A model generated the notes under the pieces. That model did not search any database. It had not been told where the DNA came from and saw nothing but the letters and a program-made list of their open reading frames with translations. Source: an uncultured archaeon (GTDB lineage: Archaea > Thermoproteota > Bathyarchaeia > Bathyarchaeales > Bathycorpusculaceae). Taken from it: a stretch of 49,550 bases of DNA. The stretch is from contig CALJDG010000031.1 in assembly GCA_938023865.1 (NCBI GenBank), positions 1 to 49,550 of the forward strand. Reading direction: 5' to 3'. A program made the translations under genes and the position numbers. This document shows positions 1-49,550 of the stretch, piece by piece; within the stretch, counting starts at the first letter, position 1, and every line of letters starts with the position of its first letter.

Positions 1-208
1 ACTTGCTTGGTCTTTTCCTTTCTGATTCTATCCATCCCTTCTTTTCTAGGCTGTTTAGGACATGGTAAACTTTGGAGTAAGGTATCTGCGCTCCGTAGCT
101 TATTTGTTGGGCTGTTAGTGCGCCTTTTTCTAGAAGGAGCAAGTATGCATTTGCCTCGTAGTCTGTTAATCCAGCCTTTCTGAGCATTGTTTTTGTTTTT
201 TCGCTCAT
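1..208 (-). CDS. TrmB-family HTH transcriptional regulator (partial, N-terminus only)
   Basis: Only the first 69 codons are in the window; the rest lies beyond base 1. Translation from the ATG at 206-208 starts MSEKTKTMLRKAGLTDYEAN and continues with AYLLLLEKGALTAQQIS and a recognition-helix segment IPYSKVYHVLNSLEKKGWI. This is the standard winged-helix N-terminus of archaeal TrmB-type regulators (helix, 'GLT..EA..Y..L...G', HTH). The effector domain cannot be seen, so the ligand is unknown. The gene is divergent from the tetraether lipid synthase gene, with 80 bases between the starts, so it may control that gene and itself; this is inference from position only. Confidence 0.8.
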   Translation of the reverse strand, partial: MSEKTKTMLRKAGLTDYEANAYLLLLEKGALTAQQISYGAQIPYSKVYHVLNSLEKKGWIESERKRPSK

Positions 209-250
209 GGTTTTTGAATAATACTTTTCATCCTATTAAAATTATGGAAA

Positions 251-260
251 TTTTAATATA
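251..260 (+). promoter_or_regulatory. Probable TATA box for tes
   Basis: The run TTTTAATATA lies 29-38 bases before the ATG at 289. An archaeal TATA box here would place the transcription start roughly 10 bases before the start codon, giving a very short leader. No SD sequence precedes this ATG, which agrees with near-leaderless translation. Confidence 0.45.
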
Positions 261-288
261 GCAACGAACCGAAACCTAAAAACATAAC

Positions 289-1833
289 ATGGCGATGGAA
301 ATGTCAAAGCAATCACAAGAAGAAGTAAGGTTTGAAGATTATTCAACAAGTCTATGCCCAGAATGCCTAAACAAAGTTCCCATGAAGATTTACGAGGAAA
401 ACGGCGTAATCTATCTTGAAAAGACATGCCCCGAACATGGAAAGTTTGAAGATGTTTACTGGGGAGACGCTGAACTTTTCAAGCGGATTTATAGGGAATG
501 GTATAACGCCAAATACCTTGGAAATGGTTTGGAGAACCCCCACACAAAAATTGTTAGGGGATGTCCCTACGACTGCGGCTTATGCACCCAACATAAATCT
601 TACACAGTTTTGGGCATTATAGACGTCACAAACCGCTGCAACATGGCTTGCCCTGTCTGCTTCGCATATGCTGGTGCGGTCAACTATGTTTATGAACCAA
701 CATACCAGCAGATTGTGGACATGATTAAACTGCTTAGAAACAACAAGCCTTGGGCGTGCAATGCCCTTCAGTTTAGCGGTGGCGAACCGACAATCAGGAA
801 TGATTTGCCACAGCTAATCGCAGAAGCTAAAAAGGCTGGGGTAGAGCATGTGGAAGTGAACACTAATGGCTTGCGCCTTGCAGAGGACATAGAATACTTT
901 AAGAAGCTTATGGACGCTGGTATGAGCACACTTTATCTTCAGTTTGATGGCTTAAGGGAAGAAATCTACAAGAAAACCCGAGGAAGAACGGACCTCGTCC
1001 AAGTTAAGCATAAGGTTTTGGAAAATGCCAGAAAAATTGGCTTGGACTCAATAGTTTTGGTTGTAACCCTTGCAAGAGGAATAAACGATAAAGACTTGGG
1101 CGAAATAGTGCGCTATGCAATTGAAAACCACGATGTTGTCAGATGCATTAACATCCAGCCTATTTCTATGGCTGGAAGAGCACGCAAAAAAGAAATGCGA
1201 AAAATGCGCATAACAGTGCCAGACACTATCAAGCTTATAGAGGAACAGACAAACGGAATTGTGACGCGTTGGGACTGGCGTCCCGTTAATTGGCCAGTTC
1301 CAATCTCTAAAGGTATGAGTGTTGCGAAGAACAGGATTTATCCAGAGTTTACTATGCATCCCTTGTGTGGGGCTGCAACATTCCTAGTAATTGAAAAGGA
1401 CAATTCATACAAGCCCATCACGCAGCATGTGGATATAGATCGTTTCGCCGAAGTTTTCTGGAATGTCTATTACTCTGGCGTTAAAGGCAAAAGGACGATG
1501 GCGAAAATAAAAATGTTGGAGTTGCTGCCCTTGGTAAAGTCGCCGCTTATTAGAGGCCTGCTTAAAGACGTCATAACAAAGGGAAGTTACGAGGCTCTTG
1601 GAGACTTTATGCGTAAAATAGTTATGATCGGAATAATGCATTTTATGGATGCTTGGAACTTTGACCTAGACCGCGTACAAAGATGCGTTATACACTATGC
1701 AACACCTGACGGCAAAGTTAGGCCATTTTGCACGTATAATAGCATCCACAGAAATAACGTGGAAAAACAGTTCGCCATTTCGGTCAACAAATGGACTGAA
1801 AGATTTGGGAAGAAATTAAGTGAGCCCGCATGA
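289..1833 (+). CDS. tes: Radical SAM tetraether lipid synthase (Tes, GDGT/macrocyclic archaeol synthase)
   Basis: Likely joins the phytanyl chains of archaeal diether lipids by radical C-C coupling at the membrane, making tetraethers. The 514-residue protein shows the layered metal sites of Tes: an N-terminal rubredoxin-like pair CPEC (C23, C26) with CPEHG (C47), a first CX3CX2C set at C92/C96/C99, and the radical SAM CX3CX2C at C117/C121/C124 (RCNMACPVCFA), followed by the SAM-binding FSGGEPT. Further Cys residues occur near the C-terminus (QRCVIHY, RPFCTYNS). MJ0619 is the characterised homologue of this architecture. Start choice among M1, M3 and M5 is open. It is monocistronic and divergent from a TrmB-type regulator. 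A related radical SAM enzyme with another substrate is possible, but the motif layout favours Tes. Confidence 0.78.
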   Translation: MAMEMSKQSQEEVRFEDYSTSLCPECLNKVPMKIYEENGVIYLEKTCPEHGKFEDVYWGDAELFKRIYREWYNAKYLGNGLENPHTKIVRGCPYDCGLCTQHKSYTVLGIIDVTNRCNMACPVCFAYAGAVNYVYEPTYQQIVDMIKLLRNNKPWACNALQFSGGEPTIRNDLPQLIAEAKKAGVEHVEVNTNGLRLAEDIEYFKKLMDAGMSTLYLQFDGLREEIYKKTRGRTDLVQVKHKVLENARKIGLDSIVLVVTLARGINDKDLGEIVRYAIENHDVVRCINIQPISMAGRARKKEMRKMRITVPDTIKLIEEQTNGIVTRWDWRPVNWPVPISKGMSVAKNRIYPEFTMHPLCGAATFLVIEKDNSYKPITQHVDIDRFAEVFWNVYYSGVKGKRTMAKIKMLELLPLVKSPLIRGLLKDVITKGSYEALGDFMRKIVMIGIMHFMDAWNFDLDRVQRCVIHYATPDGKVRPFCTYNSIHRNNVEKQFAISVNKWTERFGKKLSEPA

Positions 1834-1916
1834 AGGAACAATAAAATAGAGGAGAGATTTAAAGCAATTTATGCTTATGATCTTTTACTTTAATGAAAAG
1901 CTTAAATGTCTTACAT

Positions 1917-1940
1917 TCTACTTTGAATTTTCAAAGTAGA
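1917..1940. promoter_or_regulatory. 10-bp perfect inverted repeat, candidate operator
   Basis: TCTACTTTGA at 1917-1926 and TCAAAGTAGA at 1931-1940 are exact reverse complements separated by ATTT. The element ends 12 bases before the thiolase ATG at 1953, downstream of an A/T-rich TATA-like stretch (about 1896-1906), the usual place for an archaeal repressor site. It could also form a short hairpin in the leader; the SD-like GAGGGGATGG begins at its right edge, so occlusion of ribosome entry is an alternative. Confidence 0.5.
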
Positions 1941-1952
1941 GGGGATGGTTGA

Positions 1953-3152
1953 ATGAGAAAAGTTGTGATAGTTGACTATCTAAGATCTCCCTTTTCAAGG
2001 TCGAGGCCAAAAGAACCAGAAAGAGATAAGTTTAATCCATTGAGGATGGATCAGGTATCCGCCATGCTTATTGAAAAGATAATTGAGAGAACATGCGTCG
2101 ATGCAAAAGAAATTAATGAGGTTATTGCAGCAAGCGCTTTTGGTGTTTGGGAGCAGTGGACCTATGGAGGGCGATCAATCGTCATGTTGGCAAAGCTTCC
2201 AGTAGAAGTTCCTGCATTCTTCGTCGACAGGCAATGTGGTTCTTCCATGACTGCAATACATGTAGGGACCATGGAGATAATGACCGGAAACGCCGATATC
2301 GTAATTGCGACTGGAATGGAGCATATGACCCATGTTCCAATGGGGGAGAACCCGTACATTAATCCTCCAGCAGTTTTAATTGAAAAGGAGGAATATAGAA
2401 GGTACGAAATGGAAGTAGGCTTCGTAATGGGGTTCACAGCTGAGAGACTCTTCAAAGAGGCCGCTGAAAAATATAAGCTTACAAAAGATGACATGGATGG
2501 TTGGTCTCTAAGAAGTCATCAACTCGCAACGAAAGCTCAGCAAGAAGGCTACTTTAACGGAGAAATTTTACCAATACCCGTAACTTATCCTGATGGAACG
2601 ACCGAAATTATAGATAAAGATCTAAGCGTACGTCCAGATACAACAATAGATAAGATTCGAAATCTCCCACCTGCGTTCGTAGAAGGTGGAGTTATAACAG
2701 CTGGAAATTCCTCGCCCCTTAATGCTGGTGCCTCTTGTGTGATGCTGGCCTCAGAAGAAAGAGCAAAGGCGTTGGGTTTAGAGCCGTTAGCTACAATAAA
2801 ATCCATTGGTTGGGCGGGCGTTCATCCAGCGGTTATGGGAAAAGGGCCTGTCCCTGCCAGTCGAGTAGCACTTAAACGCGCTGGTCTAGAGGTTAAAGAC
2901 ATCGATTTTTGGGAGATTAACGAGGCCTTTGCTATCGTTACCCTTTGGTGCATAAAGGAACTTGGAGTGGATCCGGATAAAGTGAACACTAAAGGCGGAG
3001 CCATTGCTATAGGCCATCCGCTTGGAGCTACTGGTGCTAGGCTCGTGGGAACCTTAGCGAGAATATTGAACATGGAAGGCGGGAGATATGGGTTAGCCAC
3101 AGCATGTATCGGTGGGGGACAAGGAGTGGCTACTATAATCGAGAAGGAATAA
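1953..3152 (+). CDS. Thiolase, FadA / acetyl-CoA acetyltransferase type
   Basis: Catalyses CoA-dependent cleavage of 3-ketoacyl-CoA (or the reverse condensation). All three catalytic elements of the thiolase family are present: nucleophile C95 in RQCGSSM, H355 in IAIGHPLGATGAR, and C385 in TACIGGGQG, plus NEAF at 323-326. The length of 399 residues is normal. The C-terminal CxG cysteine makes this the classical degradative/biosynthetic class, unlike the SCP-x-like thiolase at 8308-9480. An SD-like GAGGGG stands 7 bases before the ATG. The gene begins the acyl-CoA island and is followed by an acyl-CoA dehydrogenase on the same strand, which suggests final cleavage of acetoacetyl-CoA or a branched 3-ketoacyl-CoA. 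Chain-length preference cannot be read from sequence. Confidence 0.9.
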   Translation: MRKVVIVDYLRSPFSRSRPKEPERDKFNPLRMDQVSAMLIEKIIERTCVDAKEINEVIAASAFGVWEQWTYGGRSIVMLAKLPVEVPAFFVDRQCGSSMTAIHVGTMEIMTGNADIVIATGMEHMTHVPMGENPYINPPAVLIEKEEYRRYEMEVGFVMGFTAERLFKEAAEKYKLTKDDMDGWSLRSHQLATKAQQEGYFNGEILPIPVTYPDGTTEIIDKDLSVRPDTTIDKIRNLPPAFVEGGVITAGNSSPLNAGASCVMLASEERAKALGLEPLATIKSIGWAGVHPAVMGKGPVPASRVALKRAGLEVKDIDFWEINEAFAIVTLWCIKELGVDPDKVNTKGGAIAIGHPLGATGARLVGTLARILNMEGGRYGLATACIGGGQGVATIIEKE

Positions 3153-3278
3153 AACGTCACTTTCTTTATCTTCCGAAATTATTTATTTATCCCAATTGAA
3201 ATAATCATAAACGCAATACAGGTTATATCGCCAAGCTAGTACATTATCGTTATAGGTGACTTGTTCCTAAGTGTAAAG

Positions 3279-3288
3279 TTATTTAAAG
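3279..3288 (+). promoter_or_regulatory. Probable TATA box for the acyl-CoA dehydrogenase at 3334
   Basis: TTATTTAAAG lies 46-55 bases before the ATG at 3334 and only about 10 bases before the in-frame TTG at 3298. A transcript starting 25-30 bases downstream would exclude the TTG, so this element helps decide the start. The rest of the 3153-3333 gap shows only an imperfect TTTGGAA...TTTCAAA dyad near 3296-3315. Confidence 0.45.
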
Positions 3289-3333
3289 AGAATTGCTTTG
3301 GAATATGTTTCAAACGGTTTAGATGGTGGAAAA

Positions 3334-4578
3334 ATGATAGAAAATGATTTCTTAAGCACGCATGATGAAATCAGTCTACGAGAGGAAGTTAAACACTTCG
3401 TGAAAAGTGTGGATCCAGAACTTCTGAGAAAAATGGACAGAAACGAAATAGACTATCCTTTTGAGTTTCTTCGTCAAGCTGCAGATCGAAAACTTCTGGG
3501 ACTACGCTTTCCCAAAAAATATGGCGGAAGGGAACTAACGTGGACGGCTGAAATGGTTGCTTTAGAGGAGATCGGCGTGCTAGGAATGGGGTTGGGATGT
3601 AGCTACGCCATGGTTAGTATAGTCGGAGAAGCGTTAAACAAGTTCGGCACGGAATGGCAGAAGGAGAACTTTCTGAAACCAATAATTAGAGGTGAAAAAG
3701 TGGCAGCGGAAGGGCTGACTGAACCAAGGGGTGGAAGCGACTTTTTTGGAACAGAGACAAAAGCCGAGAGAAAAGGGAAAAAGTGGATAATTAATGGAGA
3801 AAAAAGATTCATTGCTGGAGGCAAGGTTGCAGACTTTTACCTAATATACGCAAGAACAGACCCAAAAGCTCCGGGACATAAGGCTTTGACAGCCTTTTTA
3901 ATTGAGAGGAAGATGGGCGTAAAAATTGAGGAAGTCTACAGTCTCTTAGGATTTAGAGGCATGGGAACTGCTAGAATAGTTTTCAAAAATATTGAAGTGC
4001 CAGATGAATACAGAGTAGGTGAGGTAAATGGCGGCGCCGCTGTATTTAATCGAATGATGGTCCCAGAAAGGCTAACTTCTGCAACTGGTGCATTAGGAGC
4101 AGCAAGGACAGCTTTAGAAATAGCCATCAAATATTCAACCAAAAGGAAAGCCTTTGGAATGCCGATACGCAATTTTCAGGCAATCAATTTTAAGATAGCG
4201 GAAAGCGTCATGAAACTCGATGCAGCAAGGGCCCTTGTATATACGGCTGCTAAAGCTGCAGATGAATCAGATAAGGGCTTACCAATAGATCCAAGACGTT
4301 TAGTTAGCGAAGCAAAGTGCTTTGCAACAGATATAGGCTGGGAAATCGTTAACGTTGCAATGCAGATATTAGGTGGTATAGGCTACACACAAATTTACCC
4401 GATCGAAAGACTTTTAAGAGATATGAGGCTGGCGCCGATATGGACTGGAAGCAACGAAATAATGAAGTTACTTATCCAACACGAAGTCTATAAGATAATT
4501 GGTATGCCATCACTTGATAGAGATGTAGAAATGGATGCAATGGAGTGGCAAAAGGAAATTGAAAAAGTATATGAATAA
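3334..4578 (+). CDS. Acyl-CoA dehydrogenase, isovaleryl/long-chain type
   Basis: Flavoprotein that introduces a 2,3-double bond into acyl-CoA and passes electrons to ETF. The three-part ACAD fold is evident: N-terminal helices, the middle sheet with AEGLTEPRGGSDFFG, and C-terminal helices with KRKAFGMPI and GGIGYTQIYPIERLLRD. The catalytic glutamate is of the IVD/LCAD kind: E245 (numbered from the ATG at 3334) in PERLT on helix G, whereas the other site reads WTGSNEIM instead of YEGTSEIQ. The ATG at 3334 is preferred over TTG 3298 because GGTGG precedes it and the likely TATA box is too close to the TTG. It is downstream of a thiolase but has its own promoter-like sequence. A branched-chain or substituted acyl-CoA is plausible; the substrate is not determinable. 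Confidence 0.88.
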   Translation: MIENDFLSTHDEISLREEVKHFVKSVDPELLRKMDRNEIDYPFEFLRQAADRKLLGLRFPKKYGGRELTWTAEMVALEEIGVLGMGLGCSYAMVSIVGEALNKFGTEWQKENFLKPIIRGEKVAAEGLTEPRGGSDFFGTETKAERKGKKWIINGEKRFIAGGKVADFYLIYARTDPKAPGHKALTAFLIERKMGVKIEEVYSLLGFRGMGTARIVFKNIEVPDEYRVGEVNGGAAVFNRMMVPERLTSATGALGAARTALEIAIKYSTKRKAFGMPIRNFQAINFKIAESVMKLDAARALVYTAAKAADESDKGLPIDPRRLVSEAKCFATDIGWEIVNVAMQILGGIGYTQIYPIERLLRDMRLAPIWTGSNEIMKLLIQHEVYKIIGMPSLDRDVEMDAMEWQKEIEKVYE

Positions 4579-4627
4579 CATTCAAAAGTCACAGCAAAAT
4601 AGGAATTAGATAGAACCTAACATATTA

Positions 4628-4639
4628 AACTTTAAAGTT
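4628..4639. promoter_or_regulatory. 12-bp palindrome AACTTTAAAGTT in the 4579-4832 gap
   Basis: A perfect dyad lies between the acyl-CoA dehydrogenase and the acyl-CoA synthetase genes. It is far (about 190 bases) from the next ATG and could arise by chance in A/T-rich sequence. A better promoter element is TATAAAA at 4781-4787, 46 bases before the ATG at 4833. Nothing else is recognisable in this 254-base gap. Confidence 0.25.
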
Positions 4640-4832
4640 AGAATGAAATGTCTCCTATGGAAAACTGCACCTTTTGCGAGATCCCTCAGTATGCATATAA
4701 GCAATATTACTTTAAAACGTTATAACCTAATTAAGCATATTACACAGGCTCCATTTTAATGAAGATTTCTTATGGAAAAGTATAAAACTGTGTTTAGAAA
4801 GCATTGCTAAAAACGATTTAAGTGATTAGAGA

Positions 4833-6260
4833 ATGGAAGACACAAAGGCAGTTGAATCTTTAAAATGCTTTTTTGAACCGAAAAGCGTAGCAGTGGTTGG
4901 AGCGTCACGTAACCCATTCAAATATGGCCACTCTCTTCTAAAAAATCTCCTTGATTTGGAGTTTAAGGGGAATATCTATCCTGTTAACCCAAACGCTGAA
5001 GAAATATTAGGCTTGAAAGCTTATCCTCAAATTAGCGCTATAAAAGAGGATTTAGATCTTGCAATAATCATCGTTCCAGCATCTAAAGTCCCTCAAATAA
5101 TGCAAGAGTGCGCAGAAAGACACGTTAAAGGAGTTGTTATCTGCTCATCGGGTTTCCGCGAGGCAGGAGAGGAAGGAAAAAAGCTTGAAGAAGAAGTTGT
5201 GACAATAGCGAAAAACGCTGGAATCCGGGTAGTAGGGCCAAATACAACAGGCATATTAAATGCGGCTAACAATTTTACAACATCTTTTGTACCGCTTCCA
5301 AAATTTAGAAAAGGAAACGTCGCCATGGTGGCCCAAACAGGTCTTTTTGCGGCTGCTGCGTTTTGGTGGATCATATCTAAACAACCCTTCGGTGTAAGCA
5401 AAATAGTGGGGCTTGGAAACAAATGCGACGTAGACGACGCTGAAATTCTTGAATACCTCGCAGGAGATAAAGACACAGAAGTTATAGCAATTTACATGGA
5501 AGGGGTAAAGAATGGAAAACGCCTTTTCAAAACATTCAAAGAGGTCTCAAAGATTAAGCCTATAATAGTGCTTAAATCGGGTAGAAGCCCAGCTGGCATA
5601 AAAGCCTCCCTATCTCATACAGGCTCGCTTGCTGTTAGAGATGAAATTTTTAACGCGGTTTGTAAGCAGGCCGGTGTTATACGAGTGGATGGAGACCTCG
5701 ATGAGTTATTAGACATCACAAAGGCTTTTGCTTTACAGCCGTTGCCGAGAGGAAATAAAGTTGCGGTAGTCAGTGTTACTGGAGGGGGAGGCGTTATAGC
5801 AGCCGATAAATGTCAAGAGTATGGTTTAGAACTCGCACAACTCTCAAGCGAAACAGTGAGGAGAATAAAGGAAAACATGCCGTCATGGGCAAATGTTAAC
5901 AATCCCATTGATATCGAACCACTGTTTGAAAACGTAGGACCAGAAGAGAGTTTAAAAATATCTGTTGAAGCGGTTTTTGAGGAGGAAAGTGTTGACAGCG
6001 TTATAATAATATTTGTAGCTGTTCCTAGAATTGTCCCATATTTTGAGATAAAAAGGGCGGTGCAATATTTAAAGGCTAAAAACACTGCGCAAAAACCGAT
6101 ATTAACCTATCTTCTAGGATACAAAGAAACGGTTGACTCTTGGACTGCACAGCTTGAAGAAGAAAAAATTCCTGTATACTCTTCGCTAGAAAAATGCGTT
6201 AAGGCTTTAGGGTGTTTATGGAAATATAAAATGTACAAGGCAGAGAAAAACAGGTATTAA
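4833..6260 (+). CDS. ADP-forming acyl-CoA synthetase, alpha subunit (CoA-binding/ligase part only)
   Basis: Part of the acyl-CoA synthetase (NDP-forming) family, which interconverts acyl-CoA + ADP + Pi with acid + ATP + CoA. Domains in order: CoA-binding Rossmann domain (VAVVGASRNPFKYGH, about 17-140, with VGPNTTG), first ligase domain with the phospho-histidine H262 in SLSHTGSLA, and second ligase domain with SVTGGGGVIAADK. It stops at 475 residues, so the ATP-grasp beta part found in fused 700-residue members is absent and must be encoded elsewhere. It converges on abfD with 3 bases between stop codons. In Nitrosopumilus a fused member of this family activates 4-hydroxybutyrate, so 4-hydroxybutyryl-CoA is a reasonable guess at the substrate here; that is inference. 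Confidence 0.85.
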   Translation: MEDTKAVESLKCFFEPKSVAVVGASRNPFKYGHSLLKNLLDLEFKGNIYPVNPNAEEILGLKAYPQISAIKEDLDLAIIIVPASKVPQIMQECAERHVKGVVICSSGFREAGEEGKKLEEEVVTIAKNAGIRVVGPNTTGILNAANNFTTSFVPLPKFRKGNVAMVAQTGLFAAAAFWWIISKQPFGVSKIVGLGNKCDVDDAEILEYLAGDKDTEVIAIYMEGVKNGKRLFKTFKEVSKIKPIIVLKSGRSPAGIKASLSHTGSLAVRDEIFNAVCKQAGVIRVDGDLDELLDITKAFALQPLPRGNKVAVVSVTGGGGVIAADKCQEYGLELAQLSSETVRRIKENMPSWANVNNPIDIEPLFENVGPEESLKISVEAVFEEESVDSVIIIFVAVPRIVPYFEIKRAVQYLKAKNTAQKPILTYLLGYKETVDSWTAQLEEEKIPVYSSLEKCVKALGCLWKYKMYKAEKNRY

Positions 6261-6263
6261 GAA

Positions 6264-7727
6264 CTATTCTATTCCGGCAAGAATTTTCGCAAGTTCTTTT
6301 TTAAAGGCGACGTCTACCGTCCGCTCAATCATTATCCTTTGTGCTTGAGGTGAACCTGCTCCATGCATGGATTCCGTTCGATATCCGACCGCACCTAATC
6401 CCATCGAAATATTTTCTATTAACCTGAAGATTCTAAGCCTATGCTCCGCTGGAACGTTCTCCACGCCCTTAAGATATTTTTGAATGTATTTTCCAATTTT
6501 TGGGCTTTTCAAGTCTTTTTCTGATGGAGCGGTTGCTATGAGTCCACCTGCAATATCTTCGGCTAATCTCACGATTTCGTATGGAAACCTTGTAACATTA
6601 TGCTTACATATATTTGCTAACAGTATGTTGACCTGATAGGTTCCTGACGGTGTTTTATAACCTTCCGCTGAGCATGCTATTCCGCAGGCATACAACGTTT
6701 CGTTTAGATGGTTCATCTCAACCATTTTATCCCTTATATGGGCAGCTTTCTCAACTCCGTTATATTCGGCTATGGTGGCCACAGCACCAATGAGAACATC
6801 GCCTACGCCAGCCTTGCAACCGCCATAACTTTGCCTATGGTATGCCGCAAACCGCTCCACTAATGGAAGCGTAAACTCGTATTCCTCCGCCATAAAAACT
6901 CTTTCCCATGGAACAAAAACATCGTCGAAAATCACCATCGCCTCTTGTCCGCTATATTTAACGTTTCCTAAATCCATCCTTCCTTCTTCGAGCTTCCTAG
7001 TATCACATGATTGCCTACCATAGACATACATTATTCCTTCCGTGTCGCTTGGAACAGCAAAGGATACAGCATAGCTTTTGTCCTTATCTGTCATTGTTCT
7101 AGTAGGCATTACAATTATTTCGTGACTGTTAACAGCGCCCGTTATATGAACCTTTGCGCCCCTAACAACTATTCCATCTTCCCTTTTTTCAATTATTCTT
7201 AAATATAGGTCTGGGTCTGCTTGCTGGCTAGGTGGAAGGCTACGATCTCCCTTCGGATCCGTCATCGCGCCACAGCAGAAAAGATCATTTTCTTGAACGT
7301 ATCTTAGAAAGTTTAAGAACCTTACATAGTACTGAGTTCCAAGTTTCTGATCAATTTCATAAGTTACGCTTGAAAGAGTATTTATGGCATCCCATCCAAC
7401 GCATCTTTGAAAGCATGTTCCAGTTTTTTGGCCTAAAACCCTAAGAAGTTTTACTTTTTTAATTAAGTCTTCGGCGCTTTGATGTATATGATTGAACCTG
7501 TTTACTTTTTCCCCTATTATATGAGATTTCGCTGTAGACAACTCTTGATATTGGGGGTCACAGGCGATATCGTAGGTTACTGCAGCAGCGTTCACTGATG
7601 GCTTTATGATCGGATGCTCTAGCGGATTTTTTACTTCTTCTCCGAAAAGGTAAACTCCGATCCTTCTTTTTTTGAGACTCTCTATATAATCCATTCCCGT
7701 TTTTACTGGCATCTTGACACTCTCCAT
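6264..7727 (-). CDS. abfD: 4-Hydroxybutyryl-CoA dehydratase / vinylacetyl-CoA isomerase
   Basis: Dehydrates 4-hydroxybutyryl-CoA to crotonyl-CoA by a ketyl-radical mechanism, using FAD and a [4Fe-4S] cluster. The 487-residue length matches the clostridial enzyme (about 490). The cluster ligands are kept with the correct spacing: C105 and C109 (TCFQRC) and H297 with C304 (YHRQSYGGC), matching C99/C103/H292/C299 of Clostridium aminobutyricum. This separates it from the related HpaB-type flavin monooxygenases. The listed start lacks an SD; M6 (ATG ending at 7712) has GGAGAG 7 bases upstream and may be the true start. A TTTAAAA stretch near 7760-7768 is a candidate TATA box. Context: enoyl-CoA hydratase, 3-hydroxyacyl-CoA dehydrogenase and thiolases nearby complete conversion to acetyl-CoA. 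Confidence 0.9.
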   Translation of the reverse strand: MESVKMPVKTGMDYIESLKKRRIGVYLFGEEVKNPLEHPIIKPSVNAAAVTYDIACDPQYQELSTAKSHIIGEKVNRFNHIHQSAEDLIKKVKLLRVLGQKTGTCFQRCVGWDAINTLSSVTYEIDQKLGTQYYVRFLNFLRYVQENDLFCCGAMTDPKGDRSLPPSQQADPDLYLRIIEKREDGIVVRGAKVHITGAVNSHEIIVMPTRTMTDKDKSYAVSFAVPSDTEGIMYVYGRQSCDTRKLEEGRMDLGNVKYSGQEAMVIFDDVFVPWERVFMAEEYEFTLPLVERFAAYHRQSYGGCKAGVGDVLIGAVATIAEYNGVEKAAHIRDKMVEMNHLNETLYACGIACSAEGYKTPSGTYQVNILLANICKHNVTRFPYEIVRLAEDIAGGLIATAPSEKDLKSPKIGKYIQKYLKGVENVPAEHRLRIFRLIENISMGLGAVGYRTESMHGAGSPQAQRIMIERTVDVAFKKELAKILAGIE

Positions 7728-7845
7728 AATACTAACTTTAATTATAGAAGTATTTCTGGTTTTAAACGAAAAACGTAAGTTTTTACGCGGATTATGTTTT
7801 CGTAAAAGGGGTGAGTAATGTTTAGGCGAATACTATTGCGTTTAA

Positions 7846-7875
7846 AAGCCTAAAAATGTAGGTTAGTTTAGGCTT
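7846..7875 (-). terminator. Hairpin terminator at the end of the hbd-acd-ech-thl-DUF35 operon
   Basis: On the minus strand AAGCCTAAA (beginning at the final bases of the DUF35 stop codon, 7867-7875) pairs perfectly with TTTAGGCTT (7846-7854) across a 12-base loop, and the right arm runs into TTTAAA. A 9-bp stem plus a T-rich tail directly after the last stop codon is a convincing transcript end. Confidence 0.6.
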
Positions 7876-8303
7876 TATTCTGGCCTAGTAAACTCGTATG
7901 TGAGTTGTCCTTGGGAGGTCTGTTTAGCCACAAGCCTAGCTTTCATTCCCACTTTAACTTCTGAAGGTTTAAAGTTTGTTAGCCATGCCAGCACTCGTAC
8001 ACCTTCCTTTAATCGACCAATTGCCACAGTGTATGGCTTCTCCTGTTGGAAAGTTGTGGGTCTAACAATAACGTGAGTGAAAGTTTCAATTGTTGCCTCA
8101 TTACTAAGTTCAATCCACTCCATGTCGGATGACAGACATGAGCAGTCTGCAGCTGGTGGGAAGTGAAGTGTACCGCATTTCTTACATTTTGTCGCCAGTA
8201 TTTTTCCTTGCTTCAATCCTTCCCAGAAAGGCAAAGTCTTACTTACAGGTATGTCATGCACAACTTTTATTTCCCTTGATTTTATAGTTGGCATAGCTGA
8301 CAC
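7875..8303 (-). CDS. DUF35 OB-fold/zinc-ribbon acyl-CoA carrier protein, thiolase partner
   Basis: Small protein (142 residues) with an N-terminal rubredoxin-like zinc ribbon and a C-terminal OB-fold, the family that binds CoA intermediates next to archaeal thiolases. The ribbon ligands are C40 and C43 (CKKCGTLHFPP) then C54 and C56; the second pair is CxC rather than the usual CxxC. Start is GTG (8301-8303), supported by AGGAG 8 bases upstream; this SD lies inside the end of the upstream thiolase gene, whose stop is 4 bases away, so the two are translationally linked. In archaea such proteins hold thiolase and HMG-CoA synthase together; no HMG-CoA synthase is present here, so the partner is probably the thiolase alone. 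Confidence 0.85.
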   Translation of the reverse strand: MSAMPTIKSREIKVVHDIPVSKTLPFWEGLKQGKILATKCKKCGTLHFPPAADCSCLSSDMEWIELSNEATIETFTHVIVRPTTFQQEKPYTVAIGRLKEGVRVLAWLTNFKPSEVKVGMKARLVAKQTSQGQLTYEFTRPE

Positions 8304-8307
8304 GTAA

Positions 8308-9480
8308 TCATCTCCTTAAAATTGTTACATAACAGTAATGTCCTGTTCCGCCAACATTGTGAGCAAGTCCTATGTAATTTTTCAGCGGAACTTGCCTACT
8401 TCTCTCTATAGCTTCTTCCCTTAACTGCTTTGTCAGTTCGTATATCATTGAGCAGCCAGTTGCGCCTATTGGATGCCCTTTAGCTTTTAAGCCGCCATCA
8501 ACGTTCACGGGGATTTTCCCGCCTATTTCCGTTTGCCCTTCACGAATAAGTTTTGCGCCCTCACCTTTTTTGCAGAAGCCTAAATCTTCATAAGCCATTA
8601 TCTCCGCAATAGTGAAACAGTCATGAACATTTGCAAAGTCAACTTGGTCAGGAGTTATTTTCGCCATTTTGTACGCTGTTCTTGATGCTTGCACAGCGGC
8701 TTCCAATCCAACGTAATCCAACCGCTTACTCAAATTTGCTGTCCCAGAAGAGTAGCCCATGCCAGCAACCCATACTGGAGTATCAATTTTCAATTCCTTA
8801 ACTTTCTCCTCTGAAGCAAGAATAACCGAAGCTGCTCCGTCTGTTATAGGACAGCAGTCATATAATTTAAGCGGCCACGCAATAACCATAGATGAGAGGG
8901 CATCGTCTACTGTTATCTTGTTTTGGAGGTGAGCGACAGGATTCATCGAAGCATATTTATGATTTTTAACGGCCACTAACGCCAAATCCTCTTCGGTTGT
9001 TCCATACTTGGCCATGTGTGCGGTAGCGTGCAGAGCATAATACGCTGGGAATGTTAATCCAAAGTTATGAAACTCCCAAGTATAATACCCGCTTCTTCCA
9101 ATAAACTCCATGGCTGTCGGGGTGTCGATTTGCCTCATTTTTTCAATGCCTATTGCAGCTGTAATTTCTGCATATCCGCTAGCTATTGCTGAGTACGCTG
9201 TAAAAAAAGCTGCACTCCCAGTTGCACATGCAGCTTCACAACGGACCAACCCTGCTCCAGTAAGGCCGCAATATTCGGATATAGTTACTGCTGGTAGGGA
9301 TTCTTCGTACCACGCTCCAGCTCCAGCAGATCCAAAGGCTACAAATTCTATGTCTCTTGGGGATACGCCAGCATCCTCAATGGACTGTTTGACAGCCTCA
9401 AAGGCAAGTTCTTGAACATTTACATCGTTTCTGTTACCAAATTTAGAGTTGCCAACGCCTATAACCGCCACTTTCCGCAT
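8308..9480 (-). CDS. SCP-x-type thiolase (acetyl-CoA acetyltransferase-like)
   Basis: Archaeal-type thiolase of 390 residues, expected to make or cleave acetoacetyl-CoA together with the DUF35 protein that follows it. The nucleophile is C85 in EAACATGSAA, with GHPIGATGC carrying the catalytic histidine. The C-terminal motif reads NVGGTGH instead of the CxG loop of FadA-type thiolases, typical of the SCP-x branch. The reading frame is open to 9510, but the ATG at 9478-9480 has GAGGAG 7 bases upstream and begins with MRKVAVIGVG, as expected for the family. Operon partners upstream are ech, acd and hbd. This branch often works inside a channelled complex, so the direction of flux (degradation or mevalonate) cannot be decided from sequence. 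Confidence 0.87.
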   Translation of the reverse strand: MRKVAVIGVGNSKFGNRNDVNVQELAFEAVKQSIEDAGVSPRDIEFVAFGSAGAGAWYEESLPAVTISEYCGLTGAGLVRCEAACATGSAAFFTAYSAIASGYAEITAAIGIEKMRQIDTPTAMEFIGRSGYYTWEFHNFGLTFPAYYALHATAHMAKYGTTEEDLALVAVKNHKYASMNPVAHLQNKITVDDALSSMVIAWPLKLYDCCPITDGAASVILASEEKVKELKIDTPVWVAGMGYSSGTANLSKRLDYVGLEAAVQASRTAYKMAKITPDQVDFANVHDCFTIAEIMAYEDLGFCKKGEGAKLIREGQTEIGGKIPVNVDGGLKAKGHPIGATGCSMIYELTKQLREEAIERSRQVPLKNYIGLAHNVGGTGHYCYVTILRR

Positions 9481-9539
9481 AATAATCTCCTCATAATCCA
9501 TTAAAAGCAATTACATAAATAAAAGAGGAAGATAGGTTT

Positions 9540-10328
9540 TCACTTTCCCTTGAACTCTGCTTTCCTCCTCGACATGAAAGCCTCTACGCCTTCCATCAGA
9601 TCTTCCGTGGAGAAGGTTAATCCCATGTATGCAGCTTCTAAACGCAATCCAACTTCCAGCGGCACTTGGGCTCCAAAGTTCACCGCATATTTCGCATACT
9701 TTAGCGCCACAGGAGGGCCTTCACTTAGTTTTTTGGCAAGATCGCGCGCTTCGTCCCTGAGCTTATCATAGTTAACGACTTTATTGACTAAACCTATTTT
9801 CAATGCTTCGTCGGCTTTAATTCTATTCCCCAACATCACCAGCTCTTTAGCTTTTGCAAGACCGGCAACCCTGACAAGTCGCTGAGTGCCACCCCAACCG
9901 GGTATGAGCCCCAAATTTATTTCAGGGCTCCCAAGTTCTGCATGCTCAGCCGCTATTCTGAAGTCACAGGCTAATGCAAGTTCCAATCCTCCGCCCAAAG
10001 CAAAGCCGTTAATGGCTGCAATGACAGGTTTTGAAAGCTGCTCTATTTTGCTGAAAACGCTTTGTCCAAGTCTTGAGAACTCCTCCGCTGTGACTGGTGT
10101 TGCTTTTGGAAAAGCTGTTACATCTGCTCCGGCGCTGAAAGCTCGGTCTCCTTCACCGGTTATTACAATGCATCTTATGGATGGATCCCTCTCAGCGGTG
10201 TCTAATGCATCTGCGAGTTCTTGCATTAAAATGTCGTTAAGAGCGTTAAGCCTATGTGGTCTATTGAGAATTATCCAAAGTACGCGTTCCTCTCTCTCTA
10301 TTTTTATGGTTTCATACGCCTTACTCAT
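9540..10328 (-). CDS. Enoyl-CoA hydratase (crotonase family)
   Basis: Hydrates crotonyl-CoA or other 2-enoyl-CoA to 3-hydroxyacyl-CoA. The 262-residue protein has the oxyanion-hole segments FSAGADV and NGFALGGG and both catalytic glutamates with the spacing of rat mitochondrial hydratase: E116 in GGGLELA and E136 in GSPEINLG (E144/E164 in rat). Both acids being present argues for hydratase rather than isomerase or hydrolase. It lies third in the hbd-acd-ech-thl-DUF35 operon, 53 bases after acd, and provides the step between abfD/acd products and hbd. Confidence 0.9.
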   Translation of the reverse strand: MSKAYETIKIEREERVLWIILNRPHRLNALNDILMQELADALDTAERDPSIRCIVITGEGDRAFSAGADVTAFPKATPVTAEEFSRLGQSVFSKIEQLSKPVIAAINGFALGGGLELALACDFRIAAEHAELGSPEINLGLIPGWGGTQRLVRVAGLAKAKELVMLGNRIKADEALKIGLVNKVVNYDKLRDEARDLAKKLSEGPPVALKYAKYAVNFGAQVPLEVGLRLEAAYMGLTFSTEDLMEGVEAFMSRRKAEFKGK

Positions 10329-10381
10329 AGCTTCACCCTAACCATCTTTTTTAAAGAGCCTAATAATTTATTTTAGAGAAT

Positions 10382-11536
10382 TTAAAACTTTCTTAGGAGG
10401 TACTTGAGGACTGTTAGCTTCTGAATTTCACTTGTGCCTTCGTAGATTTCTGTTATTTTCGCATCTCTGTGATATCTTTCAACACGGTATTCACCCAAGT
10501 AGCCATATCCTCCAAGCGTCTGAATTGCAAAGTCTGTCGCCTCCATCGCCACACGACTTGCATAATGTTTAGCCATTGCTGTTGCCATAGGATCCATTTT
10601 TCCAACATCTACAAGCCATGCAGCCTTGTACGTTAGCAGTCTTGCTGCTTCAATTTTTGTTGCAAGCTCAGCTAATGTGCATCCTATAGCCTCATGCTGT
10701 ATTATGGGTTGCCCGAAGGCTTCCCTTTGTTTCGCATATTTGAAGGCTATCTCCCATGCCCCTTGAGCCATGCCGACAGCTTGGGCTGCCACACCAACTC
10801 TAGTTTTGTCGAAAAATTCCATTGAATAATAAAAGCCCTTGTTAAGTTCACCTATAATATTCCAATCTTTGACCTTCACATTGTCGAACCTAACTTCGCC
10901 CGTAACGGAGCATCTTATTCCCATTTTGTTATGAAGCTTTGTTGTTTCCAGTCCAGGTGTGCCTTTATCAACTACGAATAGTGTTTCACCTCTGTATGTT
11001 GGCCTAACCTTCGTGTCTGTTTGCGCCAAAACCACCATAAAGTCGGCTGTGGTGGCATTTGTTATGAAAGTTTTTGTCCCGTTTATCCACCATTCGTCTC
11101 CGTACTTTGTCGCTGTTGTTTCCATGCGGGTTATGTCGCTTCCGCTAACGTTAGGTTCTGTGAAGGCCGCAGCTGAAATGAAGTCGCCTCTACAGATGGG
11201 CGGCAAGTACTTCTCTTTCTGTTCTTTAGTTCCATGAACAAGAATGAACTCGCTTCCGAAAGTTCCGCTCATAATGGCCACACCAAGCGATGAGTCCGCC
11301 CTGCACATTTCCTCTACCACTAGGCATGTTTCCAAGAGGCCGTAGCCTTGTCCATTATATTCTTGCGGAAAAGCCATGCTTGTAAAGCCCAACTTTGCGG
11401 CTTTCTTGTAGAGCTCCAGCGGAAATTCTTCTTTTCGGTCAAGTTCTATAGCAAGCTCTGGTTTAAATTCTTTTTCGCAGAACTCTCTTACGGCGTTTTT
11501 TATTCCAATCTGTTCTTCTGTTAATTCAAACTTCAT
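10382..11536 (-). CDS. Acyl-CoA dehydrogenase, butyryl/short-chain type
   Basis: Flavoprotein of 384 residues oxidising short acyl-CoA (butyryl-CoA is likely) and feeding ETF. It has AAAFTEPNVSGSD in the flavin-binding middle domain, QREAFGQPI, and the canonical catalytic base E366 in IYEGTSEIQK, as in short- and medium-chain ACADs. The helix-G position reads DKTR, without the IVD-type glutamate. The ATG directly abuts the TAG of hbd (no gap), and GGAAGGGGG inside hbd serves as its SD, so the two are coupled. A close paralogue is at 12826-13974. Confidence 0.9.
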   Translation of the reverse strand: MKFELTEEQIGIKNAVREFCEKEFKPELAIELDRKEEFPLELYKKAAKLGFTSMAFPQEYNGQGYGLLETCLVVEEMCRADSSLGVAIMSGTFGSEFILVHGTKEQKEKYLPPICRGDFISAAAFTEPNVSGSDITRMETTATKYGDEWWINGTKTFITNATTADFMVVLAQTDTKVRPTYRGETLFVVDKGTPGLETTKLHNKMGIRCSVTGEVRFDNVKVKDWNIIGELNKGFYYSMEFFDKTRVGVAAQAVGMAQGAWEIAFKYAKQREAFGQPIIQHEAIGCTLAELATKIEAARLLTYKAAWLVDVGKMDPMATAMAKHYASRVAMEATDFAIQTLGGYGYLGEYRVERYHRDAKITEIYEGTSEIQKLTVLKYLLRKF

Positions 11537-12721
11537 CTAGTAGAACCCCCTTCCAGTTTTTTTACCTAACCAGCCCTTGCTGACATAATCCTCTAATAAA
11601 GGGCAAGGTTTATACATTTCCATGTTATATTTGGCGTACATTTCCTTTAACTTGTTGACAACAACGTCTATGCCTACTCTATCTGCATATTCGCATGGGC
11701 CTGAAGGCCATCCGGTGCCAAGTTTCATTCCAGTATCTATGTCTGCTGGACTTGCAGCATCCTCATATACAAGCCAGGCCGCCTCGTTTGCAGCCACAGC
11801 CCAGGATCTTTCAACGTCATATTCTTCCATTAGGTTGAAGGGTATTCTCGGCCTGCCCTTGGTCCAGTCATAAAAGCCTACGCCTGTTTTCTGTCCAAAC
11901 TTCCGTTCTTTAACTAATGGTTCTATTATCTCTACACATGGTTTGAAGCGCTCGCCGTAAGCTTCGTAAAGTATTTTCCCTACTTCAGAAGCTATGTCCA
12001 GTCCCACGTAGTCGGCCAGTTCGAACCATCCCATTGGGAAACCGCCGCTGTATTTTACTGACGCATCTATCCCTTCTTTTGTTGCTTCTCCTCGATGAAG
12101 AGTCCAGAAAGCCTCATTAAAAACTGCCCCAAGCACCCTGTTAACTATGAAACCCCGCACATCTTTCCGAACGATCACAGGCGTCTTCCCCAGTTTTTTG
12201 GACAAATCCACGAGGGTGTTTATTGTCTCTTGGCTTGTTTTCTCTCCCTTAATTACTTCAACTAAAGCCATTAGTTGTGGTGGATTAAAGAAGTGCATTC
12301 CTGCAACTTTATCTGGACGTTTGGTAGCATTCCCCATCTCAGTAATGCTTAAAGTTGAAGTGTTGGACGCAAGAATTGCATGAGAGGGCGCGACATTATC
12401 CAATTGAGCAAAAACCTTCTTTTTCAGTTCCATGTTTTCCGGTACAGCCTCGATGGCGAAATCTATGTCTTTAGCTGCCTGCTCGTAAGTTGTGGTGGTG
12501 CTTATTCTTGCTAGGATCGTTTGGACATCTTCAGGCCTTATACGCCTTTTCTCTGCGAATTTTTCGAGACTCCACTTAATTTTCTCTAACCCTTTTTGAA
12601 GCAGATCATCGCTAATGTCAACCATTGTCACTTGGTAGCCGTTCATCGCTAAAAGTTGAGCTATTCCATGTCCCATAGCTCCAGAACCAATGACTGCAGC
12701 TTTTTTCAACTTTTCAGCCAA
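11537..12721 (-). CDS. 3-Hydroxyacyl-CoA dehydrogenase (3-hydroxybutyryl-CoA dehydrogenase type)
   Basis: NAD(P)-dependent oxidation of 3-hydroxybutyryl-CoA to acetoacetyl-CoA. The N-terminal Rossmann motif is IGSGAMGHGIA (11-21). The active site includes SNTS (119-122) and H143 in MHFFNPP. There are two C-terminal 3HCDH domains, each ending in the family signature (KTGVGFYDW about 288-296, and KTGRGFY at the very end), giving 394 residues instead of about 285 for single-domain bacterial Hbd; the two-domain form is common in archaea. The start is TTG (12719-12721) with GGGGGAG five bases upstream. First gene of a five-gene operon with TTTATAAAG upstream. Confidence 0.9.
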   Translation of the reverse strand: MAEKLKKAAVIGSGAMGHGIAQLLAMNGYQVTMVDISDDLLQKGLEKIKWSLEKFAEKRRIRPEDVQTILARISTTTTYEQAAKDIDFAIEAVPENMELKKKVFAQLDNVAPSHAILASNTSTLSITEMGNATKRPDKVAGMHFFNPPQLMALVEVIKGEKTSQETINTLVDLSKKLGKTPVIVRKDVRGFIVNRVLGAVFNEAFWTLHRGEATKEGIDASVKYSGGFPMGWFELADYVGLDIASEVGKILYEAYGERFKPCVEIIEPLVKERKFGQKTGVGFYDWTKGRPRIPFNLMEEYDVERSWAVAANEAAWLVYEDAASPADIDTGMKLGTGWPSGPCEYADRVGIDVVVNKLKEMYAKYNMEMYKPCPLLEDYVSKGWLGKKTGRGFY

Positions 12722-12764
12722 ACAAACTCCCCCATTTAAAGAGTCTTTGAATAATTACACTAAT

Positions 12765-12773
12765 CTTTATAAA
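12765..12773 (-). promoter_or_regulatory. TATA box of the hbd-acd-ech-thl-DUF35 operon
   Basis: The minus strand reads TTTATAAAG, a near-ideal archaeal TATA box, 44-52 bases before the TTG start of hbd. It leaves room for a leader of about 20 bases carrying the strong SD GGGGGAG. Confidence 0.6.
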
Positions 12774-12825
12774 TTTTTCACGACGAATTCGAAGCTGAAA
12801 ACATAAAATATAAAAAGAGAGGTTA

Positions 12826-13974
12826 TTATTTTTGGAGGAAGTTCACTATTGTTAATTTTTGGATTTCGCTTGTGCCCTCATAGATTTCAGTTATTTTTGC
12901 ACACCTGTGGAAGCGTTCTACATGGTAGTCCGCTAAATAGCCGTAGCCGCCAAATACTTGGATAGCGTCGTCTGTGACTTCCACGGCCACGCGGCTTGCA
13001 TAGGCTTTAGCCATTGAAGTTGCCACCGGGCTGGGCTTTTCGTGATCGTATATCCAAGCTGCTTTGTACGTAAGCAGACGGGCTGTTTCTATTTTTACGG
13101 CCATTTCAGCCAACTTAAAGGAGACACCTTGAAAACTGATTATTGGCTGCCCGAACTGTTTGCGTGTTTTAGCATAGTTTAATGCTTTTTCAAATGCTCC
13201 TTGGGCTATGCCAACAGCCTGGGCCGCCACGGTTATGCGGGTTCCATCGAAAAGTTCAAGTGTATAGTAAAAGCCCTTGTTGAGCTCGCCAACAAGGTTG
13301 TTCGTAGGCACGTGAAGGTCGCTTATTGCTAATGAGCCAGTGATGCACGGCCTTATACCCATCTTTCCGTGTAGTTTTGTTGATTCTAAGCCTGGCATGC
13401 CTTTTTCCGCTAGGAAAAGACTTTGTCCGCGGTGGGGCGGGGTCACGTTTGGATCCGTTTGACACAGGATTATGAAGGTGTCAGCTATCGGAGCGTTGGT
13501 AATGAACTGTTTTGAGCCGTTAATAAGCCACTCGTCACCCACCTTAACGGCTGTTGTATCTAATTTAGTTATGTCACTTCCATGTTCCGGTTCCGTGAAG
13601 GCTGCTGCAGAGATTTTATCACCCTTAGCGAGAGGTGGAATGTACTTTTCCTTTTGCTCTACTGTACCGTGCTTAAGCAAGACGTCTGGAACCATTAGGT
13701 TTCCGAGGGAGACTGCCACCCCCAACCCTGGGTCGATGCGGCAGAATTCTTCAACGACTAAGCATTCTTCCAGAACACCATATCCTTGTCCATCATACTC
13801 CTGCGGTATACGCATACTTGTAAAGCCCAGTTTGGCTGCTTTCCTATAAATCTCCATTGGGAACTCTTCTTTCTGGTCGTATTCTAGGGCCAGTTCCGGT
13901 GTGAACTCTTTTTCTGCGAACTCGTGGGCAGCCTTTTTTATCTCCATCTGCTCCTCTGTTAGCTTGAAGTTCAT
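12826..13974 (-). CDS. Acyl-CoA dehydrogenase, short-chain type, ETF-linked
   Basis: 382-residue paralogue of the ACAD at 10382-11536 with the same signatures: AAAFTEPEHGSD in the flavin domain, TRKQFGQPI, and catalytic base E366 in IYEGTSEIQK. It follows etfA by 20 bases and is the last gene of etfB-etfA-acd, so it is the dehydrogenase most directly paired with this ETF. Two near-identical short-chain enzymes in adjacent operons suggest different chain lengths or opposite physiological directions (oxidation and crotonyl-CoA reduction); the sequence does not say which. Confidence 0.9.
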   Translation of the reverse strand: MNFKLTEEQMEIKKAAHEFAEKEFTPELALEYDQKEEFPMEIYRKAAKLGFTSMRIPQEYDGQGYGVLEECLVVEEFCRIDPGLGVAVSLGNLMVPDVLLKHGTVEQKEKYIPPLAKGDKISAAAFTEPEHGSDITKLDTTAVKVGDEWLINGSKQFITNAPIADTFIILCQTDPNVTPPHRGQSLFLAEKGMPGLESTKLHGKMGIRPCITGSLAISDLHVPTNNLVGELNKGFYYTLELFDGTRITVAAQAVGIAQGAFEKALNYAKTRKQFGQPIISFQGVSFKLAEMAVKIETARLLTYKAAWIYDHEKPSPVATSMAKAYASRVAVEVTDDAIQVFGGYGYLADYHVERFHRCAKITEIYEGTSEIQKLTIVNFLQK

Positions 13975-13994
13975 GCTATTCCACCATTGCTAAG

Positions 13995-14984
13995 CTATGC
14001 TTTTTGTGCTTTCAACTCGCTAATCTTGCTTTTCAATATCGGCAAAACTTTGAATAAGTCTTCAACAACTCCGTAGTCTGAAAAGCTGAATATGGGAGCT
14101 TTGGGGTCTTTGTTAACTGCTATTATAAGGTCAGAGTTTTTCATTCCCAAGACATGCTGGAAGGCCCCGCTTATGCCCACGGCTATGTAGAGTTTTGGCT
14201 TGACAGTTTTTCCAGAAGTTCCTACCTGCCGGTCGCTGGGAAGCCAACCCTTATCTACAATCGGGCGTGAACATGCCAGCACTCCGCCGAGAGCCTTTGC
14301 CAACTCTTCAACCATCGGAATGTTGCTTTGATCCTTTATACCCCTTCCAATGCCTACAAGCACTTCCGCTGCTGTTATGTCAACGCCACCTGGTGGCGGC
14401 AAGACATATTCAAGGAACCGCTTTGTTGTCGTTTCCTCTTTTAGAGGCGACGGAACCTCAATTATTTGCCCGTTTAATGGTGTCGAGGGCCTTTGAGCTT
14501 GGAAAGCTGCTTGGCGCACTGTAACCATGTAGTTTTCAGACTCTCGTAGCGTTGCCTTAACGTTCACTTTTCCTCCATACATCTGCCTTGTAACAGTGAA
14601 CACGTCGTCTTCAAAAGTCATGTCTATGCAGTCCGTTGCCAAAGGAATGTTTAGGGCTGCAGCAAGCCGAGGAGCAAGCTCAACGCCATAAGACGTATGC
14701 CCAATAACTGTTAGAATGGGCTTACGCTCTTGGATTAAGGGCGAAAGGACCTTTTGGTAGGCCTCTGAATTGAAGTTTTCAAGCCTTTCATCCTCAATTA
14801 TCAGAACCTTCTCGGCGTGCTCAGCTAGGCTTTTTGCAGGTTCTCTAACACTTTTACCTAGAATAACAGCCACAGGGTCGGCGTTTATTTTCTGTGCCAG
14901 TTCTCTAGCTTTCGTCAGCATTTCAAAGGTTATGTCCCTAAGCTGTCCTTGCCTATGCTCGGCTAGAACAAAGATTTCAGTCAT
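13995..14984 (-). CDS. etfA: Electron transfer flavoprotein, alpha subunit
   Basis: Larger subunit (329 residues) of the ETF heterodimer accepting electrons from acyl-CoA dehydrogenases. The N-terminal half is the Rossmann-like ETF domain and the C-terminal FAD domain carries the diagnostic run DRQVGTSGKTV, IAVGISGAFQH and NKDPKAPIFSFSDYGVV. The start lies 3 bases after the etfB stop. Whether this ETF is simple or electron-bifurcating cannot be settled by eye; no fixC/fixX partner is in the window. Confidence 0.93.
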   Translation of the reverse strand: MTEIFVLAEHRQGQLRDITFEMLTKARELAQKINADPVAVILGKSVREPAKSLAEHAEKVLIIEDERLENFNSEAYQKVLSPLIQERKPILTVIGHTSYGVELAPRLAAALNIPLATDCIDMTFEDDVFTVTRQMYGGKVNVKATLRESENYMVTVRQAAFQAQRPSTPLNGQIIEVPSPLKEETTTKRFLEYVLPPPGGVDITAAEVLVGIGRGIKDQSNIPMVEELAKALGGVLACSRPIVDKGWLPSDRQVGTSGKTVKPKLYIAVGISGAFQHVLGMKNSDLIIAVNKDPKAPIFSFSDYGVVEDLFKVLPILKSKISELKAQKA

Positions 14985-14987
14985 TCC

Positions 14988-15782
14988 TTAAATCAGCCCC
15001 CTTGACTTTAAGATTTCAACAATCCTTGTTGCTATTTCATCCGGGCTTCCCTTGAGGAACTCAGCTTGCTTCTCCACCGGTGGAACGTAGAGTCTCTCTA
15101 TTCTTAGCCATGAGCCAGCCTCGCCCACATCGTTTTCAGTCAAGCCTATGTTTGCTAATCCCATAACTTTGACCTCTTTCTGCATAGCCTTGCGAATACC
15201 CATAATAGAGACGTAACGAGGCTCATTTATGCCCGTCTGAACAGCGAAAAGCGCTGGCAGCTTAACTTCTAAGCGTTCCTCTAGACCGCCTTCAAGCTCG
15301 CGATTGATGAGGGCTTTTCCATCGACGAATTCAATCTTCTTAACCATTGTCGCGTGAGGAATGCCTAGCAACTCGGCTAAAACTGGACCGACAACAGCGC
15401 TACCATCATCACCTGCTTGCGCTCCTGTTAAGATTAGGTCGAAGCGAAGGTTTTTGACTACACTGTGGAGGATTTTTGCGGTTGCAAAGGCATCCGAGCC
15501 GGCAAACTTCGGGTCTGTTAGACGTATTGCTACATCAGCGCCACGGGCGAGACATTTTCTAAGTGTGCTTTCAGAGTCTTCTTGACCTATTGTTATTGCT
15601 GTAACTGTTCCGCCAAATTTTTCTTTTATGCGCACAGCCTCCTCCAATGCGTAGTCATCCCACTCGTTAATATCAAAGACTAAGCCCGCCTTTTCTATGC
15701 CTTTGCCGCTTGCATCAATTTTGAGCTCCGCCTCTGCTGTTTCCGGAACATGCTTAACACAAACAATAATGTCCAAACGCAT
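14988..15782 (-). CDS. etfB: Electron transfer flavoprotein, beta subunit
   Basis: 264-residue ETF beta subunit: begins MRLDIIVCVKHVPET, has NEWDDYALEEAVRIKE, and the nucleotide-binding stretch LTGAQAGDDGSAVVGP, which in some ETFs binds AMP and in others a second FAD. First gene of etfB-etfA-acd. AGGAG sits 3 bases before the ATG. A TATA-like AAATATATGA at 15822-15832 lies about 45 bases upstream. Confidence 0.93.
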   Translation of the reverse strand: MRLDIIVCVKHVPETAEAELKIDASGKGIEKAGLVFDINEWDDYALEEAVRIKEKFGGTVTAITIGQEDSESTLRKCLARGADVAIRLTDPKFAGSDAFATAKILHSVVKNLRFDLILTGAQAGDDGSAVVGPVLAELLGIPHATMVKKIEFVDGKALINRELEGGLEERLEVKLPALFAVQTGINEPRYVSIMGIRKAMQKEVKVMGLANIGLTENDVGEAGSWLRIERLYVPPVEKQAEFLKGSPDEIATRIVEILKSRGLI

Positions 15783-15791
15783 TCTCTCCTA

Positions 15792-15832
15792 AACTGTTTT
15801 GAAATGTTGTTACAACTGTTTTCATATATTTT
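15792..15832 (-). promoter_or_regulatory. etf promoter with 22-bp-spaced direct repeats and a small dyad
   Basis: Written on the plus strand, AACTGTTTT occurs at 15792-15800 and again at 15814-15822, a start-to-start distance of 22 bases (two helical turns). Between them is the dyad GTTGT-T-ACAAC (15806-15816). All of this lies between the TATA-like sequence at 15822-15832 and the etfB ATG, a plausible repressor site. The repeats are short and may be chance. Confidence 0.35.
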
Positions 15833-15926
15833 TTACCCAAAACCTTATGCAGTATTAATGTTTAAAACTTGGTTTTATTCGCAAAAGCCTTTATCAAACT
15901 AAGACGGAAATGAAAATGGAATAAAC

Positions 15927-16763
15927 ATGAAAAATGAAATCGACTGGCTTCCGATATTAATTCGGTGCAGAGAAAACGTGAAAAAGCGGATAACCCCACT
16001 TTTAGAAAATGAAAGGAAACAGCAGCTGCTAAACCTTGGCATCGGGGCTGGCGGCGACCCGATTAAACAGATCGATATAGAAGCGGAAAAAGCCATCGTG
16101 GAAACTCTTGTTGGTCAAGACATATCCTTCACCCTGATAAGCGAAGAGTCTGGCATAAGAGAATATGGTGAAAACTCAGGCGAAAATTATGTTACAGCAG
16201 ATCCAATAGATGGAACAACAAACCTGACAAGGGGTATACCGTTCTATGCAACATCCATAGCAGTTTCTAAGAAGCCCAAGTTAGACGCTGTTCACACGGC
16301 ATTGGTTGCAGACCTCATACATGACACAACATACACAGCTGAAAAGCGCAAAGGAGCATACCGCAATAACCAAAAAATATCCCCATCAAAGCAAACAACT
16401 CTCGAAGAAGCTATAGTGGGCATAGATCTAAACACTTATAAGGCACGAGAAATCGCCCCACAACTAACAAGCCTCATTGAAAAAACAAAGCACATACGCC
16501 ACTTAGGGGCCAACGCCCTAGAGCTATGCTATGTAGCTGACGGAAAAACAGACGCCTTCATCGACATCCGCGGAAAACTTAGAACAACAGACACAGCAGC
16601 AGCATTTCTAATAATAAATGAAGCCGGGGCACTTATTACAACGCTTGACGGAAAGCGTTTAAACACCAAATTACATCCTAAGGAAAAACTAACCTTCATA
16701 GCTTCAGCAAACCAAAAAATTCACGAGAAAATTTTAAGCCTAATAAAAAGAGTTGAAGCATAA
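15927..16763 (+). CDS. Inositol-monophosphatase-family phosphatase (archaeal IMPase/FBPase)
   Basis: Mg2+-dependent sugar phosphatase of 278 residues. The metal-binding motifs are SEESG and ADPIDGTTNLTRG. The C-terminal signature has TTDTAAAFLI in place of the common W-D-xAA. In archaea this family (MJ0109 type) hydrolyses both fructose-1,6-bisphosphate and inositol-1-phosphate, so roles in gluconeogenesis and inositol phospholipid synthesis are both open. GGAATAA precedes the ATG. It is followed after 3 bases by a metallophosphoesterase. Confidence 0.88.
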   Translation: MKNEIDWLPILIRCRENVKKRITPLLENERKQQLLNLGIGAGGDPIKQIDIEAEKAIVETLVGQDISFTLISEESGIREYGENSGENYVTADPIDGTTNLTRGIPFYATSIAVSKKPKLDAVHTALVADLIHDTTYTAEKRKGAYRNNQKISPSKQTTLEEAIVGIDLNTYKAREIAPQLTSLIEKTKHIRHLGANALELCYVADGKTDAFIDIRGKLRTTDTAAAFLIINEAGALITTLDGKRLNTKLHPKEKLTFIASANQKIHEKILSLIKRVEA

Positions 16764-16766
16764 CCA

Positions 16767-17612
16767 ATGATAACACCCTTAATGCCCTACCCAGCAGCTC
16801 TTTTAATGACGAAAGAAACAAGAGTTCTAGTTGTTGCAGATCTACACATAGGATGGGAAATAGCCCTATCAGAGAAAGGCATACACGTCCCAACTCAAAT
16901 GCCCAAACTCCTGCAAAAACTAAAAACCCTCATAAGCTCATACAAGCCGAAAATACTTTTGATAATAGGCGACGTCAAACATACGGTGGCAACAGCAGAA
17001 ATAAGCGAATGGCATGATGTCCCTGATTTCTTCACAGAATTTAAAGCGTATGTCAAAGAAATACATTTAATTCGGGGAAACCACGACGGAAACCTCGATC
17101 CATTACTCCCGGAGGGAATAAAAACCCTCCCATCATCAGGCACCATCATAGAAGATGTAGGCTTTTTCCATGGTCACCGTTGGCCATCGCCAGCGCTTTT
17201 AAAGTGCAAAACGCTTGTAATGGGACATGTGCATCCGGTTGTAGGGTTCCGTGATCCCGCCGGTTTTAGGATAACAAAGCAGGTTTGGGTTAAGGCAAAC
17301 TGCAACAAAGAACAGCTAACAAGAATCTTACTGGAAAAGAATAAAATAAAAATTGAGAATAATCCACAAGAAACACTTCTCAAACATTATGGTATTAAGC
17401 CTAAAACCTTCCAACTTTTTATAATGCCGTCTTTCAATGAATATTTGGGAGGAAAACCATTGAACGAGAAAAACTCTAACGAAGAAGTGAAAAGCGAAAA
17501 AATTGTTGGACCAATTCTGAGGTCGGATGCTATTGATTTGGAAAATGCGGAAATTTACCTTCTAGACGGAACATTTCTTGGAACTTTAAGCCAGCTTAAA
17601 GCATTGGCGTAG
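16767..17612 (+). CDS. Metallophosphoesterase, MJ0037-like archaeal family
   Basis: Calcineurin-like phosphoesterase of 281 residues with all dimetal motifs: VADLHIGW (D, H), IGDVKH (GDxxH), RGNHDGN (GNHD), FHGHRW and MGHVHPV. It matches the small archaeal family related to SbcD (TIGR00024). Such genes often sit near Lhr-type helicases, suggesting nucleic-acid work, but here it follows a sugar phosphatase by 3 bases and the substrate is unknown. The C-terminal 60 residues are charged and variable. Confidence 0.85.
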   Translation: MITPLMPYPAALLMTKETRVLVVADLHIGWEIALSEKGIHVPTQMPKLLQKLKTLISSYKPKILLIIGDVKHTVATAEISEWHDVPDFFTEFKAYVKEIHLIRGNHDGNLDPLLPEGIKTLPSSGTIIEDVGFFHGHRWPSPALLKCKTLVMGHVHPVVGFRDPAGFRITKQVWVKANCNKEQLTRILLEKNKIKIENNPQETLLKHYGIKPKTFQLFIMPSFNEYLGGKPLNEKNSNEEVKSEKIVGPILRSDAIDLENAEIYLLDGTFLGTLSQLKALA

Positions 17613-17659
17613 CGTAAAGATTTTATAGACTGAAGGTTTCCAACTAAACTGGTGAAAAA

Positions 17660-18256
17660 ATGCCTTCTGAAGAAGATTTTCCAGATTGGTTTAGAAGGAG
17701 AAGATTTCCATTCTTCGGAAGCTGGTTCTTCGAGGATATCGACAGAATGTTCCAGGAAATGGAAAGGTGGATGGAAAAGGAATTCAAAGAGTTTACCTCA
17801 AGAATTCCAAGAGACTATGTCAAAGAGCGCAAACTACCAAACGGCTCAACGATAAAAGAATGGGGACCCTTCGTTTATGGCTACAGCATCAAAATAGGAC
17901 CGGATGGCAAACCAGAAATACGAGAGTTCGGAAACGTTAAGCCAACACGCCTAGGACCAAAAGTTAAAGAAGAACGTGAACCACTTGTTGATATAGTTGA
18001 AACGGACAACGAAATCCATGTAGTAGCTGAATTGCCAGGCGTTGAAAAAGAGGATATCAAGCTTCACGCCACAGAGGATACTCTGACAATAAGCGTAGAT
18101 ACACCTCAACGGAAATATTACAAAGAGTTGACACTTCCGGCGAAGGTCGATGTGAAAGAGGCAAAAACTCAGTATAAAAACGGGGTTTTAGAGGTTAAGC
18201 TTCCAAAGATTAAGGAAGAAAAGAAACCAAAAGGCGAGCCTATAAAAATCGAGTAA
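17660..18256 (+). CDS. Hsp20 / alpha-crystallin small heat-shock protein
   Basis: ATP-independent holdase chaperone of 198 residues. The N-terminal arm is rich in F, W and R (FPDWFRRRRFPFFG, then DIDRMFQEMERWMEKEF). The alpha-crystallin domain runs from about 110 to 190 (VDIVETDNEIHVVAELPGV, with the hallmark NGVLEVKLPK), and the tail has the I-x-I oligomerisation motif (IKI) at the end. A TATA-like ATTTTATAG at about 17618-17626 is 34-42 bases before the ATG, and GGTG is a weak SD. Longer N-terminal arm than the 140-165 residues of many archaeal Hsp20s. Confidence 0.92.
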   Translation: MPSEEDFPDWFRRRRFPFFGSWFFEDIDRMFQEMERWMEKEFKEFTSRIPRDYVKERKLPNGSTIKEWGPFVYGYSIKIGPDGKPEIREFGNVKPTRLGPKVKEEREPLVDIVETDNEIHVVAELPGVEKEDIKLHATEDTLTISVDTPQRKYYKELTLPAKVDVKEAKTQYKNGVLEVKLPKIKEEKKPKGEPIKIE

Positions 18257-18301
18257 CACCATCGCAACAGGCAACGCAGTGAATCCTAAGCTTGTGTCTC
18301 C

Positions 18302-18712
18302 ATGAGCGTAGACTCCGAAAATGACATACTTAATGCTATATGTAAAGAAGTTAAGACAGAGGGCAAACTAACCGGAAAAAACCTTAACAGGCTTTATGAA
18401 GTGTTTGGGCAACGTTTCACAAAGGCATTCGAAGCCCTAAAGGAGAATCGAGTAAAGAAGTACACATTCAGGCCTAGCGGAAAAGTTGTTTGGGTTGTAG
18501 TCGGCAAAGAACGCGATTATTTGATAATGCCGGACGCCGAGTTCTGCTCGTGTGACGACTTCTACTTCCGAGTTCTAGACAGAAAAGTCCACCTTTGCTA
18601 TCATTTGATTGCTCAGAAAATAGCCAGCATCCTTGATTGGTATGAGAAAATAGATGAACATGACGAACTGTACGAACCATTAATGAGGGAATGGAAGAAA
18701 CTAACTCCTTAA
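18302..18712 (+). CDS. SWIM zinc-finger protein
   Basis: 136-residue protein whose C-terminal half has the SWIM motif CxC(n)CxH: C82, C84, C99 and H101 (CSC ... CYH). The N-terminal 60 residues look helical and basic, resembling a winged-helix-like DNA-binding part. SWIM proteins bind DNA or proteins, and in archaea small ones occur near recombination or chaperone genes; no specific function is known to me. Starts with ATG, 45 bases after hsp20. Confidence 0.72.
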   Translation: MSVDSENDILNAICKEVKTEGKLTGKNLNRLYEVFGQRFTKAFEALKENRVKKYTFRPSGKVVWVVVGKERDYLIMPDAEFCSCDDFYFRVLDRKVHLCYHLIAQKIASILDWYEKIDEHDELYEPLMREWKKLTP

Positions 18713-18755
18713 ATACTGCGACCTAGAATTAGAAAAGATTAAGAAAGGGATTCGC

Positions 18756-18872
18756 GTGGATATTGGGGCATACTTCGAAACTCTCAAATATGTGTTGATG
18801 ACGGCAACGTTAGTCGTCTTAGTTTTAATATTTCTGCACATATTCTACGGCGGAGAAGAGAAGAAAAGCTGA
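18756..18872 (+). CDS. Small single-span membrane protein (38 residues)
   Basis: GTG start (18756), preceded by AAAGGGA, encodes MDIGAYFETLKYVLMTATLV followed by VLVLIFLHIFYGGEEKKS. It has one strongly hydrophobic segment (about residues 13-30) and a positively charged tail (KK), the layout of an accessory subunit of a membrane complex. No family is recognised. It lies between the SWIM gene and two convergent small membrane protein genes. Could be a chance frame, but SD spacing and the residue pattern favour a real gene. Confidence 0.45.
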   Translation: MDIGAYFETLKYVLMTATLVVLVLIFLHIFYGGEEKKS

Positions 18873-18887
18873 ATGCGTAAACGTTTC

Positions 18888-19181
18888 TTAACTCCTCCAG
18901 CGCCACAATAGGAGGAGTAAAATAACGCTTAAAATTCCAATGATTATGGCAAATAATGCCAGCCATGTGGCTTCTGGACCAACGCCAAAAACAATAGGAA
19001 AGGGTCCTATAAGTATGAAACCACCAAAGCTTCCTGCACTTTCACCAAATAGAAGTGTGACCGCTACCGTTATTGTGATTCCAGCTAAGATTATGAAAAC
19101 GCCTAGAAAAAATAGTACCATAAAGCGTCTAATCCACTTGGTTTCTGTGTATTCCCTACTTTCGTGTTCTTCGGATGCCAT
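18888..19181 (-). CDS. DUF131 / TIGR00304 archaeal membrane protein
   Basis: 97 residues with two transmembrane segments (about 20-45 and 70-92) flanking the family hallmark of glycine-rich sequence plus a GP.PI loop (GGFILIGPFPIVFGVG). This is the archaeal DUF131 family of unknown function. It follows a paralogue by 6 bases, forming a tandem pair likely co-transcribed. No catalytic residues are visible. Confidence 0.75.
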   Translation of the reverse strand: MASEEHESREYTETKWIRRFMVLFFLGVFIILAGITITVAVTLLFGESAGSFGGFILIGPFPIVFGVGPEATWLALFAIIIGILSVILLLLLWRWRS

Positions 19182-19187
19182 TTGATT

Positions 19188-19481
19188 TCACCAACCCAAC
19201 GAATAAAGAACTATGTAAACTATAAAGAGAAGGGCTGTGAGCATTATTGAAAGCAACAAAATGGTCTTGACGGATTCTTTATCACTTCCGAAAATTATTG
19301 GGATAGGCCCAATAATTAATGCCCCACCGCCAAACGCTTTTCCACCTTTTGTGTTTGAAAGGAAAAGCAGAACAAAGGCCACAAGGACGATTATGACACC
19401 TATGAAAATTGAGATTATACCCAGCTCGTATAGCATTCCAGCATACGGCGCCGCCATTTCCATCAGTTTATGCCTTAACAT
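19188..19481 (-). CDS. DUF131 / TIGR00304 archaeal membrane protein
   Basis: 97-residue paralogue of the next gene, with the same two-span layout and the motif GGGALIIGPIPIIFGSD between the spans. The N-terminus offers several starts: M1 (19481), M7 with AAGG upstream, and M9. It follows the DUF401 gene (stop 19501) by 19 bases, so DUF401 and the two DUF131 proteins probably form one transcript. Function unknown. Confidence 0.78.
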   Translation of the reverse strand: MLRHKLMEMAAPYAGMLYELGIISIFIGVIIVLVAFVLLFLSNTKGGKAFGGGALIIGPIPIIFGSDKESVKTILLLSIMLTALLFIVYIVLYSLGW

Positions 19482-19500
19482 TGCAAACTTTTAAGCATTT

Positions 19501-20781
19501 TTAAATGGTGATGGGCATAAAATAAATCAATACGGCTGCTGTAAAGGTAACTATGAATGATGGAATCACATAATTGTAAACCTTGCTTAATGGACTTTTG
19601 AAGTAATCAGCTGTAAACGTAAAGCAAAGGTGTGTTGGCGCTATGACATACCCGAGATAAGCACTAATGTATAGAAGGGCAGAGGTCTTTGGCGAAAAAG
19701 TAAGAACCCCTGTTAAAATTGGCACACTTATGGCTATTGCTCCATGTGGAGAACCTGTGAGAAAACCAAGAACTGAGGGTATAACTGTCAACAGTATTGC
19801 AACGTCCACGCTGCCGTTAGCAACAAAATGTTTGAAAAGCTCTGAAAACCCGGAAGCAACGATCACGTTTCGAAGAAGAAAAGCTCCATAAACTGCAAGG
19901 GTTACCCCGTAAATTCCCCAATTCTTAAGAGGCTTCATCAACGCTTTGTAGTTTAACCCTGAAATTATGGCTAAAACTACCAATCCTGCAAAGGTAGCTA
20001 TTAAAACATCGAAGCCTTGTCTAGCTAAGCCATAGCTTAGCGCGTCTACAAAAACAGCCACAACAATTGTTGCCATTATAGGAGAAAAAGATATGAGAAA
20101 CCGTTTAAACTCCAAACTAACGTTGCCTTTTGAAATCTCAGACTTCTCTTGACCCCTTACACTTGGAACTTTCCAAAAGCCTACCAAAAAGCCAACAATA
20201 ATCATCACCATGACTGTTGGAATTTGAAGCAAAATAATTGAAAACAACGCTACCCCTGTTAAGGCAGCTGTAACTATAAGGACTTGGCTTAGTGGATAAA
20301 CTGGAAAAATTGTATGCCTAAACCACAAATTCACATAAGCTTTCCTCTCAGGCTTCAATTTCAACTTTTCAGCCTCCGAATCCACTATTGGAGCCGACAT
20401 CAACGCCCCTCCAGCCACTGGAAGAAAACCTATCACGGCTGGAAGCACGCCCAGAACAATCTTCGGGTTTTTAACTAACCGGCTTAAGCTCTCGCTTAAC
20501 CTGGCTATTTCCCCCGTTTCTTTGTAGAGTCGGCTAAGCCACATTATGCCAAAAGTCGCAAGAATAACCGATATTGCAAGAATCCCCTCACTCCTCAAGG
20601 GATTAACAGTTGCAAAAACAATGCTCGGAATACCCCACCAATCGAGAGAAAGCAAAGCCAAAAGAGCAGCTGTTGCATTTAAGGTTATCCCTAGATTAAC
20701 ACGTTTATATAGCATTATGCCAAGAAAACAAAAGGAAGCAACCACGGCGGTTAAAGGGTCGAACAGTCCCAAATCCAGCAT
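19501..20781 (-). CDS. DUF401-family integral membrane protein, putative ion/solute transporter
   Basis: 426 residues with about ten hydrophobic segments. The family-typical block GFLPVAGGALMSAP followed by VNLWFRHTIFPVYPLSQ is present; related transporters of the IT superfamily have similar re-entrant loops. A second copy of the pattern, TGSPHGAIAISVPIL, occurs in the C-terminal half, consistent with an inverted repeat fold. The substrate is unknown. First gene of a likely operon with two DUF131 proteins. Confidence 0.78.
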   Translation of the reverse strand: MLDLGLFDPLTAVVASFCFLGIMLYKRVNLGITLNATAALLALLSLDWWGIPSIVFATVNPLRSEGILAISVILATFGIMWLSRLYKETGEIARLSESLSRLVKNPKIVLGVLPAVIGFLPVAGGALMSAPIVDSEAEKLKLKPERKAYVNLWFRHTIFPVYPLSQVLIVTAALTGVALFSIILLQIPTVMVMIIVGFLVGFWKVPSVRGQEKSEISKGNVSLEFKRFLISFSPIMATIVVAVFVDALSYGLARQGFDVLIATFAGLVVLAIISGLNYKALMKPLKNWGIYGVTLAVYGAFLLRNVIVASGFSELFKHFVANGSVDVAILLTVIPSVLGFLTGSPHGAIAISVPILTGVLTFSPKTSALLYISAYLGYVIAPTHLCFTFTADYFKSPLSKVYNYVIPSFIVTFTAAVLIYFMPITI

Positions 20782-20861
20782 CTCTCTTTAAACTTTAAAA
20801 AGCAAAAATATACTCAAACACTTAATCCTTTCCAAGAAAACACCGCAAAAGGTGCGATTAT

Positions 20862-21276
20862 TTGAGGAGAAAAGTCTTCATCTTCGGTCCAATTCAAGGC
20901 ATGGAGACAAAACAATCCTATAGGAGACAATAAAATGTATATGCATACGCTGTGGGTATGAACCAATCGACCCATGGCAACGTGAAAAGATAATTTACAG
21001 AGGCGTAGAACACATTTGGTGGGAAAAGTTCCAGCAGCAGACTTTATAAAAAGGAACTTGGAAGATATCAACAGATGCGACATTTTAATAGCTTACATGC
21101 CCAAGCTCTCCGCTGGAACATGCATGGAACTCTTCTATGCCAAAATGAAGGGAAAGAAAACAATTTGTGTGTGTAAAATCCGGAACCCGAGCCCATGGAT
21201 AACTATGCACTCAGACATAATTCTCAAAGAAGTTGAAGAACTTGAACAAGCATTGAAGGACATAAATTCTCATTAA
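20862..21276 (+). pseudogene. Nucleoside 2-deoxyribosyltransferase-like protein, broken by two frameshifts
   Basis: Three consecutive frames give one protein: KVFIFGPIQGMETKQSYR (frame of TTG 20862), then IKCICIRCGYEPIDPWQR through HIWWEK (second frame), then VPAADFIKRNLEDINRCDIL to the stop at 21276 (third frame). The joins lie near 20925 (AGGAG, where AGGGAG would keep frame) and near 21030 (AAAAGTTCC, where AAAAGGTTCC would keep frame). GPIQG, the D..C.ILIAY stretch and SAGTCMELFYA match the nucleoside-deoxyribosyltransferase-like fold, whose members cleave nucleosides or nucleotides. Each half retains family residues, so decay is recent or the breaks are sequencing errors. Confidence 0.7.
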
Positions 21277-21289
21277 TGCACCTTAAAGT

Positions 21290-22171
21290 TTAGAGCTTTA
21301 ACGCAGCTCTTAGCCTAGCCGACCTAGCCCTAGGATTTCCCGCAACCTCCTCTTTAGTTGGCTTAACAGGTTTTTTCGTCAAAATTTTAACAAGGCCTTC
21401 TTTAGCCTTCTCCCTTAGAAAATTTTTGACAATACGGTCCTCTAGTGAATGGAAAGAGATGACCACAAGCCTACCCCCCTTATTCATTATGTTAAGGGCT
21501 TGAGGTAAAGCCTTCTCCAAATTCTCCAGCTCATTATTTACAGCTATCCTCAAAGCTTGAAAGGTCTTAGTGGCGAAATGGATTCGTCCCCTATGATACC
21601 ATGACGGAGTAGCCCTCTCAATAGCCATAACTAAATCCACAGTGGTCTTTAAAGGTCTGGATCGCACAATTTCCTTTGCAATTCTTCGCGCAAATCTCTC
21701 CTGCCCATAAACTCTCAAAATCCTCCAAATATCTCTCAAACCCCAAAAATTCACTATGGCCTCAGCTGTTAAGGGATTTTCAGGGTTGTATCTCATATCA
21801 AGCGGCTCATCTCTAAGGAAAGAAAATCCCCTGCCACTCTCCCCTAAATGCCAACTTGACAAACCCAAATCAAACAAAACTCCAGAGATATGATGCCTAA
21901 AGGCATATCTGTCAACTATATCACTTAGGTCTGCAAAATTACCGCAAACAAGGATTAAACGTCTTTCATAGGCTGTACATTTAACTTTTCGTTTAAGCCT
22001 CCCCACAATTACTGGGTCAGCATCGACCCCTAAGACTCTACCAAAAGGCCCTGTTCGCTCTAAAATAGCCACAGCATGACCACCCATCCCAACAGTACAA
22101 TCAACAAAATCCTCACCGGACCTTGGGTCAAGAAAATTTAAAACTTCTTCCTTCATAACCGGCAGATGCAA
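21290..22171 (-). CDS. rsmH: 16S rRNA (cytosine-1402-N4)-methyltransferase RsmH (MraW)
   Basis: SAM-dependent methyltransferase that modifies the P-site cytosine 1402 of 16S rRNA in bacteria. The full bacterial signature is present: MHLPVMKEEVLNFL, DCTVGMGGHAVAIL (SAM motif I), GVDADP, GVLFDLGLSSWHL, RGFSFLRDEPLDMRY, FQALRIAVNNELENLE, VVISFHSLEDRIVK and the terminal PRARSARLRAALK. The frame is open to 22186, but the TTG at 22169-22171 gives the canonical N-terminus and has GGTG 8-11 bases upstream. The gene is nearly universal in bacteria and rare in archaea, so ancient transfer is likely. No mur or fts genes accompany it. Confidence 0.93.
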   Translation of the reverse strand: MHLPVMKEEVLNFLDPRSGEDFVDCTVGMGGHAVAILERTGPFGRVLGVDADPVIVGRLKRKVKCTAYERRLILVCGNFADLSDIVDRYAFRHHISGVLFDLGLSSWHLGESGRGFSFLRDEPLDMRYNPENPLTAEAIVNFWGLRDIWRILRVYGQERFARRIAKEIVRSRPLKTTVDLVMAIERATPSWYHRGRIHFATKTFQALRIAVNNELENLEKALPQALNIMNKGGRLVVISFHSLEDRIVKNFLREKAKEGLVKILTKKPVKPTKEEVAGNPRARSARLRAALKL

Positions 22172-22287
22172 ACTTTTACACCACAAACATTACATAATTT
22201 TCTAACCGCCACCATACACTAAATTAAAAGACAAATTCCTTTTTAGTATTTGCCATTCATTCAAGATCGTAAATAAAATTTCAAAGG

Positions 22288-22360
22288 TGCGGCCGCCGGG
22301 ATTTGAACCCGGGTCGCCGGCTCGGGAGGCCGAAGTCCTACCAGGCTAGACTACGGCCGC
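22288..22360 (-). tRNA. tRNA-Gly (anticodon CCC)
   Basis: 73-base cloverleaf on the minus strand: acceptor GCGGCCG/CGGCCGC, D-arm GTCTAGCCTGGTAGGAC, anticodon stem TCGGC/GCCGG with loop CTCCCGA (anticodon CCC), 4-base variable region CGAC, T-arm CCGGG-TTCAAAT-CCCGG, discriminator A. No intron. The next bases are CC then T, so CCA is added after transcription. It lies between rsmH and the NosD-like gene, with no tRNA neighbour. Confidence 0.96.
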
Positions 22361-22464
22361 AACAAAGTATTTTTACATCTCTCTCTAAAAATTTTTGTAT
22401 TTTAGATGAAGCAAAACAGTCACAAGCGTATTCTGTGATTTTTCATAAGCAGTATATGTGAAGC

Positions 22465-23883
22465 TTATACTTTTGATTTTTCATGGGCCTTTTTTGACAA
22501 GTAGACGGTTGCTATAATAAAAATAGAAGACGCTACTGCAACAATATATAAGAAGCTCTCGAAATTTCGTTTAAAGGATTGATGAGCCGAACCTATGTCA
22601 TGCAGCTGCTTTTTAAGTTTGTCAAAATCAGCTTGAAGGCTGCTAAATAGCTTATTTACGTTATCTAATTTGTTAAGGAGGTTAGAATAATCAAACAGCA
22701 ATTGATCGTGTAGGTCAATGAGCTCTGAGTAAAATATTTTGACCGAACAATCGTTGTAATATTCTATGTATAAGTAAAAGTTTTCAGGGTCCGCTACATC
22801 AAGGAATGTTATGTTAATCTCTTTTTCGTTAACGAGAACGTTATGTATTTTTTTCATCAAATTTTTGGGAATAGTAATTCTACTGAAACCAGCGCTAGCA
22901 TTAAAAGTTATTGATGCGCTTTTTGTTTCAACAACATTCTTGAAAGCAAAATTAGTGATGGTTGAGTTGGATATTACAATAACGTAATGAGTGCCCCCAC
23001 TAAAAGATATAGCAAACGAATAAAATTTTCCCATTAAAGGATAATAATCCTTGTCCATATAGGTTATATTGTGAGGGACGTCTCCTATCCCGTCCTTGTT
23101 TAGGTCTCTGCCCTCGTATTCATCCCAGTAATTTCCTTTACTATCGTGGCTCCAAATATTGGTTGTCTGTTCAGCATAAACATCCTTTGTGTTAGCTATG
23201 AAATTATTATAATAGAAAGCGTTATTATTGCTATTGTAAGAAATTCGGACACCATAACCATTTTGTTGAAAGGCGTTTTCGTAAATTATATTATCAAGTG
23301 AATTATAGTATATATCAATACCAAAATAGTTATTTGCAAAGGTGTTTTCATAAATTTTATTTCCGCTCGCAGAAAACATTTGCATACCGATATTGTTAGA
23401 TGATATTATATTTCTACATACATGATTCCCGCTGGAGTATTCTATCTTAATCCCTATATTATTGTTTATTATAATGTTATCGCTAATAACGTTTCCAAAG
23501 TATCCTACGTAAATCCCAAAACCTTGCATGTGACTATTAGTTATGGTGAAACGGCTGATAGTCACTTGAGAAGCCATTATTACGATTACGTTTCCGGAAC
23601 CACCACCATTTAATATGGTGTTTTCTCGATCTTCTCCTATTAACGTGATGCCTTTTTTGATTATTATGTTTTCCTGGTATGTCCCGCCACGCACAAAAAT
23701 GGTATCGCCATGACTAGCACTATTGATAGCTTCCTGTATCGTGGGATAGTCATCTGGGACTCTTAATGTTGATTGGCTAGCATACACAAGCATTCTACTA
23801 CTTTTAATGGTCAAAACTGAAACTAAATATATGCATAAAAGCAAAAATAATAAAGTCAAGGTTGTTTTTGACGTGTTTATCAC
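22465..23883 (-). CDS. Secreted, membrane-anchored parallel beta-helix (NosD-like) protein
   Basis: 472 residues. An N-terminal hydrophobic signal (about 6-36) precedes the typical opening VPDDYPTIQEAINSASHGDT, then 22-24-residue N/I/G-rich repeats of a right-handed beta-helix (about 60-240), closing with NYWDEYEGRDLNKDGIGDVP as in archaeal NosD/copper-binding-like surface proteins. The C-terminal third has a beta-rich part, a heptad-like coiled coil (about 385-435) and a transmembrane span (about 443-462) with a basic tail, so the helix faces outside. Start is GTG, overlapping the upstream stop as GTGA. Role unknown; carbohydrate or surface binding is plausible. Confidence 0.78.
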   Translation of the reverse strand: MINTSKTTLTLLFLLLCIYLVSVLTIKSSRMLVYASQSTLRVPDDYPTIQEAINSASHGDTIFVRGGTYQENIIIKKGITLIGEDRENTILNGGGSGNVIVIMASQVTISRFTITNSHMQGFGIYVGYFGNVISDNIIINNNIGIKIEYSSGNHVCRNIISSNNIGMQMFSASGNKIYENTFANNYFGIDIYYNSLDNIIYENAFQQNGYGVRISYNSNNNAFYYNNFIANTKDVYAEQTTNIWSHDSKGNYWDEYEGRDLNKDGIGDVPHNITYMDKDYYPLMGKFYSFAISFSGGTHYVIVISNSTITNFAFKNVVETKSASITFNASAGFSRITIPKNLMKKIHNVLVNEKEINITFLDVADPENFYLYIEYYNDCSVKIFYSELIDLHDQLLFDYSNLLNKLDNVNKLFSSLQADFDKLKKQLHDIGSAHQSFKRNFESFLYIVAVASSIFIIATVYLSKKAHEKSKV

Positions 23884-24500
23884 CTCTCACTGGTTTTTGA
23901 TAATACTTTTCCGAGCATGATAGAGCATAAGATTGATAGCGAAAAAGCTGCGGCGAAAATGACGTGATTAATGATAGGTTGCATTAAACTCGAGAGCATA
24001 ATGACGTAGAAAATTAACGTCATAAAGGCTAGTATATATATTTTCAGTTTTACGCCACTAGTTCGTAATGTTGTTATATTCTGTTGGTTAATAACTGATT
24101 TTATTTTTTCTATCGCCTGTTGTATTTGCTCGTCGGTAGCAAATGATACTTGATTTTTTTCGATATCTATAAATTTAAAACTTGAAAGGGCGTATCGTTG
24201 TAATTCCCAAGGCTTTGTTTTGGGCAAAATTTTTGTTACTCCGCTTTTTTCCATTTTTTTGAGCACTGTTTGAGTTTTGCGTATAAGTTGAACGTCATCC
24301 GCCTTCTCTTCGCCGTGTATTTTTTTAATTAGATCTTTAACATTTGGAAGATAAAACTCCGTTTGGAAACTTGCTATCGCCTTTGAGAGTTCGTATTGGT
24401 ATTCCCCTTCTCGTAAGCGTATACCAGCAATTTTGTAATCTGAGGTTAAAGCTTCTTGCATAAACTGTATTTCTGTAAGTGTCAGCTTATGCTGTGACAT
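23880..24500 (-). CDS. Unrecognised two-span membrane protein, co-transcribed with the NosD-like gene
   Basis: 206 residues, no family recognised. Residues 1-140 are soluble, helical and charged, with a stretch resembling a winged-helix half (LIRKTQTVLKKMEKSGVTKI, then LPKTKPWELQRYALSSFKF). Two hydrophobic spans follow at about 150-170 and 177-197 with a short basic end. AGGAG lies 5 bases before the ATG. It overlaps the NosD-like gene by 4 bases, so the pair is translated together. A candidate membrane-tethered regulator or scaffold for the surface protein; this is inference from layout only. Confidence 0.6.
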   Translation of the reverse strand: MSQHKLTLTEIQFMQEALTSDYKIAGIRLREGEYQYELSKAIASFQTEFYLPNVKDLIKKIHGEEKADDVQLIRKTQTVLKKMEKSGVTKILPKTKPWELQRYALSSFKFIDIEKNQVSFATDEQIQQAIEKIKSVINQQNITTLRTSGVKLKIYILAFMTLIFYVIMLSSLMQPIINHVIFAAAFSLSILCSIMLGKVLSKTSER

Positions 24501-24510
24501 TTTATCTCCT

Positions 24511-24535
24511 TTTCAACAGTTTCAATTGAAATAAT
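24511..24535. repeat. 25-bp element, copy 1, containing palindrome TTTCAATTGAAA
   Basis: Copy 1 of a 25-bp direct repeat (TTTCAACAG, then palindrome TTTCAATTGAAA, then TAAT). It ends 11 bases from the ATG of the minus-strand membrane protein, between its SD and a TATA-like CTTTATATTA (about 24531-24541 on the minus strand), the usual position for a repressor operator. Confidence 0.7.
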
Positions 24536-24597
24536 ATAAAGGGAGCCTATATATTTATTTATGCATTTCCATATGCTGCTCGTGCGTTTTTCAAGTT

Positions 24598-24622
24598 TTT
24601 CAACAGTTTCCATGGAAATAAT
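24598..24622. repeat. 25-bp element, copy 2, containing palindrome TTTCCATGGAAA
   Basis: Copy 2, 87 bases from copy 1 and identical at 23 of 25 positions. The two differences (A to C and T to G) are at symmetric positions, so the 12-bp palindrome stays perfect. It lies immediately upstream of a TATA-like TTTTAAAG (24631-24638) for the HTH gene, suggesting that one regulator acts on both divergent promoters. Confidence 0.7.
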
Positions 24623-24662
24623 TCATATTCTTTTAAAGTGGTTAAAGAAGATGATGGTTAAA

Positions 24663-25049
24663 ATGGAGATAGCTTTAGGAAGAAAGTGTTCTCCGGTTTA
24701 TGAAATGTACGTTTCTAGTGTGCCTATTGTTGGAAAAAGATATCGTAGCTCATTTGAAATTATTGCGTCGATACTTGAAGTGACTTGTGGGAAGATAAGC
24801 CGTTTTGCCATTGCAAACCGTCTAAAAACAAACTATATGTTGCTCCACAAGTATTTGGATTATCTAGTTAGGATTGGTTTTATTGATGTGGAGTATGATA
24901 GTAGACAAATTTTTTATAGGACTAGCCAGAGGGGGATTGAATTTTTGAGGCTGTACCATAATTTGTTGAAAATGCTTTCGGACGCGATCGAGGCAAAAGT
25001 TCATGTCAACATTGCCTATCAGCGTACCAACTTAAAGGGTGGTGGATAG
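24663..25049 (+). CDS. Winged-helix transcriptional regulator (archaeal HTH_45-like)
   Basis: 128 residues from the ATG at 24663. The segment YRSSFEIIASILEVTCG, then ISRFAIANRLKTNY (recognition region), LLHKYLDYLVRIGFIDVEY and YRTSQRGIEFLRLYHNL is the typical archaeal winged-helix pattern, helix-HTH-wing-helix. The open frame extends back to 24561, but TTTTAAAG at 24631-24638 fits a TATA box for a leaderless start at 24663; ATGs at 24651 and 24654 are alternatives. Divergent from the membrane-protein/NosD pair, with the duplicated palindromic element between them; autoregulation and control of that pair is the simplest reading. Confidence 0.75.
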   Translation: MEIALGRKCSPVYEMYVSSVPIVGKRYRSSFEIIASILEVTCGKISRFAIANRLKTNYMLLHKYLDYLVRIGFIDVEYDSRQIFYRTSQRGIEFLRLYHNLLKMLSDAIEAKVHVNIAYQRTNLKGGG

Positions 25050-25056
25050 AGGGAGA

Positions 25057-25123
25057 GGCAGGCGGAGTTTTGGCTTATGGTTTTCTCCCTTCTCCTTTCG
25101 GCATAAGTTAAAATCCGCCTGCC
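25057..25123 (+). other. Long RNA hairpin after the HTH gene
   Basis: 25057-25079 pairs with 25102-25123: 10 bp (GGCAGGCGGA with TCCGCCTGCC), one bulged G, 4 bp, two G-U pairs and 6 bp (CTTATG with CATAAG), around a 22-base pyrimidine-rich loop. The G-U pairs work only in plus-strand RNA, so the structure suits the HTH transcript, starting 8 bases after its stop codon. No T-run follows, so it is not a standard terminator. It lies upstream of the purM TATA box (about 25147-25156) and probably outside that transcript. Confidence 0.6.
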
Positions 25124-25197
25124 CCCTAACATTCGTTCTGTCGGTGAATATTTAAAGGGGACTTTCTAAAGATTGGTGAGTTGTGTGAGGGGTTTGT

Positions 25198-26280
25198 TTG
25201 TCTAGGGAGTTTACTTATGCTGGTGTGGGCGTTGACAGGGAGTTAAGGATTAAAGCGAAGGGCGCTTTGCGTTTTCTGCAGAGAACCTATGATTATAGTC
25301 GTTATGGTGGAGTTATGCAGCTTCCCTATGGAATGATTTTTCCTTTTCGGGATGGTGTTTATTTGGATTTTGTAATTGAGGGTGTTGGCACTAAGGTTTT
25401 GATTGCGCAGTTAGCAGGAAAATATGATACTATAGGTATTGATGGCGTGGCTATGGCTATTAACGATGTTATTCGTTCCGGTGCTAGGCCTTTAGCTGTT
25501 GTTGATAATATTCATGCTCAAGTTTCTAATCCTGTTTTAGTAAGTGAGTGGATAAAGGGTATTGTGAGGGGTGCTATTGAAGCTGAGTGTGTTGTTCCGG
25601 GCGGCGAGATCGGCGATGTTGCTGAGCTGATTAAGGGTTTGATTGAAGGGAAGGGTTTTGACATGGTTTTTGCTTCTATTGGCGAAGTTTCTAAGGACAA
25701 AATTATTTACGGCAGAGGTTTGAAACCTGGCGATGTTGTTGTTGGTTTGCGTAGTTCTGGAATCCACAGTAATGGTGTAACTTTGGCGCGGAAGGTTTTG
25801 TTTAAGTGTTGGGGTGGAATATACGACCCGTTTGACGCCCCGGAACTGCTCGAAAGGGAGCTGGTGTATGAAGTTTTGGAGCCTACTAAGATTTATGTTA
25901 AGCCTTTTTTGCGTGTTGCGGATGAAGTTAGGGTTAAGGCCGCTGTGCATGTTACTGGTGATGCCTATTTGAAGTTTGACCGTTTGATGCTTTTTTCCGA
26001 GGGTGTAGGTTTCGAGTTTGACAATTTTAAGCCTCAGCCGATTTTTGAGTTGATTCAGAAGGCTGCTTCTGAGCTTGGCAGCAAAATATCGGATAAGGAA
26101 ATGTTTAAGACTTTTAATATGGGCTGGGGCTTCGCAATAGTGGTTGACAAGCAAGATGTGGATAGGGCTGTGGACGTTTTAGAAAGGTCTGGAATACACG
26201 CCGAAGCTATAGGGCGTGTGACGGATACTCATGGAATCCGAATCTTCTACAAGGGCAAGAGGATAATCTTGAAGAGGTAG
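25198..26280 (+). CDS. purM: Phosphoribosylformylglycinamidine cyclo-ligase (AIR synthetase)
   Basis: ATP-dependent ring closure of FGAM to AIR in purine synthesis. It has the N-terminal ATP-binding segment DFVIEGVGTKVLIAQLAGKY, the GIDGVAMAINDVIRSGARP block and the PurM C-terminal GLKPGDVVVGLRSSGIHSNG; 360 residues, a little longer than the bacterial enzyme. Start is TTG with GAGGGG five bases upstream; an in-frame stop 10 codons above confirms it. TATA-like AATATTTAAAGG at 25147-25158. First gene of purM-purS-purL-purQ. Confidence 0.94.
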   Translation: MSREFTYAGVGVDRELRIKAKGALRFLQRTYDYSRYGGVMQLPYGMIFPFRDGVYLDFVIEGVGTKVLIAQLAGKYDTIGIDGVAMAINDVIRSGARPLAVVDNIHAQVSNPVLVSEWIKGIVRGAIEAECVVPGGEIGDVAELIKGLIEGKGFDMVFASIGEVSKDKIIYGRGLKPGDVVVGLRSSGIHSNGVTLARKVLFKCWGGIYDPFDAPELLERELVYEVLEPTKIYVKPFLRVADEVRVKAAVHVTGDAYLKFDRLMLFSEGVGFEFDNFKPQPIFELIQKAASELGSKISDKEMFKTFNMGWGFAIVVDKQDVDRAVDVLERSGIHAEAIGRVTDTHGIRIFYKGKRIILKR

Positions 26281-26335
26281 GGTCTGTCTTTTGTGTGGTG
26301 AAAGTGTTTAAATCGGCTTACGTGAAATCTAGCCT

Positions 26336-26587
26336 ATGAAATATCGTTTGAAAATTGAGGTTGGCTTGAAGCTCGGGCACAGCGACCCTGAAGGCGAGAC
26401 CACAGCCCGTTTGCTAAGGGAGCTTGGATATAAGGTTGAGCGGGTAGGCGTCAGCAAAGTATACAACGTTGTGATTTTGGCTGATTCTAGGGATGAGGCT
26501 TTAGCGAAGGCTAAAGAGATGTGTAAGAGGCTTTTGGCTAATCCAACAAAGGACAATTATACCATATTGGTTGAGGAGGAGAAATGA
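26336..26587 (+). CDS. purS: FGAM synthase subunit PurS
   Basis: 83-residue small subunit needed to assemble the PurL-PurQ complex and channel ammonia. Family features: KIEVGLKLGHSDPEGETTAR, VERVGVSKVY and a C-terminal ILVEE strand. Its stop overlaps the purL start in ATGA (26584-26587), giving tight stoichiometric coupling. 55 bases after purM. Confidence 0.93.
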   Translation: MKYRLKIEVGLKLGHSDPEGETTARLLRELGYKVERVGVSKVYNVVILADSRDEALAKAKEMCKRLLANPTKDNYTILVEEEK

Positions 26588-28965
26588 GCAGCCTTTACAT
26601 TCGCAGGAAGACGCCATTCCTGCTTTTCGAGATATCTTTGGCGACTGCCTCCGACCAGCAGTTGTTGGATGTTAGCCGTGAGCTTGGTTTGGGTTTAAGC
26701 CTAGATGAGATGAAAGCTGTTCAGAAATATTTTAGGGAGAAGAGTAGAAACCCAACTGATGTTGAACTCCAAACTCTTGGACAAACTTGGTCTGAGCATT
26801 GCTTTCACAAAACCTTTAAGGGCATAATAAAGTTTGATGGGAAAGAAATTGACAGCCTGTTCAAAACTTATATTGCGAGGGTGACGAGAGAGCTTCATCC
26901 CCGCTGGTGTTTTTCTGTTTTTGAGGATAATGCTGGCATAATTCGATTCGAAAATGGTTATGGCATAGCCGTGAAAGTTGAGACTCATAATCATCCGTCG
27001 GCTATTGAGCCTTTTGGTGGAGCAGCCACTGGTGTGGGCGGCGTTATACGCGATATTTTGGGGGTTTGGGCTGACCCTATTGCGTGTACGGACGTTTTGG
27101 GCTTTGGCCCCTTGGGTTATCCTTATGAGAGGCTTCCGCCAGGGGTTAAACATCCAAAATACCTGTATATGGGTGTTGTTGCCGGCATTGGGAGTTATGG
27201 CAATAATATGGGGATACCGACGGTTAATGGTACCATATGCTTTGATGAGAGTTATGTGGGCAATGTGGTTGTTTATTGCGGATGTGTTGGGCTTCTGCTA
27301 CTGAAAAAGTTCAGAAGAAATGCAAAACCAAACGATTTTATCGTTTTGGCTGGAGGAAAAACTGGAAAAGACGGCATTCACGGAGTTACTTTTGCTTCGG
27401 CGGAGTTGACGGAAAAATCTGAAGAAGTTTCTAGACCAGCCGTTCAAATTGCGAATCCTATCGAGGAGGAAAAGCTCAAAAGGGCGATAATTGCCATCAG
27501 AGACCTTGAGTTGGCTTCAGCCATAACAGACTTAGGCGGGGGCGGCTTGTCTTCTGCTGTTGGCGAAACCGCCAAACGTTTTGGATGCGGCGCTGTTGTG
27601 GAGCTCGACAAAGTGCCACTAAAATATCCGGGTTTAGCTCCTTGGGAAATTTACATTTCTGAATCTCAAGAGAGGATGCTATTGGCTGTTCCTCCAGAAA
27701 ACTTGGCAGGTGTTTTGGAGATTTTTGAGGTCGAGGACGTTGAAGCCACCGCCATTGGAAGATACACTGATGACAAGATTTTGCGCGTTTATTATGACGG
27801 AATAAAAGTGGCTGAGCTAGACATCCCATTCCTCTTCGAACCGCCTAGAACTGTTAGAACTGCCGAGTACAAGCCGCCGGCTTTCACGGAACCAGCTTTT
27901 CCAGAGCCAAAAGACTTGACCAGCACCGTTTTGAAGCTGCTTTCTTCGCCAAACATTGCAAGCAAAGAGGATGTTATCAGAACCTACGACCATGAGGTAA
28001 AGGGGAACACCGTCCTAAAACCTTTGCACGGGGAGTTTGGCGGTCCAAACGATGCGGCTGTTCTCAAACCTTTAAAAGATTCTTGGAAAGGTTTGGTGAT
28101 TTCTTGTGGCATAAACCCCCAGTATGGGAAAGTAGATCCCTACTGGATGGCGGCTTCAGCCATAGACGAAGCCATAAGAAACAATGTGGCCGTGGGCGGC
28201 AGAAGAATAGCCCTCCTAGACAATTTCACTTGGGGAAACCCAGAAAAACCCGATAGGCTTGGAAGCCTAGTAAGGGCTTCCGAGGCATGTTACGATTTCG
28301 CTAAAGCCTTTGGAACACCTTTCATTTCTGGCAAGGACAGCCTATACAACGAGTCGCCCCTTGGACCAGTGACGCCGACACTATTGATAACGGCTGTTGG
28401 TATAATCCCAGACATTCGTGCGGCAGTCTCGTTGGATGTTAAGGAGCCCGGCAGCTCCATTTACATTGTTGGCAAAACCTATCATGAGCTTGGCGGTTCA
28501 GAATATTATAGGCTGATGGGTTTTATCGGGAAAACCGTGCCGAAGGTGCGTGCCAGCAAATCAAGAAAGACTTTCAGAGCAATGGTTAGGACTATTTACC
28601 ATGGCTTGGTTAATGCTTGCCATGACTTATCTGAGGGTGGTTTGGCTGTTGCAGCGGCGGAGATGGCTTTTTCCGGTGGCTATGGTATGGAACTGGATTT
28701 GCGGCTTGTTCCAACAAAAGGATTAAACAGAAATGACTTTATTATTTTTGCTGAGTCTAACAGTCGCTTTCTAGTGGAAGTTCCAGAAAAATGCGAAGGG
28801 GATTTTGAGGCTATTATGCGGGGTTGTACTTTCGCCAGAATTGGTAAGGTGACGACTACGCCAAAACTGCGGGTTTATGGCTTAGAGGGAAATGTCGTAG
28901 TGGATGCGCCTTTAAGTGAGTTGTTGGCTTGGTGGAAGCGCACCCTAAGCAGCGGTGAAGTATAA
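26584..28965 (+). CDS. purL: FGAM synthase, large subunit PurL
   Basis: Converts FGAR, ATP and glutamine-derived ammonia to FGAM. 793 residues with the small-type PurL layout: LGQTWSEHCFHKTF near residue 70, KVETHNHPSAIEPFGGAATGVGG, GGKTGKDGIHGVTFAS, and a second half (FISGKDSLYNE, HDLSEGGLAVAAAEMAFSGG). The N-terminus (SSLYIRRKTPFLLFEI) precedes the usual family start by about 20 residues, but the ATG overlaps purS and has GAGGAG upstream, so it is probably genuine. Confidence 0.95.
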   Translation: MSSLYIRRKTPFLLFEISLATASDQQLLDVSRELGLGLSLDEMKAVQKYFREKSRNPTDVELQTLGQTWSEHCFHKTFKGIIKFDGKEIDSLFKTYIARVTRELHPRWCFSVFEDNAGIIRFENGYGIAVKVETHNHPSAIEPFGGAATGVGGVIRDILGVWADPIACTDVLGFGPLGYPYERLPPGVKHPKYLYMGVVAGIGSYGNNMGIPTVNGTICFDESYVGNVVVYCGCVGLLLLKKFRRNAKPNDFIVLAGGKTGKDGIHGVTFASAELTEKSEEVSRPAVQIANPIEEEKLKRAIIAIRDLELASAITDLGGGGLSSAVGETAKRFGCGAVVELDKVPLKYPGLAPWEIYISESQERMLLAVPPENLAGVLEIFEVEDVEATAIGRYTDDKILRVYYDGIKVAELDIPFLFEPPRTVRTAEYKPPAFTEPAFPEPKDLTSTVLKLLSSPNIASKEDVIRTYDHEVKGNTVLKPLHGEFGGPNDAAVLKPLKDSWKGLVISCGINPQYGKVDPYWMAASAIDEAIRNNVAVGGRRIALLDNFTWGNPEKPDRLGSLVRASEACYDFAKAFGTPFISGKDSLYNESPLGPVTPTLLITAVGIIPDIRAAVSLDVKEPGSSIYIVGKTYHELGGSEYYRLMGFIGKTVPKVRASKSRKTFRAMVRTIYHGLVNACHDLSEGGLAVAAAEMAFSGGYGMELDLRLVPTKGLNRNDFIIFAESNSRFLVEVPEKCEGDFEAIMRGCTFARIGKVTTTPKLRVYGLEGNVVVDAPLSELLAWWKRTLSSGEV

Positions 28966-28966
28966 C

Positions 28967-29785
28967 ATGAAGCGCGGAGAAATTAAAGTCTGTATCCTTC
29001 GGGTGGGCGGAACCAACTGCGACGCAGAAACAAAAACAGCCTTTGAAGATTTAGGTGTTCAAGCTCAAATTCTCCACGTGAATGAAGCGGCGAAACGACG
29101 AAACCTTATGGATTACCATGCTCTGGTTTTTCCCGGGGGCTTCTCCTACGGGGATTATGTGCGCGCCGGCGCAATTTGGGCGAGGTGGATGCTCGCCAAA
29201 ATGGGAAAAGAGCTGAAAGCTTTCGTGGAAGAGGAACGTCCAATCCTCGGAATCTGTAACGGTTTCCAGGTGCTTGTTGAAGCTGGCTTGCTCCCAGCAT
29301 TCAATGGCACAAGCCTCTATCCAGAGGCAGCACTAGCCACCAATCACCCTCCGGGATACAAATGCCGATGGGTTTACATAAAACACGAGAATGATGGCAG
29401 GTGCATTTTCACAAGAAATATTCCAAAAGGCAATGTTTTACGTATGCCAGTCGCCCACGCAGAAGGCAGATTCATATTCGCCAAAGAAAAGGAAAGGCAG
29501 TATTTGGAGAGGCTTTACGAGAACGGCCAGCTGGTCTTTAGATACTGCACTAAGGACGGCGAATATGCGGAGGGGCGTTATCCAATAAACCCAAACGGCT
29601 CATTCCATGACATTGCAGGGATATGCAACCCAGAAGGCACGGTTTTCGGTTTGATGCCGCATCCTGAGAGAGCCTTCTACAGGTGGCAACAGCCAGACTG
29701 GACAAGGCAGAGGCTTATGCCCCAGTACGGGGATGGGAGGCTGATCTTTGAAGGTCTGATTAACTATCTAGAAAAGCAATTTTAA
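28967..29785 (+). CDS. purQ: FGAM synthase, glutaminase subunit PurQ
   Basis: Class I glutamine amidotransferase supplying ammonia to PurL. Triad: nucleophile C97 in LGICNGFQVL, and the C-terminal His/Glu in MPHPERAF. GGFSYGDYVRAGAIW is the PurQ-type glycine loop. 272 residues, longer than the roughly 225 of bacterial small PurQ, with extra sequence around 110-140. A GTG at 28955 overlaps purL, but the ATG at 28967 has GGTGA at good spacing and directly follows the purL stop. The 3' end overlaps the opposing pfkB gene by 18 bases. Confidence 0.93.
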   Translation: MKRGEIKVCILRVGGTNCDAETKTAFEDLGVQAQILHVNEAAKRRNLMDYHALVFPGGFSYGDYVRAGAIWARWMLAKMGKELKAFVEEERPILGICNGFQVLVEAGLLPAFNGTSLYPEAALATNHPPGYKCRWVYIKHENDGRCIFTRNIPKGNVLRMPVAHAEGRFIFAKEKERQYLERLYENGQLVFRYCTKDGEYAEGRYPINPNGSFHDIAGICNPEGTVFGLMPHPERAFYRWQQPDWTRQRLMPQYGDGRLIFEGLINYLEKQF

Positions 29786-30682
29786 TTCCTCCAAGCGTGG
29801 AAGCCCGGCGCGGGCGCCCATCCTCATTATGCAACGTGATGCAACAAAATTACCTAGTGTTGCGCACTCTTTTAGACTCTTGTTCTTTAGCAAACCATAA
29901 AGGAAGCCGGCGCAGAAGGCGTCTCCGGCGCCTGTTGTGTCGACAATTTGCACCTTGAACGCTTCTACGTGGTGGCTCTGCTTCCCATCTGTGACGTAAC
30001 ATCCTTTGCCGCCGAGTTTAACAGCAACGATTTTGACTCCAACCTCCAATAGTTTTTCAGCACCATTAACATGGTCTTCTACACCCGTTAAAAGTGCCAG
30101 CTCCCGCAAGTTTGGCATAAAAACAAAGCTTCTCTCCAAAATTGGTCTTATGGCATTCATGCCTTTTCTCGCATAAAGTTCTCCAGGATCCACGCTCACC
30201 ATAACATCCATTGGAAGGGTTTCCACAAGCCTTTTCTGGGTTTCGAAGGATTTCTCGCCTACAAAAGAGGTTAGGTGGATGAATTTTGCTTGGCAAGCAT
30301 ACTTCCTATCTATTTCTTCGAAGCTTATTGTGTCGTTTACTCCAGGGTCCACGTATAGGGCTCTTTCTCCCTTTTCATCCACAAAGCCCATGACTGTTCC
30401 GCTGCGTCCGTCTTTAGTCCTTACGATGCCCCTCGTGTTTACGCCTTCTCTGCGGAAGTCTTCTATGAGCATTCTGCCTTCTTTGTCGTTGGCGACCTTC
30501 CCAATAAAGCCGACCTTGCAGCCAAGCCTCGCTAGGCCCACAATTGTGTTGGCTGCCGAGCCTCCGCAAGCCTCCTTAAAGCCTTTTATGAAGCCTTCTT
30601 CCTCTGGTCCAGCTATCTTGTTAACCCTATAGAGTTTATCCACGTTTAGTGCGCCAAAACCTATAACGTCAAAACGCTTCAT
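29768..30682 (-). CDS. PfkB/ribokinase-family sugar or nucleoside kinase
   Basis: 304-residue small-molecule kinase. N-terminal GFGALNVDKLYRV and CGGSAANTIVGLARLG bind the sugar; the C-terminal signature DTTGAGDAFCAGFLYGLL has the catalytic Asp and anion hole of PfkB kinases. The substrate cannot be assigned; archaeal members phosphorylate ribose, nucleosides or ketodeoxygluconate. Its ATG overlaps the ftr stop by one base (TAATG), so it is translated with ftr. It converges on purQ with an 18-base tail overlap, so the two operons may interfere by antisense transcription. Confidence 0.88.
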   Translation of the reverse strand: MKRFDVIGFGALNVDKLYRVNKIAGPEEEGFIKGFKEACGGSAANTIVGLARLGCKVGFIGKVANDKEGRMLIEDFRREGVNTRGIVRTKDGRSGTVMGFVDEKGERALYVDPGVNDTISFEEIDRKYACQAKFIHLTSFVGEKSFETQKRLVETLPMDVMVSVDPGELYARKGMNAIRPILERSFVFMPNLRELALLTGVEDHVNGAEKLLEVGVKIVAVKLGGKGCYVTDGKQSHHVEAFKVQIVDTTGAGDAFCAGFLYGLLKNKSLKECATLGNFVASRCIMRMGARAGLPRLEELKLLF

Positions 30683-31605
30683 TAAAACAACTCACGCAGA
30701 TAAATTTTGTAATCGCCAAGCTTCCCGCCATAATTTCCAGCTGAAATTTTTACCACCCCTTTCACTGTCAGGGCGGCTTCTATTCCGGCTTTCATGGCCT
30801 TTTTAACCGCCTCTAGTGTAACTCCGTTAATTACAATTTCTGGAATGTACTTCACGCCTTTCGGAACCTTTGACTTTTCGCCGAGCCTCTTCTTTAATGA
30901 TGGACAGTAGGGATGGTTTGTTGTTGGTCCTATCCAAGGATAGCGAGTTTCCGGTTTTGAACCAGCAGAACAGATGTCAAAAGGTGTAATCACCCCGCTT
31001 GCCTTATGGATGGCTTCTAAAGCCTTTTTTCCAGCCTCCATAACAGCCTCTTTTGTCTGACACATTATCCAGAAGTTTGCGCCCATTACACCGCGAGCAT
31101 AACCCAAAAAACGCTCTATTATGAAATTTGGAACCATGATGGGAACAACTATGACTTCGCGTCCATGTCGTGTTTCAACCCACTCGTAGCCGTCTCCACA
31201 GTGACCGACACGTTCCATCATATCAATCCTGCCCAAAGGGTTTGGTAAAGCATCAAAAACCGCTGTAAAAGGCTTAACGAGAATATCCTGTCTAATTCTA
31301 TAGGAAAGCTCAACCTCAAACTTTTTGAGGGATTCGGAAAAAGGTTTTTTGGGATCAATTCCGCCCCAGAACTGGAGAACAACGCCCTTCCTCTGGTCTG
31401 GAGTTTCCTTTTCGATAAGCCTCTTCTCAATTCCGCCCTCAATTCTGCCTATAACTATGGATGGTGTGGCAGTGGCGTGTAATGCCGCCTTACTCAGCAC
31501 TACTTCATCACTAGCTGTAACGATAACTCGGCAGTAAATTCCATCAAAGGCTTCAGCATAAGTTTCCTCAATAAGCTCCTTTTTGGTCAAGGCCACTCCT
31601 CGCAT
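30682..31605 (-). CDS. ftr: Formylmethanofuran:tetrahydromethanopterin N-formyltransferase
   Basis: Second step of the archaeal C1 branch (methanogenesis or the H4MPT Wood-Ljungdahl pathway): transfers formyl from formylmethanofuran to H4MPT. 307 residues, near the usual 297. Family segments in order: [76 protein letters not shown] and the terminal [20 protein letters not shown]. The ATG at 31605 is weakly supported; the TTG at 31588-31590 ([15 protein letters not shown]) has GAGGAG five bases upstream and is a strong alternative. First gene of ftr-pfkB; other C1 genes lie outside the window. Confidence 0.92.
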
Positions 31606-31712
31606 CCAGCCCTTTAAGCGGATTCAGCTAATAACTTTTTATCCGAAAACATAAATAGGAACCCTTTTGCTACATTACGCCTACAAACTGGCTCTTAAAA
31701 TTGGGAATTACC

Positions 31713-32963
31713 ATGAAAATGGCAGTACTTGTCTATGAGTATCCGCCGAAAATCGTTGGTGGTTTAGGAACTTACGCAGCAGAAATCACACGCAAGTTTG
31801 TTTTAATGGACCATGATGTTACAGTTTTTACAATGAATGATGATGAAGGAAGTCTCCCAACAAGGGAGATTTGGCGAGGGATAGAAATCCACCGTCCATT
31901 GCACATTGACATTTCTGATTCTCTTCCAGATGTGGTGGCTGAGGACGTTAAAAAGTGGGGTAGGGGCATACAGCTTTTCTCAAAAATCCTCGTTTACAAC
32001 TACTTAAGCGCTTCAAAACTAGTCAACGAGTTAATTGGAAAAGAAGGCTTCAAATATGATGTTGTAGTCGCTCACGATTGGCTTTCAGTCATAGCTGGCA
32101 TAACTATAAAGAAGGAGACTGGTATCCCGCTGGTCTTTCACGTCCACTCAACTGAAAAAGGACGAACTCTCGGAAACGGCTCAGAGGTTGTAAGCAATAT
32201 CGAACTTCGCGGGGCTCACGCAGCAGACCTTGTTATTACGGTTTCATACGCCATGAAGGACGAACTGATTAAGCTTGGCTTTCCACGGGATAAAATTGAG
32301 GTCTGCTATAACGGTGTTGACCCGCAAAAGTATAATCCGGAAAACGTAAGCCCAGAGCAGATAAGGCAGGTTAAAGAGTTTTATGACATAAAACCGGAGG
32401 ACCCCATGATTCTCTTCCTCGGGAGACTCGTAGGCGTGAAGGGCGTTGATAAGCTCGTTATGGCTATGCCTCATATTTTGCAGAAAATCCCAAACGCAAA
32501 ACTCGTCATTGTGGGTTTGGGTGATTTGCAAGATTACTTAGTTAACCTTGTACGAATGATGAAGGTTCAAGACATTGTAAAATTCAATTTCGACTTCATA
32601 TCTGAGGAGGAGCGCATTCTCCACTATGCGGCATGCGACGTGGCGGTTTTCCCAAGCTTATATGAGCCTTTTGGCATAGTTGCGCTTGAAGCCATGAGCA
32701 TGGAACGCCCAGTGGTTGTTGGCGCTGCAGGCGTAAGTGGAATGAGAGAAATAGTGATACCGTGCGGAGAGGAACAGTGTGGATACCATATAAATCCAAA
32801 CAATCCCGCAGACATAGCATGGGGTGTCATCAGCGCCTTAGAAAATCCGGAGAAGCGTAAATGGATTGGAAAGAATGGAAGACGCCGAGTTCTAAACGAG
32901 TTTACATGGGATAAAATAGCGGAAAAAACAATCGAAATTTATCAAAGTTTAATAAAACGCTAA
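31713..32963 (+). CDS. Glycosyltransferase family 4 (GT-B), glycogen/sucrose-synthase-like
   Basis: Retaining GT-B glycosyltransferase of 416 residues. The N-terminal domain begins MKMAVLVYEYPPKIVGGLG (donor/acceptor glycine loop) and has HDWLSV. The C-terminal domain contains FLGRLVGVKGVDKLVMAM and the EX7E motif in FPSLYEPFGIVALEAMS, the nucleotide-sugar site. An in-frame TTG at 31701 is possible, but the ATG at 31713 follows GGGA at suitable distance and fits family starts. Likely cytosolic, making a storage glucan or a surface glycan. Single gene. Confidence 0.88.
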   Translation: MKMAVLVYEYPPKIVGGLGTYAAEITRKFVLMDHDVTVFTMNDDEGSLPTREIWRGIEIHRPLHIDISDSLPDVVAEDVKKWGRGIQLFSKILVYNYLSASKLVNELIGKEGFKYDVVVAHDWLSVIAGITIKKETGIPLVFHVHSTEKGRTLGNGSEVVSNIELRGAHAADLVITVSYAMKDELIKLGFPRDKIEVCYNGVDPQKYNPENVSPEQIRQVKEFYDIKPEDPMILFLGRLVGVKGVDKLVMAMPHILQKIPNAKLVIVGLGDLQDYLVNLVRMMKVQDIVKFNFDFISEEERILHYAACDVAVFPSLYEPFGIVALEAMSMERPVVVGAAGVSGMREIVIPCGEEQCGYHINPNNPADIAWGVISALENPEKRKWIGKNGRRRVLNEFTWDKIAEKTIEIYQSLIKR

Positions 32964-33009
32964 ACATCATAGACAGACTGAAGAACTATGAACTTTTCAA
33001 CCGTAAATA

Positions 33010-33656
33010 TTGACATGTGAAGAAACGTGGCTAGGGAAGTCGCTGCCCCTAATTTATTTTGGAATAGAGAAGGAGTATACACAGGCAAAATTTAGGGTAG
33101 CAAAAACTCTGGGAGTCAACTTTCTGCCTACAAACATGGAAGTCGCCATGGAGCTTGATAGAATGGCGGAAGAAAATGAAGGCGCCGCTCGAATGGAACG
33201 CCTAATTATGAAGCGTAGGGAAGTCCTAAATCTGATGAAAATATTGGAGAATTTTAGTCCTTTACTTGTTGGAAGCGTTTGGCAAGGGACAATTCACCGC
33301 GAAAACGACATAGACATAGTCGTTTACCACAGTGAGCACAAGAAATTCTAACACTTTTAGAAAGACGGTATAAGGTTTTAGAGCACGGTTGGATTGCCGT
33401 TACAAAGAAGGGGAAACCAAAGAAATCCTTTCGTATACTCCTCGAGTTGCCTAGCAGTGAAAAAGCTGAAATAACTGTACGAGGCTCTGAAGAAAATGGT
33501 GTAAAAGAAACATGCGAAATATATGGCGACACCATTTTTAGTGGACATCTCGGGCCCTCGAGAAAATACTTGCAGAAAACTCCAAAAAAAGTTTGTTCCG
33601 TTCTGAAAATGACCGATCTGGCTAGATCTTTAAATATGTGGATTTCCAATATTTAA
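33010..33656 (+). pseudogene. Nucleotidyltransferase-domain protein, broken by one frameshift
   Basis: The first frame (TTG 33010 to stop 33351) encodes a helical N-terminus and the start of a nucleotidyltransferase fold, LLVGSVWQGTIHRENDIDIV (GS...DIDIV metal site). It breaks in CACAAGAAATT at about 33340; one more A would keep frame and join to EILTLLERRYKVLEHGW and on to LELPSSEKAEITVRGSEEN and the stop at 33656. The second frame has no start of its own. The result would be a protein of about 214 residues. Decay or a homopolymer error are both possible. Confidence 0.65.
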
Positions 33657-33683
33657 AAACTAGTAAGACTTGAAGGCGTCCAA

Positions 33684-34034
33684 TTGGAGTTCGATAAGGA
33701 AAACTTCAAAAGGCTATTTCCAAATCTAGCAAGGGAAATGGAATCCGGCGAAAACAAAGTTTCGATGAGCTCTGTTAGAACGGATACCAGATCTGGAGAA
33801 AGAGCGATTTCAAGCAACTTTGTCCACTACGATCCAGACATCATTGATTTTCTTCGCCGATGTGACACAGCGGAGCAAGCGGAGGAGATAATAGCTTACA
33901 TGGAGCGGAGGGGCGAGATAACCAAGGAATATGCAGTAAAACTTAGGAGACAACTGAAAGAGAAAGGCGTCAGGAGCTTCGGACCAAAAAAGGAGGAAAA
34001 CTACTATTTAAGACGCGCTGGGCTTATAAAGTAA
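33684..34034 (+). CDS. DUF2095-family archaeal protein
   Basis: 116 residues from a TTG start with AAGG upstream. The opening EFDKENFKRLFPNLAREME and the C-terminal YAVKLRRQLKEKGVRSFG match the archaeal DUF2095 family. Mostly helical and charged, no membrane segment, no cofactor motif. Function unknown. It converges on the radical SAM gene with 6 bases between stops. Confidence 0.75.
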   Translation: MEFDKENFKRLFPNLAREMESGENKVSMSSVRTDTRSGERAISSNFVHYDPDIIDFLRRCDTAEQAEEIIAYMERRGEITKEYAVKLRRQLKEKGVRSFGPKKEENYYLRRAGLIK

Positions 34035-34040
34035 GGGCCT

Positions 34041-34817
34041 TTAGATTTGTTCCGGCGGTACCTTTTTTGGGGAATAACCCGTATAATACTTCAGCTTGTA
34101 ATTTCGCAATCTCTGAATCACGTGCGGGTAGAGTATTAGCTCCTCGATCTCAATTTCTTCGGCTAACTTTGGGCTTATCTGTCCAATTCGCTCTATAAGG
34201 GATTGCAAGCTCATATTAGAGGAGAAAGAAGCCATGACCGATGGGTGACAACTTACTTTTGCATCTACCAGCTGCTTTAGTGCCTTTATCTGTAATAGAA
34301 ACCCTTCGGGCTTAGCCCCTGTAAGTAATGTGAATTCTTCCTCGCTACAACCCTTAAGCGAAACTCTAACATGAATGAAGTTGTATTTTGCAAGGCTCTC
34401 AGCATAATCATTATCGTAAGCTATAAGGATACCGTTTGTTTCGAGGATGAAGTGGTAACCTTTACCCTCAAGATTTTCAAGAAGCGCAAGCAAGTGCTGC
34501 TTTCCAATGGTGGGCTCTCCACCACTCGGCCTAAGCAATTTAAGATCGCACTTTTTGGCAAGGGATATCAGACTTTCAGCAACCTTTCTAGGCGTGTAAA
34601 ATTTGCCAACGTCGTGGGGACGGTTCATAACGGCGTCTGAAACCCAGCAGAATCTACAAAGCAAACCGCATCCAACGCAGTCAGCCGTAACTGTGCCACC
34701 ATACCACCTCGCCGGTCTTATGCGGTAATATTTCCTTTCTAGCCCCTCCGAACCTGTACGCGTAACTAGTTTTTCTATGGCTATATGTCTAATGACAGGA
34801 TCGTAAAATGATGACAA
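34041..34817 (-). CDS. Radical SAM protein of unknown substrate
   Basis: 258 residues with a radical SAM [4Fe-4S] site CX3CX2C at C50/C54/C57 (CGLLCRFC) and an extra C47 just before it, followed by the SAM-binding LRPSGGEPTIG and FILETNGILI. There is no C-terminal SPASM or twitch cluster, so it is a minimal enzyme. Start is TTG (34815-34817). It is head-to-head with the SRA-like gene, 76 bases between starts, which may mean shared control. It is not close enough to MoaA, pyruvate formate-lyase activases or QueE for me to name a reaction. Confidence 0.8.
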   Translation of the reverse strand: MSSFYDPVIRHIAIEKLVTRTGSEGLERKYYRIRPARWYGGTVTADCVGCGLLCRFCWVSDAVMNRPHDVGKFYTPRKVAESLISLAKKCDLKLLRPSGGEPTIGKQHLLALLENLEGKGYHFILETNGILIAYDNDYAESLAKYNFIHVRVSLKGCSEEEFTLLTGAKPEGFLLQIKALKQLVDAKVSCHPSVMASFSSNMSLQSLIERIGQISPKLAEEIEIEELILYPHVIQRLRNYKLKYYTGYSPKKVPPEQI

Positions 34818-34893
34818 ACGAAATCATGCCTTCAACGTTAGATTTAGGACTTAAAGCTAATTTTAAACAATTGCTTTTACATCATTGATTTTA

Positions 34894-35370
34894 ATGATAC
34901 TCCTTAAATGCGGTGATGTTCTCAGCAATCGTGAAATTTCAAAAATTTTTGGCGTGTGCGCCCAGCGAGGGATTAGGTACCATGGAAGCCTTCAAGGGAG
35001 TATTAGTCATGTTGTCCTGATAACAGTTTTGCAAAAAACGCCAGAGGAAAGTCTGCGTAACCCATACAATGACCGTTTGGAAGGCAACATCCTCATTTAC
35101 ACTGGCGAGGGACGTATTGGAACCCAAAAAATGGTTAGGGGAAACCTAGCGCTAAAAAGGCAGATGACAGAAGGCTATCCAGTATTTGTTTTTGAGAAGA
35201 AATCGCCGGGAAAATACATGTTTCTAGGAAGGTACACCGTGTTTTCTGTGGATGTAGAAATTCAACCAGACATAAAGGGGCAAGGGAGAGAAGTATTTGT
35301 CTATAAACTAAAAAGGGCATCCAAATTAGTTTCATTGGACACCATTATAAAACGTTGCTTCCAAAAGTAA
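34894..35370 (+). CDS. Stand-alone SRA-like (YDG/ScoMcrA-type) domain protein
   Basis: 158 residues, essentially a single domain: KCGDVLSNREISKIFGV, then the block NPYNDRLEGNILIYTGEGRIG, then GNLALKRQMTEGYPVFVFEK and YMFLGRYTVFSVDVE. This resembles the SRA-like modules at the N-terminus of McrA-type and HNH restriction enzymes, which read modified cytosine or phosphorothioate DNA. No HNH or PD-D/ExK nuclease motif is attached. The ATG at 34894 is preferred over TTG 34885 because TTTTAAAC at 34860-34867 fits a TATA box for a leaderless transcript. Function inferred from pattern only. Confidence 0.6.
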   Translation: MILLKCGDVLSNREISKIFGVCAQRGIRYHGSLQGSISHVVLITVLQKTPEESLRNPYNDRLEGNILIYTGEGRIGTQKMVRGNLALKRQMTEGYPVFVFEKKSPGKYMFLGRYTVFSVDVEIQPDIKGQGREVFVYKLKRASKLVSLDTIIKRCFQK

Positions 35371-35432
35371 ATAAATAGGTCTTTTGATATTAGAAAGCCA
35401 GAATTCAAGACTTAGGCAGCGGAGGAAAACTG

Positions 35433-37118
35433 TTGAAAGGGAAAGCTTTGGCGTTCACGGTCTTGGCGGCTACACTGTTAATTCTCGTTTTAAACAAGGT
35501 CTACGTGAGAGATGTTAAGGCAGATGCTTCATCATACTCCGTTGAGTGGATTAATCATGAAGTGAAAATTCTTTATAACGGCTACGTCCTTGTAAATGAC
35601 ACAATAAAAGTAAGCGGAAACGTGCAAAACGGTTTCCTCATTGGTTTTCCATACAAGTACGCGCCCCACGTTATCCGCTGCATAGCTTTCAACGCTGCTA
35701 ATTTTACTCAACAGTTTGATGTTGCCAGTGGTGCGCCATTAAACAACCGTATTGGCTTTTACGGCTTTAACGTGGCTTTAAATCCACCGCCAGAGAATGG
35801 AGTTTTCAGCATAATTTCTGTGCTTTCAAATAATCTTATTAGGCAAGACCTCCACAACGCAACTCTTTACACTTTAGATTTCCCAGCATATCCAAGCCTC
35901 ACAGTTGATGCTTCTATATGTAATGCTTCAGTCATTTTACCTTCAAATGCAAAATTTCTAAGTGGTACAGGCACGGTCAATACGTTAAATTATTCAGTAA
36001 ACAAAGTGTTATCACAGTTCACGTACGAGCCTGCAAATATGACTTTCCAATTGACCACTGATGACCTACAACTATTTACCGTAATAGAATTAAAACGTGA
36101 AATTATTGTGGGCGGTATGGGCGAAATTGCGGTTTCAGACAACTATTACATAAGGAATGAGTCGCCACAGCAAATGACCTCTGTTAAGGTTGCCCTCCCG
36201 CCGAACGTTACAAGCGTGTGGGTTGAGGATGAGTTTGGAAGGAAGGGCAAAATAACATTAGACACCAGAACAGGCATGTACACGGTAAGCTTATCCTTAC
36301 CCGTTGAAAGTGGCAAATTAACAAGGTTTATTGTAAGGTATAACTTACCAAAAAACATAATTTTCACATTTTTCCAAGAAATAAACTACTACATTGAGAA
36401 GGCGTCAATAACTATCACTTTGCCTGAAGGCGCCAAAATCACACATTTACCAATCAGTACATGTGGCGTATTGAGAGAGGTGTTCCAGGAAAAAATCACC
36501 ATAAGCAAACAAGGGGTTTTGTCCTTGGATAGCTTCACAATAAAATTAACGTACGAGTATAATCCTTTGTGGCTGGCTTTCCGTCCTACACTGTGGATTT
36601 GGGCTGTAGCCATTTTTGGATGCGCCATCATCGCCATTTGGAAAAGACCAAAAGCATCGGAGGCTGTTGTTACAGTTCCAACAGTTACTGTTAAACTAAG
36701 TCCAGGAACCCTCAGAAGATTTGTGGAATTATATGAAGAGGGGAGGAGGATAACTTCTGATATAAGGTCTCTTGAATTTGCAGTGAACAAGGGAAGAATT
36801 CCAAGGCAAAGATACAAGGTGCAAAGAAAAACCTTGGAAACGCGGCTTGCAGCTTTAAACAGAAGCCTAGACGATTTGAAGCTTAAGATCAGGTCTGCCG
36901 GGGGACGCTACACAGATCTGATGCATCAACTTGAGGTTGCAGAAACAGAGCTTAAAGAGGTTGAATCCAACATTAGAAGCATTGAAGCCCGCCATCGTAG
37001 AGGAGACCTAACCCTCGAGGCTTACCGCAAACTTTTGGCAGACTACGATAGCAGAAGGGAGGGGGCTGAAACAACCATAAACGGAATTCTGTTAAGGATA
37101 CGTGAAGAAATCCATTAG
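35433..37118 (+). CDS. Envelope protein with signal, large ectodomain, one TM and cytoplasmic coiled coil
   Basis: 561 residues, family not recognised. A hydrophobic N-terminus (5-22) acts as signal; residues about 32-380 are beta-rich with many N-x-S/T sites, including a second sub-domain with VSDNYYIRNESPQQMTSVKV and VWVEDEFGRKG; a span at 386-403 (LWIWAVAIFGCAIIAIW) precedes a basic patch and a charged helical cytoplasmic part (430-561) that looks like a coiled coil. TTG start with GGAGG 7 bases upstream. The ectodomain layout recalls ribophorin-like proteins of some archaea, but I cannot assign it. It precedes a ferredoxin by 65 bases. Confidence 0.7.
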   Translation: MKGKALAFTVLAATLLILVLNKVYVRDVKADASSYSVEWINHEVKILYNGYVLVNDTIKVSGNVQNGFLIGFPYKYAPHVIRCIAFNAANFTQQFDVASGAPLNNRIGFYGFNVALNPPPENGVFSIISVLSNNLIRQDLHNATLYTLDFPAYPSLTVDASICNASVILPSNAKFLSGTGTVNTLNYSVNKVLSQFTYEPANMTFQLTTDDLQLFTVIELKREIIVGGMGEIAVSDNYYIRNESPQQMTSVKVALPPNVTSVWVEDEFGRKGKITLDTRTGMYTVSLSLPVESGKLTRFIVRYNLPKNIIFTFFQEINYYIEKASITITLPEGAKITHLPISTCGVLREVFQEKITISKQGVLSLDSFTIKLTYEYNPLWLAFRPTLWIWAVAIFGCAIIAIWKRPKASEAVVTVPTVTVKLSPGTLRRFVELYEEGRRITSDIRSLEFAVNKGRIPRQRYKVQRKTLETRLAALNRSLDDLKLKIRSAGGRYTDLMHQLEVAETELKEVESNIRSIEARHRRGDLTLEAYRKLLADYDSRREGAETTINGILLRIREEIH

Positions 37119-37183
37119 CGAACCTAAAGGCTTTTATTTCGCCCCTAAAATTTGAAGGAAATCTGGTTGAAGGGGGAAATGAA

Positions 37184-37366
37184 ATGGTAAAGATAGTGGT
37201 TGACAACCACAAGTGCACCGGATGCGGCACATGCGTCGACACGTGCCCCGTAGGCGTTTATGAAATAAAAGATGGAAAATCCGTCCCAGTAAAAGTTGAA
37301 GAATGCCTCGTCTGCAGGGCATGCGAAGCCCAGTGTCCAGAAAATGCCATTCAAGTAATCGAATAA
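37184..37366 (+). CDS. 2[4Fe-4S] ferredoxin
   Basis: 60-residue electron carrier with two classic CX2CX2CX3CP sets: C11/C14/C17/C21 and C41/C44/C47/C51, binding two [4Fe-4S] clusters. No additional domain. Suitable partner for radical SAM enzymes, 2-oxoacid oxidoreductases or formylmethanofuran dehydrogenase. GAAGGGGGAAATGAA upstream provides an SD. The 3' end converges with the asparagine-synthetase-like gene, 18 bases apart. Confidence 0.93.
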   Translation: MVKIVVDNHKCTGCGTCVDTCPVGVYEIKDGKSVPVKVEECLVCRACEAQCPENAIQVIE

Positions 37367-37384
37367 CGCCACCCTTTCCTTTCT

Positions 37385-38851
37385 TTAAAAATATCCGTAA
37401 AATTCATCAAAAACCTTCATGAACGATTTCTGTAAAAACTGTTTTACTGTTAGTTTTTTCCTTTTAGCCAACCGCCTAATTGCCTTAGCAACGCCAGTGG
37501 CGTATTGAACCGCCTTCTTTGGTCTGTTAACTATTTGGGGTGGCAGCCCAAATTTTTCTGCAGCTTTTCTAAGTACAGCCTTTCGGAGGAGGTCGCTGTG
37601 CGACTCTATTTTCATGTTTAATGGTAGGTTGAAGGCGAACTCCGCAATTGGGTAAGAGGCGAAGGGCAAGCGGAGTTCAACATTGTTGAATGCACAGATT
37701 TTGCTGTCCCTTTCAAAGTTGTTCTCATGCATTGTTAGGATGTCATGCGTCGTTGCCTTTTCAGCGGCTTCCCCGCCGAAGCATCTGTAAATGTTCAAGT
37801 AACGCTTATACCCTCCAAAATACTCGTCTGCCCCTTGCCCAGTGAACAAAACTTTAAAACCAATTTCAGCAGCCCTTTCAGAAGCCCAAAAAATTGGCAC
37901 ACCGATGCTTGCCATAGCAGGATCACAGTCTTCTGCTGCCAACAAAACTTTACGAAGCGTTTGCTCCACATTCACCTCATCATATAAGTATGCATGGAAA
38001 GGCAGGTTAAGCTGGCTGGCGGCCTTTTCTGCCTGCTCAGTTTCCGGTTGGCTTTTAAGGCTTACGTGGATTAAGTGGACTTCAACTCCGGCCTTTTTTG
38101 CAAGGCACGCGATTAGGCTGCTGTCCAAGCCTCCTGAAAAAGCCACTGCAACCTCGCTTAAGCCCCGTGTCCTTTCTCTGGTTGAGTGTTCCAAAAGTGT
38201 TTGAAGCTTTTTGGCCGCTTCCTTCATTGATAGGGGTGCGGTTACAGAACGGCTAAGAACTTTAACTGGCTTCATCTTGAACCCTTTCTTGTCCGCTATC
38301 AGTAGATGCCCTGGCGGAAAAGACCGCGCCCTTTTTACGCCTATTTTCCATAACGCCTTGCGCTCCGATGCAAACGCAAACACATCATCGTTTTCACCAT
38401 AATATAGCGGATACAAGCCCAAAGCGTCTCTTCCCACAACAAGTTTTTCATCTTCGGCTATGGCGAAAGCGAAGCACCCGTCAAATTCTCTGACAAGCAT
38501 TTCCGCACCGGTTTCAATATTTTTTTCAAGCTTTTGTGCGACAGAATTGATCCTCGTTAGCTTAACACTTGGAGTATAGATTCTCCCATCCAAAATGAAG
38601 GCCGCATTTCCGATTTGTTTTAGATGGAGCTCGTCTTGGGCTAAAATCTTTAGGAAAACATGTCCTATGGCTATTTGGGATTTCAAACCTGCGGTTTGCA
38701 GCTTGTTTAAAGACTCTTTCACTAGGGTTTGATTTTTTATTGCTATACTGAAGGCGTCTGCACCTTCCCGCCCAAGAACAGCTAGCATCGAGACCGCCCT
38801 TTGAACAGCGTTCTCTCTTTTCTTGTCTAGAACAGCCATAATAGCCTTCAT
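37385..38851 (-). CDS. Asparagine-synthetase-like protein lacking the glutaminase cysteine
   Basis: 488 residues. The N-terminal domain is a class II amidotransferase fold, but the start reads MKAIMAVLDKK where the functional enzyme has MCGI; the Ntn nucleophile Cys2 is absent. The C-terminal synthetase domain keeps the PP-loop AVAFSGGLDSSLIA and FTGQGADEYFGGYKRY, so AMP-forming amide synthesis with free ammonia or another amine remains possible. The open frame extends to 38938 and by chance begins MCGAPPHSC, but that part overlaps the upstream methyltransferase; GAGGG before the ATG at 38851 supports the short form. It follows the methyltransferase by 47 bases. Confidence 0.82.
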   Translation of the reverse strand: MKAIMAVLDKKRENAVQRAVSMLAVLGREGADAFSIAIKNQTLVKESLNKLQTAGLKSQIAIGHVFLKILAQDELHLKQIGNAAFILDGRIYTPSVKLTRINSVAQKLEKNIETGAEMLVREFDGCFAFAIAEDEKLVVGRDALGLYPLYYGENDDVFAFASERKALWKIGVKRARSFPPGHLLIADKKGFKMKPVKVLSRSVTAPLSMKEAAKKLQTLLEHSTRERTRGLSEVAVAFSGGLDSSLIACLAKKAGVEVHLIHVSLKSQPETEQAEKAASQLNLPFHAYLYDEVNVEQTLRKVLLAAEDCDPAMASIGVPIFWASERAAEIGFKVLFTGQGADEYFGGYKRYLNIYRCFGGEAAEKATTHDILTMHENNFERDSKICAFNNVELRLPFASYPIAEFAFNLPLNMKIESHSDLLRKAVLRKAAEKFGLPPQIVNRPKKAVQYATGVAKAIRRLAKRKKLTVKQFLQKSFMKVFDEFYGYF

Positions 38852-38898
38852 GCCATTTACCCTCGTTAATAGGAGAATGCTACGTTGCGAACCTTTGG

Positions 38899-39711
38899 TT
38901 ATGGCTTTCTTGCAACTATGTGGAGGTGCCCCGCACACCCAATTATGCTGGGGTCTTCACACAATGCTAGTTCAAGGTTAAGGATTTGCTCAGCTTTTTC
39001 GGGATCCTTCAGCATCTCCAGCACCTTTTCATGATGGTATATGTATAGGACGGGTTTTCCAGCTATTTTTGCAACATTAAACCCATACCTTTCAAAAAGT
39101 TGCTTTAAGTCATTTGGTGTGAAAGTCCACCAGTGGAAGCCGCACTCTTCCGAATAATATCTCTTTTCTCTTAAAGCTTTAAGGGCTAAAACAGCGTCCT
39201 GATGATGAATAATTGCGCCTCTAACCGCAGTGTACGTATTATCAACCCCTGCCACGGCGAAGCATTTAGGCTTTAGCACGCGGTAAATTTCCGAAACAGC
39301 CTTATCTGGGTCGCTGCAATAAGATATTGGGTCGCCCTCAGCTAAGACGAAATCAAAACTTTCAGCTGGAAAATCCATTTTGCATATATCGCCACACTCG
39401 ACGCTTATACTATCGTCAAGGCCCTCCGCCTTAACTTTTCTAATGGCAATTTTGAGCATATCCTCAGAAATGTCATAAACTACGACCCGCAAACCTTTTT
39501 TGGCTATTGGAATAGCCCACTTGCCAGTTCCGCCACCAGTATCCAACACAACACCGTTTTCAGGAAGGTAGGGCTCAATATAACGCCAAGTAATTTTGTC
39601 ATAAATTTGCTTCCAAAATGCGCCAGCGTACCCTTCATCATAGCTTTCAGCCACTTCCTTATAATATTCGATAACTCTAAATTCTTGTGAGCTCACTATT
39701 ATTCCCTTCAC
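38899..39711 (-). CDS. Class I SAM-dependent methyltransferase
   Basis: 270 residues with motif I VLDTGGGTGKWAIPIAKKG, acidic motif YDISEDML and post-motif VLAEGDPISYC. The C-terminal region contains HHQDAVLALKALREKRYYS and CGFHWWTFT, unlike UbiE or rRNA enzymes I know. The substrate is unknown; a small molecule is likely. Co-directional with and 47 bases upstream of the asparagine-synthetase-like gene, so the two may modify the same product (inference). Divergent from the HAD gene. Confidence 0.85.
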   Translation of the reverse strand: MKGIIVSSQEFRVIEYYKEVAESYDEGYAGAFWKQIYDKITWRYIEPYLPENGVVLDTGGGTGKWAIPIAKKGLRVVVYDISEDMLKIAIRKVKAEGLDDSISVECGDICKMDFPAESFDFVLAEGDPISYCSDPDKAVSEIYRVLKPKCFAVAGVDNTYTAVRGAIIHHQDAVLALKALREKRYYSEECGFHWWTFTPNDLKQLFERYGFNVAKIAGKPVLYIYHHEKVLEMLKDPEKAEQILNLELALCEDPSIIGCAGHLHIVARKP

Positions 39712-39802
39712 GAATTTTATTTATTAATTCAAGCTTTATATAATCTTAAACCAGCATTTTGAAACTATTTAGGTGCACATCAACATTAAGAGGGGACTCT
39801 TA

Positions 39803-40516
39803 ATGCCGTTGGTTAAGCTTGTAAGTTTTGACGTTTGGGACACATTGCTATCCGTAAAGTCCTATTACAGGAGCATCGCTCTTGAATTGGCTACGCCCAT
39901 GAATTTGCCCCCGGAAGCAATTGCGGATAAGCTTGTGGAGGGATATGGGAAGGTTAGGGCTATTAGGAGGGTTGGCGGGTTTAAGGATTCTGAAATTGTT
40001 CCATTAGCTCTTGAAGTGATAGCCAAACTTTTTGGCGTGGATTCCGAGATAGTCTCGAGGGCTGTTCTCGCCGCTACGGAGAATCATCCAGCGGAACATC
40101 ACCTTATAGAAGGCGCAAAGGAAACTGTTTGCCGTGTCAAGGAGTTGGGGCTTAAAGTCGTGGTGTTGGGCAATGTGGTTTTTTGGCCTGGAAGCTACAA
40201 TAGGGTTTTGCTTAAGAAGGCTGGTTTGTCCAGGCTTATTGATGAGCAGTTTTATGCCGATGAGCTGGGGGTTTCAAAGCCGAAACCAGAAACTTTTGCG
40301 AAGGTTCTTTCAAGATTTAATGTTCAGCCGCAAGAAGCTTTACATGTTGGCGACAGCGTTTTTGAGGATTTGGCTGGCGCTGTGCTTTCCCACATGAATG
40401 CCGTATTAATTGATAAAAACGTGAATGGCATTATTAAGCTTTCAAGCTGGAATGTTTACATAATCCCCAGAATAGGTTTACTAGAACAGGTTATTAAAGA
40501 ACTGGAAAAGCATTAA
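39803..40516 (+). CDS. HAD-superfamily phosphatase
   Basis: 237 residues from the ATG at 39803, which has GAGGGG nearby; a GTG at 39773 is less likely. Motif I is SFDVWDTLL (D10, D13 catalytic), motif II is VVLGNVVFW (Asn where Ser/Thr is usual), motif III includes the lysine in SKPKPE, and motif IV is HVGDSVFEDLAGA. A helical cap lies between motifs I and II, so it is a C1-capped small-molecule phosphatase (2-haloacid dehalogenase or phosphoglycolate type). It precedes purB by 35 bases and may dephosphorylate a nucleotide or sugar phosphate; substrate unknown. Confidence 0.87.
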   Translation: MPLVKLVSFDVWDTLLSVKSYYRSIALELATPMNLPPEAIADKLVEGYGKVRAIRRVGGFKDSEIVPLALEVIAKLFGVDSEIVSRAVLAATENHPAEHHLIEGAKETVCRVKELGLKVVVLGNVVFWPGSYNRVLLKKAGLSRLIDEQFYADELGVSKPKPETFAKVLSRFNVQPQEALHVGDSVFEDLAGAVLSHMNAVLIDKNVNGIIKLSSWNVYIIPRIGLLEQVIKELEKH

Positions 40517-40551
40517 TCCTTAAGCATGCTATCTTTTCAGAGGGAATAGAG

Positions 40552-41922
40552 TTGCCAATTCTTCCAATTGATACTGGGCGTTATGGCACGCTTGAGATGC
40601 GGCGGATTTTCGAGGAGGAAAACCGAATTCAGAAAATGTTGGACGTTGAGGCTGCTTTGGCTTGGGGGCACGCCGAAGTTGGCAACATACCACGGAAGGA
40701 TGCTGAAAGGATCGTGGCTATGGCCTCGCTTAGGCATGTCAAACTTGAGCGTATAAAAGAGATCGAACGGGAAATCAAGCATGACGTTATGGCTATTGTT
40801 AGGGCTTTAGCCGAGGCGAGCGGTTCAAGCGGGGCTTATGTGCATTTTGGCGCCACAAGCTACGACATTGTTGACACGGCAACCGCCCTCCAACTGAAGG
40901 AGGCTCTAGAGCTTATTGAGAAGCGGCTGAACGATTTTGAGAAAGTTTTAACGGAGAAGGCACTGCGCTATAAGGAGACTTTGATGATGGGACGCACCCA
41001 CGGGCAGCATGCGCTCCCAATAACTTTGGGTTTTAAGTTCGCTGTTTGGATGCGGGAGGTGTCAAGACACATTGAGAGGCTTAGGCAGTGCCGCGAACGG
41101 GTTGTTGTGGGCAAGATGAGCGGGGCTGTTGGCACCCAAGCGGGTTTAGGTGAAAACGCCATGCGCATTCAAGAGCTTGTAATGCAGAAACTTGGCATTA
41201 AGCCGGCTGACATTTCTACGCAGATTGTGCAGAGGGACCGCCACGCTGAGCTTGTCTGCTTTTTGGCTTTGGTTGCTTCAAGCCTCGAAAACTTCGCCAC
41301 CGAAATTCGTGAGTTGCAAAGACCAGAAATAGGCGAGCTGGCGGAACCCTTCGAAGCTGAAAGGCAGGTTGGCAGCTCAACAATGCCCCATAAGCGGAAC
41401 CCAGAGACTTGCGAAAGAATCTGTGGCTTGGCCAGGATTGTTCGAAGCCTAACTGTTCCAGCCTTGGAGAATGTTGTGACTTGGCATGAACGTGACTTGA
41501 CACAGTCTTCTGCTGAGCGCTTCATAATTCCAGAAGCTTGTATACTGGTGGACTACATGCTATTTCTAATGACAAACATTGTGGCTAACCTATACGTGAA
41601 CGAGGAGCGCATGCGCCAAAACATCGAGCTAACTCAAGGAAGGGCAATGTCAGAAGCCGTAATGATAGCCCTGACAAAGAAAGGAGTGAGTCGCCAAGAA
41701 GCCCATGAACTACTTAGGAAACTAACCATAAAAAGCGAGTTGGAGGAGGTCCCTTTCAAAAAGGTCTTGTTGAAGGATAAGATTGTAAGCGGAAAGTTAA
41801 GCGAAAGAGAAATAGATGAAGCATTGAACCCTCGGAACTATCTTGGAACGGCACTGAAGCAAGTCGAACTTATGGTAGAAAAAACAAGGAAGGAACGCAA
41901 AAATAGAAAATTGACAGACTAA
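40552..41922 (+). CDS. purB: Adenylosuccinate lyase
   Basis: Cleaves adenylosuccinate to AMP and SAICAR to AICAR, releasing fumarate. 456 residues. The family signature GSSTMPHKRNPETCE is present, with HFGATSYDIVDTATALQ and MMGRTHGQHALPITLGFK supplying the catalytic histidine region. TTG start with GAGGG upstream. Located 11 kb from purMSLQ, so purine genes are split in this genome. Confidence 0.95.
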   Translation: MPILPIDTGRYGTLEMRRIFEEENRIQKMLDVEAALAWGHAEVGNIPRKDAERIVAMASLRHVKLERIKEIEREIKHDVMAIVRALAEASGSSGAYVHFGATSYDIVDTATALQLKEALELIEKRLNDFEKVLTEKALRYKETLMMGRTHGQHALPITLGFKFAVWMREVSRHIERLRQCRERVVVGKMSGAVGTQAGLGENAMRIQELVMQKLGIKPADISTQIVQRDRHAELVCFLALVASSLENFATEIRELQRPEIGELAEPFEAERQVGSSTMPHKRNPETCERICGLARIVRSLTVPALENVVTWHERDLTQSSAERFIIPEACILVDYMLFLMTNIVANLYVNEERMRQNIELTQGRAMSEAVMIALTKKGVSRQEAHELLRKLTIKSELEEVPFKKVLLKDKIVSGKLSEREIDEALNPRNYLGTALKQVELMVEKTRKERKNRKLTD

Positions 41923-42081
41923 AATCTTACCGTTAAGAAACGCTAAAAGAATTATAGCTTTTCCTCGAATTAGTTGATAACCATAAGGCAAGTGGCATGC
42001 GCAAGTCAATAAAATTGAAGTATTCAGATTGCAAATATTATTTATAGTGAATGTGAATGAAAATGGATTACACGGGAATAT

Positions 42082-42570
42082 GTGCATGTTGACAGAACAG
42101 CATGTCCATGGCTTATTAAGAAGTTTATAGATCCAGAAGCAGAGTTCATTTTTGCACCAACAGAGAAGATAGAAGAAGTTGCAAGAACACAAGGGGCAAT
42201 ACCTTTTGATGCGCCAAGAGTTAAGCTTGGACATAAAGATGGAAAGTGTAGTTTTGAAACCTTAATAGAAGAATATGGGTTAGATGACCCTGCGCTTTAT
42301 GAACTTGCAAAGATTGTTCATTCGGCGGATACAGGCGAGGTTGAAGTAGTGCTTGAAGGAGTAGGGTTAAATGCAATAATGACTGGCGCAAGATTCAACG
42401 TGAAAGACGACTTTGAGGCGGTAGAAAAAGCCGCATATATTTATGATGCACTTTATAGTTATTGCAAATATAAGTTGCTTCGTGAAAAGTATAAAAAAGA
42501 GTTAAAGCGAATGAGCAGAAAACAGCAGTTTGAATTCTTAACAGCGAAAACACAAGAGGAAAAACGCTGA
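42082..42570 (+). CDS. ChrB C-terminal-domain-like protein (chromate-resistance family), damaged 5' end
   Basis: 162 residues from GTG 42082: HVDRTACPWLIKKFIDPEAEF, AIPFDAPRVKLGH, CSFETLIEEYGLDDPAL and HSADTGEVEVV match the ChrB domain. Homologues usually start MKW(I/V)TRE before HVDR. Here KWITREY is encoded just upstream in frame but cut off by TGA at 42058-42060; the sequence ATGAAAATGG at 42057 would read MKWITRE if one A were removed. So there is probably a one-base insertion in the start region, leaving either a GTG-initiated shorter protein or a pseudogene. Function (chromate response, or generic redox/oxyanion) is uncertain. Confidence 0.65.
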   Translation: MHVDRTACPWLIKKFIDPEAEFIFAPTEKIEEVARTQGAIPFDAPRVKLGHKDGKCSFETLIEEYGLDDPALYELAKIVHSADTGEVEVVLEGVGLNAIMTGARFNVKDDFEAVEKAAYIYDALYSYCKYKLLREKYKKELKRMSRKQQFEFLTAKTQEEKR

Positions 42571-42669
42571 CATTTATCTTCTCTTATTAGATTTCAAATA
42601 GGCGATTTTTGAAATCCTAATAACATTGATGCCCCCTTATCTTTCTAAATTGTCCTTTAGACTTTTATT

Positions 42670-43869
42670 CTACTTTCCAGCTTTAGATAAAACAAAGATT
42701 GCGCTTGCAAACAATAGTAAAATGCTGAGTGAAGCAAAAACTCCAATGTAGCCTAGGTTTGTTGCAAGTATTAAACCGCTGATTATGGGCCCGATGGTTT
42801 GTCCAACATCCATTGTTGTGTCAAGGAATCCCATGGATGTTCCAACGAGTTCTCTGGGTGTTAGTTCGCTTATAAGGGCTAGCGTAGAGGAAGTTACGAT
42901 TGCGAAACCGAATCCGTAAACCATGGCTAATAGAAAGAGAATACGGAAGTTTGTAGTGAAGGGCATTGCAAGCATGGGTAGCGCTGAGACTATGCAGCCT
43001 AACACTATTGGAATTCGTCTTCCAATCTTGTCTGAAACTCCTCCCATATAGGGTCTTGCAAAAATTGCAACACTATTATGCTTGTTAGTATTATGCCTGC
43101 AGAAAACTTGTCTAAACCGGCGACTTCTGGCAGATAATCAGCCAAAAAGAACTCTGCAGAGCCATATGCATAGTATAGGCTTGCCTGGACGAAGCTGACT
43201 AACAGCACTCCGCGATTATGAAGGATAATTCGCCACCAATGAAACAACCTTTTAACAGTTTGGGCAGCACCAAATTGCCCTTTAATTGATAACTGCTCTC
43301 ATCCCTTTAAGAATGGAAGGGACACAACGAGCGCAGTCATACCTGCAACAGCCACAGACAAGTAAAGCGTATGAAAGTTTCTGCAGTTGCGAAAAGTATG
43401 TAGCCGCCCAAAGTAGGCGCTATAACTCTTCCAATATATGTTGCTGAATGGAAAAGTGAAATTCGTTCTCCACGCTTCGTGGGAAATAATTCAGTTATAG
43501 AAGCCTCGGCTACCGGCACAAAAATTGCAGTTGCAAATCCGTGATAAAATCTAACGAGGATGAGCTGCCACCAAACAGTTATCAATAAATAAAGAAATGG
43601 AGCAGAGGCAAAGACAAAAACGGCAATTAACAAGAATTTCTTTCTGCAAAAACGTCGGAAAGCGAGGCGGCAGGTAAACTAACTAAAATCCCGGGAATCG
43701 TTGAAGCAGAAGCAACAACTCCAGTCAAATCTGTCGGCGTTCCAAGACTAAGCGAGAAAGGCTTCAAAACGGTACTCTTAGACATCGTAGAACTTAAGAT
43801 TGCAAAAAATCCCATAGCACAAAGCATCAAAAACGTGCTAATTGCAACACTCCCCTGCTGATAAGCCAT
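42670..43869 (-). pseudogene. MFS transporter, wrecked by several frameshifts and a stop
   Basis: Minus-strand fragments in consecutive order form one 12-span MFS protein: 43869-43627 (TM1-2 to AASLSDVF), 43633-43337 (LIAVFVFASAPFLYL to ILFATAETF), then HTLYLSVAVAGMTALVVSLP and a TGA after FLKG (about 43304), in-frame continuation to LLVSFVQASLYYAYG, and 43047-42670 (MGGVSDKIGRRIPIVLG to the end). Breaks fall near 43640, 43370 and 43060 (the last in a T-run). GGVSDKIGRR is the MFS motif A repeat of the C-terminal half. Three frameshifts plus one nonsense codon make real loss of function likely. The 43870-44161 gap behind it holds nothing I recognise. Confidence 0.82.
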
Positions 43870-44161
43870 GACGAACCTAACCTGCCCATTTAAGATTTAT
43901 AGTGAACCAACATTCCGTAGCCTCTCACTATGTAACTCACCTACCAGCCACCCAACAGCATTTAAAACATTCTTAATTAAAACTTTAAAGTTTAAGAGGG
44001 TTATTGAGGCGCTCGGCAGATTCTTCATATCTGCACTTTTTATTTGCCACCTTTGACCTTTAAAAATTAATAACGTAAATTTTTCGCGGCATCTTATTAG
44101 TAACGTTTAATTGAAATATGTGTTCCAAATTTATGTTTGCCATAATACGTGTTGAAGCTTG

Positions 44162-46393
44162 TTAGTATTCTGTTAGGGCTTTCTGTTTCCATTCCTCATC
44201 CTTTTCGAGTTTTTCCCACGCCTCTTTTTTGACGAAACCACCCACCTGCTCTTTAATTTTCTTTGCCAGTTTCGGTCCTATGAGCGGCAGGTTCATTAGT
44301 TCTTCGATTTGGGCGTGTTTTATGTCCTCTATTGTTTTATAGCCCGCATTGTATAGTATACGCCCGCGAACTCTTCCTATGCCTTCAAGCCTTACTATTG
44401 GTAGAAGCTCTTTCTTTACGCCTTTTTCCACCCTTTCCATCAGTTCCAGCGTCAGTGGTTGGGCTTCCTTGCTGCCGAATAGGACTGCCAGCTCGTGGGT
44501 GGCGTAAAGGAGCCACTTTGCACTTTCCACTGTTCTGTATAGGTCGCCGGGCTGAACCCTGAACTTTTCTATTATTTCGTCTTCGCTTGCCTCTTCCATC
44601 CAAGCCTTCAGAACCATGGCTGTTTTGGCTTCAGCCAAGAACTCTTCATAGTTTATTCGATCTTCCCACTCGTTTGGCACTGGCGTTAAGAACTCCTCAC
44701 GGTGTTCTTCTGCGAAGACTGCCACTTTGTCAAGTTCGCTTGTGCTTGGTCTGAAAAGCGGGCGCATGTCCGGCGTGTGGGCTATCATGTGGAGGAGACT
44801 TAAATCCGTTAATAAGAGTGGTTTTTGGCGTAGGGCGTCGCGGATTATTACTGCCGAAACTGGGTCTATGTAGAGTTCGCTCACACGCTTGCCGAATCTT
44901 GTGGCGTAAATGTTTGTGCCACTTACATCAATCATTTCCTCGTTGTATAAGAAACGCAGTATTTTGGCTATAACATTCTTTATCGCGCTGATGTCGTATT
45001 GATAAGCGTAGAAGGTTTTGCCGAAAAACTCGTATATGCCCGCCTCTGTGTGGGCGTAGTCTGCGGCTATTGTTGCAAGCACATGCCCCCGCAATATGCG
45101 CTCAACAGCAAGCCTTGACCAAATGCGCTCCGGCTTTGCCAGCACATAACTCTCCATTAAATAGTCAGCTTCATCGTCTGTTCTCGCAACTAATAGGGCT
45201 TCACCAATTTTGTCGTATTTTGGACGCCCAGCCCTTCCACACATCTGCTTGTATTCCAGAACACTTATTGGGTAATAGCCATAACCGGGTTCATAGCGCC
45301 TATAATCATAAATTATGACTGTTCTAGCCGGGAGATTAACGCCAAAAGCCAGTGTGGGCGTGGCTGTCAAAACCTTAATTTTCCCCTCGCGAAAAGCGTC
45401 CTCAATTATTTTGCGGTGGGCTCCACCCAAACCAGCATGGTGGAAAGCCACCCCAAACTTGACCAGTTCAGCTAGGAGTTCACTTATCCTTGTTTTTTCG
45501 CCTGCTGCCAAAATCCGCTCTGCTTCGCGTTCCAAAGTCCTTTTCATAGGCTTTGATAGGGTTTCTCCGATTTTTGCCGCTGTTTTCTTGGCTAGCGCCA
45601 CAGAGCTTTTTCTTGTAGCCGCGAAAATTAGGGCTTGCCCGCCAGTCTTAACCGTGTGCAGTGCCAAGTTTATGGCTGGGTTTTTGATTTCCTTTTCGAT
45701 TCTTCTGGATTCGCCGTCTCTAAACTGGATTTCGTTGTGAAGTAATACGCCCTCTTTTAGGGTTATTGGGCGCCAGTCTGTTGTTATGTATTCGGCTTTC
45801 AGCCACTCTGCAATCTCTTGAACATTGTTTATTGTGGCGCTTAAAGCCAAAATTTGGATTTCTGAGTTTGTCTGCATAAGCCTAGCCAAAACCACTTCAA
45901 GGGTTGGACCGCGCTCTGCCTCGTTAAGCAAGTGCACCTCATCAGCCACTACAAGGCTTATATCGTCCATCCACTTGGCTTTGTGCCTCAAAAGCGAATC
46001 CACCTTCTCGTTGGTAGCCACAATAATGTCGTAGCGCTCCAGCCACGGATCAGAACTGTCGTAATCGCCGGTGGAAATGCCAACACTAATGCGCTTTCCG
46101 TCGGGCTTAGTTATAGCCGAATACTTCTTGAACTCCTCGTATTTTTCGCTGGCTAGAGCCCTCAAAGGCGTCAAATAAAGGACTTGGCCCTCGCCTTCAA
46201 GAATATGTTTTAAGGCGCAAAGCTCAGCAATCAATGTTTTGCCAGAAGCCGTTGGACTAGCCAAAACCAGGTTCCGTCCATCCAAGGCACCAGCTTTTAT
46301 GGCCTCTTCTTGAGGTGGATAAAGCTCAACAATCCCGCCTTTAATAAGAACCTCCTTAACCGACTCTGGAACCGGCAGATCAGCAATCTTCAC
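44162..46393 (-). CDS. hel308: Hel308 (Ski2-like) DNA helicase
   Basis: Archaeal 3'-5' SF2 helicase that acts on stalled replication forks. 743 residues: Q-motif YPPQEEAI, Walker A ASPTASGKT (45-53), LTPLRALASEK (Ia), ADEVHLL (II), ALSATINN (III), AFHHAGL (IV region), TPTLAFGVNLP (V), QMCGRAGRP (VI), then the winged helix and ratchet, and a C-terminal helix-hairpin-helix (LMNLPLIGPKLAKKIKEQ). Start is GTG. Complete and intact next to a decayed transporter. Confidence 0.94.
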   Translation of the reverse strand: MKIADLPVPESVKEVLIKGGIVELYPPQEEAIKAGALDGRNLVLASPTASGKTLIAELCALKHILEGEGQVLYLTPLRALASEKYEEFKKYSAITKPDGKRISVGISTGDYDSSDPWLERYDIIVATNEKVDSLLRHKAKWMDDISLVVADEVHLLNEAERGPTLEVVLARLMQTNSEIQILALSATINNVQEIAEWLKAEYITTDWRPITLKEGVLLHNEIQFRDGESRRIEKEIKNPAINLALHTVKTGGQALIFAATRKSSVALAKKTAAKIGETLSKPMKRTLEREAERILAAGEKTRISELLAELVKFGVAFHHAGLGGAHRKIIEDAFREGKIKVLTATPTLAFGVNLPARTVIIYDYRRYEPGYGYYPISVLEYKQMCGRAGRPKYDKIGEALLVARTDDEADYLMESYVLAKPERIWSRLAVERILRGHVLATIAADYAHTEAGIYEFFGKTFYAYQYDISAIKNVIAKILRFLYNEEMIDVSGTNIYATRFGKRVSELYIDPVSAVIIRDALRQKPLLLTDLSLLHMIAHTPDMRPLFRPSTSELDKVAVFAEEHREEFLTPVPNEWEDRINYEEFLAEAKTAMVLKAWMEEASEDEIIEKFRVQPGDLYRTVESAKWLLYATHELAVLFGSKEAQPLTLELMERVEKGVKKELLPIVRLEGIGRVRGRILYNAGYKTIEDIKHAQIEELMNLPLIGPKLAKKIKEQVGGFVKKEAWEKLEKDEEWKQKALTEY

Positions 46394-46571
46394 CTAAACA
46401 CGCCTGTTCATGTTCCTTACTGCACAATAAAGGGTAAAACCAGTTTAAAACGTTACGCGAAACAAAAACCGCAACACCGCGACTATAAAATCAGACGCAA
46501 GCCCGTTTGGATTGAGCAAGATGCAAAGGTATTTTAATAAAGGAGCTTAGGACAAGGATAATGGAATAAAA

Positions 46572-47345
46572 ATGATCGAGCTACTTCTATTCTTGACTGG
46601 TTTGTTGGTGGCCACGATTTGTAGTTTGGTAGGGTTAGGCGGAGGAATTTTCATAGTTCCAATACTTGTTTTAGGCTTCAGCCTTAAAACCCAGCATGCC
46701 ATTGGGATCAGTTTACTGATGATGACTTTTACCACAGTCTCAGCAACCATAGCATATGCTAGGCAAAAAAGAGTTAATTATAAAGTTGGGGTTTTGCTTG
46801 ACGTGTTTGATGCCCCAGGCGCAATTCTTGGAGCTTTCATCACAACTCTTTTATCCTCCAACATTCTTGCCGGTTTGTTTGGTTGTTTACTCATAATAAT
46901 CTCAATTCACATCATCAAGAAAAATAAAAATGACAGTGAAGACGTAATCAGTTGTGGCGATTTTAATCTGTCTAAACGGGCAATTTATCTCTGCTTTTTT
47001 ACAAGCTTTGTTAGCGGCTTTGTTGCTGGAATGCTTGGGGCAGGGGGCGGCACCATTGATATGATAGCAATGGTGCTGGTTTTGGGAATGTCGCCTTACA
47101 TTGCCACTGGAACAAGCGAGTTTGGAATGGCCCTCACTAACACAGCTGCCCTTATACCCCACATTTTCCTCGGAAATGTTGTACTCCAGATGGCTGTTCC
47201 AATAACTATCGGAGCTGTCATCGGCGCCCAGTTAGGACCAGCCATCTCAAGACGGATGAATGTTGCCACTTTAAGGAAAATCCTAGGTGCAGTCCTCATT
47301 GTTGTTGGGATAAGGATGCTGGCAACATTGTTCACTAGCGTATAG
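46572..47345 (+). CDS. TauE/SafE-family anion permease
   Basis: 257 residues with about eight membrane spans and the twin glycine motifs of the family: LVGLGGGIFIVPILVLGF near the N-terminus and GMLGAGGGTIDMIAMVLV in the second half, with GTSEFGMALTN. Members export or import sulfite, sulfoacetate or other organic anions. The next genes on this strand are for sulfur mobilisation (NifS, IscU, SufS), so a sulfur anion is a reasonable guess, but they are 276 bases apart. Confidence 0.88.
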   Translation: MIELLLFLTGLLVATICSLVGLGGGIFIVPILVLGFSLKTQHAIGISLLMMTFTTVSATIAYARQKRVNYKVGVLLDVFDAPGAILGAFITTLLSSNILAGLFGCLLIIISIHIIKKNKNDSEDVISCGDFNLSKRAIYLCFFTSFVSGFVAGMLGAGGGTIDMIAMVLVLGMSPYIATGTSEFGMALTNTAALIPHIFLGNVVLQMAVPITIGAVIGAQLGPAISRRMNVATLRKILGAVLIVVGIRMLATLFTSV

Positions 47346-47361
47346 ATTTGGACCAAATGAG

Positions 47362-47559
47362 CTATTTCCTCAAAGCCATGTATAAATCCGCCGCATTTAT
47401 TGGGTCATTTATGGAGAAGAACTTCCACCTGATTTCCGGCGTATAAAAGTCTGCAATGTTTTTGAGCGCTTCTGGGTTGTCAGTCTCAAACATCGTGAAG
47501 CCTTTGCTCTCGCCCGTGAACTGGAAAGGTCCAAAAATTAGTTTAGCCACCGTGTTCAA
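47362..47559 (-). CDS. DUF3303-like fragment
   Basis: 65 residues from a TTG start. FTGESKGFTMFETDNPEALK and YTPEIRWKFFSI resemble the second half of the small dimeric alpha/beta-barrel DUF3303 family, usually about 90-100 residues; the first strand and helix are missing. The upstream bases are taken by the promoter region of the NifS-like gene, with TTATAAAAAAGG as a possible TATA box. Could be a short functional version or a remnant. Confidence 0.5.
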   Translation of the reverse strand: MNTVAKLIFGPFQFTGESKGFTMFETDNPEALKNIADFYTPEIRWKFFSINDPINAADLYMALRK

Positions 47560-47621
47560 ATAGCCTTTTTTATAAGCTCAAACTATATAGAGTTGACAAG
47601 CCTAAGTGGACTTGAAAGGTT

Positions 47622-48845
47622 ATGGTGGAAAATGTCCGCGAGCTCTTGAAGGCTCATAAAGGATTAAAGCGTGAAGTTTACTTAGACATTGAAAACTCAA
47701 GCATCGTTCCAACTGAAGTTGTGGAGGCCATACTTCCATACTTCAACCAACGAGCCTATGGCAATCCGACGCTTACCCATAAGCCGGGATGGGAAGCTTT
47801 CGAAGCCATAATGGAGTCAGCCCAAAAAGTAGCTGGCTTTCTGGGCTGTAAAAACCTTGAGGAGGTTAATTTTATGCCGGGCGAAACAGAAGCCAACAAC
47901 CTCGCCTTATTGGGTGCAACTCTCCAGATGCAGGGAAAGGGCAAAAAAATAGTGATTTCCGAAGTTGAGTCTTTAAGTATCATGCATGTAGCTGAAATGC
48001 TAACCAAGTATGGCTTTACTGTATCAAAAATTCCTGTGGATGGTGAAGGTTTCATAAACCTCGAAAAGTTGAAGGAAGCCGTTGACAGCAACACTGTTCT
48101 CGTAAGTCTATCAGCCGTAAACCACGAGATAGGAACAATACAACCCATAAAAGAAGCCCAAAAAATAGTCAAGGACAAAAACCTGAACGCAATATTCCAT
48201 ACAGACGCCTCAGACGCCTATGGAAAAATCCCCTTCAGCGTGCAAGACATAGGCGTGGACATGGCAACAATAAGCAGCTACAAAATCCTTGGGCCTCGGG
48301 GAATAGGAGCCCTCTACGTTAAGGAAGGCGTAAACATAGAAAGAATATTGGAAGGCCAAATAGGCACACAGAAGCTTTGGCCCGGTGTCGAAAATACTCC
48401 GTTAATAGTTGGCTTTGCAAAAGCCTCTGAACTTGCCTTCCAAAACTTTGAAGAAAACGTCCGGCGTATGCGAAAGCTAAGAGACAAGCTCATAAACGGA
48501 ATCTTTGAAAAAATAGCTGACGTGCGACTAAACGGTCCAAAAGGTGAGAAAAGGGCAGCTGACAACGTCAACATAAGCTTCTTGCGCTGTGAAGGCGAAG
48601 CCCTCACAATCGAGTTAAGCCTAAACGGCGTTTACGTCTCAAGTGGAAGTGCATGCACAAGACGCCTATTACAGCCAAGCCACGTGCTTATAGCCATTGG
48701 AAGGAAGTTTGAGGAAGCCCATGGGAGCATACTCATGAAAGTCACCCGCTACCACACAGAAGAGGATATAGACTATGTTTTGGAAGTTTTGCAAAAAGCC
48801 GTTGAAAGGCTTAGGGGAATAAGTGGCACAACGGTGGTGGAATAA
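47622..48845 (+). CDS. NifS/IscS-like PLP enzyme with non-standard active site
   Basis: 407 residues of aminotransferase class V fold. Lys221 (SSYKILGPRG) and loop Cys345 (SSGSACTRR) are present, so PLP binding and persulfide formation are possible. Other IscS positions differ: the PLP-stacking His is Ser117 (EVESLS), Gln183 is Asp198 (DASDAY), the His before Lys is Tyr220, and the N-terminal D-x-A-A-T-T motif reads DIENSSIV. The 'R-x-GT' substrate loop reads LWPGVEN. It is 1 base upstream of the IscU-like gene, so a sulfur-donor role is likely but substrate or partner use may be changed. GAAAGG upstream of the ATG. Confidence 0.85.
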   Translation: MVENVRELLKAHKGLKREVYLDIENSSIVPTEVVEAILPYFNQRAYGNPTLTHKPGWEAFEAIMESAQKVAGFLGCKNLEEVNFMPGETEANNLALLGATLQMQGKGKKIVISEVESLSIMHVAEMLTKYGFTVSKIPVDGEGFINLEKLKEAVDSNTVLVSLSAVNHEIGTIQPIKEAQKIVKDKNLNAIFHTDASDAYGKIPFSVQDIGVDMATISSYKILGPRGIGALYVKEGVNIERILEGQIGTQKLWPGVENTPLIVGFAKASELAFQNFEENVRRMRKLRDKLINGIFEKIADVRLNGPKGEKRAADNVNISFLRCEGEALTIELSLNGVYVSSGSACTRRLLQPSHVLIAIGRKFEEAHGSILMKVTRYHTEEDIDYVLEVLQKAVERLRGISGTTVVE

Positions 48846-48846
48846 A

Positions 48847-49347
48847 ATGTCGCGTGCGCCTCTACCCTACAGCCAAAAAATTCTTGAGCTTTTCAGAAAT
48901 CCCAAAAACCTTGGAAGAATGGAAGATGCTACAGTTTCGGCTGTGGCTGGAAACCCTCAATGCGGAGACATGATAACCTTCTACCTGAAAATAAACGAGC
49001 AAGAAATAATCGAAAAAGCAACCTTTGAAAGTTATGGGTGCGCCGCAAACATAGCCACATCCAGCATAGTAACAGAAAAAGTGAAGGGGATGAAACTCGA
49101 GGACGCGTGGAAAATCACGTGGAAAAGTGTGGCAGAAGAGGTGGGTGGACTCCCAGCGGTAAAATTCCACTGTGGAATTCTAGCCGTAGGCGCCCTAAGA
49201 AGAGCCATAAGAGCCTACTACGAAAACAAGCAAATCGCACCAGAATGGCTTCCAAAAGAACTAACCTTTGAAGAAAAACAAGCCCTTGAAGAGGAAGAGC
49301 TGGCAAGAATCCTCGAGAAAAAGATGAAAATGGCAGAGGAAAAATAA
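48847..49347 (+). CDS. iscU: IscU/NifU-N-type Fe-S cluster scaffold
   Basis: Assembles nascent Fe-S clusters from persulfide and iron. The 166-residue protein has all ligands: C in GNPQCGD (with the Asp two residues on), C in ESYGCAAN, and H-C in VKFHCGIL. The last 40 residues form a charged helical extension (EEKQALEEEELARILEKK) not in E. coli IscU. The ATG at 48847 has GGTGG upstream and is preferred over GTG 48823. Its stop overlaps the next start by one base. Confidence 0.92.
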   Translation: MSRAPLPYSQKILELFRNPKNLGRMEDATVSAVAGNPQCGDMITFYLKINEQEIIEKATFESYGCAANIATSSIVTEKVKGMKLEDAWKITWKSVAEEVGGLPAVKFHCGILAVGALRRAIRAYYENKQIAPEWLPKELTFEEKQALEEEELARILEKKMKMAEEK

Positions 49348-49550
49348 TGCTCGATCCATACAAGATTAGGGAAGACTTCCCAATTTTAAAACGGAAAATA
49401 AATAATCACCCCCTCATCTATTTTGACAATGCTGCCACATCCCAAAAGCCAAAACAAGTAATAGAAGCCATAAAAGAGTATTATGAACTGCACAATGCCA
49501 ACGTCCACAGAGCTGTGCACACCCTCTCGCTGGAGGCTACAGAGCTTTAT
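49347..49550 (+). CDS. SufS-type cysteine desulfurase (partial, 5' end)
   Basis: First 68 codons only, cut by the window end. MLDPYKIREDFPIL, then LIYFDNAATSQKPKQVIEA and YYELHNANVHRAVHTLS are typical of SufS/CsdA class II desulfurases (DNAATSQKP, N-x-HR). The ATG overlaps the iscU stop (TAATG), so scaffold and desulfurase are translated together. The catalytic Lys and Cys lie outside the window. Confidence 0.93.
   Translation, partial: MLDPYKIREDFPILKRKINNHPLIYFDNAATSQKPKQVIEAIKEYYELHNANVHRAVHTLSLEATELY

Follow-up and report, generated by a model that had tools for sequence, protein, structure and literature searches.

In the 49,550-nucleotide stretch of archaeal DNA analysed here (the window), a 25-bp element occurs twice between two divergently transcribed genes, as TTTCAACAGTTTCAATTGAAATAAT (24511–24535, + strand) and TTTCAACAGTTTCCATGGAAATAAT (24598–24622, + strand), which raises the question of whether the two copies are regulatory sites acting on the genes beside them and, if so, what reads them. 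The copies lie 87 bp apart and are identical at 23 of 25 positions, and both differences are symmetric inside their 12-bp palindromes. The duplicated element with its two symmetric differences had been pointed out in an initial annotation and is present as described, as are the flanking genes, one encoding a membrane protein of 206 aa (− strand, start at 24500) and one encoding an HTH protein (+ strand, 24663–25049). The features of the locus are as follows.

22465–23883, − strand: NosD-like, parallel beta-helix protein bearing hydrophobic segments at its N and C termini (Pfam NosD, 1.6e-23; hydropathy), directly downstream of the membrane-protein gene
23880–24500, − strand: 206-aa protein with a predicted winged helix (about residues 26–120), a long helix and two C-terminal membrane helices (AlphaFold2, VIA, hydropathy)
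24505–24510, − strand: Shine-Dalgarno-like AGGAGA of the membrane-protein gene, adjoining O1, read from the sequence
24511–24531, + strand: O1 (copy 1), 21-bp core TTTCAACAGTTTCAATTGAAA, kept in 24/24 membrane-gene loci; the 25-mer runs to 24535
24532–24540, − strand: membrane-protein gene, proximal TATA-like box TAATATAAA (read as TTTATATTA on the − strand), directly adjoining the O1 core
24566–24569, + strand: OM, a possible third, partial site (TTTC alone kept), 55 bp from O1
24598–24618, + strand: O2 (copy 2), 21-bp core TTTCAACAGTTTCCATGGAAA, intact in 23/24 loci and degenerate in genome G117; the 25-mer runs to 24622
24631–24637, + strand: HTH gene, TATA-like box TTTTAAA, 12 bp past the O2 21-bp core
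24663–25049, + strand: HTH_45/Sso10a-like winged-helix protein, 128 aa (Pfam HTH_45, PF14947, 4.4e-11)

Two conserved sites at divergent promoters

Within the window, the 25-mer pattern has two matches when up to three mismatches are allowed, against a mean of 0.00 in 100 dinucleotide shuffles. In the 1.65-Mb, 80%-complete assembly, a Bathyarchaeota MAG, TTTCNNNNGAAATAAT matches at the O1 and O2 places only, as does the O1 consensus TTTCAAYAGTTTCARYTGAAA with up to two mismatches. The looser consensus common to both copies, TTTCAAYNNNNTCNANNGAAA, gains one extra genome match, within a coding frame, and the same consensus with a GAMA ending gives a fourth, on contig C7.

At family level, 19 of the 90 genomes have relatives of the 206-aa membrane protein, at 20 loci; at class level the figures are 23 of 256 genomes and 24 loci. 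The 20 loci were used to define the sites and the four later ones served as a held-out test, with stretch L084, which contains the one analysed as L096 (G143), not counted a second time. A contig search with the membrane protein returned two loci, both from Candidatus Bathyarchaeota. O1 and O2 are both present in all 20 defining loci, and in the held-out loci O1 was found in 4/4 and an intact O2 in 3/4; the one mismatch in a held-out O1 is in G143, where GTCAA replaces TTCAA at an otherwise invariant base. Across loci the O1 consensus is TTCAAYAGTTTCARTTGAMA, and O2 in most loci is TTTCAAYNNNGTCTAYNGAAAAAA. On average O1 carries 1.59 bits of information per base and O2 1.28, compared with 0.28–0.66 in the flanks, promoters included. 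The search of genome and relatives proposed at the outset thus gave no further copy within two mismatches in the 80%-complete assembly, O1 in every membrane-gene locus and an intact O2 in all but one.

Each site stands at a fixed register to its own TATA-like box. In most of the 24 loci an AT-rich, ATAAA-type block lies directly beside O1, and in 23 of them TTTAAA, TTTCAA or TTCMA follows O2 after 12–14 bp. The earlier placement of one copy downstream of the membrane-gene box and the other upstream of the HTH-gene box therefore holds and extends to the relatives, and the suggestion that the operon encodes a surface-type protein is borne out by the NosD-like gene, which follows the membrane-protein gene in 20/20 defining and 4/4 held-out loci. 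A full HTH_45-type gene is linked divergently in 23/24 loci, the absence being in G117. Next to the operon, at 21290–22186 on the − strand, the archaeal contig carries a MraW/RsmH-type rRNA methyltransferase (Pfam, 1.6e-92), of a family known as bacterial.

The near-identity of the two copies in the window is a local extreme, because the copies are less alike in every other locus: the 21-bp cores agree at 19 of 21 positions in the window's genome (G000), the highest of all loci, with 16 the next highest and 11–16 the range in the other 23 of the 24. O1 and O2 thus look like two related yet distinct sites, and on the comparative evidence both appear to be real cis elements.

Two loci and one duplication depart from the common arrangement. 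In G117 (L092, 1220–1390) the HTH gene consists of its first 14 codons followed by a stop, and O2 is degenerate; O1 and the membrane-protein gene are intact. Relatives with the same genes and no element were looked for, and none occurred among the 24 loci, G117 having kept O1. G117 appears to be a natural loss of the regulator. The best HTH_45 match elsewhere in its genome scores 68 bits, and the linked HTH genes in G074, G142 and G000 reach 105–136; score alone cannot separate linked HTH genes from paralogues, since the linked genes of G143 and G145 score 64 and 63 bits. G087 (L076, 1418–1521) carries an orphan O1–O2 pair with a spacing of 85 and one change in O1 at an otherwise invariant base, and within the 3 kb examined there was no recognisable membrane or HTH gene near it. 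This pair shows that the sites are able to stand without the genes; it may be a decaying remnant. In G044 the whole membrane/HTH/NosD locus occurs twice (L042 and L052), with spacings of 64 and 97.

A wider regulon was considered and rejected: with up to two mismatches the O1 consensus occurs in 25/90 family genomes, and in the 30 loci examined from that search the matches outside the membrane-gene promoters lie inside open frames of at least 80 codons, except L076 (G087). The looser consensus has matches in 44/162 order genomes, the coding status of which was checked for part. A search for viral copies of the sites gave no relatives, and one stretch matched a pattern.

Dyad, spacing and helical phase

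The symmetric differences between the copies had been read as selection for a perfect 12-bp palindrome, and this did not survive comparison. A perfect palindrome occurs in 7/20 O1 and 1/20 O2 sequences (for G071, locus L041, copy 2 was taken from its third site), the single O2 case being the window's own, and the commonest O1 form, TTTCAGTTGAAA (9/20), is already imperfect. When all dyad centres were tested on O1, centre 15.5 was best, with a mean of 0.76 of pairs complementary, and centre 11 was second, at 0.59; for O2, centre 11 was best, at 0.62, and 15.5 reached 0.50. Centre 11 corresponds to the outer arms TTTC-N13-GAAA, which are kept in O1 and O2 alike. The dyad common to both copies is, on this count, probably TTTC-N13-GAAA, wider than the 12-bp palindrome.

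In the 23 intact loci, O1 and O2 are separated by 54, 55, 64, 66, 75, 85, 86, 87, 88, 95, 96, 97 or 107 bp. Taken modulo 10.5, the distances of all 23 fall within 0.5–4.0, and the best period is 10.6 bp, with a mean vector length R of 0.87; the two sites therefore stay on one face of the helix. G117 was excluded, having a spacing of 62 and a degenerate O2 (with its best-scoring O2 the phase is 9.5, outside 0.5–4.0), and G087, with its in-phase spacing of 85, lies outside the tree. On a membrane-protein tree that is weakly resolved (5/21 inner branches well supported), the spacing class must have changed at least 10 times. Simulating indels along this tree for the 23 related loci, with sizes of 4–39 bp that are our own assumption, gave p = 0.014, 0.007, 0.003 and 0/3000 for 8, 10, 12 and 15 expected large indels, respectively. 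A uniform null on 16 hand-picked lineages gave 0/20000 and one on six class centres p = 0.00015; we prefer the tree simulation because these nulls either count related loci as independent observations or depend on centres picked once the loci had been grouped. Compared across loci, the sequences establish the conservation of the sites, their fixed register to the TATA-like boxes and the change of distance by whole turns.

Between the two sites, TTTC is found at +54..57 from O1 in 13 of the 15 long-spacing loci, against a shuffled mean of 0.61, for an interval picked post hoc and loci that are related; several long-spacing loci have a longer match there, TTTCAAYAGTTTC. The arrangement thus resembles O1 followed by a partial OM at five turns, with O2 whole turns further on. 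G071 (L041) has a full-length third site, TTTCAACTTTGTCAACAGACA, between O1 and O2, at an offset of 68 from the membrane-gene start.

Two candidate regulators

The AlphaFold2 model of the 206-aa protein has a pLDDT of 83.7. Its residues 26–120 align to winged-helix proteins (MarR, DtxR, RosR, PefI and others) with VIA Z scores of 8.3–9.6, only slightly above the 7–8 typical of unmatched models, and an rmsd of mostly 2–3. A Pfam scan of the members of the family matched no HTH family in most of them, and the winged-helix call is of moderate strength because Foldseek gave no match at E ≤ 0.001. Hydropathy peaks near residues 150 and 178 recur in 20/20 orthologues and coincide with long helices in the model. 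The prediction is thus of a winged helix, at that moderate strength, in a protein that ends in two membrane helices. Mean column identity in its putative recognition helix (residues 70–85) is 0.89, compared with 0.59 for that of the HTH protein, and R74, Q77, T78, L80, K81, K82, E84 and K85 are invariant in 20/20. Because O1 hardly varies, even between loci of different HTH classes, the membrane protein ranks at least level with the HTH protein as a candidate reader.

The divergent HTH protein matches HTH_45 (PF14947) at 43.1 bits, above the curated cut-off of 25.5, and 20/20 orthologues match at E ≤ 0.01; for the NCBIfam Sso10a subfamily NF053610, it scores 42.1 bits against a cut-off of 60. 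Its model as a monomer has a mean pLDDT of 79, rising above 90 in the winged helix, and possesses the winged helix and long C-terminal helix of the Sso10a fold. Foldseek placed Sso10a2 and Sso10a1 as its best matches (4hw0, E 2e-5; 1r7j, E 2.3e-4), with TM scores of 0.78–0.87 by target, and the profile of the protein also matches Sso10a chains by sequence. The model thus indicates that the divergent regulator has an Sso10a-like fold. It is one linked copy among several paralogues, with seven matches in G000. The HTH proteins of G002 (L047, 2244–2678) and G044 (L042, 248–646) have nearly identical C-terminal halves and differing N-terminal halves, which suggests recombination between HTH genes of different species.

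Readings of the locus and comparison with known systems

We consider it somewhat probable (about 0.58) that O1 and O2, with the frequent partial middle site, are operators of a locus-specific autoregulatory switch controlling the surface beta-helix protein. The binding protein, the sign of its effect and the signal are what we infer. The same-face spacing suggests one protein complex touching both sites, and a winged-helix regulator encoded at the locus would bind them on one DNA face as a single complex, by looping, bridging or wrapping. In archaeal promoters, a protein occupying the interval from the TATA-like box to the ribosome-binding region would obstruct TBP/TFB or polymerase, and activators often sit just upstream of the TATA-like box. 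The regulator would repress the membrane-protein/NosD operon from O1, which fills the gap from the TATA-like box to the start of the membrane-protein gene, and would adjust the HTH gene from O2, which immediately precedes the HTH promoter. The main reader would be the membrane-anchored winged-helix protein, slightly the more likely of the two encoded there, with the Sso10a-like protein as a partner or second reader. Because the sequences of O1 and O2 differ (11–16 of 21 identical in 23/24 loci), the two sites may also be read by different proteins. The G087 pair, standing without recognisable membrane or HTH genes, counts against the switch. A more elaborate form of the proposal, which we put forward tentatively and would not expect to hold in full, is an archaeal envelope-control module of a kind not yet described. 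It would join a small winged-helix protein tethered to the membrane, a beta-helix protein at the surface and a DNA-bridging protein like Sso10a with an array of two or three operators that selection holds on the same face, and the membrane-held regulator would loop two divergent promoters.

The same sites could instead, in line with the initial annotation, be served by the divergent Sso10a-like HTH protein alone, repressing the membrane operon through O1 and activating its own gene through O2. A divergent autoregulator is the usual arrangement, the HTH gene is present in 23/24 loci, and G117, left with 14 HTH codons, has a degenerate O2; the Sso10a-like fold also fits, since PMC4941522 describes DNA bending for Sso10a proteins and bridging for Sso10a1. 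Yet G117 keeps an intact O1 without an HTH gene, O1 is identical (TTTCAATAGTTTCAGTTGAAA) despite different HTH classes (the short form in G072 and the long form in G001, G050 and G142), and the recognition helix of the HTH protein is conserved at only 0.59, and we regard this explanation as unlikely. Less likely again is a pair of independent operators, one for each promoter, with the 10.6-bp phasing due to chance or to some other phasing, whether by the promoters or by a nucleosome-like protein. Each site does keep a fixed register to its own TATA-like box, with DNA of variable length between the sites, and the tree has just 10 spacing-class changes; against this stand a phasing p of 0.014 or lower in the tree simulation and the partial middle site at +54..57 in 13/15 long loci. 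That the copies in G000 are the most alike (19/21; next 16) is what a functionless recent local duplication or mobile repeat, its copies alike by descent, would give. Conservation rejects that origin, which we hold to be highly improbable: both sites lie at both promoters in 23/24 loci, their consensus sequences differ, and the 80%-complete assembly shows no further copy within two mismatches.

Descriptions of cis-regulatory sites in Bathyarchaeota are scarce so far. A literature search found no description of this locus, in sources that mostly did not include subscription journals, and full-text papers sought on transcription factor binding motifs in Bathyarchaeota included none on the subject as judged by title and the start of the abstract. 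The locus provides an operator pair with phylogenetic support, a rule of helical phase that can be put to the test and two candidate regulators, one of Sso10a type and the other what would be a minimal membrane-anchored regulator.

Archaeal Lrp-type dual regulators bind multiple sites on the same face and repress or activate according to position; Pfam scans showed neither an Lrp/AsnC HTH nor a RAM domain for either protein here. Closer in fold are the Sso10a proteins, in which the winged helix leads into a long C-terminal helix, as it does in the divergent protein. Dimerisation through an antiparallel coiled coil and DNA bridging also mark that subfamily; the present model is of the monomer. 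PMC4941522 describes Sso10a1 and Sso10a2 as acting without apparent sequence specificity and leaves it unclear whether Sso10a proteins are specific regulators or chromatin proteins. The HTH protein here, in contrast, adjoins specific conserved sites, and it falls below the NF053610 cut-off.

Transmembrane transcription regulators (TTRs), counted across prokaryotes in PMC10269533, are recognised by a DNA-binding domain and at least one transmembrane region in one chain; the 206-aa protein is predicted to have the latter, and its candidate for the former is the winged-helix fold of moderate strength at residues 26–120. In ArnR and ArnR1 of Sulfolobus acidocaldarius, an N-terminal HTH precedes a pair of C-terminal membrane helices, and binding requires two inverted-repeat boxes together (PMC6396743). 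ArnR and ArnR1 differ in having HAMP/sensor parts, which in the ArnR family lie between the HTH and the membrane helices; none was detected in the 206-aa protein, HAMP being absent from the best 25 of 29 Pfam families matched (20 members, E ≤ 0.5). The ArnR boxes, TCGAC-N5-GTCGA (PMC6396743), are also unlike the TTTC-N13-GAAA of the present sites, which do not fit the ArnR box. Unlike those of ArnR, the sites here lie at two divergent promoters, with O1 in the repressor position rather than upstream. The likeness to ArnR/ArnR1 and TTRs lies in the predicted order of parts, the paired inverted-repeat boxes at the promoter and the proposed control of a surface structure (PMC6396743 and PMC10269533), and the ArnR/ArnR1 precedent supports the reading of O1 and O2 as operators of an autoregulatory switch.
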